A program made the position numbers and the translations under genes. The notes beneath the pieces are model-generated. The model made no database searches. It was not told the DNA's origin and worked only from the letters and a program-made list of their open reading frames with translations. Below, in pieces: positions 1 to 64,000 of a stretch of 64,000 nt of DNA. The stretch is taken from positions 124,001 through 188,000 of the forward strand of contig NZ_JAUCGR010000002.1 in the NCBI RefSeq assembly GCF_030362815.1. Reading direction: 5' to 3'. Position 1 is the stretch's first letter. Each line of letters opens with the position of its first letter. Source of the stretch: Cellulomonas edaphi (lineage in GTDB: Bacteria > Actinomycetota > Actinomycetes > Actinomycetales > Cellulomonadaceae).

Positions 1-2
1 TG

Positions 3-476
3 CTCGTCGACCTGTCGCGCAACGACCTGGTCAAGGTCTGCGAGCCGAGCAGCGTCGAGGTCGTCGACTTCATGGCGATCAGCCGCTACTCGCACATCAT
101 GCACATCACGTCGACGGTCGTCGGCCAGCTGCGCCCCGGCGCCACCGCGCTGCAGACGCTCACGGCGACGTTCCCCGCGGGGACGCTGTCGGGAGCGCCC
201 AAGCCGCGCGCCATTGCGCTGATCGACGAGCTGGAGCCCGCCCGCCGCGGCATCTACGGCGGCACCGTGGGCTACTTCGACTTCGCCGGGGACATGGACA
301 TGGCGATCGCGATCCGGACCGCCCTCATCCGTGAGGGCCGCGCGAGCGTCCAGGCGGGTGGCGGCATCGTCGCGGACTCGGTGCCCGCGCTGGAGTACGA
401 GGAGTCGCGCAACAAGGCCGCCGCGGCCGTGCGCGCCGTGCAGATCGCCTCGCGGCTGCGCCGCGCGGGGGCGTGA
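3..476 (+). CDS. trpE: Anthranilate synthase component I, 3' part only
   Basis: This is the C-terminal part of the chorismate-binding domain of anthranilate synthase component I, which makes anthranilate from chorismate and glutamine-derived ammonia, the first committed step of tryptophan synthesis. The 5' end lies outside the window. Diagnostic stretches of the chorismate-utilising fold are visible: LVDLSRNDL near the left edge, [15 protein letters not shown], the [14 protein letters not shown] turn and the terminal [21 protein letters not shown]. TrpE is assigned over para-aminobenzoate or isochorismate synthase because a Trp-operon membrane protein and trpC-trpB-trpA follow. No trpG or trpD is seen in the window, so those subunits must be encoded elsewhere. 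Confidence 0.93.
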
Positions 477-483
477 CGAGGCC

Positions 484-1077
484 GTGACCGCACCGGAGGA
501 CGCCCGCCCGGAGCGCCGGCGGGGTGGGCGCGGCCGTGCTGCCGGCCTGCTGGTGCTGCTCGCCGCGCTGACCGGCCTGACCGCGCTGCCCACGTGGTTC
601 ACCACGACGGCCTCGACCGCGCTCGACCCCAGCGTCGTGGTGCACGCGTCGGGCGCCGACGTGGCACCCGCCGTGCCCGCGGCGGCACTCGTGCTGCTCG
701 CGTGCGGGGCCGCGATCGCGCTCGTCGGGCGCATCGGTCGGTGGGTGGTCGTCGCGGTCGTCGCGGCGATGGGGCTGCTCGTGGTGGCGGCTGCGCTGCA
801 GGCGCTGGCGGACCCCTGGGGCTCGGGCCTGCACCAGCTGGTGGTCGGGGCCACGAGCGTCGGCAGCGACGAGTCCGACGTGACGACGTCCGCCTGGCCG
901 TACGTCGCGGTCGTGGTCGGGGTCGTGGTGCTCCTCGCGGCGGTCTGGCTGGGCAGCGCGTCCCGCCGCTGGGCCGCCCCGTCCCGCAGGCACGAGGGCA
1001 CCACGGGCCCGAAGCCCGAGGTCCAGGACGAACGGTCCGCGTGGGACGCGCTCTCGCGCGGCGACGACCCGTCGTGA
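484..1077 (+). CDS. Trp biosynthesis-associated membrane protein
   Basis: A 197-residue membrane protein of the family regularly found beside actinobacterial trpE (Trp_oprn_chp type). It has four hydrophobic segments: residues ~18-37, ~60-78, ~84-103 and ~140-158, with a charged C-terminal tail. The GTG start at 484 lies 7 bases after the trpE stop, so the two are almost certainly co-transcribed. Family function is unproven; a role in tryptophan or indole handling is inferred only from this conserved linkage. The positional homologue in M. tuberculosis also sits between trpE and trpC. Confidence 0.85.
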   Translation: MTAPEDARPERRRGGRGRAAGLLVLLAALTGLTALPTWFTTTASTALDPSVVVHASGADVAPAVPAAALVLLACGAAIALVGRIGRWVVVAVVAAMGLLVVAAALQALADPWGSGLHQLVVGATSVGSDESDVTTSAWPYVAVVVGVVVLLAAVWLGSASRRWAAPSRRHEGTTGPKPEVQDERSAWDALSRGDDPS

Positions 1078-1144
1078 CGTGCGGGTCCGTCCCGCGACGG
1101 TCCGCTAGGGTGAAGGCCGAACACCGCACGAAGGGCACTACCTG

Positions 1145-1450
1145 ATGGCTGACAACACCCTGGCGCACCGCGCCCAGCACGCGACGACCACCGAGGCCGT
1201 GCACCTGCCGCCCACGGCGGCTCCCACCAACCACGGCAAGACGCTCGCGGCGTGGGTGACGTGCTGGACCATCGTGATCGGTGGCACGCTCGCCGGTCTG
1301 GCCGTTGCGTTCGCGCTCGTGTGGGGCTTCTGGGTGGGCATCGGCATCTGCGTCGCCGGCATCATCGCCGGGCTCGTGCTCAAGGGCATGGGCTACGGCC
1401 AGGGTGGCGCCGAGACGATCAAGCGTCAGAAGGCGAACGGCGGGCACTGA
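1145..1450 (+). CDS. HGxxPAAW-family small membrane protein
   Basis: A 101-residue protein with a soluble N-terminus of about 30 residues, the motif HGKTLAAW (variant of HGxxPAAW) at the membrane boundary, and two transmembrane helices separated by a tight turn. The family is restricted to actinobacteria and has no known function. It often lies in the trp cluster. A -10-like TAGGGT at 1106-1111 and a Shine-Dalgarno AAGGG upstream of ATG 1145 suggest it has its own promoter, separate from the preceding gene. Confidence 0.8.
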   Translation: MADNTLAHRAQHATTTEAVHLPPTAAPTNHGKTLAAWVTCWTIVIGGTLAGLAVAFALVWGFWVGIGICVAGIIAGLVLKGMGYGQGGAETIKRQKANGGH

Positions 1451-1463
1451 CCGCCTGACCGCC

Positions 1464-1487
1464 GTACCGCTGTACCGCTGTACCGCT
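1464..1487 (+). repeat. Three tandem copies of an octamer
   Basis: GTACCGCT is repeated three times without interruption directly downstream of the HGxxPAAW gene. It lies in the 141-base gap before the dispanin gene. No function is evident; it may be a simple slippage repeat that varies between strains. Confidence 0.8.
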
Positions 1488-1591
1488 GCACGACGGTCCC
1501 TCGCGGACCGGCTCCACCGAGGTAACACCGACGTTCCCATGACGACCGCCCGGCCGTGCCTGGTGGCCGCACCCGCGATCCAGGAGGACCG

Positions 1592-2062
1592 ATGACCACG
1601 CCGAACGAGCCGCAGAACCCGTACGGGGAAGAGCCGCAGAACCCCGCCGACCCGTTCCGCAAGCCCGAGCAGCCCGGTCCGCCGGCGCCGCAGTACGGTG
1701 CGCCCCAGGCCCCGCAGTACGGGGCGCCCCAGTACGGCGCGCCGCAGTACCCCGGTGCCTCGCAGTACCCGAGCGCGCCGCCGTACCAGGGCGGTTACGG
1801 TCCCGTCCCGCCGCCCAACTACCTGGTATGGGCGATCCTCTCCACCGTGCTGTGCTGCCTGCCGCTCGGCATCGCGTCGATCGTCTACTCGTCGCAGGTG
1901 AACACGAAGTTCGCGCAGGGCGACTACGCGGGTGCGCAGGCCTCTTCGCAGAAGGCCAAGAACTTCGCCATCTGGGGTGCCGTCATCGGCCTCGTCCTCG
2001 GCGTCGTCTGGGGAGTGGTCGTCGTCGTCACCGGCGGCATGGAGAGCTCGTCGCAGCTCTGA
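1592..2062 (+). CDS. CD225/dispanin-domain membrane protein with Pro-rich N-terminus
   Basis: A 156-residue protein. Residues 1-70 are low-complexity, rich in Pro, Gln, Tyr and Gly, with repeated QYGAPQ units. The C-terminal half is a CD225/dispanin domain: a first hydrophobic helix (YLVWAILSTVLCCLPLGI), the conserved loop region VYSSQVNTKFAQGDYAGA, and a second helix ending near the C-terminus. The cysteine pair in helix 1 is typical of the family. The start ATG 1592 is fixed by an ideal AGGAGG six bases upstream. The bacterial function is unknown. A second member of the same family lies on the minus strand at 26313-26786. Confidence 0.85.
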   Translation: MTTPNEPQNPYGEEPQNPADPFRKPEQPGPPAPQYGAPQAPQYGAPQYGAPQYPGASQYPSAPPYQGGYGPVPPPNYLVWAILSTVLCCLPLGIASIVYSSQVNTKFAQGDYAGAQASSQKAKNFAIWGAVIGLVLGVVWGVVVVVTGGMESSSQL

Positions 2063-2095
2063 GCCGCGGCAGGTGAGCTGAGCAGGAGCGTGGGC

Positions 2096-2557
2096 ATGGC
2101 ATCGTCCGACCACCGGTCGCCGACCGCCGTGCCCACGCTCGCGCCCGGCACGCACCGCGGCATCGTCGCCCGGTGCGCGGGTCCCGCCGCGGTCGCGGCC
2201 GCTGCCGTGGGCGCCCTTGCCGTCCTGGCCCGGGTGGACCCGAACGCGCCGGGGCACTACCCGACGTGCCCGTTCCTGTTCCTCACCGGGCTGTACTGCC
2301 CGGGATGCGGGGCGTTGCGCGCCCTGCACGACCTCACGCAGCTCGACCTTGCCGGCGCGTGGGGCATGAACCCGCTGCTGGTGCTCGTCCTGCCCGCGCT
2401 CGTCGCGGCGTGGGTCGGGTGGACGGTGCGGTCCGCGCGCGGCCGGCCGCGCTCTCTCGTGGTGCCCGCGCGGTGGATCAACGCGTTCCTGGTGCTGGTG
2501 CTCGTGTACTGGGTGGCCCGCAACGTCCCGGCGCTCGCGCCGTGGCTGGCGCCCTGA
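2096..2557 (+). CDS. DUF2752 membrane protein
   Basis: A 153-residue protein with about three transmembrane segments and the DUF2752 signature CPFLFLTGLYCPGCGALRA, which contains the Cx2C-type CPGC motif. Function is unknown. GTG 2090 is in frame but lies only one base after the AGGAG at 2084-2088, whereas ATG 2096 has correct spacing, so 2096 is chosen. It is the last of four small membrane-protein genes between trpE and trpC; a -10 for trpC follows it. Confidence 0.82.
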   Translation: MASSDHRSPTAVPTLAPGTHRGIVARCAGPAAVAAAAVGALAVLARVDPNAPGHYPTCPFLFLTGLYCPGCGALRALHDLTQLDLAGAWGMNPLLVLVLPALVAAWVGWTVRSARGRPRSLVVPARWINAFLVLVLVYWVARNVPALAPWLAP

Positions 2558-2627
2558 CCGGTATGGGCGGATCCGGACGACCGGTCCCACTCCTCGGGCT
2601 GTGGTCAGGGGCACCTGTGCCCGCCCG

Positions 2628-2683
2628 TACGATGGCGGAAGATCCCGCCCCGGTCGTCGGCTGAGCGGGGTGTGCGACCGGGG
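2628..2683 (+). promoter_or_regulatory. Probable trpC promoter and leader hairpin
   Basis: A -10-like TACGAT at 2628-2633 lies about 70 bases upstream of trpC. Its transcript would contain a hairpin with 9-bp perfect arms (CCCCGGTCG at 2648-2656, CGACCGGGG at 2675-2683) ending right at the purine-rich Shine-Dalgarno. The hairpin could modulate initiation. I see no Trp-codon leader peptide and no T-box, so classical attenuation is not supported. Confidence 0.45.
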
Positions 2684-2700
2684 GAAGAGGTGAGGCTTCG

Positions 2701-3513
2701 ATGACCGTCCTGGATGACATCGTCGCGGGCGTCCGTGAGGACCTCGCGCAGAGGCAGGCCGAGACGTCGCTCGACGCGCTCAAGGCAGCCGCGCTGAAGC
2801 GGCCGTCGGCCATCGAGTGCCTGAACCGCCTGCGGGTCGAGGACGCCGTCACCGTCATCGCCGAGGTCAAGCGCTCGAGCCCCAGCAAGGGTGCGCTCGC
2901 GAAGATCGCCGACCCCGCGGCGCTCGCCGCCGAGTACGAGAAGGGCGGCGCGACCGCCATCTCGGTGCTCACCGAGCAGCGTCGGTTCAACGGCTCCCTG
3001 GCGGACCTGGACGCCGTGCGCGCGACGGTCGACATCCCCGTGCTGCGCAAGGACTTCATCGTCACGCCGTACCAGGTGTGGGAGGCGCGCGCGCACGGTG
3101 CCGACCTGTGCCTGCTCATCGTCGCCGCGCTCGAGCAGACGGTGCTCGAGTCGCTCGTCGAGCGCGTGCATTCGCTCGGCATGACCGCCCTGGTCGAGGT
3201 GCACGACACCGAGGAGGTGGCCCGCGCGGTCGACGCGGGCGCCCGCGTCATCGGCGTCAACGCGCGCGACCTCAAGTCCCTCGAGGTGGACCGCACCACG
3301 TTCTCCCGCGTCGCCCCGGCCATCCCCTCGAACATCGTGAAGATCGCGGAGTCGGGCGTGCGCGGACCGCACGACGTCATGGACTACGCGCGCGCCGGTG
3401 CGGACGTCGTGCTCGTCGGCGAGGCGCTCGTCACCGACGACGCGCCGCGGGAGTCGGTCGCCGACCTGGTCGCGGCCGGCGCCCACCCCTCGCTGCGGGC
3501 GGTGCGCCAGTGA
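2701..3513 (+). CDS. trpC: Indole-3-glycerol phosphate synthase
   Basis: A 270-residue cytoplasmic (beta/alpha)8 enzyme that converts CdRP to indole-3-glycerol phosphate. Family landmarks appear in order: [13 protein letters not shown] (strand 1 with catalytic Lys and the SPSKG phosphate-loop start), VLRKDFIV (second catalytic Lys), [21 protein letters not shown] (Asn-Arg-Asp), IAESGV, and VLVGEALV closing the phosphate site. Length is normal for the family. The ATG at 2701 follows GAAGAGGTGAG. It overlaps trpB by four bases, indicating translational coupling. Confidence 0.97.
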
Positions 3514-4808
3514 CCGGCGGTGCCGCAGCGGGCCGTCCCGACGTCCACCCTCAGGCCGTGAGCGGCCCCCTCGCCTCGCACGCCGGCCCGTACTTCGGCG
3601 ACTTCGGCGGCCGCTTCGTCCCCGAGGCGTTGATCGCCGCGCTGGACGAGCTCGACACGGCGTACCACAAGGCGCAGAGCGACCCGGCGTTCGGCGCCGA
3701 GCTGGCGCGCCTGCACCGCACCTACACCGGGCGGCCCAGCCCGCTGACCGAGGTGCCGCGGTTCGCCGCGCACGTCGGCGAGGGGGTGCGCGTGTTCCTC
3801 AAGCGCGAGGACCTGAACCACACGGGCTCGCACAAGATCAACAACGTGCTGGGCCAGGCGCTGCTGGTCAAGCGCATGGGCAAGACGCGCCTCATCGCCG
3901 AGACGGGTGCCGGGCAGCACGGCGTGGCCACGGCCACGGCCGCGGCGCTCATGGACCTCGAGTGCGTCGTGTACATGGGCGAGGAGGACACCAGGCGCCA
4001 GGCGCTCAACGTCGCCCGGATGGAGCTGCTCGGCGCGACCGTCGTGCCCGTCCAGGTGGGCACGCGCACGCTCAAGGACGCCATCAACGAGGCCCTGCGC
4101 GACTGGGTGGCCAACGTCGAGACCACGCACTACCTGCTGGGCACCGTGACCGGGCCGCACCCGTTCCCCGAGATGGTGCGTGACTTCCACAAGATCATCG
4201 GCGAGGAGGCGAAGGCACAGCTCGCCACGGAGATCGGACGCCTGCCGGACGCCGTCGCCGCGTGCGTGGGCGGGGGCTCCAACGCGATGGGCATCTTCAA
4301 CGCGTTCCTGGACGAGCCCGACGTGCGCCTGTTCGGTTTCGAGGCCGGTGGGCTCGGCGTCTCGTCGGGCAAGCACTCCGCGCGCTTCTCCGGCGGCGAG
4401 CCCGGCGTGCTGCACGGCTCGCGCTCGTACCTGCTGCAGGACGAGGACGGCCAGACGCTGCCCAGCCACTCCGTCTCGGCCGGGCTGGACTACCCCAGCG
4501 TGGGGCCCGAGCACGCGTGGCTGCACGACATCGGCCGTGCGGAGTACCGGCCGGTGAGCGACCACGAGGCCATGGAGGCGTTCCGGGTCCTGTGCCGCAC
4601 GGAGGGCATCATCCCCGCGATCGAGTCGGCGCATGCCCTGGCCGGCGCGATCCAGCTGGGCCGCGAGGCGCGCGAGTGGTCGGACGAGCCCGTGCTGCTG
4701 GTGAACCTGTCCGGGCGTGGGGACAAGGACGTGGCGACCGCGGCCGCGTGGTTCGACCTCATCGAGGACGAGCCCGTGGTCAAGGCGGACGAGGGGGAGC
4801 AGCTGTGA
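3510..4808 (+). CDS. trpB: Tryptophan synthase beta chain
   Basis: A 432-residue PLP enzyme that condenses indole with serine. The PLP-binding Lys is in HTGSHKINN, the phosphate cradle is [10 protein letters not shown], and the C-terminal SGRGDKD is conserved. The start is the GTG at 3510, which overlaps the trpC stop as GTGA. This adds an N-terminal extension of about 25 residues before [17 protein letters not shown], the usual family start region. A GTG at 3558 is the alternative. It forms the alpha2-beta2 complex with the next gene product and is co-translated with it. Confidence 0.97.
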
Positions 4809-5626
4809 GCGTCACCGTCGCGTCGCAGGTGGGCGCGCACCTGGACGAGCTGAGGGCCCAGCAGGGCCGCGCGGCGCTCGTCGGCTACCTGCCGGTCGGG
4901 TTCCCGACCGTGCCGGGATCGGTCGACGCCGTCCGCACGATGGTCGACGCGGGCGTCGACGTCGTCGAGCTCGGCATGCCCTACAGCGACCCCGTCATGG
5001 ACGGGCCGACCATCCAGCGCGCCGCGGACGTCGCCCTCGCCGGGGGCACGCGCGTGCGGGACACCATCGCCGCCGTCGAGCAGGTCTCGGGCCGCGGTGC
5101 GCCCATCCTGGTGATGACGTACTGGAACCTGGTGCTGCGCTACGGCGTCGACGCCTACGCGCGCGACCTCGCCAACGCGGGCGGCGCCGGGCTCATCACG
5201 CCGGACCTCATCCCCGACGAGGCGGCCCAGTGGCTCACGTCGTCGGACGCCTACGGTCTGGACCGCGTGTTCCTGGTCGCGCCCAGCTCGACGCGGGAGC
5301 GGCTGGCCTCGACCGCGGCCGCGTCCCGTGGCTTCGTCTACGCGGCGTCCACCATGGGCGTCACGGGCGAGCGGGCGACCGTGGGCGACCGCGCCGAGCA
5401 GCTGGTGGCCGACACCCGCGCCGCCGGCGCCGAGCGCGTGTGCGTGGGTGTGGGTGTCTCGACCCCTGAGCACGCGGCTCAGGTCGCCTCCTACGCGGAC
5501 GGCGTCATCGTCGGTTCGGCGCTGGTGCGCACCCTGCTCGACGCGCCGGACCCGACTTCCGGGCTCGACTCGCTCGCCGGCCTCACGGCCGCGCTGGCGG
5601 CCGGCGTGGCCTCGGTGTCGCGGTGA
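4805..5626 (+). CDS. trpA: Tryptophan synthase alpha chain
   Basis: A 273-residue TIM-barrel subunit that cleaves indole-3-glycerol phosphate and channels indole to TrpB. The catalytic Glu is in [10 protein letters not shown] and the catalytic Asp in [22 protein letters not shown] and [10 protein letters not shown] form the phosphate-binding end. The GTG start overlaps the trpB stop, and its own stop overlaps the lgt start, so trpC-trpB-trpA-lgt reads as one coupled unit. Confidence 0.97.
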
Positions 5627-6504
5627 TCGCGTCGATCCCGAGCCCGTCGCAGGGCGTCTGGGAGCTGGGACCGGTCCCCGTGCGCGCCTACGCGCTCGCC
5701 ATCCTGGTGGGCATCGTCGCGGCGGTGTTCATCGCTCGGCGACGGTGGGCGGAGCGCGGCGGCGACCCCGACACGATCCTCGAGATCGCGTTCTGGGCCG
5801 TGCCGTTCGGCATCGTCGGCGGCCGGATCTACCACCTCATCACCTCGCCCGACCAGTACTTCGGTCCGGGCGGCGACCCGTGGCGCGCCCTCCAGATCTG
5901 GGAGGGCGGCCTCGGCATCTGGGGCGCGATCGCGTTCGGCGCGGTCGGCGCCTGGATCGGTGCGCGACGCCAGGGCGTCAGGCTGCCGCCGTTCGCGGAC
6001 TCGGTGGCCCCGGGACTGCTCGTGGCGCAGGCGATCGGACGCCTCGGCAACTGGTTCAACCAGGAGCTCTTCGGCAGCCCGACCACGCTTCCGTGGGGCC
6101 TGCAGGTCAGCGACGAGAAGGCGCTCGAGGCGGGCTACGAGCCCGGCACGCTCTTCCACCCGACGTTCCTGTACGAGCTGGTCTGGAACCTCGGTGGTGC
6201 CGCGTTGCTCGTCTGGCTCGACCGCAAGTTCCGGCTCGGGCACGGCCGGGTGTTCTGGCTGTACGTGATGATCTACACGAGCGGCCGGTTCTGGATCGAG
6301 ATGCTGCGCATCGACGACCAGGCCTCGACGTTCCATCTGCTGGGTCTTCGTATCAACGTCTGGGTATCGATCGTGGCCTTCGTCGGCGCGCTGGTAGCGT
6401 TCGTGGTGGTCGGACGCCGCCACCCCGGACGTGAGACGACCCTTCTGCTGGCACCCCCGACCACGCAGGACGACGAGGACGAGGCTGCAGACCTGAGCCG
6501 CTGA
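5623..6504 (+). CDS. lgt: Prolipoprotein diacylglyceryl transferase
   Basis: A 293-residue integral membrane enzyme that transfers diacylglycerol from phosphatidylglycerol to the lipobox cysteine of prelipoproteins. The Lgt signature GRLGNWFNQELFG (~residues 143-155) and seven hydrophobic segments are present, as are the GIVGGRIYH region and the GRFWIEMLR motif. The GTG start at 5623 overlaps the trpA stop. Linkage of lgt to trpA is conserved in actinobacteria. The substrate-binding lipoprotein at 15950-17053 is one likely client in this window. Confidence 0.96.
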   Translation: MIASIPSPSQGVWELGPVPVRAYALAILVGIVAAVFIARRRWAERGGDPDTILEIAFWAVPFGIVGGRIYHLITSPDQYFGPGGDPWRALQIWEGGLGIWGAIAFGAVGAWIGARRQGVRLPPFADSVAPGLLVAQAIGRLGNWFNQELFGSPTTLPWGLQVSDEKALEAGYEPGTLFHPTFLYELVWNLGGAALLVWLDRKFRLGHGRVFWLYVMIYTSGRFWIEMLRIDDQASTFHLLGLRINVWVSIVAFVGALVAFVVVGRRHPGRETTLLLAPPTTQDDEDEAADLSR

Positions 6505-6514
6505 CCAGCGCAGG

Positions 6515-6530
6515 TGTGAGCCACCTCACA
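6515..6530. promoter_or_regulatory. CRP/GlxR-type binding site upstream of gltB
   Basis: TGTGAGCCACCTCACA is a perfect match to TGTGA-N6-TCACA, the consensus for CRP-family regulators including actinobacterial GlxR/Crp. It starts 10 bases after the lgt stop, about 50 bases before a -10-like TATCGT at 6564-6569, which is a position expected for an activator. Regulation of glutamate synthase by cAMP is inferred from this site only. Confidence 0.7.
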
Positions 6531-6543
6531 AGAGGCGATGCGT

Positions 6544-6559
6544 TCGGAAATGTTTCCGA
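6544..6559. promoter_or_regulatory. Inverted repeat overlapping the gltB promoter
   Basis: TCGGAAA-TG-TTTCCGA has perfect 7-bp arms around a 2-bp centre, in the most AT-rich part of the intergenic gap. It ends four bases before the putative -10 (TATCGT, 6564-6569) and so would cover the -35 and spacer, typical of a repressor operator. It does not match the GlnR or AmtR boxes I know. A further small hairpin (CCCCGA at 6623-6628, TCGGGG at 6634-6639) lies in the leader just before the Shine-Dalgarno. Confidence 0.6.
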
Positions 6560-6657
6560 GTTGTATCGTCGCCACACGTCAGGGCCGACGACGTCCCGCG
6601 TTCCCCCCATGTTCGTGCTATGCCCCGATGTCGTCGGGGTCCGTAAGGACGGTACTG

Positions 6658-9600
6658 ATGTCGACGTCGCCCCTGAGCCCCCTCGTGGCGTCTCCGCCCG
6701 GCTCACGCTCGGCCGCGGGCCTGTACGACCCCGCCTCCGAGCACGACGCCTGTGGCTTCGCGTTCGTCGCGACCCTGCGTGGCACGCCCGGCCGTGACAT
6801 CGTCGACGCCGGTCTGACCGCGCTGCTCAACCTCGACCACCGCGGCGCGGTGGGTGCCGAGGAGGACAGCGGCGACGGCGCGGGCATCCTCACCCAGATC
6901 CCCGACGCGTTCCTGCGCGACGTCGTGGACGCCGAGCTGCCCGCGGCCGGCTTCTACGCGATCGGCATGGCGTTCCTGCCGCGTGACCCCGCCGAGCGCG
7001 CGGGCACCGAGGCGGCCATCGAGGCGATCGCGGCCGAGGAGAAGCTCGAGGTGCTGGCCTGGCGCGACGTCGTCGTGACCGAGGACCTCGTCGGGCCCAC
7101 GGCCCGCGCGTCGATGCCCACCTTCCGTCAGCTGGTCGTCGCGGACCCGTCGCGCGAGCTGTCGGGCGTGGCGCTCGACCGCCGCACGTTCCGGCTGCGC
7201 AAGCGCACCGAGCGCGAGCTGGGCACCTACTTCGCGTCGCTGTCGGCCCGCACGCTCGCCTACAAGGGCATGCTCACGACGGGCCAGCTGGAGCCGTTCT
7301 TCGCGGACCTGTCCGACCCGCGGTACGCGAGCGAGATCGCGCTGGTCCACTCGCGCTTCTCCACCAACACGTTCCCGTCCTGGCCGCTCGCACAGCCCTT
7401 CCGGCTCGTCGCGCACAACGGCGAGATCAACACGGTGCGGGGCAACCGGAACTGGGTCGCCGCGCGCGAGGGCATGCTCTCGAGCGACCTCATCGGCGAC
7501 CTGAGCCCGCTGCTGCCCGTCTGTACGCCGGGCGGCTCGGACTCCGGCAGCTTCGACGAGGTGCTCGAGCTGCTCCACCTCGCGGGCCGCCCGCTGCCGC
7601 ACGCCGTGATGATGATGATCCCGGAGGCGTGGGAGAACCACGCCCAGATGGACCCGGCCCGGCGCGCGTTCTACGAGTACCACTCCACGCTCATGGAGCC
7701 GTGGGACGGCCCCGCCGCGATGTCGTTCACCGACGGCACGCTCATCGGTTCGGTGCAGGACCGCAACGGCCTGCGTCCGGGCCGGTACTGGGTCACCGAG
7801 GACGGCCTGGTCGTGTGCGCCTCCGAGGCCGGCGTGCTGGACATCGACCCCGCGCGCGTCGTCGCGAAGGGCCGGCTCGAGCCGGGCCGCATGTTCCTCG
7901 TCGACACCGGCCAGGGCCGGATCATCGAGGACGACGAGATCAAGGGCCAGCTCGCCGCGCAGCGCCCCTACGCGCAGTGGGTGCGGGAGAACTCCGCGTA
8001 CCTCGAGCAGCTGCCCGAGCGCGAGCACGTCGCGCACTCGGCCGCCTCGGTGCGCCGCCGCCAGCGCGCGTTCGGCTACACCGAGGAGGAGCTCAAGATC
8101 CTGCTCGCGCCCATGGCCTCGGCCGGCGCCGAGCCGCTGGGCGCGATGGGCTCGGACACCCCGATGGCCGTGCTCTCCAGCCGCCCGCGGATGCTGTTCG
8201 ACTACTTCACGCAGATGTTCGCGCAGGTCACCAACCCGCCGCTGGACGCGATCCGCGAGGAGCTGGTCACCTCGATCGGCGGCGCGATCGGCCCCGAGCC
8301 GAACCTGCTCGCCGACGGCCCGGAGCACGCGCGCAAGCTGATCCTGCCGTTCCCGGTCATCGACAACGACGAGCTCGCGAAGATCGTGCACGTCGCCAAG
8401 GAGCCGTCGCTCGGCTTCCGCGCCACCACCATCCGCGGCCTGTACCGCGCGGCGGGTGGGGGAGAGGCGCTCGAGGCCCGCCTCGAGGAGATCTTCGCCG
8501 AGGTGGACCGCGCGGTCGACGACGGCGTGAGCTTCCTGGTGCTGTCGGACCGGAACTCGGACGCCGAGCTCGCGCCCATCCCGTCGCTGCTCCTGCTGTC
8601 CGCCGTGCACCACCACACGCTGCGGCGCCACACCCGCACGCAGATCTCGCTGGTCGTCGAGGCCGGTGACGTGCGCGAGGTGCACCACGTGGCGCTGCTC
8701 ATCGGGTACGGCGCGGCGGCCGTGAACCCGTACCTGGCCATGGAGACGGTCGAGGAGATGGCCCGCTCGGGCTACCTCGGCGACGTCGCGCCCCCCAAGG
8801 CGGTCGCCAACCTCATCAAGGCGCTCGGCAAGGGCGTCCTGAAGGTCATGTCCAAGATGGGCATCTCGACGATCGCGTCCTACCGCGGCGCGCAGGTCTT
8901 CGAGGCGATCGGGCTCTCGCACGCGCTCGTGGAGAAGTACTTCACCGGCACCACGAGCCGCCTGGGCGGCATCGGCCTGGACGTCATCGCGGCCGAGGTG
9001 GCCGCTCGGCACGCCGACGCCTACCCGGCGAGCGGCAACCGCTTGGCGCACCAGCGACTCGCGGTGGGCGGCGAGTACCAGTGGCGGCGCGACGGCGAGG
9101 ACCACCTGTTTGACCCGGAGACGGTGTTCCGGCTCCAGCACGCCACCCGCACGCGGCAGTACGACATCTTCCGGCAGTACACGCGCCGGGTGGACGAGCA
9201 GAGCTCGCGCCTGATGACGCTGCGCGGCCTGCTCGACTTCAAGACCGGCGTGCGCGAGCCCGTCGACATCGACGAGGTCGAGCCGGTGAGCGAGATCGTC
9301 AAGCGGTTCAACACCGGTGCCATGTCCTACGGCTCGATCTCGGCCGAGGCGCACGAGACCCTCGCGGTCGCCATGAACCGGCTGGGCGCCAAGTCCAACA
9401 CCGGGGAGGGCGGCGAGGACTCCGAGCGCCTGCACGACCCGGAGCGCCGCTCGGCGATCAAGCAGATCGCCTCGGGCCGCTTCGGCGTCACGAGCGAGTA
9501 CCTGACCAACGCCGACGACATCCAGATCAAGCTCGCGCAGGGCGCCAAGCCCGGCGAGGGCGGTCAGCTGCCGGGGCACAAGGTGTACCCGTGGGTGGCC

Positions 9601-11232
9601 AAGACGCGGCACTCGACGCCGGGCGTCGGGCTCATCTCGCCCCCGCCGCACCACGACATCTACTCGATCGAGGACCTGGCGCAGCTGATCCACGACGCCA
9701 AGAACGCCAACCCGAGCGCGCGCATCCACACCAAGCTCGTCTCGGAGTTCGGCGTCGGCACCATCGCCGCCGGGGTGGCCAAGGCGCACTCCGACGTCGT
9801 GCTCATCTCGGGCCACGACGGCGGGACCGGCGCGAGCCCGCTCACGTCGCTCAAGCACGCCGGGACGCCGTGGGAGATCGGCCTCGCCGAGACCCAGCAG
9901 ACCCTGGTGCTCAACGACCTGCGCGACCGGGTCGTGGTGCAGGTGGACGGCCAGCTGAAGACGGGCCGTGACGTGCTCATCGGCGCCCTGCTCGGCGCCG
10001 AGGAGTTCGGCTTCGCCACGGCGCCGCTCGTGGTGAGCGGCTGCATCATGATGCGTGTCTGCCACCTCGACACCTGCCCCGTGGGCGTCGCGACGCAGAA
10101 CCCGGAGCTTCGCGCGCGCTTCACCGGCAAGCCGGAGTTCGTCGTGACCTTCATGGAGTTCATCGCGCAGGAGGTGCGCGAGCTGCTCGCGCAGCTGGGC
10201 TTCCGCACGCTGCTCGAGGCCGTCGGCCACGTCGAGGTGCTCGACACGCGCGCCGTGATCGACCACTGGAAGGCCGAGGGCCTGGACCTGACGCCCGTGC
10301 TGGCGCAGCCCGAGCCGGTCGCCGGCTCGTCGCTGCACCACACGCGGGCGCAGGACCACGGGCTGGCGCGCGCGCTGGACAACCAGCTCGTCGCGCTCGC
10401 GTCGGACGCCCTGGAGCGGCGCGAGCCGGTCCGCATCGACCTGCCGGTCCGCAACGTCAACCGCACCGTCGGGACGATGCTCGGCCACGAGGTCACCAAG
10501 CGGTACGGCGGCGCGGGCCTGGCCGACGACACCATCGACGTGACCCTCACGGGCTCGGCGGGCCAGTCGTTCGGCGCGTTCCTGCCGCGCGGCATCACGC
10601 TGCGGCTGTTCGGCGACGCCAACGACTACGTCGGCAAGGGGCTGTCCGGCGGGCGGATCATCGTGCGGCCGGACCGCAAGGCCGTGCTGTCGGGCGCCCA
10701 CAACGTGGTCGCCGGCAACGTGATCGGCTACGGCGCGACGTCCGGCCAGATCTTCCTGCGCGGGCTCGTGGGCGAGCGTTTCGGGGTCCGGAACTCCGGT
10801 GCCACGCTGGTGGTCGAGGGCGTGGGCGACCACGGCTGCGAGTACATGACGGGCGGCACCGTGCTGGTGCTCGGACGCACGGGGCGCAACTTCGGGGCCG
10901 GCATGTCAGGCGGCACGGCCTACGTGCTGGACCTGCGCCCCGCGCTCGTGAACGTCGACGCCGTCCGCACCGGCGAGCTCTCGCTGGACCCGCTTGACGA
11001 CGAGGACTTCGCGCTCGTCGAGCAGCTGATCCGCGCGCACCACGAGGAGACGGGCTCGCCCGTCGCGGCCCAGCTCCTCGACGACCCTGCGGCGACGCGT
11101 GCCCGCTTCACGCGCCTGCTGCCCACCGAGTACGCCCGCGTCCGCCGCGCGCTGGCCAAGGCCGAGGCCGACGGCCTCGACCCGGCCGCGCCCGGCGTGT
11201 GGGACCAGATCCTGGAGGTGGCCCGTGGCTGA
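6658..11232 (+). CDS. gltB: Glutamate synthase (NADPH) large subunit
   Basis: A 1524-residue subunit that makes glutamate from glutamine and 2-oxoglutarate. It contains an N-terminal class II glutaminase domain, central domain, FMN-binding synthase domain and C-terminal beta-helix (GXGXG) domain. The start ATG 6658 follows AAGGAC and gives a 31-residue propeptide before DACGFAF, so Cys32 becomes the N-terminal catalytic nucleophile after cleavage, as in the family. The 3Fe-4S cysteines are C1129, C1135 and C1140 in [15 protein letters not shown]. In-frame ATG codons further upstream (for example 6538) fall in the promoter and are rejected. It overlaps gltD by 8 bases. Confidence 0.97.
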
Positions 11233-12685
11233 CCCCCGCGGCTTCCTGAAGGTTCGCGACCGCGAGCTTCCGCCGAACCGTCCCGTCGAGGTGCGCCTGC
11301 GCGACTGGAAGGACGTGCACGCCCACCTCGAGCAGGGCCAGCCCTTCCTCAAGGAGCAGGCGGGCCGCTGCATGGACTGCGGCATCCCGTTCTGCCACAA
11401 CGGCTGCCCGCTGGGGAACCTCATCCCCGAGTGGAACGACCTGGTGTGGCGCGGCCAGTGGGGCGACGCGATCGACCGGCTGCACGCGACCAACAACTTC
11501 CCCGAGTTCACGGGGCGCATCTGCCCGGCGCCGTGCGAGTCGTCGTGCGTGCTGGGCATCAACCAGCCGCCCGTGACCATCAAGAACGTCGAGGTCTCGA
11601 TCATCGACGAGGCGTTCGACCGGGGACTGGTCACGCCGCAGGTGCCGCAGCGCCTGACCGGCCACACGGTCGCCGTCGTGGGCTCCGGCCCTGCCGGGCT
11701 GGCCGCCGCGCAGCAGCTCACGCGCGCCGGGCACACCGTCGCGGTGTACGAGCGCGACGACGCGATCGGCGGCCTGCTGCGCTACGGCGTGCCCGACTTC
11801 AAGCTCGAGAAGGTGCACATCGACCGGCGCCTGGAGCAGATGTCGGCCGAGGGCACGCGGTTCCGCGCTGGTGTCGAGGTGGGTCGCGACGTGACGTGGG
11901 CCCAGCTGCAGGCGCGCTACGACGCGATCGTCATCGCGACCGGCGCGACCGTGCCGCGTGAGCTGCAGGTGCCGGGCAAGGAGCTCGCCGGCGTCCACCC
12001 CGCCATGGAGTACCTGCACCAGGCGAACGCGGTCGCCGCGGGCAAGACCGTCGAGAACCAGATCTCGGCCGAGGGCCGGCACGTCGTCATCATCGGGGGC
12101 GGCGACACCGGCTCCGACTGCCTCGGCACCGCGCTGCGGCAGGGGGCGGCGTCGGTCACCACGCTGGCCATCGGCAAGAAGCCGCCGGTGGACCGGCCGG
12201 CGAACCAGCCGTGGCCCACGGACCCGATCACGTTCGAGGTGTCGTCGTCGCACGAGGAGGGTGGCGAGCGCGCCTACCTCGCGTCGACCGTCGAGTTCGT
12301 GGGTGGCGACCGGGTGCAGAGCCTGCGCCTGGCGACCACCGAGTACCTGCCGGACGGCCGTCGCGTGCCCACCCCGGGCACCGAGCGCGAGATCCCCGCG
12401 GACCTCGTCCTCGTGGCGATGGGCTTCACCGGCCCGGAGACCACCCCGCTCACCGACCAGCTCGGCATCGAGCTGACCGGCCGTGGGCTGGTCGCGCGCG
12501 ACGACGACTTCGCCACGACCGTGCCCGGCGTCTTCGTCGCCGGCGACGCGGGCCGCGGGCAGTCGCTCGTCGTGTGGGCCATCGCCGAGGGCCGCGCCGC
12601 GGCCGCGGCGGTGGACACCTATCTGTCGGGTGCCACCGAGCTTCCGAGCCCGGTCACCGCGTCCACAGTGGCCTTGCGCCCCTGA
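11225..12685 (+). CDS. gltD: Glutamate synthase (NADPH) small subunit
   Basis: A 486-residue iron-sulfur flavoprotein that passes electrons from NADPH to GltB. Cluster cysteines lie in [17 protein letters not shown] (~residues 46-62) and [13 protein letters not shown] (~99-111). An FAD Rossmann motif [13 protein letters not shown] and an NADPH Rossmann motif [14 protein letters not shown] follow. The GTG start at 11225 overlaps the gltB stop, so the two subunits are made together. The length is standard. Confidence 0.97.
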
Positions 12686-12765
12686 CCACACCCGGACCGT
12701 TCGCTACCGCCCGGGGACCTCGGTCGGCCGGGACGTTCGGTCCGACCATCAGAACCCGAAAGGCA

Positions 12766-12771
12766 TAGGCT
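12766..12771 (+). promoter_or_regulatory. -10 element of a leaderless pyk transcript
   Basis: TAGGCT ends 7 bases before the ATG of pyk. No Shine-Dalgarno lies between, so transcription should start at or next to the A of the start codon. Confidence 0.65.
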
Positions 12772-12778
12772 CGCTTTC

Positions 12779-14209
12779 ATGCGTAGAGCAAAGATCGTCT
12801 GCACCCTTGGTCCCGCGACCGAGTCCCTCGAGCAGATCCAGGCCCTGGTCGACGCCGGTATGGACGTCGCCCGCATCAACCGGAGCCACGGCGAGGCCAG
12901 CGAGCACGCCCAGGTGATCGCCAACGTCCGCGCGGCCGCCCAGGCCTCCGGTCGCTCGGTCGCCGTCCTGGTCGACCTCCAGGGACCCAAGATCCGCCTC
13001 GGTCGCTTCGTCGAGGGCAAGCACGACCTCGCGGTCGGTGACACCTTCACGATCACGACCGACGACGTGGACGGCACCAAGGAGCGCGTCTCGACGACGT
13101 TCAAGGGCCTGACCGGCGACGTGAGCCCCGGCGACCCCATCCTCATCGACGACGGCAAGGTGCTGGTGCGCGTCATCAGCGTCGAGGGCAACGACGTCGT
13201 CACGCGCGTCGAGGTTCCGGGCACGGTCTCGAACAACAAGGGCCTCAACCTCCCGGGCGTCGCGGTCTCGGTCCCCGCAATGAGCGACAAGGACGAGGCC
13301 GACCTGCGGTGGGGCCTGGCGCAGGGCGCCGACTTCATCGCGCTGTCCTTCGTCCGCAACGCGGCCGACTACGACGGCGTGCGTCGCATCATGGACGAGG
13401 AGAACCGGGTGGTCCCGGTCATCGCCAAGATCGAGAAGCCGCAGGCCGTCGACAACCTGGCCGAGATCGTCGCTGCGTTCGACGGCATCATGGTCGCCCG
13501 TGGCGACCTCGGTGTCGAGCTGCCCCTGGAGCAGGTGCCGCTGGTCCAGAAGCGCGCGGTCGAGCTCGCCCGCCGCAACGCCAAGCCGGTCATCGTGGCC
13601 ACCCAGGTGCTCGAGTCGATGACGACCAACCCCCGTCCGACGCGCGCCGAGACCTCGGACTGCGCCAACGCGGTGCTCGACGGCGCGGACGCGGTCATGC
13701 TCTCGGGCGAGACGAGCGTCGGCATCTACCCCATCGAGACGGTCCGCACCATGGCGCGCATCATCGAGGCGACCGAGGAGCTCGGCCGCGAGCGGATCGC
13801 GCCGCTCGGCTCGACCCCGCACACGCGCGGTGGTGCCATCACGCGTGCCGCCGCCGAGATCGGCGAGACCGTGGGCGTGAAGTACCTCGTCACGTTCACG
13901 CAGTCCGGTGACTCGGCGCGCCGCATGTCGCGTCTGCGCTCGGGCATCCCGCTGCTGGCGTTCACGCCCGAGCACTCGGTGGCCAACGTCCTCTCGCTGT
14001 CGTGGGGCGTCCAGTCCTACGAGGTCCCCTCGGTGGGCAGCACGGACGAGATGGTGCACCAGGTCGACCAGACCCTGCGCGCCAACGGCCTCGCCGAGGA
14101 CGGCGACTACGTCGTCGTCGTGTCGGGCGCACCGGTCGGTGTCGCCGGCTCGACCAACTCGATCGTCGTGCACAAGATCGGTGACGACGCGGGCGGCCGC
14201 GTCGCCTGA
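12779..14209 (+). CDS. pyk: Pyruvate kinase
   Basis: A 476-residue glycolytic enzyme that converts phosphoenolpyruvate and ADP to pyruvate and ATP. Landmarks are KIVCTLGPAT at the N-terminus, VDLQGPKIR, the catalytic Lys in VIAKIEKPQAVDN, GIMVARGDLGVELP, and ATQVLESM. The usual RxNFSHG or RxNMSHG motif reads RINRSHG here, an uncommon but tolerated change near the nucleotide site. The C-terminal regulatory domain is complete. It is leaderless by the upstream -10 spacing and is followed by a very strong hairpin. Confidence 0.97.
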   Translation: MRRAKIVCTLGPATESLEQIQALVDAGMDVARINRSHGEASEHAQVIANVRAAAQASGRSVAVLVDLQGPKIRLGRFVEGKHDLAVGDTFTITTDDVDGTKERVSTTFKGLTGDVSPGDPILIDDGKVLVRVISVEGNDVVTRVEVPGTVSNNKGLNLPGVAVSVPAMSDKDEADLRWGLAQGADFIALSFVRNAADYDGVRRIMDEENRVVPVIAKIEKPQAVDNLAEIVAAFDGIMVARGDLGVELPLEQVPLVQKRAVELARRNAKPVIVATQVLESMTTNPRPTRAETSDCANAVLDGADAVMLSGETSVGIYPIETVRTMARIIEATEELGRERIAPLGSTPHTRGGAITRAAAEIGETVGVKYLVTFTQSGDSARRMSRLRSGIPLLAFTPEHSVANVLSLSWGVQSYEVPSVGSTDEMVHQVDQTLRANGLAEDGDYVVVVSGAPVGVAGSTNSIVVHKIGDDAGGRVA

Positions 14210-14220
14210 CGTCTGACAGC

Positions 14221-14263
14221 ACGAGAGCGGGCCCGTGACCTCAGGTCACGGGCCCGCTCTCGT
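14221..14263. terminator. Bidirectional terminator, 21-bp perfect arms
   Basis: Positions 14221-14241 and 14243-14263 are perfect reverse complements around a single centre base (effective loop CTCAG). It lies between pyk and the convergent ABC permease gene. It lacks a T-tract, as is common in high-GC actinobacteria. It is the strongest hairpin in the window. Confidence 0.88.
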
Positions 14264-14278
14264 CATGTGCCGGCGGGC

Positions 14279-15175
14279 TCAGCTGGTCGAGACGCGGCCC
14301 GTCAGGCCACGGGCGCGCAGCACGTGCCGCTCGAGCGGGGCGAAGAACAGCAGCTCGATGGCGATGCCCACGAGGAAGATCAGGCCGATCGCGGCCACCA
14401 CGAGCGCCATGTCGCTCGTGTCGCGCCCGATGGCCAGGACCTGACCCAGCCCGGTGCCGAGCTGCGGGGACATGGTGATGAGCTCGGCCGCCATGAGGGA
14501 GCGCCAGGCGAAGGCCCAGCCCTGCTTGAGCCCGCCGAGGAAGCCGGGCAGCGCGGCGGGCAGCAGCACGAACCGGATGCGGGTCCAGCCCTGGGCCCCG
14601 AGCACCTGCCCCACGCGCAGGTAGAGGGGCGGCACCTGGTCCGTGCCGGAGAGCAGGCCGTTGACGATCGACGGCACGGCTCCGAGGAGGATCACCGCGT
14701 AGATGGTCGCGTTGCTCAGCTGGAACCAGATGATCGCGGCGGGCACCCAGGCGACCGAGGGCAGGGTCTGCAGGCCCGTGATGATCGGCCCGAGGGCGCG
14801 GCGCAGGAAGCTCGACGCGGCCAGGGCGACACCGAGCGCGACGCCGACGACGACCGACATGGCGAAGCCGACGACGGCGCGCTGCAGGCTCAACGCCACG
14901 GCCCGGCCGGCCGTGCCGTCGCGCACGGCCTCGACGAACGCCGTCCACGTGTCGGCAGGACTCGGCAGGGCGTAGGGGGGCTTGAGCTCGAGCAGGTAGG
15001 CGACCTGCCACAGCAGCACCAGGGTGGCGAGCGCGGCGAGGACCGGCCAGACCGACCGCCAGGCCTCGCGCCACCAGGGGGCGTGCTCGGCGACGACGGG
15101 CGTCTCGAGGGCGTCGAGGCCCGCGGCGAGCTCGTCGGCCGAGGACCGTGTGAGCGGCGTCGTCTCAGTGGCCAT
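14279..15175 (-). CDS. NitT/TauT-family ABC transporter permease
   Basis: A 298-residue inner-membrane permease with six transmembrane segments and the binding-protein-dependent transport loop, read as WAFAWRSLMAAELI followed by GLGQVLAIGRDT. This is the SsuC/TauC/NrtB class, which imports sulfonates, taurine, nitrate or similar small anions. Its start overlaps the ATPase gene by 11 bases. The substrate cannot be fixed from sequence: no sulfonate monooxygenase, nitrate reductase or thiamine gene is adjacent. Confidence 0.88.
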   Translation of the reverse strand: MATETTPLTRSSADELAAGLDALETPVVAEHAPWWREAWRSVWPVLAALATLVLLWQVAYLLELKPPYALPSPADTWTAFVEAVRDGTAGRAVALSLQRAVVGFAMSVVVGVALGVALAASSFLRRALGPIITGLQTLPSVAWVPAAIIWFQLSNATIYAVILLGAVPSIVNGLLSGTDQVPPLYLRVGQVLGAQGWTRIRFVLLPAALPGFLGGLKQGWAFAWRSLMAAELITMSPQLGTGLGQVLAIGRDTSDMALVVAAIGLIFLVGIAIELLFFAPLERHVLRARGLTGRVSTS

Positions 15176-15953
15176 GGCGGGCGATCTCCGTCCGGAGGTG
15201 GTCGGTGATCTCGAGGCTCAGCCGCGAGACGTCAGGGTCCTCGATGCGACGGGGATGGGGGATGTCGACCGTCCACTCGCGGGCGATCCGGCCGGGGCGG
15301 GACGACAGGAGGACCACGCGCTGCCCCAGTCGTACGGCCTCGCGCACGTTGTGCGTCACGAACAGCACGGCCCGGCCGGTCTCGGACCAGATGCGGGTGA
15401 GCTCCTCGTGCAGCACGTCGCGGGTGATCGCGTCGAGAGCGGCGAACGGCTCATCCATGAGCAGCAGCTCACCCTCCTGGGCGAGTGCCCGCGCCAGCGC
15501 CACGCGCTGCCGCATGCCGCCCGACAGCTCGTGCACGCGCTTCGCATGCGCGTCCTCGAGGCGGACCAGGCTGAGCAGGCGCAGGGCCTCGGCCCGGCGC
15601 TGGTTGCGCGGGACGCCGCGCAGGCGCAGGGCGAGCTCCACGTTGGCGCCCGCGGTGAGCCACGGGAACAGCGCAGGCTCCTGGAACATCAGGGCGGGGC
15701 TGCCCGCGGGCACCTCCACCGTCCCCGCGGTCGGCTGGTCCAGCCCGGCGACGAGCGCGAGGAGGGTGGACTTGCCGCAGCCGGAGGCGCCCAGGAGGCA
15801 CACGAACTCGCCGGGAGCCACCGCGAGGTCGATGCCGTCCAGCACGGGTGGCCGCGAGGTCTCCCCGAAGTGGTGGGACACACCGGTCAGGCGTGCCGCG
15901 ACGGCGGCCGGGACCGCGAGGCCCGGGCCGCCGACCGCCGTCGCGGTGCTCAC
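15165..15953 (-). CDS. NitT/TauT-family ABC transporter ATP-binding protein
   Basis: A 262-residue ATPase that powers the permease. Walker A GASGCGKST is at residues 55-63. The Q-loop (MFQEPALFPW), signature LSGGMRQRVALARAL, Walker B LLLMDEP and switch His (VTHNVREA) are all intact. The GTG at 15953 is the start, overlapping the stop of the binding-protein gene by four bases. The sequence is closest in style to SsuB/TauB. It is the middle gene of a three-gene operon. Confidence 0.93.
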   Translation of the reverse strand: MSTATAVGGPGLAVPAAVAARLTGVSHHFGETSRPPVLDGIDLAVAPGEFVCLLGASGCGKSTLLALVAGLDQPTAGTVEVPAGSPALMFQEPALFPWLTAGANVELALRLRGVPRNQRRAEALRLLSLVRLEDAHAKRVHELSGGMRQRVALARALAQEGELLLMDEPFAALDAITRDVLHEELTRIWSETGRAVLFVTHNVREAVRLGQRVVLLSSRPGRIAREWTVDIPHPRRIEDPDVSRLSLEITDHLRTEIARHGH

Positions 15954-17053
15954 GCGCCCTGACCCAGGCCGGCGTCGGAGACGGGCTCCTGACCGTCGGC
16001 CTTGAGCACCTCGTTGAGCAGCGTCAGGTCGTAGATGCCGTGCAGGTCGGTCTCCTTCGAGGTCCCCGCCGCGACGCCGTGGTCGGCCGAGGTCTGCAGG
16101 CTCGAGGCGATCGGGTCGAGCGTGATCCGCAGGTTGCCCCACGCCCGGTCCAGCACGTCCTGCGAGAGGGCCTTGTCGCTCAGCTTCTCGATCGCCTCGT
16201 TGGCCTTGGTCTTGGCGGCGTCGGAGTTCTGGGAGATCCAGTCGACCGTCTGCGACTCGGCCTCGAGCAGGTGCTTGACCGTGGCGGGGTACTTCTCGAG
16301 GTAGTCCGTGGAGACGATCAGGTGGGTCGTGACGAAGTCGCCCTGCGGCCACAGGTCCTTCTCGTCCACGAGCACGTGCGCGCCGGCGTCGACCACGAGC
16401 CGCGAGGCCCAGGGCTCGGGCAGCCACGCACCGTCGACCTCGCCCGCCTTGAACAGGTCGAGCGTCTGCGAGTTCTCCTGCGGCGCGATGTTGACGTCGC
16501 TGGCACCTCCCGTCAGGGACGTCTTGAGCCCCTGGTCGGACAGCCAGGCGCGCAGCGCGACGTCCTGCGTGTTGCCCAGCTGCGGCGTCGCGAGCGTGGT
16601 GCCCTTGAGGTCCGCCGGCGAGTCGATCCCGTCGCGGACCACCAGCTGCGCGCCGCCCGAGGTGGCGCCCGCGATGATCCGGACCGCCTTGCCGTCGGAC
16701 TTCGAGAAGGCGTTGATGGCGGGGTTCGGGCCGACGAACGTCGCGTCGATCGCGCCGGCGAACAGCGCCTCGACCGCCTCGGGACCGGCGTTGAAGATCT
16801 GGGTGCTGAGCTTGGTCGAGCCGAGGTCCTTCTGGAAGGTGCCGTCGGCGACCCCCACGAGCGGGACGGCGTGCGTCAGGTTGGCGAAGTACCCGAGCCG
16901 CAGCTCGGGCGCCTGCTCGGCGGAGGCGCCCGACGGCTTGGTCGTGGCCTGGGCGTCGTCGGAGGAGCAGGCGGCGAGCGTGGCGACGAGTCCGGCGAGC
17001 GCGGTCGCGGCGATCGCGACGGTCAGACGGCGGGGGCGACGGGCGGAGTTCAT
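15950..17053 (-). CDS. NitT/TauT-family ABC transporter substrate-binding lipoprotein
   Basis: A 367-residue secreted lipoprotein. The signal peptide has Arg-rich residues 5-9, a hydrophobic core, and a lipobox LAAC with the lipidated cysteine at 29, to be processed by Lgt. The mature part is an SsuA/NrtA-type domain (LRLGYFANLTHAVPLVG, then GPNPAINAF, then EPWASRL). FANLTHA is often seen in family members annotated for nitrate, taurine or sulfonates. The start ATG 17053 is chosen because GAGGA lies six bases upstream and the signal peptide then has normal length; a longer frame to 17134 would bury it. Confidence 0.92.
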   Translation of the reverse strand: MNSARRPRRLTVAIAATALAGLVATLAACSSDDAQATTKPSGASAEQAPELRLGYFANLTHAVPLVGVADGTFQKDLGSTKLSTQIFNAGPEAVEALFAGAIDATFVGPNPAINAFSKSDGKAVRIIAGATSGGAQLVVRDGIDSPADLKGTTLATPQLGNTQDVALRAWLSDQGLKTSLTGGASDVNIAPQENSQTLDLFKAGEVDGAWLPEPWASRLVVDAGAHVLVDEKDLWPQGDFVTTHLIVSTDYLEKYPATVKHLLEAESQTVDWISQNSDAAKTKANEAIEKLSDKALSQDVLDRAWGNLRITLDPIASSLQTSADHGVAAGTSKETDLHGIYDLTLLNEVLKADGQEPVSDAGLGQGA

Positions 17054-17257
17054 GAGATTCCTCGAGGGCAGTGGCGCGAGGCGCCGGGGATCGGTGGGCA
17101 GCAGCTCTGGCGGGCACGACGAGGTCGACGACATCGACGGGAGCGGGCGCCGCGACGCGCAGCCGGATCAGGGGCAGCGTCGACGACCGGGGACGAGAGA
17201 ACGGGCGCCATGCGGCGCAACCTCCGCGGGGGACGGATGGCGCGTGCGTCGCACCCG

Positions 17258-17275
17258 GCCGTCATCCATGACGGC
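17258..17275. promoter_or_regulatory. Inverted repeat upstream of the ABC importer
   Basis: GCCGTCAT-CC-ATGACGGC has perfect 8-bp arms and is 205 bases upstream of the binding-protein start. It contains ATGACG half-sites that reappear about 100 bases away at 17362-17383. It is probably an operator for the importer operon or for the divergent gene. The regulator is not identified. Confidence 0.5.
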
Positions 17276-17361
17276 GCGACCGGGCGTCGAACGCTCGGCC
17301 AAGGTGGGGGACAGGGGCCGGGAGCTCAGACGGTCCGCGGACAACAGGTGCCCGCGCACGG

Positions 17362-17383
17362 CATGACGCGGCGACACGTCATG
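17362..17383. promoter_or_regulatory. Second inverted repeat with the same half-site
   Basis: CATGACG-N8-CGTCATG has perfect 7-bp arms. The half-site is the same as in the 17258-17275 repeat but points the opposite way. Together they suggest a two-site operator region. Apart from these repeats and the promoter at 17511, the stretch 17054-17599 holds no convincing gene. Confidence 0.45.
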
Positions 17384-17510
17384 GCTGCTCGGCTCGTCTG
17401 CATGGCATGAGGATGGCGCTCCGCCCGCGCGCGCGGCAGGGGCGTCTTGCAATGTGGACCAAACGACTCAGTTTTGGTGCCTATTGGTTCACCGGGCGCC
17501 GGAACTGGTT

Positions 17511-17536
17511 GGAATCTTGTGCGACGCTCGCTCGTT
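17511..17536 (+). promoter_or_regulatory. SigR/SigH-type ECF promoter
   Basis: GGAAT at 17511-17515, then exactly 18 bases, then GTT at 17534-17536 matches the GGAAT-N18-GTT consensus of the actinobacterial redox-stress sigma factor SigR (SigH in mycobacteria). The expected start near 17543 gives a 5' UTR of about 57 bases carrying AGGAGG before the GTG at 17600. ATG 17537 would lie upstream of the transcript start and so is not used. A 6-bp inverted repeat ACCAAA-N9-TTTGGT at 17458-17478 lies just upstream. Confidence 0.55.
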
Positions 17537-17599
17537 ATGTCAGCTGAGAACGGTCCCGAGAAGCGGCGCGAGTGCGTCGTGGCGAGCACAGGAGGCCTA

Positions 17600-18013
17600 G
17601 TGGCACGAGTGGCATCACGCGTCGAGTTCGAGGCGGACAACGGCCAGGTGGTGAAGTACGTCCGGCACACCAACGGCGGTGGGCTCGTGTCGCCGCAGGC
17701 GCGTGTCGACGGTGACGCGTGGGTGGCGCCGACCGCCTACGTCGAGGCCGGCGCGCTCGTCGGCGCCCGGGCCCGGGTGGGCAGCGGGAGCTGGCTGGAC
17801 GAGGGCGTGGTGGTGGGAGCGGACGCGCTCATCGGCAACAACGTCCGCCTCGGGCCGTCCACCCGGGTGGGCAACCGCGCCCAGGTGGGCGCCAACGCTC
17901 GCGTGGGCCGCGCGGTGGTCATCGACCAGGGCGCACGGGTCGACTCCGACGAGGTCGTCGCCGACGGCGCGTCCGTGGCCGGCGGAACCCGTCGCGGCGG
18001 CACGTCCGCCTAG
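17600..18013 (+). CDS. Hexapeptide-repeat (left-handed beta-helix) protein
   Basis: A 137-residue protein. After a short polar N-terminus, residues ~30-115 consist of imperfect hexapeptide repeats ([LIV]Gxxxx), for example ARVDGDAWVAPTAYVEAGAL and NNVRLGPSTRVGNRAQVGAN, which fold as a left-handed beta-helix. It lacks the loop inserts and C-terminal alpha domain of characterised acyltransferases or carbonic anhydrases, and no catalytic His can be singled out, so I do not assign a reaction. The start GTG 17600 follows AGGAGG at short spacing. The SigR-like promoter suggests thiol-oxidative stress control. Confidence 0.72.
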   Translation: MARVASRVEFEADNGQVVKYVRHTNGGGLVSPQARVDGDAWVAPTAYVEAGALVGARARVGSGSWLDEGVVVGADALIGNNVRLGPSTRVGNRAQVGANARVGRAVVIDQGARVDSDEVVADGASVAGGTRRGGTSA

Positions 18014-18035
18014 CTCTGCGTCCGCCATCCTCGGC

Positions 18036-18527
18036 TCACGGTCGGGGCGTCGGCTCCGCGTGCATCGCGTTGGTCGGGTCGAGCACGCTCAGGACCCTGA
18101 GCATGATCCGGTCGAGGTCCGCCACGTCCGCGGGCGTGAGCGGGTCGATGACGTGTCGACGGACGGTGTCGACGTGGCCGGGCGCGGCGGCGACGACGAC
18201 CGCGAGCCCGGCCTCGGTCAGCACGCCGTTCGTGGCGCGCCGGTCCTCGGCGCACGGTTCCCGGCGCACCAGGCCGCGTCGTTCGAGCCGGGAGACGACG
18301 TGGGAGAGCCGGGCGAGCGTCGCGTTCGTGGCCGCCGCCAGATCGCTCAGCCGCAGCGTGCGGTCGGGTGCCTCGGAGAGCATCGCGAGCGTGAAGTACT
18401 CGAAGTGCGTCAGGTCGGCGTCGCGCTGCAGCTGGGCCTCGAGCGTCCCCGGGAGCAGCTCGACGACAGCGATGAGCTTCTTCCAGGCGCTGAGCTGCTC
18501 GGGGGTGAGCCAGGTCGTCTCGGGCAT
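18036..18527 (-). CDS. MarR-family transcriptional regulator
   Basis: A 163-residue winged-helix regulator. The recognition region LSDLAAATNATLARLSHVVSRLERRGLV (~residues 60-87) is followed by the wing with the typical acidic/basic turn CAEDRRATNGVLTEAG. Flanking helices would form the dimer. It is divergent from the reductase/dioxygenase pair and very likely represses both itself and them through the operator at 18557-18580. A -10 TAGAGT lies exactly 6 bases upstream of the ATG, so it is probably leaderless. MarR proteins controlling catechol dioxygenases respond to quinones in other bacteria (MhqR, YodB); the same here is inference. Confidence 0.9.
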   Translation of the reverse strand: MPETTWLTPEQLSAWKKLIAVVELLPGTLEAQLQRDADLTHFEYFTLAMLSEAPDRTLRLSDLAAATNATLARLSHVVSRLERRGLVRREPCAEDRRATNGVLTEAGLAVVVAAAPGHVDTVRRHVIDPLTPADVADLDRIMLRVLSVLDPTNAMHAEPTPRP

Positions 18528-18547
18528 GCGTGCACTCTAGCGAATAC

Positions 18548-18590
18548 TTGACACGACAACTATTCGACGTACGATAGTTGAAGCGACAAC
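18548..18590 (+). promoter_or_regulatory. MarR operator overlapping a consensus promoter
   Basis: A perfect -35 TTGACA (18548-18553), 16-bp spacer and -10 TACGAT (18570-18575) read rightward into the reductase gene. Over the spacer and -10 lies the inverted repeat CAACTAT-N10-ATAGTTG (18557-18580). In addition, TTGAnnCGACAAC occurs twice as a direct repeat, at 18548-18560 and 18578-18590, exactly 30 bp apart (about three helical turns). This layout predicts repression by the adjacent MarR protein. Confidence 0.75.
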
Positions 18591-18633
18591 AAAGGGTCCG
18601 ATCGGGCTCATCGCGAGAGTCAGGAGCGTCGTC

Positions 18634-19257
18634 ATGGTCTCCAGCACGAACGTCACCGTCGTGGGCGCCGGCTCCATGGGGGCAGCCATCGCGGCGCGGC
18701 TCGTCCAGGGCGGCGCCTCGGTCCAGGTGCTCGCGCGCGACGCCGGCAAGGCAGCCGCGCTGCCGGGGGTCGTGCCCGGCGCCATCGGTGACCCGATCAC
18801 CGGCGGCATCGTGGTGCTCGCACTGCCCTATGCCGCGGTCGGCGAGGTCGTCGCACGGTACGCCGACCAGCTGGACGGCGCGGTGCTGGTGGACCTCACC
18901 AATCCCGTCGACTTCGCCACCTTCGACTCGCTCGTCGTGCCCGCCGGGAGCTCGGCCGCGGCCGAGATCGCGGCGCTCGCGCCCGGGGCGGCGGTCCTCA
19001 AGGCGTTCAACACCACCTTCGCCGCGACCCTGGCGAGCGGCACGGTGGGCGCGGAGCCGACGACCGTCCTGGTGGCCGGTGACGACGCGGACGCCAAGGC
19101 GGCCTTCACCACGGCGGTGGAGGCGGGCGGGCTCCGGGTGGTCGACGCGGGGTCGCTCAAGCGCGCGCACGAGCTCGAGGCGCTCGGGTTCCTGCAGATG
19201 ACGCTGGCCGCAGCGGGTGCGACGTCCTGGTCCGCCGGCTTCGCGCTGGCCCGGTGA
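18634..19257 (+). CDS. NADPH-dependent F420 reductase-like oxidoreductase
   Basis: A 207-residue Rossmann protein of the NADP/F420 oxidoreductase-like family (COG2085 type). The nucleotide motif VVGAGSMGAAIAARL has GAGSMG at residues 11-16; ALPYAAV and LVDLTNPVDF follow, then the family's KAFNTTF segment. Substrate is not determined; relatives reduce F420, NADP or quinone-type compounds. It is coupled to the next gene by a GTGA overlap and sits behind the MarR operator, so it is the first gene of a two-gene regulated operon. Confidence 0.8.
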   Translation: MVSSTNVTVVGAGSMGAAIAARLVQGGASVQVLARDAGKAAALPGVVPGAIGDPITGGIVVLALPYAAVGEVVARYADQLDGAVLVDLTNPVDFATFDSLVVPAGSSAAAEIAALAPGAAVLKAFNTTFAATLASGTVGAEPTTVLVAGDDADAKAAFTTAVEAGGLRVVDAGSLKRAHELEALGFLQMTLAAAGATSWSAGFALAR

Positions 19258-20141
19258 GCGCCGACATGAGCCCCATCCAGAGCTCCGACATCCTCGGGTC
19301 CGCGACGGACGTCGGGCCGGTGACCCTCAAGGTCGGCGACCTCGACGCCATGACCGACTACTACGCCCGCGGGGTGGGCCTGCAGGTGCTGGGTCAGGAG
19401 GGCTCGGTGGTGACCCTCGGTCGCGGCGGCGTCGCGTCCGTGGTGCTCGAGCACTCCCCGCTCCTCAAGCACGCATCAGCCTCCGCGGCGGGCCTGTTCC
19501 ACACGGCGATCCTGTTCGAGGACCAGGCCGACCTCGCCGCCTCCGTCTACTCGGTCGCCCGCCGTTTCCCGCGGTCGTTCACCGGCAGCTCCGACCACGC
19601 CGTCTCCAAGGCGCTCTACTTCGACGACCCCGAGGGCAACGGCGTGGAGCTCTACTGGGACCGACCGCGCGAGGACTGGCAGTGGCGCGACGGCCGCGTG
19701 GTCATGGGTACGCAGTACCTCGACCCGAACGGGTTCCTCCAGGAGAGCCTCACCGAGGCCGGCGCCGAGGGGCCGGGCGACGGTGCGGCCGCCGTCGGGC
19801 ACGTCCACCTCAAGGTGGGCGACATCGAGACGGCGCGTCGCTTCTACGTCGACACGGTGGGTTTCGAGGTCACGGCTCAGCTGGGCGACCAGGCGCTGTT
19901 CGTCTCCGCCGGCGGCTACCACCACCACCTCGGCATGAACACCTGGCAGAGCCGCGGCGCCTCCGGTCGGTGGCCGGCGCTCGGGCTCGGCGAGCTCACC
20001 ATCGAGCTCGGGTCCCAGGACGATCGCGGGGCGTTGCGGGATCGGCTCGTCACGGGTGGCGTCGTCATCCGTGAGGACGACCAGGCTCTGGTGCTCGAGG
20101 ACCCGTGGAAGAACGAAGTCCGGGTGACGGTGGTCTCCTAG
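19254..20141 (+). CDS. VOC-superfamily catechol 2,3-dioxygenase-like protein
   Basis: A 295-residue protein with two VOC modules (~residues 20-145 and ~180-290), the layout of CatE-type extradiol dioxygenases. Candidate metal ligands are His in GLFHTAILF and Glu in GNGVELYWDRP for module 1, and His in GHVHLKVGD and Glu in WKNEVRV for module 2; a His-rich YHHHLGMN lies in module 2. By family, ring cleavage of a catechol or related compound is expected. With the MarR regulator and reductase this resembles quinone/catechol detoxification operons. The stop codon shares CTAG with the convergent gene. Confidence 0.82.
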   Translation: MSADMSPIQSSDILGSATDVGPVTLKVGDLDAMTDYYARGVGLQVLGQEGSVVTLGRGGVASVVLEHSPLLKHASASAAGLFHTAILFEDQADLAASVYSVARRFPRSFTGSSDHAVSKALYFDDPEGNGVELYWDRPREDWQWRDGRVVMGTQYLDPNGFLQESLTEAGAEGPGDGAAAVGHVHLKVGDIETARRFYVDTVGFEVTAQLGDQALFVSAGGYHHHLGMNTWQSRGASGRWPALGLGELTIELGSQDDRGALRDRLVTGGVVIREDDQALVLEDPWKNEVRVTVVS

Positions 20142-20899
20142 CCGGCGGAGATCCTGCCGGCGAGGTCCGCGGGGAGCAGCCGGCCGGTCCGTATCACGCG
20201 GAACTCCGTGACCACCGTCAGCGTCTGCGCTCCGAGCAGGCCGACGAGCACGAGGACCTGCGCCATGGCGGCCTGCAGGGCGCTGCCGCCACCGAGTAGC
20301 ACGCCGACGAACGCACCCGGCAGTGTGACGAGGCCGACTGTGCGCGTCTGGTCCATGCCCGGGACCAGGGCTTCCGGCACGAGCCTGAGCGCCACGAGGT
20401 CGATGGCGTCACGGGGCAGCAGGCCGAGCGCCAGCGCGGCCTCGCAGGTGTTCCACTGCTCTCTCAGCGCGCCGATCACGCGTCGTCCGGCGAGCGAGTG
20501 GGCATTCATGGTGCCGCCGATGATGATGCCGGCGAAGGGAACCAGCGCCGCCGCGCGGAAGGGAACCGCGCCGGTCGCGAAGACCACGGCCAGGACGGGA
20601 GCGATCCCCGCGGCCATCGCCAGGGCCGCCCACGGCCACGCACCGGGGACGCCGATCCGTCTCGTCGTGATGACCACCGCGACCGCGAACATGGCGAGGA
20701 CGAACACCATCGACCAGGCCATCGACCGCAGCACGAGCGCGATGACGAGCGAGACGAGCGCCAGCTGCAGGACCGCCCGGAGCGCCGCGGAGGCGATCTG
20801 CCGTTCGGTGCGCAGCCGCCCCACCGCGGCCGCGCCGACGGCCAGGGCGACGAGCAGGGCGAGCGCGACGATCGCGGGTACGCCGGGCTGGGCGGGCAC
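20138..20899 (-). CDS. UPF0014/FetB-type ABC permease, no ATPase partner nearby
   Basis: A 253-residue polytopic membrane protein with about seven helices and the FetB/YbbM signature around GIIIGGTMNAHSLAGRR and the conserved GLVTLPGAFVGVLLGG segment. E. coli FetB exports iron together with the ATPase FetA; no ATPase gene lies beside it here, so either FetA is encoded elsewhere or this paralogue works alone. GTG 20899 is preceded by TAGGCT at a 6-base gap, a leaderless start. Its stop overlaps the convergent dioxygenase stop. Confidence 0.82.
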   Translation of the reverse strand: MPAQPGVPAIVALALLVALAVGAAAVGRLRTERQIASAALRAVLQLALVSLVIALVLRSMAWSMVFVLAMFAVAVVITTRRIGVPGAWPWAALAMAAGIAPVLAVVFATGAVPFRAAALVPFAGIIIGGTMNAHSLAGRRVIGALREQWNTCEAALALGLLPRDAIDLVALRLVPEALVPGMDQTRTVGLVTLPGAFVGVLLGGGSALQAAMAQVLVLVGLLGAQTLTVVTEFRVIRTGRLLPADLAGRISAG

Positions 20900-21251
20900 C
20901 GCGCCAGCCTATGCAGTCGGCGGCCGGTCGTCGGCAGGTCGTCCGCCCGGTCGGGACGCGGCCGTGTTCCGCTGCGGGTCACGTCCGGCGCCCCGCAGAC
21001 GGCGGCGCGAGCGCTCCGGTGGCGGGGCGCGCGCGAGCGGCCTAGCGTCGTCCCACCATGCCGGTCCCGCGCGGGCCGGCACCTTCGCCGGGGGTAGGAA
21101 GCACCGCCCGACGCCGCCAGCGTGACGCGATGCGCGCACGGACCCAGCGCCGCCGCACGCCGCCGACCCAGGTCGCGGCGACCGCACGCGCGACCGACAG
21201 CACGACGGGCCGGGACGCCTCCCTGCCCGTCGCCCGCCCTGGGAGGACCTC
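20900..21251. other. Intergenic region before yihY
   Basis: This 352-base stretch carries the fetB -10 (reverse complement TAGGCT at 20906-20911) and an imperfect hairpin at about 21059-21081. A 65-codon plus-strand frame at 21058-21255 ends in an ATGA overlap with yihY, but it is Arg/Thr/Pro-rich with no recognisable domain and I do not call it a gene. Confidence 0.5.
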
Positions 21252-22319
21252 ATGACACACGACGACACCAGCACCACGAGCGCGGCGCCCGATCCCGAGG
21301 ACTCGCGGAAGCCCGACTCTCCCGGCGAGCTCACGTCGCGGTCATGGACCTACATCGTGCGCAAGACCCTGCGGGAGTTCTCGCGGGACGAGTGCACCGA
21401 CCTGGCCGCCGCGTTGACCTACTACGCCGTGCTGGCGATCGCCCCGGCGGCGCTGGCGATCGTCTCGATCTTCGGCCTGGTGAGCGATCCGAAGCCCATG
21501 GTCGACAACGTGCTCAAGATCGTCGGCGACGTCGGCTCGCAGTCAGCGGTTGACAGCGTCAAGCCGGTGCTGGACAGGCTCACGCAGGCACCGTCGGCCG
21601 GGGTGGCGCTCGTCGTCGGCGTGCTGCTCGCGCTGTGGTCCGCCTCGGGCTACGTCGCGGCGTTCAGCCGCGGTCTCAACCGTGTCTACGAGGTCGAGGA
21701 GGGCCGGCCGATCTGGAAGCTGCGGCCCGCACTCCTGCTCGTGACCCTCGTGCTCGTCGTCATCGCGGTGCTGGTCGCGGCGCTCATCGTGCTCTCCGGC
21801 GGTGTGGCGAGCTCGGTCGGTGACGCCATCGGCCTGAGCGACCCGGTCATCACGGTGTGGAACTACGGCAAGTGGGTCCTGGTCCTCGCGCTCGTCGTGC
21901 TCGGGGTCGCGATCCTCTACCACTCGACGCCCAACGTGAGGCAGCCGAAGTTCCGCTGGATCAGCCTCGGCGCGATCGTCGCGATCCTCGTGTGGATCGT
22001 CGCCTCGCTCGCGTTCGGCTTCTACGTCGCCAACTTCTCCAGCTACGACAAGACGTACGGCTCGCTGGCCGGCGTCGTCGTCGCGCTGCTGTGGCTGTGG
22101 ATCACCAACCTCGCGCTGCTGTTCGGCGCGGAGCTCGACGCGGAGGTGGAGCGCGGCCGGGAGCTGCAGGGCGGCATCGAGGCCGAGCGGTCCATCCAGC
22201 TGCCGCCGCGGGACACCAAGGCGAGCGACAAGAAGCAGGCCAAGCTGGAGGACGATGTCCGCAAGGGCCGCGAGCTGCGCGAGCACGCCGAGCCGGACGA
22301 GGCACGCGGTGAGCGGTGA
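21252..22319 (+). CDS. YihY/virulence factor BrkB family membrane protein
   Basis: A 355-residue membrane protein with a soluble N-terminus, six transmembrane segments between ~residues 50 and 290, and a charged C-terminal tail rich in Lys, Glu and Arg. Family marks include FSRDECTDLAAALTYYAVLA, the RGLNRVYEVEEGRP loop and YGSLAGVVVALLWLWITNLALLFGAELDAE. The family was once annotated as RNase BN, wrongly; its real role is unknown. The start ATG 21252 follows GGGAGGACC. Confidence 0.9.
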   Translation: MTHDDTSTTSAAPDPEDSRKPDSPGELTSRSWTYIVRKTLREFSRDECTDLAAALTYYAVLAIAPAALAIVSIFGLVSDPKPMVDNVLKIVGDVGSQSAVDSVKPVLDRLTQAPSAGVALVVGVLLALWSASGYVAAFSRGLNRVYEVEEGRPIWKLRPALLLVTLVLVVIAVLVAALIVLSGGVASSVGDAIGLSDPVITVWNYGKWVLVLALVVLGVAILYHSTPNVRQPKFRWISLGAIVAILVWIVASLAFGFYVANFSSYDKTYGSLAGVVVALLWLWITNLALLFGAELDAEVERGRELQGGIEAERSIQLPPRDTKASDKKQAKLEDDVRKGRELREHAEPDEARGER

Positions 22320-23257
22320 CGCCTCCGCTCGACCGTCGGGCCGAGCCCGAGCGCCCCGATCCCGAGCGCCCCGAGCGCCCCGATCCCGAGCGCCCCGAGC
22401 GCCCCGAGTCCGAGCGGCCCGAGCCCGAGCGTCGCGGGGAGGAGCGTCCTAGAGTCGACGACGTGCCCGAGAACGTGATGAATGCCGTCGACGCCGACCC
22501 CCGGGTTGAGGCACCCGGTGAGGCCCGGGTCGAGCGCGCCGCGGCGATCACCGAGCTCCAGTCCATCCTGCTCGAGACCTCCGACGTTCAGGACCTGGTG
22601 CAGGGCGTGGCCGACGCGGCCGCGGCCCGCCTGGCGACGCGCGCGGAGGTGACGGTCACGCTGCGCCGGGAGGGACGGCTCGGGGTCGTCGCCAGCAGCG
22701 GCGACCGCGCGCGCTCGTGCGACGAGGTCGAGTACGACGCGGGCGAGGGTCCCTGCGTGGAGGCGGTGGACGGGGGCGTGGTCGTGCGCGTCCCCGACCT
22801 TCCCTCGGAGGAGCGTTGGCCCGCGTGGGCCGCAGCCGCCCGAGCTGCAGGCTTCGTCTCCGCGGCCGCCTTCCCGGCCGTGGTCGAGCCCGGCGTCGCG
22901 GTCGCCGTCAACGTCTACAGCGAGGACCCCGAAGGCTGGGGGCCGGTGGCCACCGATCGCGGCGTCATGTACGCCGCGGAGGTGGCCCGAGCGGTCCGCC
23001 TCTCCCTACGGGTGGCGCGCGAGGCGGAGGTGTCCCAGGACCTGCGCGCGGCCCTGTCCTCGCGTGCGGTCATCGACCAGGCGCTCGGCGTCATCATGGC
23101 GCAGAACCGGTGCGCGGCCGACGAGGCCTTCGCCATCCTGCGGCGTGCGTCGCAGCACCGGAACGTGAAGCTGCGCGACGTCGCCGTCTCGGTGGTCGCG
23201 AACATCACCGGGCAGGCGCCGAGCGCCGAGCGGTCCTTCGTCGAACGGTCGTCCTGA
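22316..23257 (+). CDS. GAF-ANTAR domain regulator (start uncertain)
   Basis: From GTG 22316 (overlapping the yihY stop) the product is 313 residues; from GTG 22463 it is 264. Both are in frame. The GTG at 22463 has a -10 TAGAGT exactly 7 bases upstream and would give a leaderless mRNA without the repetitive Pro-Glu-Arg N-terminus, so it is the more likely start. A GAF domain (~residues 100-215 of the long form) carries YDAGEGPCVEAV; the C-terminal ANTAR domain reads SRAVIDQALGVIMAQNRC and continues to the end. ANTAR domains bind paired-hairpin RNAs and act as antiterminators. A second ANTAR protein, PdtaR, is at 34818. Confidence 0.85.
   Translation: MTPPLDRRAEPERPDPERPERPDPERPERPESERPEPERRGEERPRVDDVPENVMNAVDADPRVEAPGEARVERAAAITELQSILLETSDVQDLVQGVADAAAARLATRAEVTVTLRREGRLGVVASSGDRARSCDEVEYDAGEGPCVEAVDGGVVVRVPDLPSEERWPAWAAAARAAGFVSAAAFPAVVEPGVAVAVNVYSEDPEGWGPVATDRGVMYAAEVARAVRLSLRVAREAEVSQDLRAALSSRAVIDQALGVIMAQNRCAADEAFAILRRASQHRNVKLRDVAVSVVANITGQAPSAERSFVERSS
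22358..22405 (+). repeat. Tandem 24-bp repeat within a Pro-Glu-Arg stretch
   Basis: Two identical 24-bp units (22358-22381 and 22382-22405) lie inside a low-complexity block at about 22342-22430 built from CCCGAGCGC-like words. If translated in the GAF-ANTAR frame it encodes PERPDPERPERPDPERPE. If the downstream GTG is the real start, it is a GC-rich leader lying just before the promoter. Confidence 0.85.
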
Positions 23258-23294
23258 CCGTGCGGGGCGCCGCGGCCGGGTCCTGCTCGACGCC

Positions 23295-23666
23295 GTGACG
23301 GCGGCCCCGCGGACGCGCCCGGCGTTCGTGCTGCACGACCACCGCCGGCCCCGCCCGCACTACGACCTCCGCCTGGAGGAGGGTGGGGTGCTCCGCTCGT
23401 GGGCCTTGCCGCGCGGGCTGCCGACGCAGGTGGGGCAGCCGCGACTGGCCATCGCCGTGCCCGACCACGACCTCGACCACCTGACGTTCACGGACGAGAC
23501 CAAGTCCATCGCCGACACCGGGTGGTGGGAGCTGGAGGACCGCGACGAGCACCGGACGGTGCTGGTGCTGCACGGCCGGGGCGTGCCGGTGCGCTACGCG
23601 CTCGTGACGACCGACCGGGGGCTTCTCCTCAGTCGCACCGAGGAGCAGCCCGCGGCGTCGGCGTGA
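23295..23666 (+). CDS. Stand-alone LigD-type 3'-phosphoesterase domain protein
   Basis: A 123-residue protein corresponding to just the 3'-phosphoesterase (PE) domain of the DNA repair ligase LigD. The active-site block FVLHDHRRPRPHYDLRLE followed by LRSWALPRGLP matches the HDxxRxHYDxRLE and SWAxPKG motifs, and VPDHDLDHLTF the next conserved block. In LigD this domain removes 3'-terminal ribonucleotides and phosphates before end joining. No ligase or polymerase domain is adjacent, so it would act in trans with a LigD encoded elsewhere. GTG 23295 is the only reasonable start. Confidence 0.85.
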   Translation: MTAAPRTRPAFVLHDHRRPRPHYDLRLEEGGVLRSWALPRGLPTQVGQPRLAIAVPDHDLDHLTFTDETKSIADTGWWELEDRDEHRTVLVLHGRGVPVRYALVTTDRGLLLSRTEEQPAASA

Positions 23667-23667
23667 C

Positions 23668-23699
23668 CACGGGCGGTCCCTGCGCGGGGACCGCCCGTG
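23668..23699. terminator. Bidirectional terminator hairpin
   Basis: A 13-bp perfect stem (23668-23680 with 23687-23699) and a 6-base loop lie two bases after the phosphoesterase stop and ten before the end of the convergent pyruvyl transferase gene. There is no T-tract. Confidence 0.85.
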
Positions 23700-23709
23700 C
23701 GAGGCCAGC

Positions 23710-24642
23710 TCAGGCGCGAGCGCGCGGCCGCATGAACGGTGCCGCGGTGAGCAGCTTCTTGTAGTCGAACGTGATGGGGCGGGCGTCGAACCGGAACGCC
23801 TTGCGCAGCACGTCGACGGTCAGCGGCTGCGCGGCCGGGTCGAACTTGACCGGGTAGCGGTGCTTCTTGACCGACGCGAAGTAGTCGTGGAACTTGAACT
23901 CGCCGCCGCGCGGCGTGCCGGACGCGAGCCACGCGCTGGGGATGCCGTAGGCGTCGGACACGATCAGGCCGTGCAGCGAGGACGTGACGATGCGCTTGCA
24001 GGAGAGCATCTCGTCGATGATGCGCTCGATGTCGCCCGAGCCGTAGTCGATCACGCGCACGCCGGGCCCGACCTCGGCCTCCGCCCAGGAGCGCTCCGCC
24101 CAGCGCACGATGACGCCGACCTCGTAGGTGGGCGTGATCTTCGGCAGGTAGTACAGCGGAGCGAGCAGCGCGGGGTCGCCGTACACCGCGGGGCACGTGC
24201 CCTTGTAGTGCAGCACCTTGGCGCGCGTCAGCGGACCACGCACGGCCGTGTACCGCGCGTTCTTGGAGACGCGACCGCCGGCCTCGGTGCCGAAGGAGCC
24301 GGTGCCCCACACGATCGACTCATCGGTCGCGCGGCCCAGGATGGAGCCCACCGCGACGTACGCGCGCTCGCCCGGCTCGGCCAGGGACACCTTGCGGCCC
24401 GTCATCTTGGCCAGGAGCCACGGCGAGAGCAGGTCGCCGAAGTTGACGTGGTTGTCCCACCAGACCAGCGGGATCGAGCCGTCCTCGCGGAGCACCATGT
24501 CCTCGCTCGGAACGAACTGCTGCACGAGCTGCTGGTGGCGGCCGGGGCCGAGGGTGTGGGGGAAGCGACGGCCGAGTCGTGCGGAGACGAGGCGGCCCGC
24601 ACGTCGGCGCGCGGCGCGCGTGAGGTCGGTCATGGGCCGCAT
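23710..24642 (-). CDS. Polysaccharide pyruvyl transferase family protein
   Basis: A 310-residue protein of the PF04230 family, which transfers pyruvate from phosphoenolpyruvate to sugars of cell-wall or exopolysaccharides. Family features are LVWWDNHVNFGDLLSPWL near the N-terminus, VGSILGRATDESIVWGTG, AVRGPLTRAK, YGDPALL, and the late SSLHGLIVSDAYGIPSAWL block. ATG 24642 is chosen; ATG 24633 three codons later is equally possible, and neither has a clear Shine-Dalgarno. It stands alone: no glycosyltransferase is adjacent. Confidence 0.85.
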   Translation of the reverse strand: MRPMTDLTRAARRRAGRLVSARLGRRFPHTLGPGRHQQLVQQFVPSEDMVLREDGSIPLVWWDNHVNFGDLLSPWLLAKMTGRKVSLAEPGERAYVAVGSILGRATDESIVWGTGSFGTEAGGRVSKNARYTAVRGPLTRAKVLHYKGTCPAVYGDPALLAPLYYLPKITPTYEVGVIVRWAERSWAEAEVGPGVRVIDYGSGDIERIIDEMLSCKRIVTSSLHGLIVSDAYGIPSAWLASGTPRGGEFKFHDYFASVKKHRYPVKFDPAAQPLTVDVLRKAFRFDARPITFDYKKLLTAAPFMRPRARA

Positions 24643-24770
24643 GATTTCACGAACTGCCCGCCGGCCGGGCCGGGGCGACACGCCGCGGACCGTCGTGCGA
24701 GGGGCGGTCCCGGACGAACCGCCTACGCCGCGCACGGACGGTCCGCGTCCGGGCGCGGCCGGCGTGCGGA

Positions 24771-25241
24771 TCAGCCCGCGGCCGGGGCCGCGCCGGCGAC
24801 GCCGAGCACCCAGGTCACCCCGAAGCGGTCCGTGAGCATGCCGAAGCCGGCGCTCCAGGCGGATGCCGCGAGCGGCTCGACGACGGTGGCTCCGGCGGCG
24901 AGCCCGTCCCAGACCCCCTGCACCTCCTCGAGGGTGCTCGCGTCCACGGAGACGAAGAACGGCTGGTCGGTCAGCGTGACGCCGTTCTCGCGGCGCGTGG
25001 AACCGGCGGCCGTCGCGGACCCCTCCGTCCGGCCCGGCACGTCGTAGGCGAGCAGGCGGAAGCCGTCCTCGGTGGCGAGCCGGGCGAAGACCACCTTGTC
25101 GGCCTCCGGCGCCCCGGCGGGCATCCCGAGCTCGCCGTAGGTGGTGATGCTCAGCGCTCCTCCGAACACGGACTGGTAGAGCCGGAGCGCGTCGCGCGCG
25201 TCGCCGCGGAAGTTGAGGTGGGTGGCGGTCGTGAGACTCAT
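24771..25241 (-). CDS. PhnB-like VOC family protein
   Basis: A 156-residue single-module VOC protein of the PhnB/YdcE-like group: THLNFRGDARDALRLYQSVFGGALSITTY at the N-terminus and FGMLTDRFGVTWVLGV near the end. Metal ligands are weak in this group and activity is unknown. AGGAGG precedes the ATG. It is divergent from a WYL regulator, and the 100-bp gap holds a 29-bp palindrome, so it is probably that regulator's target. Confidence 0.82.
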   Translation of the reverse strand: MSLTTATHLNFRGDARDALRLYQSVFGGALSITTYGELGMPAGAPEADKVVFARLATEDGFRLLAYDVPGRTEGSATAAGSTRRENGVTLTDQPFFVSVDASTLEEVQGVWDGLAAGATVVEPLAASAWSAGFGMLTDRFGVTWVLGVAGAAPAAG

Positions 25242-25296
25242 GGCTCCTCCTGGGTCGTCGCCGGGCTCGTCCCGGCGTTCGGCCCGATCCTCAACC

Positions 25297-25335
25297 CGGT
25301 CTAGGTCAGTTCCTGTCCTAGACCGTGCCTAGCCT
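25297..25335. promoter_or_regulatory. WYL-regulator operator and leaderless promoter
   Basis: CGGTCTAGG-N11-CCTAGACCG (25297-25325) has perfect 9-bp arms. It is directly followed by TAGCCT (25330-25335), which lies exactly 6 bases before the ATG of the WYL gene. The repeat occupies the -35/spacer area and faces the divergent VOC gene, so it likely serves both directions. Confidence 0.7.
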
Positions 25336-25341
25336 TGCACC

Positions 25342-26316
25342 ATGTCCACGAGCCGCCAGCTCCACCTGCTGTCGCTCCTGCAGACCCGGCGCGACTGGCC
25401 AGGGACGGTTCTCGCCGAACGCCTCGGCGTGAGCAGCCGCACCGTCCGCCGTGACGTCGAGCGCCTGCGCGAGATGGGCTACAGCATCCGGGCGGACCTG
25501 GGCCCCGCCGGCGGCTACCGCCTGGACGCCGGGAGCGAGCTCCCGCCGCTGCTCTTCGACGACGACCAGGTGGTCGCCCTCGCGGTCGCGCTGCGGACGG
25601 CCGCCGTGAACGGCGTCGGCATCGACGAGGCGGCGCTGCGGGCGCTGACCACGGTGCGGCAGGTGATGCCGTCGAGGCTCCGTCATCGCCTGGACGCCGT
25701 GGACGTCACCGCGATCGCCGGCGGCGCCTCGCGCGCACCGGTCTCGCCCGACGTGCTCGTCGCCCTGTCGTCGGCTGTCCGGGCCCGTGAGGTCCTTCGC
25801 CTCGAGTACGCGGCGGTGCCCGGCGCCCCGGGCGCGCCGTCGGCACGACGAAGGGTCGAGCCGCACCACGTGGTCGCCACCCTCGGCCGCTGGTACCTCG
25901 TGGCCTGGGACCTCGATCGCGAGGACTGGCGGACGTTCCGCGTCGACCGCGTCACGCCGCTCACCCCCACGGGGCCGCGCTTCGCGCCCCGCTCCGTGCC
26001 CGGTGGCGACGTGCGCGCCTTCGTCGCCGGCCAGTTCAGGGGCTCGGGCGGCGCCGACGGGTGGCCGTGCGTGGGAACCGTCGTCCTGCACCGGCCGGCC
26101 GCCGAGGTCGTCCCGTTCGCCGGGGAGGGCCTCGTGGAGGTTCTCGGCCCGGACCGGTGCCGCGTCGAGCTGGGTTCGTGGTCGTGGATCGGCCTCGCGG
26201 CTTCTCTCAACCGCTTCGACGCCGACGTCCAGGTGGTCGGGCCGCCGGAGCTCGTCGCGGCCTTCGCCCAGCTGGCCGCACGGAACGCGGCGGCCGCCGG
26301 CCTCGCGGAGCGCTAG
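25342..26316 (+). CDS. HTH-WYL transcriptional regulator (YafY type)
   Basis: A 324-residue regulator. The N-terminal winged helix (RQLHLLSLLQTRRDWPGTVL, then LGVSSRTVRRDVERLREMG) is followed by the WYL domain: the ligand strand GRWYLVAWDLDREDWRTFRVDRV is at ~residues 183-205. WYL domains sense nucleic acids or small ligands. The first residues follow a -10 at leaderless spacing. The stop codon shares CTAG with the convergent dispanin gene. Control of the neighbouring VOC gene is inferred from the shared palindrome. Confidence 0.9.
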   Translation: MSTSRQLHLLSLLQTRRDWPGTVLAERLGVSSRTVRRDVERLREMGYSIRADLGPAGGYRLDAGSELPPLLFDDDQVVALAVALRTAAVNGVGIDEAALRALTTVRQVMPSRLRHRLDAVDVTAIAGGASRAPVSPDVLVALSSAVRAREVLRLEYAAVPGAPGAPSARRRVEPHHVVATLGRWYLVAWDLDREDWRTFRVDRVTPLTPTGPRFAPRSVPGGDVRAFVAGQFRGSGGADGWPCVGTVVLHRPAAEVVPFAGEGLVEVLGPDRCRVELGSWSWIGLAASLNRFDADVQVVGPPELVAAFAQLAARNAAAAGLAER

Positions 26317-26786
26317 CCGCCCGAGCCGGGCCGGTCGGGCGCGCCCGGCCGGTCGGGAACCCCCAGCCGGTCGCGGTCGCCGAACGGGAGCTGCTGGCCG
26401 GAGTCCGGCCGCACGACGGTCCAGTCGTCGCCGTGGCGCTCGTGCACCGCGAGGGCGAGGACCACGCTGAGGATGATCGACGCGAGGATCGACAGGGCGA
26501 CCAGCGCGCCGCCGACGATCACGCTGATGACGGCCCAGCGCCGGCCGCGTGCCGCCTCGACGTCGGCGACCTCGAGGTCGCCCGCACCGATGGCCTGCGC
26601 CGCCCGGTGCGACGCGAGCAGCGCGGGGATCCCCGTCGGCCAGAAGAGCAGCATCGCGGCGATGACCCACCCGACCGGCGCGGTGGGCACGGCGGGCCGC
26701 GCCACGTACGGGCTCGGGGGAGCAGGGACCTCGCCGGGCGGCGCGCTCGGCACCGGCGGCGGGACACTCTCGGTGGGTTGCGTCAT
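26313..26786 (-). CDS. Second CD225/dispanin-domain membrane protein
   Basis: A 157-residue protein with a Pro-rich N-terminus, two transmembrane helices (~residues 38-55 and ~85-110) and the intervening dispanin segment LLASHRAAQAIGAGDLEVADVEAARGRRWAV, shared in outline with the gene at 1592-2062. The tail is Asp/Arg/Pro-rich with a DRPGAPDRPG repeat. ATG 26786 is chosen because AAGGAGG lies nine bases upstream. Function unknown. It is convergent with, and shares stop-codon bases with, the WYL gene. Confidence 0.8.
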   Translation of the reverse strand: MTQPTESVPPPVPSAPPGEVPAPPSPYVARPAVPTAPVGWVIAAMLLFWPTGIPALLASHRAAQAIGAGDLEVADVEAARGRRWAVISVIVGGALVALSILASIILSVVLALAVHERHGDDWTVVRPDSGQQLPFGDRDRLGVPDRPGAPDRPGSGG

Positions 26787-26879
26787 GTCGTCCGACCTCC
26801 TTGGCTCGTGTGCGGCCACCGTAGGGCGGCATCCTGGGATATCCCTTTGAGCCGGGCCCGACGACGCTGAGCATCCCGG

Positions 26880-28526
26880 TCAGCCGCTCGCGCGCGAGAT
26901 CTCCTCCCAGAACGGTGCGACCACCGAGCCGGAGATCCGCAGGTCCAGGAGGAGGAACGGGCGCTCGGCCACGGGTCGGGCGCCCCACTCCGCGACCATG
27001 TCGAGGTCGGCCACGGTCCGGACCGTCTCACCCTGGGCACCGAGCGCGGTGGCGACGCCGGCGAAGTCGACGTCGGGGATGAGCATCGGCTCGGTCGCCA
27101 GCCCCTTGCGCCCGTACAGGTGCATCTCGGCGCCGTACACGCCGTCGTTCCACACCACGGCGATCCCGCGGCCGGCCGCCACCCGGACGGCCGACTCGAG
27201 GTCGGACAGCGCCATGAGCCCGCCACCGTCGCCCGTGGTCAGCACCACGGTGGCCGTGGGCCGCGCGAGCGCCGCCCCGACCACGCTGGGGAACCCGAGG
27301 CCGATCGCCTGGAAGGCGGTGCCCACCAGCGCGATGCGATCGGGCGCTGCCACGGGCCAGTACATGTTGGACCAGCCCAGGAAGTGCCCACCGTCGGAGA
27401 CGACCACCCTGTCCTCGGGGAGCAGCTCGGCGAGGCGGGCGGCCGCCGAGCGCGGGTCCATGCGACCGTCCGCCGCGGTGCCGTTCCCGCGATCACGACG
27501 CAGCGCGGCGCGCACGTCCACGCTCTCCCGCCAGCCGCTCGGTGCCGCGTCGGGCAGCGCACGAAGGATGGCGTCGGCCACGACGCCGGCGTCCCCGCGC
27601 ACGTAGCCGCCCACGTGCGGGTGCGTCGCCGCGGGGCCGACGTCGACCTGGAAGACGGTGGTTCCCGCCGCGAACAGGTCACCGAACCTCATCGTGAACT
27701 GGTTGAGGGAGGCGCCGACGACGAGAGCCACGTCGGCCTGGCGGACGAGCGCCATCGCCGCCTCCGCGCCGAACCCGCCCGCGACCCCGAGGTCGAACTC
27801 CGTGCGGGGGAAGATGCCGCGACCGAGCGCCGTCGTGGTGGTCAGGGCGCCGGTGGCGTCGGCGATCGCGCCCAGCGTGTCGCCCGCACCGGCCACCCAC
27901 GCTCCGCGTCCTGCGAGGAGGACGGGGCGCTCGGCACGTGCGAGGGCCGCGGCGATCTCACGCACCACGCCGTCGGCGAAGTCACCACGGACGGCCAGCG
28001 GCTGGGGGAGGCGCGGAGCCGGGGTGTGCGGGACCGGTCCGGTGTCGAGCGTGGCGACGTCGTAGGGGATGGCCAGCACCGTCGGCACCCGGTACGTCAA
28101 CGCGTGCTCGACCGCGATCACGGTGGTCGCCGCCGCGTCCGCGTGGCCCACCGTGTAGGTGCGTGCGCCGACGGCGGACGCCATGGCGATCTGGTCGACG
28201 TCCCACGGGCGCGGGCCGGAGGTGGGCTCGTCCCCGACTACCAGGACGAGCGGCACGTGCGCCTGGACGGCCTCGGCCAGCGCGGTCAGGGTGTTGGTGA
28301 AGCCGGCGCCGTACGTGGTGGTCGCCGCGGCGAGCCGGCCCGACGTGCGATGGAAGGCGTCGGCGGCGACGACCGCGCCCGCCTCGTGCCGCACCGGGAC
28401 GAACTCGGCCGCGGTCTGGCAGGTCAGTGCGTCGAGGAAGTACGCGTTGCCGTTCCCCATGACACCGAACACGTGGTCGACGTGGGCGGCCAGCGTGATG
28501 GCGACGTGCGCGGAAACCGACGGCAT
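26880..28526 (-). CDS. Thiamine diphosphate-dependent enzyme, acetolactate synthase-like
   Basis: A 548-residue ThDP enzyme with the PYR, central and PP domains in order. The cofactor-activating Glu is E48 in VRHEAGAVVAADAFHR; the ThDP/Mg motif is GDG at 432-434 with Asn460 in VVWNDG. It is shorter than true acetolactate synthase at the N-terminus, and no small subunit gene follows, so a decarboxylase or lyase acting on a 2-keto acid is more likely than branched-chain synthesis. The start has GGGAGG eight bases upstream. It is divergent from an aromatic hydroxylase, pointing to aromatic or side-chain catabolism (inference). Confidence 0.82.
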   Translation of the reverse strand: MPSVSAHVAITLAAHVDHVFGVMGNGNAYFLDALTCQTAAEFVPVRHEAGAVVAADAFHRTSGRLAAATTTYGAGFTNTLTALAEAVQAHVPLVLVVGDEPTSGPRPWDVDQIAMASAVGARTYTVGHADAAATTVIAVEHALTYRVPTVLAIPYDVATLDTGPVPHTPAPRLPQPLAVRGDFADGVVREIAAALARAERPVLLAGRGAWVAGAGDTLGAIADATGALTTTTALGRGIFPRTEFDLGVAGGFGAEAAMALVRQADVALVVGASLNQFTMRFGDLFAAGTTVFQVDVGPAATHPHVGGYVRGDAGVVADAILRALPDAAPSGWRESVDVRAALRRDRGNGTAADGRMDPRSAAARLAELLPEDRVVVSDGGHFLGWSNMYWPVAAPDRIALVGTAFQAIGLGFPSVVGAALARPTATVVLTTGDGGGLMALSDLESAVRVAAGRGIAVVWNDGVYGAEMHLYGRKGLATEPMLIPDVDFAGVATALGAQGETVRTVADLDMVAEWGARPVAERPFLLLDLRISGSVVAPFWEEISRASG

Positions 28527-28574
28527 GTGCAGGGCCTCCCGGGCCGGGTCGAGCGGCGTCGTCGCGGCTCGGGA

Positions 28575-28590
28575 GGATAATATACGATCC
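28575..28590. promoter_or_regulatory. AT-rich imperfect palindrome between divergent genes
   Basis: GGATAATATACGATCC is symmetric at its outer four bases on each side and around a central TATA. It is the only AT-rich block in the 100-bp divergent gap between the ThDP enzyme and the hydroxylase and is likely the promoter/operator core for both. Confidence 0.4.
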
Positions 28591-28626
28591 GTCAGCCTCG
28601 ACATCGGCGTCAGGGGAGCAGGCTCC

Positions 28627-30534
28627 ATGCAGTTCCACCACCAGGGCTATGTCTCGGGCGACCCCCGCATCCAGCCGGTCGCAGGCGTCGGGCTCGACCG
28701 GCCGGACGAGCTGCCCGACGAGGTCGACGTGCTCGTCGTGGGGACCGGCCCCGCGGGCATGATCGCCGCCGCGCAGCTCTCGCAGTTCCCCGACGTGACC
28801 ACGCGGATCGTGGACCGCCGGCCAGGGCGCCTGGAGATCGGCCAGGCCGACGGGATCCAGCCCCGCAGCGTCGAGACCTTCGCCGCGTTCGGCTTCGCGG
28901 GACGGATCGCGGAGGAGTCGTACCGCGTGATGGAGGTGTGCTTCTGGCACCCGGACCCCGCGGACCCGGCCCGGATCGTGCGCGGCGAGCGCACGCCTGA
29001 CGACCCCACGGGCATCAGCGAGTTTCCGCACCTCTACGTCAACCAGGCGCGCGTGCTCGACTACTTCGCCGAGTTCATGGCGAATTCGCCCACCCGGATG
29101 ACCCCCGACTACGGCTACGAGTTCCGCGACCTCGAGATCGCCCCGAGCGGCGAGCACCCCGTCACGGTGCACCTGGTCCGGTCGTCGGGCGACGACGCCG
29201 GCAGCGAGAAGGTGGTGCGGGCCCGGTACGTGCTGGGCGCGGACGGCGCGCACAGCGGGGTGCGGCGCGCCATCGGGTGCACGCCCGTCGGGGTGTCCGC
29301 CGCCCACGCGTGGGGAGTCATGGACGTGCTCGCCGTGACCGACTTCCCGGACATCCGCCGCAAGTGCGCAATCCAGTCCGGCTCCGGCGGCAGCATCCTG
29401 CTCATTCCGCGCGAGGGCGGCCACCTCTTCCGCATGTACGTGGACCTCGGCGAGGTGCAGCCCGAGGGTCACGGCGCGGTGCGGAGCACGACGATCGCGC
29501 AGATCGTCGCGCGCGCGAACGAGATCCTGCACCCCTACACGCTCGACGTGAAGGAGGTGACCTGGCACAGCGTGTACGAGGTGGGCCACCGGATCACCGA
29601 CCGCTTCGACGACGTCCCCACCGACCAGGCAGGCGAGCGCACGCCGCGCGTGTTCATCGCCGGCGACGCGTGCCACACCCACAGCGCCAAGGCGGGCCAG
29701 GGCATGAACGTGTCCATGCAGGACGGCCTCAACCTGGGCTGGAAGCTCGGCTACGTCCTGTCCGGCCGGAGCCCGGAGAGCCTGCTCTCGACGTACTCCG
29801 CCGAGCGACAGGTCATCGCGCAGGACCTGATCGACTTCGACCGGCAGTGGTCGTCCCTCATGGCCAAGAAGCCCGACGAGTTCGAGGACCCCGCCGAGCT
29901 GGCCGACTTCTACGTGCGGACCACCGAGTTCCTGTTCGGCTTCATGACGCAGTACTCGCCGTCGATGCTGGTCGCCGAGCCCGTGCACCAGGCGCTGGCG
30001 ACGGGCTTCCCGGTGGGCAGGCGGTTCAAGTCCGCGCCGGTGGTCCGGGTCGCGGACGCCAACCCGCTCCACCTCGGCCACCAGCACCGCGCCGACGGGC
30101 GCTGGCGCGTGTACGCCTTCGCGGACGGCGCGCCCGCCGGGCCGGGCACCGCGCTCGCGGATTGGGCCGACTGGATGGCGTCCTCGCCCGACTCCCCGGT
30201 GCGGGCGCACACGCCCGAGGGCGCGGACGTCGACGCGGTCCTGGACGTCAAGGTCGTCTACCAGCAGCGGCACACGGACGTCGAGCTGTCGGCGGTCCCG
30301 TCGCTCTTCCTCCCGCGCACCGGGCCCCTGCGGCTCGTCGACTACGAGAAGGTGTTCGCCGTCGACCCCACGGCCGACATCTTCGCGCTGCGCGGCATCG
30401 ACCGCGGCGGGTGCGTGGTCCTCGTGCGGCCCGACCAGTACGTCGCCGCCGTGCTGCCGCTGGCCGCGACGGAGGAGCTCGCCGCGTTCTTCCGCGGGCA
30501 CCTGCTGGTGCGCGACCGGCAACCGGTCGGCTGA
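28627..30534 (+). CDS. FAD-dependent aromatic monooxygenase (phenol / 3-hydroxybenzoate hydroxylase type)
   Basis: A 635-residue class A flavoprotein hydroxylase. The FAD dinucleotide motif VVGTGPAG is at residues 37-44, the DG motif is in VLGADGAHSGVRRA and the GD motif in FIAGDACHTHSAKAGQG. The C-terminal ~180 residues form the thioredoxin-like dimerisation domain found in phenol 2-monooxygenase and 3-hydroxybenzoate 4-monooxygenase (MobA). The N-terminal MQFHHQGYVSGDPRIQP closely resembles that group. It would hydroxylate a phenolic ring using NADPH and oxygen; substrate is undecided. It ends four bases before the convergent phhA. Confidence 0.88.
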   Translation: MQFHHQGYVSGDPRIQPVAGVGLDRPDELPDEVDVLVVGTGPAGMIAAAQLSQFPDVTTRIVDRRPGRLEIGQADGIQPRSVETFAAFGFAGRIAEESYRVMEVCFWHPDPADPARIVRGERTPDDPTGISEFPHLYVNQARVLDYFAEFMANSPTRMTPDYGYEFRDLEIAPSGEHPVTVHLVRSSGDDAGSEKVVRARYVLGADGAHSGVRRAIGCTPVGVSAAHAWGVMDVLAVTDFPDIRRKCAIQSGSGGSILLIPREGGHLFRMYVDLGEVQPEGHGAVRSTTIAQIVARANEILHPYTLDVKEVTWHSVYEVGHRITDRFDDVPTDQAGERTPRVFIAGDACHTHSAKAGQGMNVSMQDGLNLGWKLGYVLSGRSPESLLSTYSAERQVIAQDLIDFDRQWSSLMAKKPDEFEDPAELADFYVRTTEFLFGFMTQYSPSMLVAEPVHQALATGFPVGRRFKSAPVVRVADANPLHLGHQHRADGRWRVYAFADGAPAGPGTALADWADWMASSPDSPVRAHTPEGADVDAVLDVKVVYQQRHTDVELSAVPSLFLPRTGPLRLVDYEKVFAVDPTADIFALRGIDRGGCVVLVRPDQYVAAVLPLAATEELAAFFRGHLLVRDRQPVG

Positions 30535-30537
30535 GCG

Positions 30538-31428
30538 TCAGACGCCGGCGTTGCGGGGCAGGCGGGCGGCGGTCTCGTCGTCGAACTCGGCGAAGAACCC
30601 GGCCACCCGGTCCGTGAGCTCGCTCATCCCGTCGCAGGCGAACAGGATCGGCTGGTAGTGGCTGATGTCGTACGCCAGCGTCGCCATCTGGTCGAAGTCG
30701 ACCGGCCGGATGTCGGCCCCGCGGAACTCCTCGATCTCGCCGAAGGACGACAGCAGGCCGGCGCCGTAGGCGCGCAGCTCGCCGTGCTCGTACATGACGC
30801 CGAACTCGATGGTGAACCAGAAGACATCGGCCACGTACTGCAGCCCCTCGGGCGTCTCGCAGCGACGCGCGGCCTCGCCCGCCCGGCGCTTGACCTCAGC
30901 GATCGCCGGGTTGGCGAGCAGGTTGCAGTGCCCCACCACCTCGTGGAGGATGTCCGGCTCTGGCGTGTACAGCGGCTGCGACGGGTGACGCAGGTACTGG
31001 GTCGAATGGAAGACGCCGTCCGCGAGCGAGCCGTAGAACACGTCCAGCGGGACCAACCCCGCGGCGGGGTAGAGCTGGAACCCGCTGATCGGGCCCAGCC
31101 CCGCGCTGACCTCGTCGAGCTGGGGCACGTGGTCGCTCGGCAGCGCGAGGGCCTCCTTGCCCTCGAGGTAGCCGCGGATGGCGAGGCGCTCGTGCTTGGG
31201 CGCGAGCTCGCGGCACACGGTGCGCCAGATCTCGTCCTCGGAGTCCGTGTACTGCACGCGGGGCACGGGGTCACCGGGTCGCCAGTCGAGCGCGGGTCCG
31301 GCGATCTCGTTGCGGCGACGGCGGTAGTCGTCGTCCTTCGCTCCCGGGTGGTCGTCGGCGAGGTGCACCGTGGCCCGGCCGTCCTCGTCTGCGGTGACGG
31401 GGGCGTACAGCTGTCCCTCTTCGAACAT
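30538..31428 (-). CDS. phhA: Phenylalanine 4-monooxygenase
   Basis: A 296-residue pterin-dependent aromatic amino acid hydroxylase converting phenylalanine to tyrosine. The non-haem iron ligands are H162 and H167 in PDILHEVVGHCNLL and E208 in FWFTIEFGV. The bacterial catalytic domain is complete and there is no regulatory ACT domain. ATG 31428 is chosen; an ATG at 31449 would add seven residues. No pterin-recycling dehydratase lies beside it. It may feed the same aromatic block as the hydroxylase and ThDP enzyme. Confidence 0.93.
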   Translation of the reverse strand: MFEEGQLYAPVTADEDGRATVHLADDHPGAKDDDYRRRRNEIAGPALDWRPGDPVPRVQYTDSEDEIWRTVCRELAPKHERLAIRGYLEGKEALALPSDHVPQLDEVSAGLGPISGFQLYPAAGLVPLDVFYGSLADGVFHSTQYLRHPSQPLYTPEPDILHEVVGHCNLLANPAIAEVKRRAGEAARRCETPEGLQYVADVFWFTIEFGVMYEHGELRAYGAGLLSSFGEIEEFRGADIRPVDFDQMATLAYDISHYQPILFACDGMSELTDRVAGFFAEFDDETAARLPRNAGV

Positions 31429-31570
31429 GCGATCCGTTCTACGCCACATCGTTCGGCCACGCATCCCCCCGAGAGGGCGCGCCAGCAGGCCCGGGCGAGC
31501 GGGCGGCTCGTCACCGTGCCAGGGTCGGTGCAGAGCAACGGAGCCACGCGGACGGCAGGGGGACGGCCAG

Positions 31571-32098
31571 ATGAGCGAGAGCGTCCACATCGTCGTGATG
31601 GGGGTCGCCGGGTCCGGCAAGACGACCGTCGCACGCATCCTCGCGGAGCGGCTGGACCGTCCGTACGCGGAGGCCGACGAGTTCCACCCGCCGGAGAACA
31701 TCGCCAAGATGTCGTCGGGCGCGGCGCTCACGGACGAGGACCGCTGGCCGTGGCTGCGCGCGATCCGCGACTGGCTGACCGAGCGGAGCCGAGCCGGCGA
31801 GAGCGCTGTGGTGACGTGCTCGGCGCTCAAGGTCGCCTACCGCGACCTGCTGCGCGAGGCGGAGGGCCGCGTGCGGTTCCTGCACCTTCAGGCGCCGGCC
31901 CCTCTCCTCGAGGAGCGGATGGAGCACCGCACCGGTCACTTCATGCCGACGTCCCTGCTCGCGTCCCAGCTCGACACCCTCGAGCCGCTGACCGACGCCG
32001 AGGACGGGGTGACGATCTCGGTCGAGACCCCGCCGGAGGACGTCGCCGACCGGGCCGTGGCGGCCCTGCACCTGACGCCGACGAAGGAGCACTCATGA
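31571..32098 (+). CDS. gntK: Gluconokinase
   Basis: A 175-residue kinase that phosphorylates gluconate to 6-phosphogluconate for the pentose phosphate pathway. The P-loop is GVAGSGKTT (residues 10-18); DEFHPPENIAKMSSG and LTDEDRWPWL are diagnostic for the GntK/IdnK family, as is the late HFMPTSLLASQLDTLE. The ATG follows a GGGGGAC Shine-Dalgarno. It overlaps the permease gene by four bases (ATGA). No GntR repressor gene is adjacent. Confidence 0.95.
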   Translation: MSESVHIVVMGVAGSGKTTVARILAERLDRPYAEADEFHPPENIAKMSSGAALTDEDRWPWLRAIRDWLTERSRAGESAVVTCSALKVAYRDLLREAEGRVRFLHLQAPAPLLEERMEHRTGHFMPTSLLASQLDTLEPLTDAEDGVTISVETPPEDVADRAVAALHLTPTKEHS

Positions 32099-33471
32099 CC
32101 GTCCACGCCCTCGCCGCCGAAGCCGCCGCAGGCGTCAGCGACACCCGCCTGATCGTGGCCGCGGTGATCGGGATCTTGGTGATCGTGGCTCTGATCGTCG
32201 GGCTCAAGCTGCACCCGTTCCTCGCACTGACCCTCGGATCCGGCATCCTCGCGGTCCTGGCCGGCATCGGGTACGCCGATGCGTTCACGAGCTTCGTCGA
32301 AGGGGTCGGCACGACGGTCGCGGGCGTCGGGCTGCTCATCGCGCTCGGCGCGATCATCGGAAAGCTCCTGATCGACAGCGGCGGTGCGGATGCGATCGTC
32401 GACACGATCCTCGCGAAGACGCCGGTCCAGCGGCTGCCGTGGGCCATGGCGCTGATCGCGTTCGTCATCGGGATCCCGCTGTTCTTCGAAGTCGGCGTGG
32501 TGCTGCTGGTCCCGATCGTCATGCTCGTGGCACGGCGGTCGAAGTTGTCGATGATCGCGCTCGGCATCCCCGCGCTGGCGGGCCTGTCGGCCCTGCACGG
32601 CCTGGTGCCTCCGCACCCGGGTCCGCTCATCGCGATCGACGCGCTGGGTGCCGACCTCGGGCTGACCCTCGGCCTCGGCCTGCTGGTCGCGATCCCGACC
32701 GTGATCATCTCCGGCCCGCTGCTCGCCAAGCCGTTGACGCGCTGGGTCAAGCTGCCGCCCCCGGACGCGTTCCTCGGGGAGGCGCGGCAGGACGAGGACG
32801 CTAGGCGGCCCCGGTTCGCCATCGCGCTCATGGTTGTGCTGCTGCCCGTGGTGCTCATGCTGATGCGTACCGTCGTCGAGTCCGTCGGGGCCGACGAGAG
32901 CACGCTCGGCAAGTCGCTGGTGTTCGTGGGCACTCCTCTGGTGGCGCTCCTCATCACGACGCTGGTGGCGATCGTCGTGCTCGGGACGGCCCTGGGCAGC
33001 ACGCGGGCGCAGGTGAGCAAGCTGGTCGACTCCGCCTTCGCGCCCATCGCCGGCATCCTGCTCATCGTGGCCGCGGGCGGCGGCTTCAAGCAGACGCTCG
33101 TCGACTCCGGGGTCGGCGACGTCATCGCCAAGGGGATCACCGACGCGGCCATCCCCACGCTCCTGGCCGGGTGGCTCGTCGCCGTGCTGATCCGGCTCGC
33201 CACGGGTTCCGCCACGGTGGCGACCATCACCGCCGCGGGCATCATGGCCCCGCTCGCGGGCGACCTCACCGACACGCACGTCGCGCTGCTGGTGCTCGCG
33301 ATCGGCGCCGGCTCGGTGTTCCTCAGCCACGTCAACGACGCCGGGTTCTGGCTGGTCAAGGAGTACTTCCGGATGACCGTCGGCCAGACGTTCAAGACGT
33401 GGTCGCTGATGGAGACGGTGCTGTCGGTCACCGCGCTGGTCTTCGTGCTGCTGCTCGGGCTCGTGGTGTGA
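32095..33471 (+). CDS. gntT: Gluconate permease, GntP family
   Basis: A 458-residue symporter with about 12-13 transmembrane helices. Family stretches include LKLHPFLALTLGSGILA, GVGLLIALGAIIGKLL, FFEVGVVLLVPI, HGLVPPHPGPL, and SATVATITAAGIMAPL near the C-terminus. It imports gluconate for the overlapping kinase. Its start overlaps the gntK stop. No terminator hairpin is evident after it. Confidence 0.93.
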   Translation: MTVHALAAEAAAGVSDTRLIVAAVIGILVIVALIVGLKLHPFLALTLGSGILAVLAGIGYADAFTSFVEGVGTTVAGVGLLIALGAIIGKLLIDSGGADAIVDTILAKTPVQRLPWAMALIAFVIGIPLFFEVGVVLLVPIVMLVARRSKLSMIALGIPALAGLSALHGLVPPHPGPLIAIDALGADLGLTLGLGLLVAIPTVIISGPLLAKPLTRWVKLPPPDAFLGEARQDEDARRPRFAIALMVVLLPVVLMLMRTVVESVGADESTLGKSLVFVGTPLVALLITTLVAIVVLGTALGSTRAQVSKLVDSAFAPIAGILLIVAAGGGFKQTLVDSGVGDVIAKGITDAAIPTLLAGWLVAVLIRLATGSATVATITAAGIMAPLAGDLTDTHVALLVLAIGAGSVFLSHVNDAGFWLVKEYFRMTVGQTFKTWSLMETVLSVTALVFVLLLGLVV

Positions 33472-33548
33472 CGCGGGCGGTGGCGGCTGCCGGCGGGCCG
33501 TGATGTCCTCGGAGAGGTCCAGGTCCACGTCGCAGCAGGAGGTCGTCC

Positions 33549-34580
33549 ATGCAGTACCGCACCCTCGGAACGAGCGGCACCGTCGTCTCGGCACAGTGCC
33601 TGGGCACGATGACGTTCGGGTCGGAGGCCGACGAGGCCACGTCCGGTGACATCCTCACGGCCTTCGTCGAGCACGGCGGCACCTTCGTCGACACCGCGGA
33701 CGTCTACTCGGCCGGCGCGTCGGAGGAGATCATCGGCCGGTGGCTCGCGGCCCATCCCACCGAGGCGGCGCGGCTGGTCGTGGCGACCAAGGGTCGCTTC
33801 CCGATGGGCGAGGGTCCGAACGACGCAGGCCTGTCCCGTCGCCACCTGCGTGACGCGCTCGACGCGTCGTTGCGGCGCCTCGGCGTCGACCACATCGACC
33901 TGTACCAGCTGCACGCCTGGGACGCGCTCACTCCGCTGGAAGAGACGTTGCGGTTCCTGGACGACGCGGTGCGGGCGGGGAAGATCTCGTACTACGGCTT
34001 CTCGAACTACCTGGGCTGGCAGCTGACCAAGGCGGTGCACGTGGCCCGGGCCCAGGGATGGGCCGCCCCGGTCACGCTCCAGCCGCAGTACAACCTGCTG
34101 GTCCGGGACATCGAGCACGAGGTCGTGCCCGCCTCGCTCGACGCCGGGCTCGGCCTCCTGCCGTGGTCCCCGCTGGGTGGCGGGTGGCTCACGGGCAAGT
34201 ACCAGCGCGACGTCCCGCCGCAGGGGGCGACGCGCCTGGGCGAGAACCCCGCCCGTGGCATGGAGGCGTGGGAGGCGCGCAACGCGCAGGACAGGACCTG
34301 GCGCGTGGTCGACAAGGTGCGCGAGGTCGCGGAGGCCCGCGGCGTCACGATGTCCCAGGTGGCGCTCGCGTGGCTCGGCAGCCGACCGGCGGTCACCTCG
34401 GTCATCCTCGGCGCGCGCACCGTCGACCAGCTCGTCGACAACATGGGCGCCGCCGACCTGGAGCTGACGGCCGACGAGCTGGACCGGCTCACGGAGGTGA
34501 GCGCGCCGGTCGTCGACGACTACCCCTACGGCGTGGCCGGCGTCGCGCAGCGGCATCGCGCGTTGACGGGGGGCCGCTGA
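33549..34580 (+). CDS. Aldo/keto reductase
   Basis: A 343-residue NADPH-dependent TIM-barrel oxidoreductase. The catalytic tetrad appears as Asp and Tyr in FVDTADVYSAGASEE, Lys in VVATKGRF, and His in LYQLHAWD. The cofactor loop is in SPLGGGWLTGKY and the C-terminal GARTVDQL. Substrate unknown; the length and motifs fit the YajO/AKR potassium-channel-beta-like group. The start ATG has GGAGG eight bases upstream. Confidence 0.92.
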   Translation: MQYRTLGTSGTVVSAQCLGTMTFGSEADEATSGDILTAFVEHGGTFVDTADVYSAGASEEIIGRWLAAHPTEAARLVVATKGRFPMGEGPNDAGLSRRHLRDALDASLRRLGVDHIDLYQLHAWDALTPLEETLRFLDDAVRAGKISYYGFSNYLGWQLTKAVHVARAQGWAAPVTLQPQYNLLVRDIEHEVVPASLDAGLGLLPWSPLGGGWLTGKYQRDVPPQGATRLGENPARGMEAWEARNAQDRTWRVVDKVREVAEARGVTMSQVALAWLGSRPAVTSVILGARTVDQLVDNMGAADLELTADELDRLTEVSAPVVDDYPYGVAGVAQRHRALTGGR

Positions 34581-34637
34581 GCAGGGTGGGGGAGGACGGT
34601 GGTGACGTCGTCGTGAGTCACCACGGACAGGTCACGG

Positions 34638-34711
34638 TGCCCCGAGTGGGATTCGAACCCACACTGGATCGGGTTTGAGCCGAACGCCTCTGCCGGTTGG
34701 GCTATCGGGGC
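34638..34711 (-). tRNA. tRNA with CAA (Leu) anticodon and class I variable loop
   Basis: On the minus strand, acceptor GCCCCGA pairs with TCGGGGC, the T arm GTGGG-TTCGAAT-CCCAC is perfect, and the anticodon loop is CTCAAAC, giving anticodon CAA at 34675-34677. The D stem has only three good pairs and the anticodon stem has a T-T mismatch at its outer pair. The variable loop is five bases (CCAGT), whereas tRNA-Leu is class II with a long variable arm. CCA is not encoded. It is therefore a leucine-anticodon tRNA with atypical architecture, or a decayed or recruited tRNA; automatic annotation would probably say tRNA-Leu. Confidence 0.8.
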
Positions 34712-34805
34712 CAGCGGAAAGCATAGTTGGCCGCGGCGCAGGCGCGGACCGGCACGTGTCTCCGCTCACAGCGCAATGTGCTGCGCCGGCCTGGTAGGGC
34801 ACCGT

Positions 34806-34811
34806 TACGCT
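34806..34811 (+). promoter_or_regulatory. -10 element of leaderless pdtaR mRNA
   Basis: TACGCT lies exactly 6 bases before GTG 34818 with no Shine-Dalgarno in between. This fixes the start of pdtaR and argues against ATG or GTG codons further upstream. Confidence 0.65.
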
Positions 34812-34817
34812 GTGCAC

Positions 34818-35489
34818 GTGACCAAGGACGACGCCACCGCCACCGATGCCATCGACATCACCACGGCCGGTGAGGCCATCGAGCCCGAGGTGGTCCCCGC
34901 CGACCGCCCGAAGCGTCGTGCCCTCGTGGTCGAGGACGAGGCGCTCATCCGCATGGACGTCGTCGAGACGCTGCGCGACGCCGGCTACGACGTGGTCGGC
35001 GAGGCGGGCGACGGCGAGCAGGCGGTCGCGCTGGCCACCGAGCTCAAGCCCGACATCGTCGTGATGGACGTGAAGATGCCCGTCCTGGACGGCATCTCGG
35101 CCGCCGAGCGCATCGGCAAGGCGCACCTCGCGCCCGTCGTCCTGCTGACGGCCTTCTCCCAGACCGAGCTCGTCGAGCGGGCGCGCGACGCCGGCGCCAT
35201 GGCGTACGTCGTCAAGCCCTTCAGCCCGGCGGACCTGCTGCCCGCCGTCGAGATCGCGATCTCGCGGTACGCGCAGATCACGGCGCTCGAGGCCGAGGTC
35301 GCCGACATGGCCGACCGGTTCGAGACCCGCAAGCGCGTGGACCGGGCCAAGGGTCTGCTCATGTCGAAGATGGGCCTGTCGGAGCCGGAGTCGTTCCGCT
35401 GGATCCAGAAGACGTCGATGGACCGGCGCCTGACCATGCGCGAGGTGGCCGACGCGGTCATCGAGCAGGTCGGCGGCGGCGCGTCCTGA
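34818..35489 (+). CDS. pdtaR: Response regulator with ANTAR RNA-binding domain (PdtaR type)
   Basis: A 223-residue protein. After a ~30-residue acidic N-terminal extension comes a receiver domain: acidic pocket VVEDEALIRMD, phosphoacceptor Asp in DIVVMDVKMP, Thr in LLTAFS, Lys in YVVKPFSP. A short coiled segment links to the ANTAR domain (RKRVDRAKGLLMSKMGLSEP). PdtaR partners the histidine kinase PdtaS, which is not in this window. Its position before polA is conserved with M. tuberculosis. It is leaderless. Confidence 0.93.
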   Translation: MTKDDATATDAIDITTAGEAIEPEVVPADRPKRRALVVEDEALIRMDVVETLRDAGYDVVGEAGDGEQAVALATELKPDIVVMDVKMPVLDGISAAERIGKAHLAPVVLLTAFSQTELVERARDAGAMAYVVKPFSPADLLPAVEIAISRYAQITALEAEVADMADRFETRKRVDRAKGLLMSKMGLSEPESFRWIQKTSMDRRLTMREVADAVIEQVGGGAS

Positions 35490-35501
35490 TCCAGGGCTGA
35501 G

Positions 35502-36269
35502 CTAGCCCTCGGCCCGGCCCGGGACCACGTCGACGACGAGTGCCCGGTGGTCCGACAGGCCGGTGTCGATCGAGGTCGCGGGCCCGGTGGCGCGCACGTC
35601 GCCGTCGCCGAGGATGTGGTCGATCTGGCGCGTCGGCGTCCCCACGGGGTAGGTCGGCTCGGTCGCGAGGGCACGGAGCGTCGAGGCCGCACCGACCTGA
35701 GCGGGCGTCATGTTGAGGTCGCCCATCAGCACGAACGGCCGGGGGAGACCTTCGGTAGCCTCGAGCAGCGAGGTGAGCTGGCGCGAGTGCCAGTCGGGAA
35801 GCCAGCTGAGGTGCGTCCCGACGACGGTGATCGGACCGTCCGGCGTCTCGACGACCGCCGTGACCGCCGCGCGGGGCTCGTCGCGGACGGGCCGGCGCAC
35901 GCGCCCCGACCCGACCCAGGCGATACCGGGGCGCCGGGGAAGCCGCACGGTGCTCCAGGAGGTCACGGGCAGCCGGGACACGAGCGCCACGCCGTACGCC
36001 GGCCGGGACGTGCGCAGGTCGTCGTGGGCCGTCCGCCACAGGCCGGGGAGGCCATGCATCGTGGCGACGAACCGGACGTCGCCGCCCATGGCTTCGGCCG
36101 CCACCGTGGCCAGGTCGGCCCGTCGTGAGCGGGACTGCCCGCGGTCCACCTCCTGCAGGGCCACGACGTCGGCGTCCAGAGCGCGCACCGCGGTGGCGAA
36201 CCGGTCGACGTCCACCCTGCCGTCCACGAGCGAGCGGCCGTGCAGGACGTTGTAGGTCGCCACGCGCAT
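35502..36269 (-). CDS. Endonuclease/exonuclease/phosphatase family protein
   Basis: A 255-residue metal-dependent phosphoesterase of the EEP fold. Conserved positions are Asn in ATYNVLHGR, Glu in VVALQEVDRG, His in VVGTHLSWLP, Asp/Asn in LMGDLNMTP, and the terminal Asp-His in LSDHRALVV. No signal peptide or membrane helix, so cytoplasmic. It could act on DNA, phosphoinositide-like or sphingomyelin-type substrates; not resolvable from sequence. A -10-like CACAAT lies 6 bases before the ATG. Confidence 0.88.
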   Translation of the reverse strand: MRVATYNVLHGRSLVDGRVDVDRFATAVRALDADVVALQEVDRGQSRSRRADLATVAAEAMGGDVRFVATMHGLPGLWRTAHDDLRTSRPAYGVALVSRLPVTSWSTVRLPRRPGIAWVGSGRVRRPVRDEPRAAVTAVVETPDGPITVVGTHLSWLPDWHSRQLTSLLEATEGLPRPFVLMGDLNMTPAQVGAASTLRALATEPTYPVGTPTRQIDHILGDGDVRATGPATSIDTGLSDHRALVVDVVPGRAEG

Positions 36270-36318
36270 GCCGCGATTGTGCCCGGAGAGCGTCGTCGGC
36301 GCGCGGGACGACCGCTTT

Positions 36319-36363
36319 CCGGTCAGATGTCCAACTTTTCTGTGGGATTGGTCACCTGACCGG
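36319..36363. promoter_or_regulatory. GGTCA-type inverted repeats in the divergent gap
   Basis: CCGGTCAG (36319-36326) and CTGACCGG (36356-36363) are perfect inverted 8-mers 29 bases apart, and a tighter palindrome GGTCA-CC-TGACC lies at 36350-36361. The AT-rich block between them (ACTTTTCTGTGGG) is a likely promoter. This suggests a looped or cooperative operator controlling the acetyltransferase gene. Confidence 0.45.
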
Positions 36364-36475
36364 CTGGAAGGTCTAGGCAAGGCGCCGGTGTTGGGCCATG
36401 ATCGGCGGGACGCCATCGAGGGCAGCGGCGGTGTCACCCCGACCGGATCCCCCCCGTCCCGTCTGGAGGCTGCCC

Positions 36476-37159
36476 GTGCGCCCCGGAGTTCACGTCAGTG
36501 CCGCTCGACCCGAGGACCTCGACTCGCTCGTCGAGCTGTGCCTCGCCGCGCGCGCCGAGTCGGCGGTCGGGGCCCAGCTGTGCACGGACGACGCGGAGCG
36601 CCTGCGCGACCAGCTCGGTGCGCTCCTGGCCGTACCCGGCGGTCTGGCCCTGATGGGCACCGTGGACGGCGTGCCGGCGGGCATGCTCCTGGCGCGCCTG
36701 GTCGGTCCCAGCCTCTTCACCGACGTGGTCAGCCTGAACCTCGAGGCCGTGTACGTCGTCCCGGACGCTCGCCGACGCGGCCTCGGGCACATGCTGCTGT
36801 CCGCCGCCACGCAGCAGGCCGACGAGGCCGGCGCCGCCGACGTGTACGCGACGCCCCTGCCGGGCTCGCGCGGCATGCAGCGGTTCCTGGCGCGGCTCGG
36901 CTTCGCGCCGGCCGCCGCCCACCGCGTCGTCGCCACCTCGGCCCTGCAGCGCCGGCTCGCGCACGAGGGTGCGCCCGCCGCGGCGGGACGCCGCCCCTCG
37001 CCGCGCGGCCTGGAGGACCTCATCGCCCGACGCCGTCAGGCGCGCGAGGGTCGCGCCGCCTCCGCAGCGGGCGATCAGGCGACGGCGTCGATCAGCATGC
37101 AGGTCAACCGCGCCGTGCAGATGCGTCGCCCGTCGGCGTCGTCGACCACCACCTGGTAG
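36476..37159 (+). CDS. GNAT family N-acetyltransferase
   Basis: A 227-residue protein with the GNAT fold over residues ~1-160. The acetyl-CoA pyrophosphate loop is RRRGLG in VYVVPDARRRGLGHMLLSA. Substrate unknown. GTG 36476 is chosen because GGAGG lies exactly six bases upstream; an ATG at 36398 lacks one. The last ~28 codons overlap the 3' end of the convergent thioesterase gene, and this Ser/Thr-rich tail looks non-conserved, probably gained by loss of an earlier stop. Confidence 0.85.
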   Translation: MRPGVHVSAARPEDLDSLVELCLAARAESAVGAQLCTDDAERLRDQLGALLAVPGGLALMGTVDGVPAGMLLARLVGPSLFTDVVSLNLEAVYVVPDARRRGLGHMLLSAATQQADEAGAADVYATPLPGSRGMQRFLARLGFAPAAAHRVVATSALQRRLAHEGAPAAAGRRPSPRGLEDLIARRRQAREGRAASAAGDQATASISMQVNRAVQMRRPSASSTTTW

Positions 37160-37488
37160 GTCGCCAGGGTGCGGCCCAGGTGCAGGGCGGTCGCCGTGCC
37201 GGTCACCAGACCCTCGCGCGCCGAGCGGTGGTGCGTGCAGCTGAGCTCGATGCCCACGGCCGCGCGGCTCGCCCCGGCGTGCTGCTGCGCGGCGTAGGAG
37301 CCGAGCGTCTCGGCGAGCACCGCCGACGCGCCGCCGTGCAGCAGGCCGTAAGGCTGGGTGTTGCCCGCGACCGGCATGGTCCCGACCGCCCTCCGCGCGG
37401 TGGCCTCGGTGATCTCGATGCCCATGCGTTCGAGCAGGGTGCCGGCGATCTCGGGCAGCGGCGTCTGGGCGCCGGTCGTGTCGGTCAT
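37075..37488 (-). CDS. PaaI-family hotdog-fold thioesterase
   Basis: A 137-residue hotdog protein with the PaaI/YdiI thioesterase block QPYGLLHGGASAVLAETLGS (His-Gly-Gly and the catalytic acidic residue), followed by GIELSCTHHRSAREG. It hydrolyses an acyl-CoA; the substrate is unknown. It is convergent and overlapping with the GNAT gene and divergent from polA, with only 19 bases between start codons, so the polA -35 must lie inside this gene. Confidence 0.9.
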   Translation of the reverse strand: MTDTTGAQTPLPEIAGTLLERMGIEITEATARRAVGTMPVAGNTQPYGLLHGGASAVLAETLGSYAAQQHAGASRAAVGIELSCTHHRSAREGLVTGTATALHLGRTLATYQVVVDDADGRRICTARLTCMLIDAVA

Positions 37489-37494
37489 GGCAGA

Positions 37495-37500
37495 TAGGTT
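37495..37500 (+). promoter_or_regulatory. -10 element of leaderless polA mRNA
   Basis: TAGGTT lies 7 bases before GTG 37508 in a divergent gap of only 19 bases. Confidence 0.6.
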
Positions 37501-37507
37501 GGCACCC

Positions 37508-40216
37508 GTGAGCGACGCACAGCCAGCCCGACTTCTTCTCATCGACGGACACTCGATGGCGTACCGGGCCTTCTTCGCCCTGCCGGTCGACAAGTTCGCG
37601 ACCTCGACGGGCGAGCCGACCAACGCGGTCTTCGGGTTCGTGTCGATGCTCGCCAACCTGCTGCGGGACGAGGCTCCCACGCACGTGGCGGTCGCGTTCG
37701 ACCTGGGTCGCACCACGTTCCGCACCGAGGAGTACGAGTCCTACAAGGGCAACCGCGACGCGACCCCGGCGCCGTTCAAGGGCCAGGTCGACGTGATCCG
37801 TCGCGTGCTCGACACCATGCACATCCCGGTGCTCACCAAGGAGCGGTTCGAGGCCGACGACATCCTCGCCACGCTCGCGGGACGCGCGGAGGCCCAGGGC
37901 ATGCAGGTGCTGATCTGCTCGGGCGACCGGGACTCGTTCCAGCTCGTCACGCCGGACGTCACCGTGCTCTACCCGGTCAGGGGCGTCTCGGAGCTCGCCC
38001 GCATGACGCCGGAGGCGGTGGAGGCGAAGTACGGGGTCAGCCCGGCCCGGTACCCGGACCTCGCGGCGCTCGTCGGCGAGTCCAGCGACAACCTGCCCGG
38101 CATCCCGGGGGTGGGGCCCAAGACGGCGGCCAAGTGGATCGCGCAGTACGACGGGCTGGAGGGCGTGCTCGCCCACGCCGGCATGGTGCCCGGCAAGGCG
38201 GGGGAGGCGCTGCGCGAGAACCTCGAGCAGGTGGCCCTCAACCGGCGCCTGAACGCGCTGGTGACGGACCTCGACCTCCCGCTCGGCCCCGAGGACCTGG
38301 CGGCGCGCCCCTGGGACCGCCCGGCGCTGCACGCGATCCTCGACGAGCTCGAGTTCCGGACCCTGCGCGACCGCCTGTTCGCCATGCTGGACGACGAGGA
38401 GAAGGACGCCGCCGTGACCGCGGCTGCCGCGCACCTCGACGTCGCACAGCTCGAGGCTGGCGAGCTCGCGGACTGGCTGGGCGAGCGGGCCGGTCAGCTC
38501 CTGGGGGTGGACGTGCGGGGCTCGGGTGCGCCCGCCGCGCCCGATGCGTGGGGCATCGCGTTGGCCGACGACGCCGGCCGCGCGGCCGCGTTCGACCTGC
38601 AGCAGATCGCTCCCGTCGACGAGACGGCCTTGGCCGCGTGGCTCGCCGACCCCGAGGCGCCCAAGAGCATCCACGGCGCCAAGGTGGCGTGGCACGCACT
38701 CGCGGGCCGCGGCCTGTCGCTGGCGGGGGTCGTGTTCGACACCGAGCTCGCCGCGTACCTGTGCCAGCCCGACCGGCGGGCGTACGACCTGCCCGACCTC
38801 GCCATCGGCTACCTGCGTCGCGAGCTGGGCGAGGACGACGCGGCGACGAGCGGACAGGGAGCGCTGGACCTCGAGCTGGACGGCTCCGACGAGGGCCGCC
38901 GTGCCGCCGTGCGCGCCGCCGCCGTGCGTGACCTCACCGACGTGCTGGACGGCGAGGTCGGCGACCGCGGGCTGACCCACCTGCTCACCGATCTCGAGCT
39001 GCCCCTGCAGGACGTGCTCGGTCGCATGGAGCGCACGGGCATCGCGATCGACACCGAGTACCTGAGCGGCCTGGAGCGGTCGTTCGACGCGACGGTGCGC
39101 GAGGCGGCCGCGGAGGCCTACGCGGTGATCGGCCGTGAGGTGAACCTCGGCTCGCCCAAGCAGCTGCAGGAGGTGCTGTTCGACCAGCTGGGCATGCCCA
39201 AGACCAAGAAGAACAAGACCGGCTACACCACCGACGCCGCGGCGCTCACCGACCTGTTCGCCCGCACCCAGCACCCGTTCCTCGAGCACCTGCTCGCGCA
39301 TCGTGACGCGATCCGGCTGCGTCAGACGGTCGAGGGCCTGCTCCGCTCGATCGCTCCCGACGGCCGGATCCACACCACCTTCCAGCAGACCATCGCCGCC
39401 ACCGGGCGGCTGTCGTCGGCCGACCCCAACCTCCAGAACATCCCCATCCGCACCGAGGCCGGCCGCCAGATCCGCCGCGCCTTCGTGGTCGGCCAGGGCT
39501 ACGAGACGCTGGTGACCGCCGACTACTCGCAGATCGAGATGCGGATCATGGCGCACCTGTCCGGCGACGAGGGCCTGATCGAGGCGTTCCGTTCCGGCGA
39601 AGACCTGCACAGCTACGTCGGCTCGCGCGTGTTCGGCGTGCCGACCACCGAGGTGACGGCGGCCCAGCGCTCCAAGATCAAGGCGATGAGCTACGGCCTC
39701 GCGTACGGCCTGTCGGCCTACGGTCTGTCCCAGCAGCTCGCCATCGAGGTCTCGGAGGCGTCCGCCCTCATGGCGGACTACTTCGAGCGGTTCGGCGGCG
39801 TGCGCGACTACCTCACCGGCGTGGTCGGCGAGGCGCGGGCGACGGGATACACCGCCACGCTCCTGGGTCGGCGGCGGTACCTGCCGGACCTGACGAGCGA
39901 CAACCGCCAGCGGCGCGACGTCGCGGAGCGGATGGCACTCAACGCCCCCATCCAGGGCAGCGCCGCCGACCTCATCAAGGTCGCGATGCTGGGGGTCGAC
40001 GCGGAGCTGAGCCGCCAGGGCCTGGCCTCGCGCATGCTGCTCCAGGTGCACGACGAGCTCGTCGTCGAGGTGGCCCCGGGGGAGCGCGACGCCGTCGACG
40101 CGCTCCTGCGCGAGCAGATGGGGGCGGCGGGCGATGCCGTGCCCGGCGGACCGTTGCAGGTCCCCCTCGACGTGAGCGTCGGGGTCGGCGCGAGCTGGCA
40201 CGAGGCGGGGCACTAG
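37508..40216 (+). CDS. polA: DNA polymerase I
   Basis: A 902-residue repair and Okazaki-fragment polymerase. Residues 1-~300 are the 5'-3' exonuclease (LLLIDGHSMAYRAFFAL, YKGNRDATPAPF, FEADDILATLA, GDRDSFQLV, GIPGVGPKTAAKW). Residues ~310-490 hold a 3'-5' exonuclease-like domain in which the Asp-x-Glu metal motif is not recognisable, so proofreading is probably absent, as in mycobacterial PolA. The polymerase domain is intact: motif A DYSQIEMRIMAHLSGD, motif B RSKIKAMSYGLAYGLS, motif C QVHDELVVEV. It is leaderless from GTG 37508. Confidence 0.97.
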   Translation: MSDAQPARLLLIDGHSMAYRAFFALPVDKFATSTGEPTNAVFGFVSMLANLLRDEAPTHVAVAFDLGRTTFRTEEYESYKGNRDATPAPFKGQVDVIRRVLDTMHIPVLTKERFEADDILATLAGRAEAQGMQVLICSGDRDSFQLVTPDVTVLYPVRGVSELARMTPEAVEAKYGVSPARYPDLAALVGESSDNLPGIPGVGPKTAAKWIAQYDGLEGVLAHAGMVPGKAGEALRENLEQVALNRRLNALVTDLDLPLGPEDLAARPWDRPALHAILDELEFRTLRDRLFAMLDDEEKDAAVTAAAAHLDVAQLEAGELADWLGERAGQLLGVDVRGSGAPAAPDAWGIALADDAGRAAAFDLQQIAPVDETALAAWLADPEAPKSIHGAKVAWHALAGRGLSLAGVVFDTELAAYLCQPDRRAYDLPDLAIGYLRRELGEDDAATSGQGALDLELDGSDEGRRAAVRAAAVRDLTDVLDGEVGDRGLTHLLTDLELPLQDVLGRMERTGIAIDTEYLSGLERSFDATVREAAAEAYAVIGREVNLGSPKQLQEVLFDQLGMPKTKKNKTGYTTDAAALTDLFARTQHPFLEHLLAHRDAIRLRQTVEGLLRSIAPDGRIHTTFQQTIAATGRLSSADPNLQNIPIRTEAGRQIRRAFVVGQGYETLVTADYSQIEMRIMAHLSGDEGLIEAFRSGEDLHSYVGSRVFGVPTTEVTAAQRSKIKAMSYGLAYGLSAYGLSQQLAIEVSEASALMADYFERFGGVRDYLTGVVGEARATGYTATLLGRRRYLPDLTSDNRQRRDVAERMALNAPIQGSAADLIKVAMLGVDAELSRQGLASRMLLQVHDELVVEVAPGERDAVDALLREQMGAAGDAVPGGPLQVPLDVSVGVGASWHEAGH

Positions 40217-40231
40217 GTCCTCGTCGGGGAG

Positions 40232-40261
40232 CGCCGCGGCGGGGCCGAGCCCGGCGCGGCG
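40232..40261 (+). terminator. Possible polA terminator hairpin
   Basis: CGCCGCG (40232-40238) and CGCGGCG (40255-40261) are perfect arms, with further GC pairing possible in the 16-base loop. It starts 16 bases after the polA stop. No T-tract. Confidence 0.5.
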
Positions 40262-40350
40262 TGTCGATAACGGTTTCAACGTGCGGATCGGGTGAATTGC
40301 GACACCCTGGTGCCGGTGGCAACGGGGCCACCTTGCACCTTGGAGGCGCA
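40262..40350. promoter_or_regulatory. Promoter region of the acetate-type symporter operon
   Basis: The AT-richer stretch 40264-40302 contains GTGAATTGCGACAC (40292-40305), a degenerate CRP-type site (GTGA-N6-ACAC, one mismatch to TCAC) with GGGTG/CACCC arms. cAMP-CRP/GlxR control of acetate uptake is known in corynebacteria; here it is only suggested. Confidence 0.35.
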
Positions 40351-40704
40351 GTGAGCGAAGCCGCCGACGGTCTCGAGACCGACTACCAACGTGTCCAACG
40401 CAGCGACGAGTTCCAGGCCCTCAAGCGACGCTTCCGGAACTTCGTGTTCCCGATGACGGCGCTGTTCCTGGTCTGGTACTTCGTCTACGTCCTGCTCGCC
40501 GACTACGCGCACGACTTCATGGCGACCAAGGTCTGGGGCAACATCACCGTCGGCCTGCTGTTCGGCCTCGGCCAGTTCGCCAGCACCTTCATCATCACCA
40601 TGGTCTACGCCCGCTGGGCCAACACCCGGCAGGACGCGGTGGCCGAGCGCCTCCGGCTGCACATCGAGGAAGGCACCGTGGGCCAAGGGGGTGGTGTCGC
40701 GTGA
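40351..40704 (+). CDS. DUF485 membrane protein
   Basis: A 117-residue protein with two transmembrane helices (FPMTALFLVWYFVYVLLADY and NITVGLLFGLGQFASTFIIT) after the DUF485 N-terminal segment FQALKRRFRNFVFP. The family (YjcH) is nearly always encoded beside the acetate permease ActP, and here overlaps it as GTGA. The GTG start at 40351 follows GGAGG. It is probably an accessory of the symporter. Confidence 0.92.
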   Translation: MSEAADGLETDYQRVQRSDEFQALKRRFRNFVFPMTALFLVWYFVYVLLADYAHDFMATKVWGNITVGLLFGLGQFASTFIITMVYARWANTRQDAVAERLRLHIEEGTVGQGGGVA

Positions 40705-42353
40705 TCGCCGCCGTCGCACCCATGGCCACCGAGACCGAGCAGATCGGCGAGCCGGCGGTCAACATCGCCATCTTCGGCGTGTTCGTGCTCATCACGCTCG
40801 TGATCGTGTTCCGGGCGTCCCGCAACAACAAGACCGCCGCCGACTACTACGCCGCGGGCCGGTCCTTCACCGGGCCGCAGAACGGCACGGCCATCGCCGG
40901 CGACTACCTCTCGGCGGCGTCGTTCCTGGGCATCTGCGGCGCGATCGCCATCAACGGCTACGACGGCTTCTTGTACTCCATCGGCTTCCTCGTGGCCTGG
41001 CTCGTGGCGCTGCTGCTCGTCGCGGAGCTGCTGCGCAACACGGGCAAGTTCACGATGGCGGACGTCCTGTCGTTCCGGCTCAAGGAGCGGCCCGTGCGCA
41101 TGGCGGCCTCGCTGGCCACCCTCGCGGTCGTCTTCTTCTACCTCCTCGCGCAGATGGCGGGCGCCGGGGGCCTGGTCGCGCTGCTCCTCGGCATCGAGGG
41201 GACCGGCGCGCAGGGTGTCGTCATCGCCGTCGTCGGCGCGCTGATGATCCTGTACGTGCTGGTGGGCGGCATGAAGGGCACCACCTGGGTGCAGATCATC
41301 AAGGCGATCCTGCTCATCGCCGGCGCCGCCGTGATGACCGTCTGGGTGCTGTCCAAGTACGGCTTCAACCTGTCCGACCTCCTGCAGGGCGCCGTCGACA
41401 AGGCGGGTGAGGGCGGCGAGGCGCTGCTCGGGCCGGGCAAGCAGTACGGCGCGACGTCGATGAGCCAGCTGAACTTCCTGTCGCTCGCGCTGGCACTCGT
41501 GCTCGGCACCGCGGGCCTGCCGCACGTGCTGATGCGGTTCTACACCGTGCCGACCGCCAAGGAGGCGCGTCGCTCGGTGGTGTGGGCGATCTGGCTGATC
41601 GGCATCTTCTACCTGTTCACGCTGGTGCTCGGCTACGGCGCCGGAGCGCTGGTGGGTCCGGAGGCGATCAAGGCGGCACCGGGAGGCGTGAACTCCGCGG
41701 CCCCGCTGCTCGCCTTCGAGCTCGGCGGGACGATCCTGCTCGGTCTGATCTCGGCGGTGGCGTTCGCGACGATCCTCGCGGTGGTCGCCGGCCTCACCAT
41801 CACGGCGGCCACGTCGTTCGCGCACGACATCTACGCGTCGGTCATCAAGAAGGGCCACATCAACCCCGACGGGGAGGTGCGGGTGGCCCGCGTGACGGTG
41901 CTCGCGATCGGCATCCTGGCCATCGTCGGCGGCATCTTCGCCAACGGGCAGAACGTGGCGTTCCTCGTCGCGCTCGCCTTCGCGGTCGCGGCCAGCGCCA
42001 ACCTGCCGACCATCCTCTACTCGCTGTTCTGGAAGCGGTTCAACACGTCCGGAGCGCTGTGGAGCATGTACGGCGGCCTCATCTCGTGCCTGGTGCTCAT
42101 CACCTTCTCGCCGGTCGTGTCCGGCAAGGTCGACCCGGTCACGGGCGCGAGCCTGTCGATGATCAAGGACACGTCGGTGGACTTCCACCTCATCGAGCTC
42201 GAGAACCCCGGGCTGATCACCATCCCGCTCGCGTTCATCCTCGGCATCGTCGGGACGTACCTGAGCAAGGGGAAGTCCAGCCCGGAGAAGTACGCCGAGA
42301 TGGAGGTCCGTTCCCTGACGGGCGCCGGCTCCGAGAAGGCCGTGACGCACTGA
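40701..42353 (+). CDS. actP: Sodium/solute symporter, cation acetate symporter type
   Basis: A 550-residue member of the sodium:solute symporter family with about 13 helices. ActP/MctC features are YYAAGRSFTGPQNGTAIAGD, LSAASFLGICGAIAINGYDG, HVLMRFYTVPTAKEARRSV, and ASANLPTILYSLFWKRFNTSGA. It takes up acetate and possibly pyruvate or propionate with sodium. Two start-proximal Met residues are possible, but GTG 40701, overlapping the DUF485 stop, is preferred. Confidence 0.92.
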   Translation: MIAAVAPMATETEQIGEPAVNIAIFGVFVLITLVIVFRASRNNKTAADYYAAGRSFTGPQNGTAIAGDYLSAASFLGICGAIAINGYDGFLYSIGFLVAWLVALLLVAELLRNTGKFTMADVLSFRLKERPVRMAASLATLAVVFFYLLAQMAGAGGLVALLLGIEGTGAQGVVIAVVGALMILYVLVGGMKGTTWVQIIKAILLIAGAAVMTVWVLSKYGFNLSDLLQGAVDKAGEGGEALLGPGKQYGATSMSQLNFLSLALALVLGTAGLPHVLMRFYTVPTAKEARRSVVWAIWLIGIFYLFTLVLGYGAGALVGPEAIKAAPGGVNSAAPLLAFELGGTILLGLISAVAFATILAVVAGLTITAATSFAHDIYASVIKKGHINPDGEVRVARVTVLAIGILAIVGGIFANGQNVAFLVALAFAVAASANLPTILYSLFWKRFNTSGALWSMYGGLISCLVLITFSPVVSGKVDPVTGASLSMIKDTSVDFHLIELENPGLITIPLAFILGIVGTYLSKGKSSPEKYAEMEVRSLTGAGSEKAVTH

Positions 42354-42396
42354 CGCGGGCGTCCCGGGGTGGGTCGCTCATCCCGGGACGTGCGTC
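42352..42396. terminator. Convergent-gene terminator hairpin
   Basis: The left arm (GACGC, then CGTCCCGGG, 42352-42368) pairs with CCCGGGACG and GCGTC (42382-42396), with small internal asymmetries. It includes the symporter stop codon and the last codons of the convergent methyltransferase gene, so it can end both transcripts. Confidence 0.65.
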
Positions 42397-43196
42397 ACGA
42401 AGATCGCGGTGCCCGGCAGCAGCGCGCCGCGCAGCGGCGACCAGCCGCCCCAGACGGCGTCGTGGCCCTCGGGCCACTCCGGCTCGACGATCGCGTCGAT
42501 GACGAGGCCGGCACCGACGACGTCGGCCACGTGGTCGCCGATCGTGCGGTGGTACTCGGCGTAGAGCACCGCGCCCGACGCCCCCAGCTCGGCGTACGGC
42601 CGACGGTCGAAGTACGGCCGCGTGGCCGTCAGGCCCCGCTCGCTCGGGTCGTCGGGGAACGCCCAGCGCACGGGGTGGGTCACGGCGAACACCCACCGGC
42701 CGCCCGGTCGCAGCACCCGGGCGGCCTCGCGGTGCACGCGCTCGGCGTCGGGCACGAAGGGGATGGCCCCGTAGGCAGTGAACGCGACGTCGAAGGTCGC
42801 GTCGGGGAACGGCAGGGCGCGCGCGTCGGCGGCCACGACAGGCGTGCGCACCCCCGTGGACTCGTCGTACGCGAGCCCGGCCCGCAGCATGCCCTCGGCG
42901 ACATCGGTCGCGACGACCTGCACGCCGCGCCCGGCGAGCCACCGCGAGCACTGCGCGGCACCCGCGCCGATCTCGAGCACGCGCGACCCCGCCACGTCGC
43001 CCAGCAGACCCGCGTCGGCCTCGCGCAGGCCCTCCGGGCACCAGACGAAGTCGGCGGGGCCGAGGAACGCGCCGTGCTCGTCGAGGTACTCCGTCGCGTT
43101 GGCGTCCCACCACGCGCGGCCGGATCCCGAGGCGGCCTGCGGGTCCACGTCGAGGTAGCCGGCGCTGTCCGTGGGCTCTGGCTCGGGTGCGCGCAT
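42378..43196 (-). CDS. Class I SAM-dependent methyltransferase
   Basis: A 272-residue methyltransferase. SAM motif I is VLEIGAGAAQCSRWL (~residues 73-87), followed by ATDVAEGML, DARALPFPDATFDVAF and the VLRPGGRWVFAVTHP block. The N-terminal AWWDANATEYLDEHG resembles a group of actinobacterial type 11 methyltransferases of unknown substrate. A -10-like CAGACT lies exactly 6 bases before the ATG, so it may be leaderless. Confidence 0.9.
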   Translation of the reverse strand: MRAPEPEPTDSAGYLDVDPQAASGSGRAWWDANATEYLDEHGAFLGPADFVWCPEGLREADAGLLGDVAGSRVLEIGAGAAQCSRWLAGRGVQVVATDVAEGMLRAGLAYDESTGVRTPVVAADARALPFPDATFDVAFTAYGAIPFVPDAERVHREAARVLRPGGRWVFAVTHPVRWAFPDDPSERGLTATRPYFDRRPYAELGASGAVLYAEYHRTIGDHVADVVGAGLVIDAIVEPEWPEGHDAVWGGWSPLRGALLPGTAIFVTHVPG

Positions 43197-43327
43197 GATG
43201 CCAGTCTGGCCGACGACCTGGGACCGAAGGCATGCCGGACGCGTGTCGTGGCTGGTTAGGCTGGCCGCAACGGTTGCTCGACGACGCGCACCGGCCTCGT
43301 AGACCAGCGATGAAGGAGTGCCCCAAC

Positions 43328-44353
43328 GTGCGAGTCGGACTGCTCACCGGCGGCGGCGACGTCCCCGGCCTGAACGCGGCCATCCGTGCCGTCGTCAAGC
43401 ACGGCGAGGGCCACTACGGCCATTCGATCATCGGCTTCCGCAACGGCTGGAAGGGCGTGGTGGAGGGCCACTCCGTCCCGCTGACCCGCGAGCTCATCAG
43501 GAACGTGCTCCCGGTCGGCGGCACACTGCTCGGCACCGCGCGCTTCCACCCGCACGCCGACGACGGCGGCCTCGACGCCGTCCTCGCGACCCTTGAGGCC
43601 GAGCGCATCGAGGCGCTCATCTGCATCGGGGGCGACGGCACGCTGCACGCCGCCAGCAAGGTGGCCGAGTCGGGCGTCCGCATCGTCGCGATCCCCAAGA
43701 CGATCGACAACGACGTGTGGGGGACGGACCAGTCGATCGGCTTCGACACGGCGGTGACCATCGCCACCGAGGCGATCGACCGCATCCACACCACGGCCGA
43801 GAGCCACAACCGGGTCATGATCGTCGAGGTCATGGGCCGCCACGCCGGCTGGATCGCCGCGACCTCGGGCATCGCCGGGGGCGCGGAGCTGGTCCTGGCG
43901 CCCGAGCAGCCGTTCGACATCGACAAGATCGAGCGCTTCCTCAAGCACCGGCACCGCGCGCACGCGAGCTTCTCCATCGTGGTCGTCGCGGAGGGCGCAG
44001 TCCCGGCGGAGGGCACCTCGATGCACTACGAGACGCAGATGGGCAAGTTCGGCGAGATCGTCGCGGGTGCCATCGGCGAGCGGCTCAAGGCCGAGATCGA
44101 GCAGCGCACCGGGTTCGACACGCGCGTCACCGTGCTGGGGCACATCCAGCGCGGTGGCACGCCGACACCTGCCGACCGGATCCTCGGGTCGCGGTTCGGC
44201 GTGGCCGCCATCGACGCGATCACCCGTGGCGAGTCGGGCGTCATGACTGCCCTGCGCGGAGAGTCGGTCGTGACGGTGCCGCTCTCCGAGATCGCCGGGA
44301 AGGTCAAGTACGTGCCCGAGGACCTGCTGGGGGTGGCGCGGGCGCTCGCCTGA
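43328..44353 (+). CDS. pfkA: 6-phosphofructokinase
   Basis: A 341-residue glycolytic kinase. The start is GTG 43328, with AAGGAG nine bases upstream and the family N-terminus VRVGLLTGGGDVPGLNAAIRAVV. An in-frame ATG at 43310 overlaps that Shine-Dalgarno and is rejected. Specificity positions are Gly in GGDGTLHAA (ATP type) and Lys in PKTIDNDVWG, the group III Gly/Lys combination known from ATP-dependent enzymes of Streptomyces. The usual GGDCPGLN reads GGDVPGLN here. GRHAGWIAA and LGHIQRGGTPT complete the active site. Confidence 0.95.
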   Translation: MRVGLLTGGGDVPGLNAAIRAVVKHGEGHYGHSIIGFRNGWKGVVEGHSVPLTRELIRNVLPVGGTLLGTARFHPHADDGGLDAVLATLEAERIEALICIGGDGTLHAASKVAESGVRIVAIPKTIDNDVWGTDQSIGFDTAVTIATEAIDRIHTTAESHNRVMIVEVMGRHAGWIAATSGIAGGAELVLAPEQPFDIDKIERFLKHRHRAHASFSIVVVAEGAVPAEGTSMHYETQMGKFGEIVAGAIGERLKAEIEQRTGFDTRVTVLGHIQRGGTPTPADRILGSRFGVAAIDAITRGESGVMTALRGESVVTVPLSEIAGKVKYVPEDLLGVARALA

Positions 44354-44370
44354 GCCCGGGCTGACCCGCT

Positions 44371-44400
44371 TTGACCCGCCCGACGGGGCGGAGATAGGGT
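44371..44400 (+). promoter_or_regulatory. Strong rpsA promoter
   Basis: TTGACC (44371-44376), 18 bases, then TAGGGT (44395-44400) is a near-consensus vegetative promoter 18 bases after the pfk stop. It gives a 5' leader of about 140 bases before rpsA with no recognised RNA motif. Confidence 0.7.
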
Positions 44401-44546
44401 AGACGGCGGTGCCGCGCGCCTTCTTCCGGTCGAATCCACGCGAGTCTGACATGTGGTCGTCCGGTGCGATTCCTTCCAGGATCACCAGTCGTCGGCCCGT
44501 CAACCTGTCCGAACAACTTCCTGTCCGCAACGGAGCCCATCCCTAC

Positions 44547-46043
44547 ATGAGCATCACCACCCCCGCGAAGCCCGCCTCCCCGCAGGTCGCGATCAACGAC
44601 ATCGGCTCGGCCGAGGACTTCCTCGCCGCGATCGACGCCACCATCAAGTACTTCAACGATGGCGACATCGTCGAGGGCACCATCGTCAAGGTCGACCGTG
44701 ACGAGGTCCTGCTCGACATCGGTTACAAGACCGAGGGCGTCATCCCGTCCCGTGAGCTGTCCATCAAGCACGACGTGGACCCCGGAGACGTTGTCAAGGT
44801 CGGCGACGCAGTCGAGGCCCTCGTCCTCCAGAAGGAGGACAAGGAAGGCCGCCTGATCCTGTCCAAGAAGCGCGCGCAGTACGAGCGGGCCTGGGGCACG
44901 ATCGAGAAGGTCAAGGAGGAGGACGGCGTCGTCACCGGCACCGTCATCGAGGTCGTCAAGGGCGGCCTCATCCTCGACATCGGCCTGCGTGGCTTCCTGC
45001 CCGCGTCGCTGGTGGAGATGCGTCGCGTCCGCGACCTCCAGCCGTACGTCGGCAAGGAGATCGAGGCGAAGATCATCGAGCTCGACAAGAACCGCAACAA
45101 CGTGGTCCTGTCGCGTCGCGCGTGGCTCGAGCAGACGCAGTCGGAGGTCCGCTCGACCTTCCTGCAGACGCTCCAGAAGGGCCAGGTGCGCCCCGGTGTC
45201 GTCTCGTCGATCGTGAACTTCGGTGCGTTCGTGGACCTGGGTGGCGTGGACGGGCTCGTGCACGTCTCGGAGCTGTCCTGGAAGCACATCGACCACCCGT
45301 CCGAGGTCGTCGAGGTGGGCCAGGAGGTCACCGTCGAGGTTCTCGACGTCGACTTCGACCGCGAGCGTGTCTCCCTGTCGCTGAAGGCGACGCAGGAGGA
45401 CCCGTGGCAGGCCTTCGCCCGCACGCACGCCATCGGCCAGGTCGTCCCGGGCAAGGTCACCAAGCTCGTCCCGTTCGGCGCGTTCGTGCGCGTCGAGGAC
45501 GGCATCGAGGGCCTCGTGCACATCTCGGAGCTGGCCGTGCGCCACGTCGAGATCCCGGAGCAGGTCGTCCAGGTCAACGACGACGTCTTCGTCAAGGTCA
45601 TCGACATCGACCTGGAGCGTCGCCGCATCTCGCTGTCGCTCAAGCAGGCGAACGAGGGCTTCGACCCGGCCAGCGAGGACTTCGACCCCGCGCTGTACGG
45701 CATGGCGGCGGAGTACGACGAGGCCGGCAACTACAAGTACCCCGAGGGCTTCGACCCGACCACCAACGAGTGGCTCGAGGGCTTCGAGTCGCAGCGTGAG
45801 ACGTGGGAGGGCCAGTACGCGGCCGCTCACGAGCGCTGGGAGGCCCACCGCAAGCAGGTCGCCGAGGCCGCCAAGGCTGACGCCGACGCTGCCGCCGGTG
45901 GCGAGACCGGGGGCGCCTCGTCCTCGTCCTCGGCTCCTGCCGCTGCCGTGTCGACGTACTCGTCGTCCACCGAGGAGGCCGCCGGCACCCTCGCGTCCGA
46001 CGAGGCGCTCGCCGCTCTGCGCGAGAAGCTCACGGGCAACTGA
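44547..46043 (+). CDS. rpsA: 30S ribosomal protein S1
   Basis: A 498-residue RNA-binding protein with four S1 (OB-fold) domains at ~residues 35-108, 122-190, 207-277 and 292-362, each ending in VxLSxK or SLSLK. The N-terminus QVAINDIGSAEDFLAAIDATI is typical of actinobacterial S1. The C-terminal 130 residues are acidic, aromatic-rich and then Ala/Ser-rich, probably disordered. The shorter start ATG 44547 is chosen because earlier in-frame codons fall in the leader. It is followed by a double hairpin terminator. Confidence 0.97.
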   Translation: MSITTPAKPASPQVAINDIGSAEDFLAAIDATIKYFNDGDIVEGTIVKVDRDEVLLDIGYKTEGVIPSRELSIKHDVDPGDVVKVGDAVEALVLQKEDKEGRLILSKKRAQYERAWGTIEKVKEEDGVVTGTVIEVVKGGLILDIGLRGFLPASLVEMRRVRDLQPYVGKEIEAKIIELDKNRNNVVLSRRAWLEQTQSEVRSTFLQTLQKGQVRPGVVSSIVNFGAFVDLGGVDGLVHVSELSWKHIDHPSEVVEVGQEVTVEVLDVDFDRERVSLSLKATQEDPWQAFARTHAIGQVVPGKVTKLVPFGAFVRVEDGIEGLVHISELAVRHVEIPEQVVQVNDDVFVKVIDIDLERRRISLSLKQANEGFDPASEDFDPALYGMAAEYDEAGNYKYPEGFDPTTNEWLEGFESQRETWEGQYAAAHERWEAHRKQVAEAAKADADAAAGGETGGASSSSSAPAAAVSTYSSSTEEAAGTLASDEALAALREKLTGN

Positions 46044-46049
46044 TCGCAG

Positions 46050-46104
46050 CCGGGTCACGGACCCGGTATCGACGGGCCGGTCACCTTCGGGTGGCCGGCC
46101 CGTC
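46050..46104 (+). terminator. Tandem terminator hairpins after rpsA
   Basis: A first hairpin CCGGGT-CACGG-ACCCGG (46050-46066) is followed by a 15-bp stem (46071-46085 with 46090-46104, one G-T pair) closed by a stable TTCG tetraloop. Confidence 0.88.
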
Positions 46105-46171
46105 GGCGTCTCGGCCGAGACGTGCCGGAACCGGGGGCGCGGTCGGCCGCGGACTCGGGCAGGATGGTCGG

Positions 46172-46801
46172 ATGCAACGCATCGGGCTCACCGGCGGGAT
46201 CGCGTCAGGCAAGTCCGTGGTGGCCACCCGCCTGGCCGAGCTCGGCGCGGTGGTGATCGACTCCGACGTCCTCGCGCGGCAGGCGCTGGCACCCGGGTCG
46301 GCGGGGCTCGACGCCGTGGTCGAGGCGTTCGGGCCGGGCGTCCTGGCGGAGGACGGTTCCCTGGACCGCGCCGCTCTCGCGGGTCGCGTGTTCGCCGACG
46401 ACGAGGAGCGCGCGCGGCTCAACGCGATCGTCCACCCGATCGTGCGCAGGCTGTCCGCGGAGCGTGAGGCGGCCGCCGCGGTGGCCGACCACGGGGCGAT
46501 CGTCGTGCATGACATCCCCCTGCTCGTCGAGACCGGGCGGGCCGATGCGTTCCACGTGCTCGTCGTGGTGCAGGCGCCCGCCGACGAGCGTGCGCGGCGG
46601 CTCGTCGAGGGCCGCGGCCTGACCCGTGCCGAGGCCGAGGCGCGGATCGCCGCCCAGGCGACCGACGAGCAGCGCCTCGCCGTGGCCGACGTCGTCCTCG
46701 ACGGCTCCGGGAGCGTCGACGGGCTGCGCGCGCATGTGGACGAGCTCTGGAGCCGCCTGTCGGCGGAGTCCGCGGACGAGGTGGCCGCAGAGACCCCCTG
46801 A
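46172..46801 (+). CDS. coaE: Dephospho-CoA kinase
   Basis: A 209-residue kinase that performs the last step of coenzyme A synthesis. The P-loop is IGLTGGIASGKS (residues 4-15). Other marks are VIDSDVLARQ, HPIVRRL, and VVHDIPLLVETG. The protein lacks the C-terminal GrpB-like extension that mycobacterial CoaE carries. A -10-like CAGGAT ends 6 bases before the ATG, suggesting a leaderless mRNA. Position between rpsA and uvrB is conserved in actinobacteria. Confidence 0.96.
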   Translation: MQRIGLTGGIASGKSVVATRLAELGAVVIDSDVLARQALAPGSAGLDAVVEAFGPGVLAEDGSLDRAALAGRVFADDEERARLNAIVHPIVRRLSAEREAAAAVADHGAIVVHDIPLLVETGRADAFHVLVVVQAPADERARRLVEGRGLTRAEAEARIAAQATDEQRLAVADVVLDGSGSVDGLRAHVDELWSRLSAESADEVAAETP

Positions 46802-46945
46802 GCGCGTCCCGCTCGCCCATTCGGGGGTGCGTTACCCGGATGATCCGGACCCCTGGTGGTTCACACGGGTGAGCCTCGGTTAGTGTGCGGTTCGTCACAG
46901 TGGACGTCGGACCTTCGGCGGGCCACGAAGCTTGAGGAGCACCGC

Positions 46946-47353
46946 ATGCCGAAGCCCGCGCAGACCCGCGCATCCGTGTCCGTCGGGACGGGCCTGCCCG
47001 TCAGCCGAGTCGCCGACCTGGCAGCCAAGGCCGCGTCGTCCGTCGACGACCCCGCCGGGCGGGTTCGCGTCGAGTCGCGCTCGCTCGCCTCGGTCGAGCT
47101 CTCCGTGCGGGACCACATCGAGGGCAAGGAGCTCATGCGCTTCGACGTGGTCATCGACCGCGCGCTGGGCCGCACCAACTCGCGCACCGTGATCTCGAAG
47201 TTCGAGGTGAAGGGCGGCGTCTCGAGCCTCATGCCCGCGGTCAAGCGCAAGCTCGTCGCCTTCAGCGCCTACGAGGCGTACATGGACTGGTTCGTCTCGG
47301 AGGTCGTGAGCGAGGACCCGCAGGCCCTCGTGACCCTCGTCAGCGGGGAGTAG
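46946..47353 (+). CDS. Hypothetical protein between coaE and uvrB
   Basis: A 135-residue soluble protein that I do not recognise. It has an Ala/Ser-rich N-terminus, a central basic-acidic alternation ([20 protein letters not shown]), then [19 protein letters not shown] and an aromatic C-terminal stretch [16 protein letters not shown]. No membrane helix or signal. GC3 pattern, a GAGGAG seven bases before the ATG, and a promoter-like TAGTGT at 46881-46886 support it as a real gene with its own transcript. Confidence 0.75.
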
Positions 47354-47396
47354 CGCTCCCGCGCCACGTGTCGGTGGCGGCACGTACGGTGAGGGC

Positions 47397-49502
47397 ATGC
47401 GTCCAGTCACCGACCTGCAGCGGACCGTGGCACCTTTCGAGGTCGTCTCGGAGTTCTCCCCGTCAGGCGACCAGCCGACCGCGATCGCGGACCTCACCCA
47501 GCGCCTGCGCGCCGGCGAGAAGGACGTGGTCCTGCTCGGCGCCACCGGGACGGGCAAGTCGGCCACGACGGCGTGGCTGATCGAGCAGGTGCAGCGCCCC
47601 ACCCTGGTGATGGCGCCCAACAAGACCCTCGCGGCGCAGCTGGCCACGGAGTTCCGGGAGCTGCTGCCCAACAACGCGGTCGAGTACTTCGTGTCGTACT
47701 ACGACTACTACCAGCCCGAGGCGTACATCGCGCAGACGGACACCTACATCGAGAAGGACTCGTCCATCAACGACGAGGTCGAGCGGCTGCGGCACTCGGC
47801 GACCAGCTCGCTGCTCACGCGTCGGGACGTGGTGGTGGTCGCGTCGGTGTCGTGCATCTACGGCCTCGGCACCCCGCAGGAGTACGTCGACCGCATGGTC
47901 ACCCTCAGCGTGGGCGACCAGCTCGACCGCGACCAGCTGTTGCGCCGCTTCGTGCAGATGCAGTACACCCGCAACGACATGGCGTTCACGCGCGGGACGT
48001 TCCGCGTGCGGGGGGACACCGTCGAGATCATCCCGATGTACGAGGAGCTCGCCATCCGGATCGAGTTCTTCGGGGACGAGATCGAGGCGATCGCGACGCT
48101 GCACCCGCTGACCGGCGACGTGGTCCGGAGCGAGCAGCAGATGCACATCTTCCCGGCCACGCACTACGTCGCCGGCCCCGAGCGCATGGAGCGCGCCATC
48201 GGGGGGATCGAGGCCGAGCTCGAGAGCCGGCTCGCCGAGCTCGAGCGCCAGAACAAGCTGCTGGAGGCGCAGCGGCTGCGCATGCGGACCACGTACGACA
48301 TCGAGATGATGCGCCAGATCGGGTCGTGCTCGGGGATCGAGAACTACTCGCGCCACATCGACGGGCGCGCGGCGGGCTCGGCCCCCAACACGCTCATCGA
48401 CTACTTCCCCGAGGACTTCCTGCTCGTCATCGACGAGTCGCACGTCACGGTCCCGCAGATCGGCGCGATGTTCGAGGGCGACATGTCGCGCAAGCGCGCG
48501 CTCGTGGACCACGGCTTCCGGCTCCCGAGCGCCACCGACAACCGCCCCCTGCGGTGGGAGGAGTTCGTCGAGCGGATCGGCCAGACCGTCTACCTGTCGG
48601 CCACGCCCGGCGACTACGAGCTGTCCATGGCGGACGGGGTGGTCGAGCAGATCATCCGTCCCACCGGGCTCGTGGACCCCGAGGTCATCATCAAGCCGAC
48701 CAAGGGCCAGATCGACGACCTGCTCGGCGAGATCAACGAGCGGGTCGCGAAGGACGAGCGCGTCCTGGTCACCACGCTGACCAAGAAGATGGCCGAGGAC
48801 CTCACCGACTACTTCCTGGAGAAGGGTGTGCGCGTGCGCTACCTGCACTCCGAGGTCGACACCCTCCGCCGGGTGGAGCTCCTGCGCGAGCTGCGCATGG
48901 GCGAGTACGACGTGCTGGTCGGCATCAACCTGCTGCGTGAGGGCCTCGACCTGCCCGAGGTGTCGCTCGTGGCCATCCTCGACGCCGACAAGGAGGGCTT
49001 CCTGCGCTCCGGGAAGTCGCTGATCCAGACGATCGGGCGCGCGGCCCGTAACGTCTCCGGCCAGGTGCACATGTACGCCGACAAGGTGACGCCCGCCATG
49101 GCCCTCGCGATCGAGGAGACCGACCGCCGGCGCGAGAAGCAGATCGCGTACAACCTCGAGAACGGCATCGACCCCACGCCGCTGCGCAAGAAGATCGGCG
49201 ACATCACCGACCTGCTCGCACGCGAGGACGCGGACACCGCCGAGCTGCTGGGAGGCGCCGGCCGTCAGGCCAGCCGCGGCAAGGCGCCGGTCCCGGGCTT
49301 CGGCTCCAAGGGCGCGCCGCGCGACGAGCGCACGCGCCTGACCGGCGCGGCGGCCGGTGAGCTCGCGGGCCTCATCCAGGACCTGACCGACCAGATGCAC
49401 GCCGCGGCCGGTGAGCTGCAGTTCGAGCTCGCAGCCCGGCTCCGCGACGAGATCTCGGGGATGAAGAAGGAGCTCCGGCAGATGCAGGCCGCGACGGCCT
49501 GA
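47397..49502 (+). CDS. uvrB: Excinuclease ABC subunit B
   Basis: A 701-residue damage-verifying helicase-like subunit of nucleotide excision repair. Walker A is GATGTGKSA; the beta-hairpin that inserts into DNA is [20 protein letters not shown]; motif II is VIDESHVT; motif VI is QTIGRAARN. The C-terminal UVR domain ([20 protein letters not shown]) contacts UvrC. ATG 47397 has a -10 TACGGT exactly 6 bases upstream and no Shine-Dalgarno, so it is leaderless. No LexA box was seen. Confidence 0.97.
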
Positions 49503-49598
49503 CGCTGCGGGAGCGCAGGAAGCGACGTGCGGGCGGCGGCGTCCCGCCGTGAGCCGCCGCGATGGACCACGAGCCAGTCCCGCGACGAAAGGTGAGAC

Positions 49599-50030
49599 AT
49601 GATGGGCGTCCCGATCCAGGTCACGTTCGATGCAGCGCACCCCCCGACGCTGGGGGCGTTCTGGGCCCAGGCGCTCGGGTACGTCGAGGACGCGCCACCG
49701 CCGGGCTTCGCCACCTGGGAGGAGGCGCTCGACGCCATGGGCGTGCCGCTCGACCAGCGTGACTCCGCCTACGCCGTGGTGGACCCCGACGGTGTGGGGC
49801 CGCGGCTGTGGTTCCAGAAGGTGCCCGAGGCGAAGAGCGCCAAGAATCGCGTGCACCTCGACGTGAACGCTGCCGCGGCGCTCCCGCGCGAGGAGCGCCC
49901 CGCGGCCGTCCGGGTGCGGGCCGCCGAGCTCGAGGCCCTCGGTGCGACGAGGGTGCGCGAGATGGAGGAGAACGGCGGGTTCTGGATCGTCATGCTCGAC
50001 CCCGAGGGCAACGAGTTCTGCGTCCAGTAG
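49599..50030 (+). CDS. VOC family (glyoxalase-like domain) protein
   Basis: A 143-residue single VOC domain of the Glyoxalase_6 type: QVTFDAAHPPTLGAFWAQALGY at the N-terminus, RLWFQKVPEAKSAKNRVHLDV in the middle, and VMLDPEGNEFCVQ at the end. These proteins are common in actinobacteria and mostly uncharacterised. AAAGGTGAG precedes two consecutive ATG codons (49599 and 49602), either of which may be used. Confidence 0.88.
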   Translation: MMGVPIQVTFDAAHPPTLGAFWAQALGYVEDAPPPGFATWEEALDAMGVPLDQRDSAYAVVDPDGVGPRLWFQKVPEAKSAKNRVHLDVNAAAALPREERPAAVRVRAAELEALGATRVREMEENGGFWIVMLDPEGNEFCVQ

Positions 50031-50098
50031 GCCGCCGATCCGCGACACGCCCGAGTACGCGACACGCGGGGACCAGCGACAGCGGGCGATTCGTCACG

Positions 50099-50104
50099 TA
50101 GGGT
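50099..50104 (+). promoter_or_regulatory. -10 of the terC riboswitch transcript
   Basis: TAGGGT places the transcript start near 50111, exactly at the 5' edge of the manganese aptamer. Two direct copies of CGCGACACGC (50041-50050 and 50058-50067) lie upstream, 17 bp apart, with unknown role. Confidence 0.6.
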
Positions 50105-50110
50105 CTGGCG

Positions 50111-50251
50111 TGTTGAAGGGGAGTACCCCACAAGTGAACGTTCCGTCAGCACGGGTCTCAACGGCGAGGTCCCGGAACGTTCGGCCGGCGACATGTCGCA
50201 CGGTGGGGGAGACCTTCGGTACCGATGCATGTCTCGATACCGGAGGTTCAC
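50111..50251 (+). ncRNA. yybP-ykoY manganese riboswitch with SD-sequestering platform
   Basis: The conserved aptamer strands are GGGGAGTA (50118-50125) in the 5' part and GAGACCTTCGG (50209-50219) in the 3' part. Closing stem: GAAGG (50115-50119) with CCTTC (50213-50217). A 10-bp perfect arm, 50136-50145 with 50173-50182, forms an internal helix. The expression platform is readable: GACCTTCGG (50211-50219) can instead pair with CCGGAGGTT (50240-50248), burying the terC Shine-Dalgarno in a hairpin that extends inward by TA/TA and CGA/TCG. The two states exclude each other, so manganese binding should free the ribosome site. Confidence 0.88.
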
Positions 50252-51250
50252 ATGGATATCCCTACCTGGGTGTGGCTCGTCACCGCTGCTGGCGTGCTCG
50301 CGCTGGTGCTGTTCGACTTCTTCGCGCACGTCCGCACGCCGCACGCCCCGAGCTTCTCGGAGTCGGTGAAGTGGTCGACGTTCTACATCGTCCTGGCGCT
50401 CGTGTTCGGCGTCGTGGTCGGCGTGGTGTGGGGCTGGGGGAGCGGGACGGAGTACTTCGCCGGGTACGTGACCGAGAAGTCGCTGTCGGTGGACAACCTG
50501 TTCGTCTTCCTCATCATCATGACGAAGTTCGCTGTCCCGCGAGAGTTCCAGCAGAAGGTGCTGCTGGTCGGCGTCGCGATCGCGCTCGTGCTGCGGACCG
50601 TGTTCATCCTGGCCGGCGCCGCCGCGATCGAGCAGTTCTCCTGGGCGTTCTACCTGTTCGGCGCGTTCCTGGTCTACACGGCGGTCAAGCTGGCGCGTGA
50701 GTCGGGCGGGCACGACGACGAGCCGGAGGAGAAGGTGGGCGACGGCGCGGCCGTCCGGATGCTCAAGCGCTTCGTGCCGACGACCACGGAGTACCACGGG
50801 GACCGGCTCACGACGAAGATCGACGGCAAGCGCTTCCTCACGCCGATGCTCCTGGTCATGGTGGCGATCGGGTCGACCGACATCCTCTTCGCGCTCGACT
50901 CGATCCCGGCGATCTTCGGCCTGACGTCGGAGGCGTACATCGTGTTCACGGCCAACGCCTTCGCGCTGCTGGGCCTGCGCCAGCTCTACTTCCTGATCGG
51001 CGGCCTGCTCGAGCGCCTCGTCTACCTGTCGCAGGGCCTTGCGGTGATCCTGGGCTTCATCGGCGTGAAGCTGATGCTGCACGCCCTGCACGTCAACGAG
51101 CTGCCGTTCGTGAACGGCGGCGAGCCGGTGACGTGGGTGCCCGAGATCCCCATCTGGCTCTCGTTGACGGTCATCCTCGGCACCCTGGCGGTGGCCACCG
51201 TCGCGAGCCTGGCGAAGACCCGCCGGGACCGGGTCCTGGTCGAGAGCTGA
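50252..51250 (+). CDS. TerC family membrane protein (Alx-like)
   Basis: A 332-residue membrane protein with eight or nine helices. Conserved acidic residues of the TerC/LysE-superfamily metal pathway are in SLSVDNLFVFLIIMTKF and STDILFALDSIPAIFG. Relatives such as E. coli Alx and B. subtilis YkoY/MeeF handle manganese efflux or metalation of exported proteins. The upstream manganese riboswitch makes a manganese role very likely. ATG 50252 has GGAGG at five bases; ATG 50225 upstream falls in the riboswitch hairpin loop and is rejected. Confidence 0.94.
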   Translation: MDIPTWVWLVTAAGVLALVLFDFFAHVRTPHAPSFSESVKWSTFYIVLALVFGVVVGVVWGWGSGTEYFAGYVTEKSLSVDNLFVFLIIMTKFAVPREFQQKVLLVGVAIALVLRTVFILAGAAAIEQFSWAFYLFGAFLVYTAVKLARESGGHDDEPEEKVGDGAAVRMLKRFVPTTTEYHGDRLTTKIDGKRFLTPMLLVMVAIGSTDILFALDSIPAIFGLTSEAYIVFTANAFALLGLRQLYFLIGGLLERLVYLSQGLAVILGFIGVKLMLHALHVNELPFVNGGEPVTWVPEIPIWLSLTVILGTLAVATVASLAKTRRDRVLVES

Positions 51251-51257
51251 CCCGGCC

Positions 51258-51295
51258 GAGGGGCGTCGCCCGCCGTCCGACGCGCGACGTCCCTC
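51258..51295. terminator. Terminator between terC and the convergent YCII gene
   Basis: An 11-bp stem (51258-51268 with 51285-51295, one G-T pair) with a 16-base loop begins seven bases after the terC stop. Confidence 0.6.
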
Positions 51296-51325
51296 AGGCG
51301 GCTTGCGTCGGGCGGCCGGCGTCCG

Positions 51326-51616
51326 TCAGGCGGGCGGCGCCCAGGGCCCGCGCACCACGGTCCACTCGCGCACCTCGACGCCCGCGATGATGCCCTCGCG
51401 GGCGAAGGGGTCGCCGGCCAGGGCGGTGTCGAGCGCCGCGGTGTCCTCGACACGGAACACCAGGAGCGCCTCCGGCTCGCCGTCGGCGAACGGGCCGGAC
51501 GCGAGCAGCGTGCCCTCGTCCTCCAGGACGCGCAGGTAGTCGCGGTGCTCGGGTCGGACGCGGTCGCGGACGTCGGCCCGCTCGTCGTAGGTGTAACGCA
51601 CGGCATAGATCGTCAT
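51326..51616 (-). CDS. YCII-domain protein
   Basis: A 96-residue YciI-like protein: MTIYAVRYTYDERADVRDRV, then RPEHRDYLRVLEDEGTLLAS and the FADGEPEALLVFR and DPFAREGI blocks of the family. The conserved His in PEHRDYL is the proposed catalytic residue in YciI enzymes. Function here is unknown. CAGGAT lies 6 bases before the ATG (leaderless). Divergent from an aldo/keto reductase with a 58-bp gap. Confidence 0.88.
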   Translation of the reverse strand: MTIYAVRYTYDERADVRDRVRPEHRDYLRVLEDEGTLLASGPFADGEPEALLVFRVEDTAALDTALAGDPFAREGIIAGVEVREWTVVRGPWAPPA

Positions 51617-51674
51617 ACGGGCATCCTGCCGCACGGGCCCGGCGGCGGGGGGCACGGGGTGGCACAGTGGCGTG

Positions 51675-52496
51675 GTGACCACCATCCCGGCCCTCCCGCT
51701 GCGCGACGGCACCACCATCCCGGCACTGGGCCTGGGCGTCTACAAGGTCGACGACGCGACGGCTGAGCCCGCGGTCGCGACGGCGATCGACGCGGGCTAC
51801 CGCCTGATCGACACCGCGACGCTCTACCGCAACGAGCGCGGCGTCGGCCGGGCGCTGCGGGCAGCACCCGTTCCCCGCGACGCCGTCTACCTGACGACGA
51901 AGCTGTGGAACGACGCGCACGGCCGGCCGGCGGCGCGGCGCGCCTTCGACGAGTCGGTCGAGCGCCTGGGGGGTCCGCCGGACCTGTACCTGATCCACTG
52001 GCCGTGCCCGGCGCGGGGGCTGTACGCCGAGACGTGGCGTGCGCTGCTCGAGCTGCGCGACGAGGGGCGCGTCCGCTCGGTCGGGGTGTCCAACTTCCAG
52101 CGCGACCACCTCGAGACGATCATCGCCGACTCGGGCGAGGTGCCGGTGCTCAACCAGATCGAGCTGCACCCGTACCTCCAGCAGCGCGAGCTACGGGCGG
52201 TCCACGCTGACCTCGGCATCGTCACGCAGGCATGGTCTCCGCTGGGGCGTGGCGCCGTCCTTGCGGACCCGACCATCGGGCAGATCGCCGCGGAGCACGG
52301 CGTGACACCGGCGCATGTGATCCTGCGCTGGCACCTCGACCTCGGCATCGCGGTGATCCCGAAGTCCGTCACGCCCGAGCGCATCCGCGCCAACCTCGAC
52401 GTCTTCGCCCTCACGCTGACCGAGCGCGACCACGACCGGATCGCCGGCCTCGACCGCGGGGCGCGGTCTGGCTCCCACCCCGACGAGGTGAACTGA
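51675..52496 (+). CDS. Aldo/keto reductase (2,5-diketo-gluconate reductase-like)
   Basis: A 273-residue TIM-barrel oxidoreductase. Catalytic residues are Asp and Tyr in LIDTATLYRNERGVG, Lys in YLTTKLW and His in LYLIHWPCP; the cofactor end is VIPKSVTPERIRANLDVF. The motif set matches the AKR5-type reductases. GTG 51675 is exactly 6 bases after CACAGT and is preferred over the adjacent GTG 51672. It ends one base before the acyl-CoA dehydrogenase gene, so both are probably one transcript. Confidence 0.92.
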   Translation: MTTIPALPLRDGTTIPALGLGVYKVDDATAEPAVATAIDAGYRLIDTATLYRNERGVGRALRAAPVPRDAVYLTTKLWNDAHGRPAARRAFDESVERLGGPPDLYLIHWPCPARGLYAETWRALLELRDEGRVRSVGVSNFQRDHLETIIADSGEVPVLNQIELHPYLQQRELRAVHADLGIVTQAWSPLGRGAVLADPTIGQIAAEHGVTPAHVILRWHLDLGIAVIPKSVTPERIRANLDVFALTLTERDHDRIAGLDRGARSGSHPDEVN

Positions 52497-52497
52497 C

Positions 52498-53655
52498 ATG
52501 CCCCGTATCCTGCGCACACTGCTGACCGACGAGCTCCTCACGCGGATCCACGACCGCGCGGCGGCCCACGACCGGGACAACACGTTCCCGCACGACGACC
52601 TGCGCGAGCTGGCCGACGCCGGGTACCTGCGCGCGTTCGTCCCCGCCGACCTCGGAGGAGCGGGGCTCACGCTCGAGGAGGTGTCGCGGGAGCAGGCGCG
52701 GCTGGCGACGGCAGCGCCCGCCACCGCGCTGGCGGTCAACATGCACCTCGTTGTGACCGGGCTCGCCGCGCTGCTCGTCGGGCGCGGTGACGACACGACG
52801 GCCTTCATCCTGCGCGACGCCGCAGCGGGCGAGGTGTTCGCGTTCGGCAACTCCGAGGCCGGCAACGACCTCGTGATGTTCGGCTCCCGCACGCGGGCCG
52901 AGCGGCAGGCCGACGGCGGCTACCGGTTCTCCGGGACGAAGATCTTCACGTCCCTCTCGCCCGTGTGGACGCGCCTGGCGACGTTCGGGCTCGACGAGGA
53001 GCACCCCGACGGACCGCGCCTGGTGCACGGCGTCGTCGGCCGCGACGGCACGACCACGAAGGACGACTGGGACACCCTGGGCATGCGCGCGACGCAGTCG
53101 GCGACCACGGTGCTGGACGGCGCCCGCGCCGAGCCGGAGCACGTATACCGGTCGTTGCCGCCGGGGCCGAGCGGCGACTCGTTCGTGTTCGCGCTGTTCG
53201 CCACCTTCGAGGTGCTGCTCGCCGCCGTGTACACGGGCATCGGCCGGCGCGCGCTCGAGCTGGGAGCCGAGGCGACGCGTCGTCGCACGTCGTTCAAGTA
53301 CGACGGCCGCCCGTACTCCCAGGACCCCGACATCCGGTGGAAGGTGGCCGAGGCGGCGCTCGCGCAGGACGGCGCCGAGCTCCAGGTGTTCGCCCTCGCG
53401 CGGGACGTGGACGAGCAGGCGGATCACGGGGCGCGGTGGTTCGCGCAGCTCGTCGGTCTGAAGGTCCGCGCCACCGAGACCGCGAGGACGGTGGTCGACC
53501 TCGCCCTGCGGGTGTCGGGCGGCGGGGCGTACTTCACGGGCAGCGAGCTCACGCGGCTCTACCGCGACGTGCTCGCGGGGATCTACCACCCGTCGGACGA
53601 CGAGTCCGCGCACGGCACCGTGGCGACGTCGATCCTGGGGCCGCTGGAGGAGTGA
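52498..53655 (+). CDS. Acyl-CoA dehydrogenase family protein
   Basis: A 385-residue flavoprotein with the three-part acyl-CoA dehydrogenase fold: N-terminal helices (LRELADAGYLRAFVPADLGG), FAD-contacting middle (GNSEAGNDL, YRFSGTKIFTSLSP) and C-terminal helices ending in LYRDVLAGIYHPSDD. The usual catalytic Glu position is not clear, and the sequence resembles the subgroup near DszC/flavin-dependent monooxygenases, so it may be a monooxygenase. Same operon as the aldo/keto reductase. Confidence 0.85.
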   Translation: MPRILRTLLTDELLTRIHDRAAAHDRDNTFPHDDLRELADAGYLRAFVPADLGGAGLTLEEVSREQARLATAAPATALAVNMHLVVTGLAALLVGRGDDTTAFILRDAAAGEVFAFGNSEAGNDLVMFGSRTRAERQADGGYRFSGTKIFTSLSPVWTRLATFGLDEEHPDGPRLVHGVVGRDGTTTKDDWDTLGMRATQSATTVLDGARAEPEHVYRSLPPGPSGDSFVFALFATFEVLLAAVYTGIGRRALELGAEATRRRTSFKYDGRPYSQDPDIRWKVAEAALAQDGAELQVFALARDVDEQADHGARWFAQLVGLKVRATETARTVVDLALRVSGGGAYFTGSELTRLYRDVLAGIYHPSDDESAHGTVATSILGPLEE

Positions 53656-53695
53656 GGCATTCCCGCGGGTGGCCACTGACGGGGCATGGCCGGCC

Positions 53696-54403
53696 TTACC
53701 AGCCGCGTGCACGCCATTCGTCGAGCGACGGTCGTTCCGCCCCGAGCGTCGTGTCGAGGCCGTGACCGGGATACACCCAGGTGCGATCGTCGAAGACAGC
53801 GAACACGCGTGAGGTCACGTCATCGATGAGTTGTGCGAAGTGGTCGGCGTTGCCGCGGGTGGCGCCCACACCGCCGGGGAAGAGCGAGTCACCGGTGAAG
53901 AGGTGCACGCGCCCGGGTACGGCCTCGGGCCCGGTGGCGTGCGCGGGCTCGGTGTAGGCGAGCGCGATGGAGCCGGGCGTGTGCCCGCGGAGCTCGATCA
54001 CGTCGAGCGTCACGTGACCGAAGGTCACGACGTCGCCGTGCCGCAACCGCGTGCCGACGGGCACGTCGGTCGAGGCCTCGACGGCGTCGGCGTCGGCCGC
54101 CCCCACGGCGACCGTGGCCCCGGTCACGGCGACCAGCGACCGCAGTGCGCGCGTGTGGTCGGGGTGACGATGAGTGGTGACAACCACATCCAGGCGACCG
54201 GCGCCGGAGCCCTCGCGGACCAGCTCGACGAGTCCCTCCGCCTCGTCGGCGGCGTCGACGAGCAGCTGGGCGCCGTCGTGCCGGCAGGTCAGCAGGTAGG
54301 CGTTGTTCTCCATCGGACCGACCGCGAGCTTGCGGATCTCGACGTGGTCGAGCACGCGCAGATCGCTGCCTCCGCCCACGCGCACGTCACCGGTGTAGCT
54401 CAT
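53696..54403 (-). CDS. MBL-fold metallo-hydrolase, glyoxalase II-like
   Basis: A 235-residue metallo-beta-lactamase-fold protein. Metal ligands are THRHPDH (HxHxDH motif), His in RGHTPGS, Asp in FTGDSLFPGGVG and the terminal His in YPGHG. The layout fits glyoxalase II-like hydrolases, which act on glutathione- or other thiol-esters; actinobacteria use mycothiol. ATG 54403 overlaps the stop of the GH15 gene by four bases, so it is translated after it in one operon. Confidence 0.9.
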   Translation of the reverse strand: MSYTGDVRVGGGSDLRVLDHVEIRKLAVGPMENNAYLLTCRHDGAQLLVDAADEAEGLVELVREGSGAGRLDVVVTTHRHPDHTRALRSLVAVTGATVAVGAADADAVEASTDVPVGTRLRHGDVVTFGHVTLDVIELRGHTPGSIALAYTEPAHATGPEAVPGRVHLFTGDSLFPGGVGATRGNADHFAQLIDDVTSRVFAVFDDRTWVYPGHGLDTTLGAERPSLDEWRARGW

Positions 54404-56235
54404 CGACCCTGCATCCTGCGGGCGTGGTCGTGGCTGTGCACGGCGCGGACGAGCGCGAGGTGCGACAGCGCCTGGGGCATGTTGCCGGCCATCCGCCGGC
54501 CGGCGGGGTCGTACTGCTCCGCGAGCAGGCCGACGTCGTTGGCAAGGGGGATCAGGATGTCGAGCACCTCCTCGGCGCCGTCGACGTCGCCCGTCCGTGC
54601 GAGGGCGTCGGCCAGCCAGAACGAGCACGCGAGAAAGGCGTGCTCGTCGCCGGCCACACCGTCGTCGGTCTCGGCGACCGGGTACCGGCGCAGCAGACCG
54701 GGGGCGATCTCGAGGTCCCTGCGGATGCGGGCGACCGTGGAGAGCAGCCGGGGGTCGTCCGAGGGCAGGAAGCCCACGGCGGCCATCGCCAGCAGGGACG
54801 CGTCGACGTGGGTGGCGCCGTAGGCCTGGACGAACGTCCCGGCGGCCTCGTCCCAGCCGTGCGCGAGCACGTCGGCGTGGATCGCGTCGCGCTCGCGCCG
54901 CCACTCGTCGAGGGGCCCGTCCAGTCCGTGCTTCTCGATGCCCTGGACCGCTCGATCGAGCGCCGCCCACGCCATGACCTTGGAGTGCGTGAAGTGCTGC
55001 GGGTCGCCCCGGACCTCCCAGATGCCGCGGTCCGGTTCACGCCAGTGGCCGACGAGGTCGTCGACGAGGTGGCGTTGCAGGCTCCACGAGTCGGCCGTGT
55101 CGGTCAGGCCGCAGTCGCGGGCGAGCGCCAGGGCGCACATCACCTCGCCCAGCACGTCGTTCTGCACCTGCCCGACGGCGGCGTTGCCGATCCGCACGGG
55201 CCGCGAGCCGGCATAGCCGGGCAGGTGGCCCAGCTCGCGCTCGGGGAGGTCGCGGCCGCCGCCGACCCGGTACATGATCTGCAGGTCGGCCGGGTCGCCC
55301 GCCACGGCCCGCAGCAGCCAGTCCCGCCACTCCGTCGCCTCGTCCCGGTAGCCGTGCTCGAGCAGCGCCTCGAGCGTCATCGCGGCGTCGCGCAACCAGC
55401 AGTACCGGTAGTCCCAGTTGCGGCTCCCGCCGAAGTCCTCGGGCAGCGAGGTCGTCGGGGCGGCGACGATGCCACCCGTCTCGATGTCGGTGAGCAGGCG
55501 CAGGACGAGCAGGGAGCGCACGGCGGCCTCCCGGTACGAGCCCTGGTACTCGCTCGAGCGCGCCCACAGGCCCCACGCGATGCGCGTCGCGTCGATCCGG
55601 TCCGGGATGGTGAGCCGCGGCGGCACCGGCACCCACGACGGGATCCACGTGAGGGCGAGCTCGGCCGACTCGCCGGCCTGCAGCGTGAAGGTGTCCTCGT
55701 GGTGGTGGTCCGACGGCCGGGGGAGCCGGTCACCGCGCAGCAGCAGCGCGTCGGGGCCCGCGATCGCGCGCAGCGCCACGTCGCGGTCCCCGTCGGTCAC
55801 GTGGTTGATCCACGGCTCGATGTCGCCGTAGCCGAACCGGACGGTCCACACGTGCTGCACCTCGACCCGGCCCTCGGTGCACTCGATGCGCCGCACCAGG
55901 TCGGCGCGCCCGTCTCCCAGCGGCATGGTCTCCAGGACCACCGCGGTGCCCGTGGGCGAGCGGTAGGTGGTCTCGAGCACGAACGAGTCTTCGAGGTAGC
56001 GCCGGCTTACATCGGTGGCGTCCGGCACGGTCAAGAGCCAGCGGCCGTGCTCGGGCGTGCCCAGCAGCGCGGCGAAGCAGGCGGCGGAGTCGAACCCCGG
56101 CAGGCACAGCCAGTCGACCGAACCGCGCAGCGAGACGAGGGCGGCGGTGCGGCCGTCTCCGAGGACGGCATAGTCGGCGATCGGGGTGGCGGCGGGCGGG
56201 CTCTGCTCGGGCGGGGGCGTCGGCTCTGCTGGCAT
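54400..56235 (-). CDS. Glycoside hydrolase family 15 protein (trehalase-like)
   Basis: A 611-residue cytoplasmic enzyme. The N-terminal beta-sandwich domain (~1-240; [32 protein letters not shown]) precedes the (alpha/alpha)6 barrel. [22 protein letters not shown] is the family hallmark; candidate catalytic acids are Glu in DRGIWEVRG and Glu in GLLAEQYDP. Mycobacterial members of this type are trehalases, others glucoamylase-like. No signal peptide. It precedes the MBL gene in the same operon and is divergent from uvrA. Confidence 0.92.
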
Positions 56236-56299
56236 GGGCTCTCAGCATCGCGTGCCCGCGGTCGAGCGGCAACGGCGGTGCGCCGTGAGCGGAACCACG

Positions 56300-56315
56300 T
56301 CGAACAACTGTGCGA
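56300..56315. promoter_or_regulatory. LexA (SOS) box upstream of uvrA
   Basis: TCGAACAACTGTGCGA matches TCGAAC-N4-GTTCGA, the actinobacterial LexA consensus, at 11 of 12 defined positions. It lies about 31-46 bases before the predicted leaderless start, covering the -35. This predicts SOS control of uvrA. Confidence 0.7.
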
Positions 56316-56345
56316 CTGTCAGTGGTGGAACGTACACTCGCTGGC

Positions 56346-59207
<2,862 letters not shown>

Positions 59208-59279
59208 CGGCCGCGGCGGTGCACCCGCTCCCGCGATGCCCGTCGGGAGGAGCCGCTGGCGCGCCTCAACGCGGGTCCT

Positions 59280-59319
59280 GCGGACGCAGTGTCCCCGGAA
59301 CTCGGGGGACGCCGTCTGC
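59280..59319. terminator. Probable terminator after uvrA
   Basis: Inner stem GTCCCC/GGGGAC (59291-59296 with 59305-59310) and outer stem GCGGACG/CGTCTGC (59280-59286 with 59313-59319, one G-T pair) form an interrupted hairpin between convergent uvrA and osmC. Confidence 0.55.
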
Positions 59320-59324
59320 GCCCG

Positions 59325-59837
59325 TCAGCCGGCGAGCTCCTGTGCGACCCGCACGGGGGCCGGCTCATGGCGAACGGGGAAGTTCACCGACCGGGCGATG
59401 AAGCAGTGCTCGTGCGCCCGCTGGTGGAGCTCGGCGAGCGTGGCGTCGTCGAACGGGGCGCCCTCGCGGTCCACCGTGCCCGTGGCGATGGTCACGCGCG
59501 GCCGCAGCACGACGTCGGTGAACTGCCCGTGCCCGGCGGCCTCGACCCGCATGGTGCCCTTGGCCGAGTCCTCGTAGCCGACCACCGTGACGCCGGCCGT
59601 GGCGGCGACGTGCAGGAACCAGAGCATGTGGCACTGGGCGAGCGCCGCGACCAGCAGCTCCTCGGGGGAGTAGCGGTCGGGATCGCCGCGGAACGCCGGG
59701 TCGGAGGACCCGAGCAGCGGCGGCTTGGTGCCGATCTGCACCTCGTGATCGCGGCTGTAGGACGTGTAGGTGGCGGTGCCGCGCGATCCGGCTCCGGTCC
59801 ACGTGATGTCGGCGGAGTACGTGTGCAGGGGACCCAT
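59325..59837 (-). CDS. OsmC family peroxidase-like protein
   Basis: A 170-residue OsmC/Ohr-fold protein. The two redox cysteines are in [12 protein letters not shown] (~residue 69) and [11 protein letters not shown] (~residue 144), and the conserved Glu-Glu of [10 protein letters not shown] is present. It would reduce organic hydroperoxides. TAGCGT lies exactly 6 bases before the ATG, so it is leaderless. It is divergent from uvrC, with both promoters inside a 53-bp gap. Confidence 0.92.
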
Positions 59838-59890
59838 CGCCCCACGCTAGCCGTCAGGCGGTGTCGGCGCCGCGAACTAGGCTCGATGTC

Positions 59891-62026
59891 ATGGCACACC
59901 CGTCCACCTATCGCCCGGCGCCGGGTGAGATCCCGGACTCGCCCGGTGTGTACCGCTTCCGCGACGAGCACGGCCGGGTCGTCTACGTCGGCAAGGCCAA
60001 GAGCCTGCGGCAGCGCCTCAACAGCTACTTCCAGGACCCGGCGAACCTGCACCCGCGCACGTACACCATGGTCACGACGGCTGCGGCGGTCGAGTGGACC
60101 GTCGTTCCCACCGAGGTGGCGGCACTCGCGCTCGAGTACTCCTGGATCAAGGAGTTCGACCCGCGGTTCAACGTCAAGTACCGCGACGACAAGTCCTACC
60201 CGTACCTCGCCGTCACCATGGCAGACCAGTTCCCCCGGGTGCAGGTGATGCGCGGGGCCAAGCGCAAGGGCACGCGCTACTTCGGCCCGTACGCCCACGC
60301 GTGGGCGATCCGCGAGACCGTCGACCTGCTGCTGCGCGTGTTCCCCGTGCGCACCTGCTCGTCGGGTGTGTTCAAGCGCGCCGCGCAGCAGGGCCGCCCC
60401 TGCCTGCTCGGGTACATCGACAAGTGCTCGGCGCCCTGCGTGGGGCGCATCTCGCCGGAGGACCACCAGGCGCTCGCGCAGGACTTCTGCGACTTCATGG
60501 CCGGCGACGCGGCCCGGTTCACCAAGCGGCTCACCGCTCGCATGAAGGAGGCAGCGGCCGAGCTCGACTACGAGCGGGCGGCGCGCCTCCGGGACGACAT
60601 CGCGACGCTCGAGCGCGCGACCGAGCGCAATGCGGTGGTGCTCGCGGACGGCACGGACGCCGACATCTTCGCGCTGTCGGGCGACGAGCTCGAGGCTGCC
60701 GTGCAGGTCTTCCACGTGCGCGACGGCCGCATCCGTGGCCAGCGCGGATGGGTCGTGGAGAAGGTCGAGGACCTCGACGACGCCGAGCTCGTCGAGCACC
60801 TGCTGCAGCAGGTCTACGGCTCGGAGACCGACGGCGGCGGCGCGAACGTGCCTCGCGAGGTGCTGGTTCCGGTGCTCCCGCCCGACGTCGAGCAGGTGCA
60901 GGCCTGGCTGACCGGGCTGCGCGGCTCGCGCGTGCAGGTGCGGGTGCCGCAGCGCGGCGACAAGCGCGAGCTCGCCGCGACCGTCCGGAAGAACGCCGAG
61001 CACGCGCTCATGCTGCACCGCACCCGACGGGCGGGGGACCTCACCACCCGCAGCCAGGCGCTCCAGGAGATCCAGGAGGCGCTCAACCTGCCGTCCGCGC
61101 CGCTGCGCATCGAGTGCTACGACGTCTCGCACAACCAGGGGACGTACCAGTCGGCGTCGATGGTCGTGTTCGAGGACGGCCTGGCGCGCAAGAGCGAGTA
61201 CCGCTCGTTCATCATCCGCGGCCCCGAGGGGCAGGGCGCCCGGGACGACACGGCCGCCATGCACGAGGTCATCACGCGCCGGTTCCGGCGGTACCTCAGC
61301 GACCGCGCGGAGGCGCGGGACCTCGAGCTGGGTGCCGACGACTGGTCCGACGACGACGGCCGCCCTCGCTCGGGCCCCATCGACGAGCGCACCGGCAAGC
61401 CGACCCGCTTCGCCTACCCGCCCAACCTCGTGGTGGTCGACGGCGGTCCGCCCCAGGTCGCGGCGGCCGCCGCGGCGTTGGCCGAGCTCGGCATCGACGA
61501 CGTCGCGCTGTGCGGTCTGGCCAAGCGGCTCGAGGAGGTGTGGGTGCCCGGCGACGACTACCCCGTGATCCTGCAGCGCAGCTCGGAGGGGCTCTACCTG
61601 CTCCAACGCGTGCGCGACGAGGCCCACCGGTTCGCCATCAACGCCCACCGCAACAGGCGGAGCAAGGGCATGACGGCGTCGGTGCTCGACGACGTGCCGG
61701 GCCTGGGCCCCGCACGCCAGGCCGCGCTGCTGCGGTACTTCGGATCGGTGAAGCGGCTCAAGGCCGCCTCGGTCGAGGAGATCGCGACCGTGCCGGGCAT
61801 GGGCGAGCGCACCGCGGCGGCGGTCGTCGCCGCCCTTGCCGGCTCCGCGCCCGGCCCCGAGGCAGCGGACGTGGAGTCGGTGGGCACGGAGTCGGCGGTG
61901 GCGGCACCGGCCGGGGATGCGCCCGCGGGCGCCGCCGCGTCGGACGGTGACCGTCCGGTGAACTCCTCGTCCCCGGGGGACGTCGGCGCAGGCACGGCGG
62001 CTCCGGCTGGCATGCTGGACGCATGA
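59891..62026 (+). CDS. uvrC: Excinuclease ABC subunit C
   Basis: A 711-residue dual-incision nuclease. GIY-YIG domain: [21 protein letters not shown], with the Tyr/Arg/Glu catalytic set ([12 protein letters not shown]). Cysteine-rich segment [11 protein letters not shown] helix ([19 protein letters not shown]) that binds UvrB, RNase H-like nuclease ([28 protein letters not shown]) and C-terminal helix-hairpin-helix pair ([20 protein letters not shown]). The last ~55 residues are Ala/Pro/Gly low-complexity. ATG 59891 is 7 bases after TAGGCT (leaderless). It overlaps rapZ as ATGA. Confidence 0.97.
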
Positions 62027-62967
62027 CTGACGAGCCGTCGCCGATCACGGTCCCGCAGGGCATCCCGGCGCTCGACGCCGAGACCGAGGCGCCGCGCCTG
62101 CACCCGGCTCAGGTGCTGATCATCACCGGCATGTCCGGAGCGGGCCGCTCCCGGGCCGCGGCGGTGCTCGAGGACCTCGACTGGTACGTGGTCGACAACC
62201 TCCCGGCCCAGATGCTCACGCACCTCGTGGGCATGCTGACGACAGGCCCCCACGAGACGCGTGCGCAGCGCGTCGCGGCCGTCATCGACGTGCGCGGCCG
62301 CGGCTTCTTCCGCGACCTGGCCCAGGTGCTCGGTGGACTCCGCGAGGCGGGGCTCGAGTACGGGATCCTGTTCCTCGACGCCTCGGACGAGGTCCTGGTG
62401 CGGCGCTTCGAGCAGGTGCGCAGGCCTCACCCGCTGCAGGGCAACGGGCGCATCCTCGACGGCATCGCCGAGGAGCGCGCGGTCCTCGCGGACATCCGCG
62501 AGCGGGCCGACACCGTCATCGACACCTCGGAGCTCAACGTCCATGACCTCGCGCGCGAGGTCCGCGCGGCGGTGGCGGGGGACACCGAGGACGTGCTGCG
62601 CATCAACGTGCTGTCCTTCGGCTTCAAGTACGGCATCCCGCTGGATGCCGACCACGTGGTCGACATGCGCTTCCTGGCCAACCCGTACTGGATCACCGAG
62701 CTGAGGCACCTGACGGGCCGGGACGCTCCCGTGCGCGACTACGTGCTGGGACTGCCGGGGGCGACCACGTTCATCGAGCGGTACGTGGACGCGCTCGAGC
62801 CGGTGCTCGCCGGCTACCTCAACGAGGAGAAGCGGTACGTGACCATCGCGGTCGGGTGCACCGGCGGCAAGCACCGCAGCGTCGCGGTCAGCGAGGCGAT
62901 CGGCGCCCGGCTGCGGGCCGCCGGGCACCGCGTCACGGTCGCCGCCCGCGATCTCGGCAAGGAATGA
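62023..62967 (+). CDS. rapZ: RNase adapter protein RapZ (YvcJ family)
   Basis: A 314-residue P-loop protein. Walker A is [16 protein letters not shown] and [10 protein letters not shown] follow. The C-terminal ligand/RNA-binding domain has [18 protein letters not shown] and [17 protein letters not shown]. In E. coli RapZ guides RNase E cleavage of a small RNA and senses glucosamine-6-phosphate; in actinobacteria the role is less clear, but uvrC-rapZ-yvcK-whiA is a conserved block. It starts inside the uvrC stop; a -10-like CATGCT 6 bases upstream may also give an internal leaderless transcript. Confidence 0.95.
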
Positions 62968-63959
62968 GGGCGACCCCGGCGACGGGCCGGACGAGCGGAG
63001 GCGGTCCCGCGTTCGTCGCCCTCGGTGGCGGGCACGGCCTGTCCGCGAGCCTGTCGGCGCTGCGCCTCATGAGCGACCGCATCACGGCCGTCGTGACGGT
63101 GGCCGACGACGGCGGCTCGTCGGGGCGGCTGCGCGACGAGCTGGGCGTGCTGCCTCCGGGGGACCTGCGGATGGCGCTGGCCGCGTTGTGCGACGACTCC
63201 GACTGGGGCCGGACCTGGCGCGACGTGCTCCAGCACCGCTTCTCCTCCGCGGGAGACCTGGACCGGCACGCCGTCGGCAACCTGCTCATCGTGGCGCTGT
63301 GGGAGCTGCTGGGGGATCCCGTGGGCGGCTTGGACTGGGTCGGGCGGCTGCTCGGTGCACGGGGCCGGGTGCTGCCGATGGCCGACGTGCCGCTGTCGAT
63401 CGAGGCCGACGTGCGCCGCGAGGACGGCTCGGTCGTGGTCGTCCGGGGGCAGACGTCGGTCGCGCAGACGGCCGACCTGATCGAGCAGGTGCGGCTGGTG
63501 CCCGCCGATCCACCCGCCTGCGCCGAGGCGGTGGCAGCGATCGATGCCGCCGACTGGGTGGTTCTGGGTCCGGGCTCCTGGTACACCTCCGTGCTGCCGC
63601 ACCTGCTGGTGCCCGAGCTGCGCGCGGCGCTCGGCCGCACCTCGGCCAAGACCATCGTCACGCTCAACCTCGAGCCCGAGGAGCACGGCGAGACCGCGGG
63701 GATGAGGGCAGAGGATCACCTCGAGGTGCTGCACGCCCACGCCCCTGACCTGAGCATCCACGCCGTGGTGGCCGATCCGGGGGCGGTCGAGGACATCGAG
63801 ACGCTGGCCGACTGGTGCCACGCGCGCGGCGCCCGGCTCCTGCTGCGGCAGGTCAGCCGCGGTGACGGATCCGCGCAGCACGACCCGCTGCGGCTCGCTG
63901 CCGCGTTCCGTGACGTGGTCGAGTCCACCTGGGGTGACGTCGGTCGTCGGCGCCCCTGA
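62964..63959 (+). CDS. yvcK: Gluconeogenesis factor YvcK/GlmR (CofD-like fold)
   Basis: A 331-residue protein of the YvcK/GlmR family, which binds UDP-GlcNAc and regulates peptidoglycan precursor supply. The nucleotide-binding start is VALGGGHGLSASLSAL, then ITAVVTVADDGGSSGRLR and GVLPPGDLRMALAAL; later NLLIVALWE and VLGPGSWYTSVLPHLLV. The shorter start ATG 62964, overlapping the rapZ stop as ATGA, puts the glycine-rich strand about 18 residues in, normal for the family. Confidence 0.95.
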   Translation: MRATPATGRTSGGGPAFVALGGGHGLSASLSALRLMSDRITAVVTVADDGGSSGRLRDELGVLPPGDLRMALAALCDDSDWGRTWRDVLQHRFSSAGDLDRHAVGNLLIVALWELLGDPVGGLDWVGRLLGARGRVLPMADVPLSIEADVRREDGSVVVVRGQTSVAQTADLIEQVRLVPADPPACAEAVAAIDAADWVVLGPGSWYTSVLPHLLVPELRAALGRTSAKTIVTLNLEPEEHGETAGMRAEDHLEVLHAHAPDLSIHAVVADPGAVEDIETLADWCHARGARLLLRQVSRGDGSAQHDPLRLAAAFRDVVESTWGDVGRRRP

Positions 63960-63990
63960 CCGTCCCCAGTGCGACGGTCGTGATGGCAGG

Positions 63991-64000
63991 ATGACGCCCA
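63991..64000 (+). CDS. Possible first codons of whiA (window edge)
   Basis: An ATG at 63991 lies 32 bases after the yvcK stop, reading Met-Thr-Pro before the window ends. In actinobacteria the gene after yvcK is almost always the sporulation/cell-division regulator whiA. Only three codons are visible, so this rests on gene order. Confidence 0.3.

Follow-up and report, generated by a model that had tools for sequence, protein, structure and literature searches.

The window analysed here is a 64,000-nucleotide stretch of a Cellulomonas edaphi contig (NZ_JAUCGR010000002.1, positions 124,001 to 188,000), to which all coordinates below refer unless another locus is named; every feature discussed lies on its forward (+) strand. 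A gap of 221 bases separates a Glyoxalase_6 gene (end 50030) from terC (50252..51250), and contains the -10 box of a promoter, an aptamer stretch of 109 bases (50112-50220), and an expression platform that ends in the terC Shine–Dalgarno (SD) sequence. The terC product is a TerC family membrane protein of 332 aa (PF03741, E = 4.6e-51) and aligns with E. coli Alx over 312 columns at 37% identity; from these similarities it is predicted to be a Mn-homeostasis membrane protein, and its closest relatives among the matches listed come from Cellulomonas. The SD sequence GGAGG (50242..50246) stands five bases 5' of the ATG at 50252. Another in-frame ATG, at 50225, was rejected as the terC start: it sits at the loop of the platform, and is absent from loci L002 and L004 and present in L015. 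In a same-genus genome (L082, from approximately 2667 onwards), a second TerC-like frame, recognized by eye, seems to come directly after terC; none is evident by eye among the window frames 3' of terC.

The -10 box, TAGGGT (50099..50104), puts the predicted transcript start near 50111. The initial annotation had used this box to set the transcript start at the edge of the aptamer, and as far as the box itself is concerned the comparison bears this out: a TANNNT hexamer lies 16-22 bases 5' of GGGGAGTA in 77 of 77 leaders with the full core, against approximately 1.6% expected from upstream background. Since a sigma-70 consensus scan of 50000-50320 returned no promoter-like sites, the support extends to the -10 box and not to a full promoter.

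Aptamer architecture and family assignment

The yybP-ykoY core named in the initial annotation is present at the positions given there, with GGGGAGTA at 50118-50125 and GAGACC at 50209-50214. This pair of elements, with 65 to 95 bases between them, occurs once in the window, and at least once in 3 of 100 shuffles. A third core element, L3, within CGUCAGCACG (50144-50153), had been overlooked. The full core, GGGGAGTA followed by CGTCANNACG and then GAGACC or GAAGAC, is found in 77 of 81 terC loci (the window plus the best 80 of 230 comparison loci fetched with the terC protein from named genomes), the remaining loci being L040, L055, L069, and L075.

Read from its 5' end, the aptamer begins with the P1.1 5' strand GAAGG (50115..50119), which is complementary to 50213-50217, so that the closing stem GAAGG/CCTTC claimed earlier is indeed there; its cells are paired in 100.0% of cases in a 38-row alignment and in 99.0% in a 40-row alignment, with double changes in 1 and 3 of its 5 pairs, respectively. 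The 5' side of L1, GGAGUA (50120..50125), is invariant in alignments A2 and A3 and is common to the E. coli alx and mntP leaders. The P1.2 5' strand CCCC (50126..50129) pairs with GGGG at 50205-50208, with CG, UA, and GC double changes. Where members with a four-way junction carry the P2 hairpin, between P1.2 and P3.1, this leader has the linker ACAAG (50130..50134) alone, and the consensus fold places no hairpin there. The P3.1 5' strand (50135..50145) pairs with 50173-50183 and shows double changes in 6 of 11 pairs; it leads into the L3 bulge UCAGCAC (50146..50152), and the stretch CGUCA, which overlaps the first bases of this bulge, is invariant in 40 of 40 rows. Two hairpins follow, P3.2 (50153..50172; 86-89% of cells paired) and P4 (50184..50204; 94-95%), both showing covariation. 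The 3' side of L1, GAGA (50209..50212), is conserved in A2 and A3, and GAGACC is also reported from Xanthomonas (PMC6754395). The aptamer then ends in the strand CCUUC (50213..50217), which can serve either as the 3' strand of P1.1 or as a partner of the SD, both pairings being present in the sequence. The sensing adenosine of L3 is described as UCA41AUUC in L. lactis and ACA48UACU in X. oryzae (PMC6754395); the L3 of the window likewise has seven bases with the putative Mn-sensing adenosine third, and by this comparison the sensing position falls to A50148, a base unchanged in 40 of 40 rows.

The helix order P1.1, P1.2, P3.1, P3.2, P4 is backed by covariation counts. Over 38 rows (the window, L002-L037, and L058), 94.2% of cells are paired and the covariation score is 0.417, compared with 0.181 ± 0.010 in shuffled alignments, none of 500 reaching it; sliding the partner strands by 1-3 bases brings pairing down to 39-55%. 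Of the 500 shuffles, 41 had at least as many doubly changed pairs (16), and none reached the observed value on the other measures. Over 40 rows, which were drawn from the 77 core leaders and span more families, 93.3% of cells are paired, double changes occur in 21 of 31 pairs, and none of 500 shuffles reaches the observed value on any measure. P1.1 itself changes from AU to GC in 17 of 38 rows and from GC to CG in 16 of 40. At the level of comparative sequence analysis, the predicted fold of the terC leader as a yybP-ykoY aptamer, consisting of P1.1, L1, P1.2, P3.1, L3, P3.2, and P4, is supported by this covariation.

Several variants of the core came to light among the loci compared. In six GDT1-type leaders (L130 and L156, identified by Pfam, and L140, L144, L160, and L165, identified by eye), L3 has the X. 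oryzae-like form ACAUACU; the aligned terC leaders have the L. lactis-like form UCANNAC. Near base 106 of L146, L148, L158, and L172, the matched leaders have an altered L1, with GGGCAGTA or GGGAAGTA replacing GGGGAGTA, and these four could possibly differ in metal preference. Locus L054, from a record titled Vibrio cholerae 35D, contains an actinobacterial terC and leader that are Arthrobacter-like by eye, and is probably a contaminant contig.

The Rfam model of the family, RF00080 (Rfam 15), finds no match in the window, either at its gathering score of 45 bits or up to an E-value of 10. This is the result that the initial annotation had named as speaking against its proposal. The missing match does not discriminate, however, because the same model also misses the E. 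coli alx leader, for which a Mn response has been measured: in a control of 27 kb of E. coli K-12 (alx at 8374-8502 of L084, mntP at 5462-5558 of L085), it overlooks alx and gives mntP 41.6 bits, under the cut-off of 45. In actinobacteria, an orthologous leader from the same genus scores 31.7 bits (E = 1.2e-6) with this model; among four actinobacterial loci L058 alone is matched, at 31.7 bits and below the cut-off; and none of 121 family genomes has a match above it. In the copy that we used, the printed consensus leaves P1 unpaired. The one match in the organism's own genome (14.6 bits, window positions 47333-47357) is 25 bases long and lies off the terC leader, and we took it as chance.

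We refer in what follows to a covariance model, R1, that was built from 40 actinobacterial terC leaders only, and whose E-values are rough by construction. In E. coli, R1 gives the alx leader 54 bits (E = 5e-11), and does not find mntP at E ≤ 1. Because R1 finds alx and not mntP, and because P2 is present in mntP and absent from both alx and the window, we group the terC leader with alx, an assignment made from sequence. The proposed membership in the yybP-ykoY family thus survives the comparative tests, namely the covariation in the 38- and 40-row alignments and the recovery of alx by R1. We saw no second R1 copy in the organism's own genome, where scoring 150 of 10616 first-look candidates gave a single place at E ≤ 1.

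Pairing of the P1.1 strand with the Shine–Dalgarno sequence

The strand that closes the aptamer has a second partner downstream. GACCTTCGG at 50211-50219 pairs with CCGGAGGTT at 50240-50248 in nine pairs, two of them G-T, exactly as the initial annotation had it. The predicted fold lengthens this helix to 11 pairs (50211-50221 with 50238-50248) and adds three inner pairs around an 8-base loop, again in agreement with what had been proposed. The resulting SD-burying helix of the OFF state (50211..50248) is supported by the fold, a partner search, and state energies; an inner platform hairpin (50218..50241) appears from the fold and state evaluation to be able to persist in both states. By complementarity, CCUUC can pair with GAAGG (aptamer closed) or with the SD GGAGG (SD buried), and since both pairings use the same five bases, SD burial and aptamer closure are mutually exclusive, as previously argued. 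An aptamer strand that is complementary to the SD, in a pairing exclusive with closure, makes this on sequence a translational, SD-sequestering platform.

The arrangement is shared by close relatives. In unconstrained folds, the SD pairs with the P1.1 3' strand and its flank with a probability of at least 0.87 in 38 of 38 close relatives. Judged against dinucleotide shuffles (p ≤ 0.05), the P1.1 3' strand has a significant downstream partner in 37 of these 38 (L058 falls at 0.063), in 3 of 39 sister-family leaders, and in 44 of 79 phylum leaders (the 79 of 81 loci with enough sequence); for the P1.1 5' strand, used as a control, the corresponding counts are 1/38, 5/39, and 1/79. In 37/37 close relatives, 0/3 sister-family leaders, and 32/44 phylum leaders, this partner resembles an SD and is followed, 1-13 bases later, by a start codon. 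The 12 phylum partners that are not an SD beside a start include two terminator-like stems (L127 and L138) and seven that precede GDT1-like frames (two assigned by Pfam, the rest by eye) whose start is further away.

Related sequences inflate such counts, an effect that touches a strand-swap test on the 79 phylum loci least. The leaders' own P1.1 and partner strands score 19.35, compared with 15.16 ± 0.31 when strands are permuted among loci (maximum 16.53; 0 of 2000 permutations reach the leaders' own score). Swapping only within identical P1.1 5-mers (73 loci) gives 19.38 against 16.90 ± 0.26, with a maximum of 17.88. Examples of co-changed P1.1/SD pairs are CCUCGAACAU/GUGUUCGAGG (L110), CCUCCAGC/GCUGGAGG (L096), and CCACCGC/GCGGUGG (L178). 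Within the 38 close relatives, the SD helix has double changes in only 2 of 11 pairs and is paired in 90.7% of cells, against 89.5% in shuffles; its two outer pairs form in 21 and 19 of the 38, and eight of the other nine in all 38.

The 39 core leaders of Microbacteriaceae/Micrococcaceae type (among L038-L057 and L059-L081) keep the aptamer without the SD/P1.1 platform: a search for it there gave the three partners at p ≤ 0.05 mentioned above, all of them local hairpins. For 18 of these 39 leaders, the predicted fold pairs the SD with the P1.2 5' strand at a probability above 0.5, and a CCCCUUG 5' of the SD could pair with CAAGGGG. We do not claim a mirror platform of either kind (CAAGGGG/CCCCUUG or SD/P1.2 5' strand), the 5' strand having a significant partner in 5/39 at p ≤ 0.05.

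At L127 and L138, a run of T comes directly after the stretch that pairs with the P1.1 3' strand, as in an intrinsic terminator, which would be a transcriptional platform within the same set of RNAs. These two leaders bear on a reading in which the Mn2+ riboswitch is real but acts on transcription, with Rho ending the untranslated message whose SD is buried and SD accessibility being secondary. An untranslated gene would be a substrate for Rho, which counts for this reading together with the two terminator-like partners. Termination of transcription is, moreover, the output of other yybP-ykoY members (PMC6754395). Against it, 50000-50320 contains no intrinsic-terminator-like site (GC hairpin plus T run), the competing strand is the SD itself in the close relatives (37/37), and a leader's own pairs outscore swapped ones across the phylum. 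We consider a Rho-dependent output unlikely, and prefer a translational one.

Spread in Actinomycetota and downstream genes

R1 matches at E ≤ 0.01 occur in at least 69 of 296 Actinomycetota genomes. In the same 296 genomes, RF00080 has matches in at least 13 at E ≤ 0.01 and in at least 1 over its cut-off; at most 13 (R1) and 8 (RF00080) first-look candidates were scored per genome, and these genome counts are lower bounds. The difference between at least 1 and at least 69 of 296 genomes indicates gaps in the annotation of manganese regulation in actinobacteria.

Besides the window, 87 R1 places were listed (29 loci and 58 fetched ones), chosen without any protein information, and 81 of them have the strict core. 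The six that do not (L146, L148, L158, L172, L177, and L179) were dropped from the gene counts; the core end is misplaced in at least L087 and L109, both of which were kept. Classed by similarity to five reference proteins, the first frame 3' of these 81 loci is TerC in 39, a P-type ATPase in 13, a Na/Ca exchanger in 3, and unclassified in 22, with no frame in 4. A Pfam scan of ten R1 loci gave six TerC, three E1-E2 ATPase, and one Na/Ca exchanger, and a scan of four unclassified ones gave two GDT1 and two peptidase M50. The latter (231-1427 of L126 and 227-1414 of L142) are site-2 protease genes with CBS domains behind R1-type leaders, an unusual target. The frames downstream of the leaders at L168 and L169 we take, by eye, to be HtpX-like. 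Families of Mn exporters are reported to include TerC, P-type ATPases, and UPF0016 (GDT1) (PMC9334652).

The identity of these targets also bears on the signal. A switch that senses mainly pH or another metal, and not Mn2+, has a reported precedent in the response of E. coli alx to alkaline pH. The leader falls together with alx under R1, and an alx reporter responds 3.5-fold to pH 8.5 alone (PMC9603457). In the same report, however, Mn2+ at 1 and 2 mM activates alx 3- and 6.5-fold, the Mn2+-contacting adenosine of L3 is kept, and the targets across the phylum include TerC, P-type ATPase, and GDT1 genes, so that we find a signal other than Mn2+ distinctly improbable and continue to regard Mn2+ as the probable ligand.

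As judged from sequence comparison, what appears to be new is a widespread set of P2-less leaders, mostly missed by the Rfam 15 model, in which the SD is often the competing strand. A broader reading would be that the Mn2+ riboswitches used by Actinomycetota form a compact branch without P2, most of which escapes the current Rfam model; that its commonest platform is a single strand swap, with the SD mimicking the 5' strand of P1.1; that it controls a Mn regulon (TerC, P-type cation ATPases, GDT1/MneA, Na/Ca exchangers, and site-2 proteases); and that sister families in the Micrococcales have kept the aptamer and replaced the platform. We put this joint reading forward tentatively, at somewhat short of an even chance, which we lowered because the partner is an SD beside a start in 32 of 44 cases and not in all.

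Proposed mechanism and comparison with known switches

By calculation the two states of the switch are not evenly balanced, which corrects the initial annotation. In the window, the OFF state is calculated at -54.4 kcal/mol and the state with P1.1 formed at -48.5 kcal/mol, so that OFF is favoured by 5.9 kcal/mol; over 38 leaders, the cost of closing P1.1 ranges from 3.6 to 18.2 kcal/mol. Energy rules give no credit to a folded L1 or to L1-L3 docking, and the true gap between OFF and ON is smaller than these values. Imposing the aptamer frees the SD only in part in these models: unconstrained, the SD has a median unpaired probability of 0.001 over 38 leaders; with P1.1 alone enforced, the SD of the window is only 0.25-0.43 unpaired; and enforcing the whole aptamer leaves more than half of the SD unpaired in 11 of 38 leaders including the window (median 0.39). 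In the state evaluation, forming P1.1 keeps the 50218-50241 hairpin and frees 50242-50248, and opening P1.1 lets the SD helix take over. Besides the five shared bases, two neighbours take part in the exchange, and transcription completes P1.1 24 bases ahead of the SD.

Taking these results together, we consider it highly probable that the leader (50112-50248) belongs, as an alx-like member without P2, to the yybP-ykoY Mn2+ riboswitches and that it turns terC translation on at high manganese; the ON logic proposed earlier is upheld by the comparative tests of SD/P1.1 pairing. Docking of L1 and L3 around Mn2+, with A50148 as the sensor, would hold P1.1 (GAAGG/CCUUC) closed. Closed P1.1 would deny CCUUC to GGAGG, leaving the SD free beside the small, persistent hairpin at 50218-50241. 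In the absence of Mn2+, GAAGG would give way to the SD strand, and the ribosome-binding site would be buried in an 11-bp helix. The choice between ON and OFF probably falls during transcription, when P1.1 could close before the SD is made. Equilibrium switching would be the simplest form, and we set it aside: with a bias of approximately 6 kcal/mol toward OFF in the window, and a Kd of approximately 53 uM for mntP at pH 6.8 (PMC9603457), a shift in equilibrium alone would be weak. Given that the OFF helix is more stable by calculation and that P1.1 is complete 24 bases ahead of the SD, metal-dependent trapping during transcription is probably the likelier mode on these model energies.

That the SD hairpin is instead a fixed translation attenuator outside aptamer control, its shared strand reflecting the complementarity of a CCUCC-like P1.1 to any SD, we judge very improbable. 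In its favour, P1.1 3' strands (CCUCC/CCUUC) resemble an anti-SD by nature, the calculated energies strongly favour OFF, and enforcing the aptamer in the model still leaves the SD partly paired. Against it, the pairing is leader-specific and extends beyond the SD (the leaders' own score within identical 5-mers exceeds the maximum of 2000 permutations), and the 39 sister-family leaders show that SD pairing is not automatic.

The terC leader is thus a likely Mn-responsive translational switch whose strand exchange is fully spelled out and backed by covariation. It also poses a question of minimal design: can a P2-less aptamer and five shared bases yield a useful response to Mn2+, and is the choice a kinetic one?

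Among known systems, the E. coli alx leader is the nearest. Like the window it has no P2, shares L1, L3, and the order from P1.1 to P4, precedes a TerC-family gene, and escapes the Rfam 15 copy of RF00080; in its predicted fold, however, the P1.1 3' strand lies in a hairpin of its own (8493-8514 of L084), whereas in the window the SD competes for this strand directly. The E. coli mntP leader has L1 and the GAGACC core in common with the window, but its sequence contains the P2 hairpin, R1 does not find it, and its predicted fold places the P1.1 3' strand in a separate hairpin and not with the SD. Its Mn-dependent control is exerted on translation initiation (PMC9603457). The L. lactis and X. 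oryzae aptamers with crystal structures agree with the window in their seven-base L3 with the sensing adenosine third and, for X. oryzae, in GAGACC, and differ from it in having a four-way junction and a transcriptional output, as described in PMC6754395. The C. glutamicum leader of cg2157 (terC) is, like that of the window, an actinobacterial terC leader; it was reported under RF00080 with 49.13 bits in the Rfam version used in 2013 and was seen in RNA-seq (PMC3890552), and in the present RF00080 search C. glutamicum gives a match below the cut-off. Actinobacterial terC riboswitches as such are therefore not new, C. glutamicum having already been placed under RF00080, and translational ON control by Mn2+ is already known from E. 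coli mntP and the alx reporter. Use of the SD itself as the competing strand is a simpler layout of a known principle and not a new class of switch.
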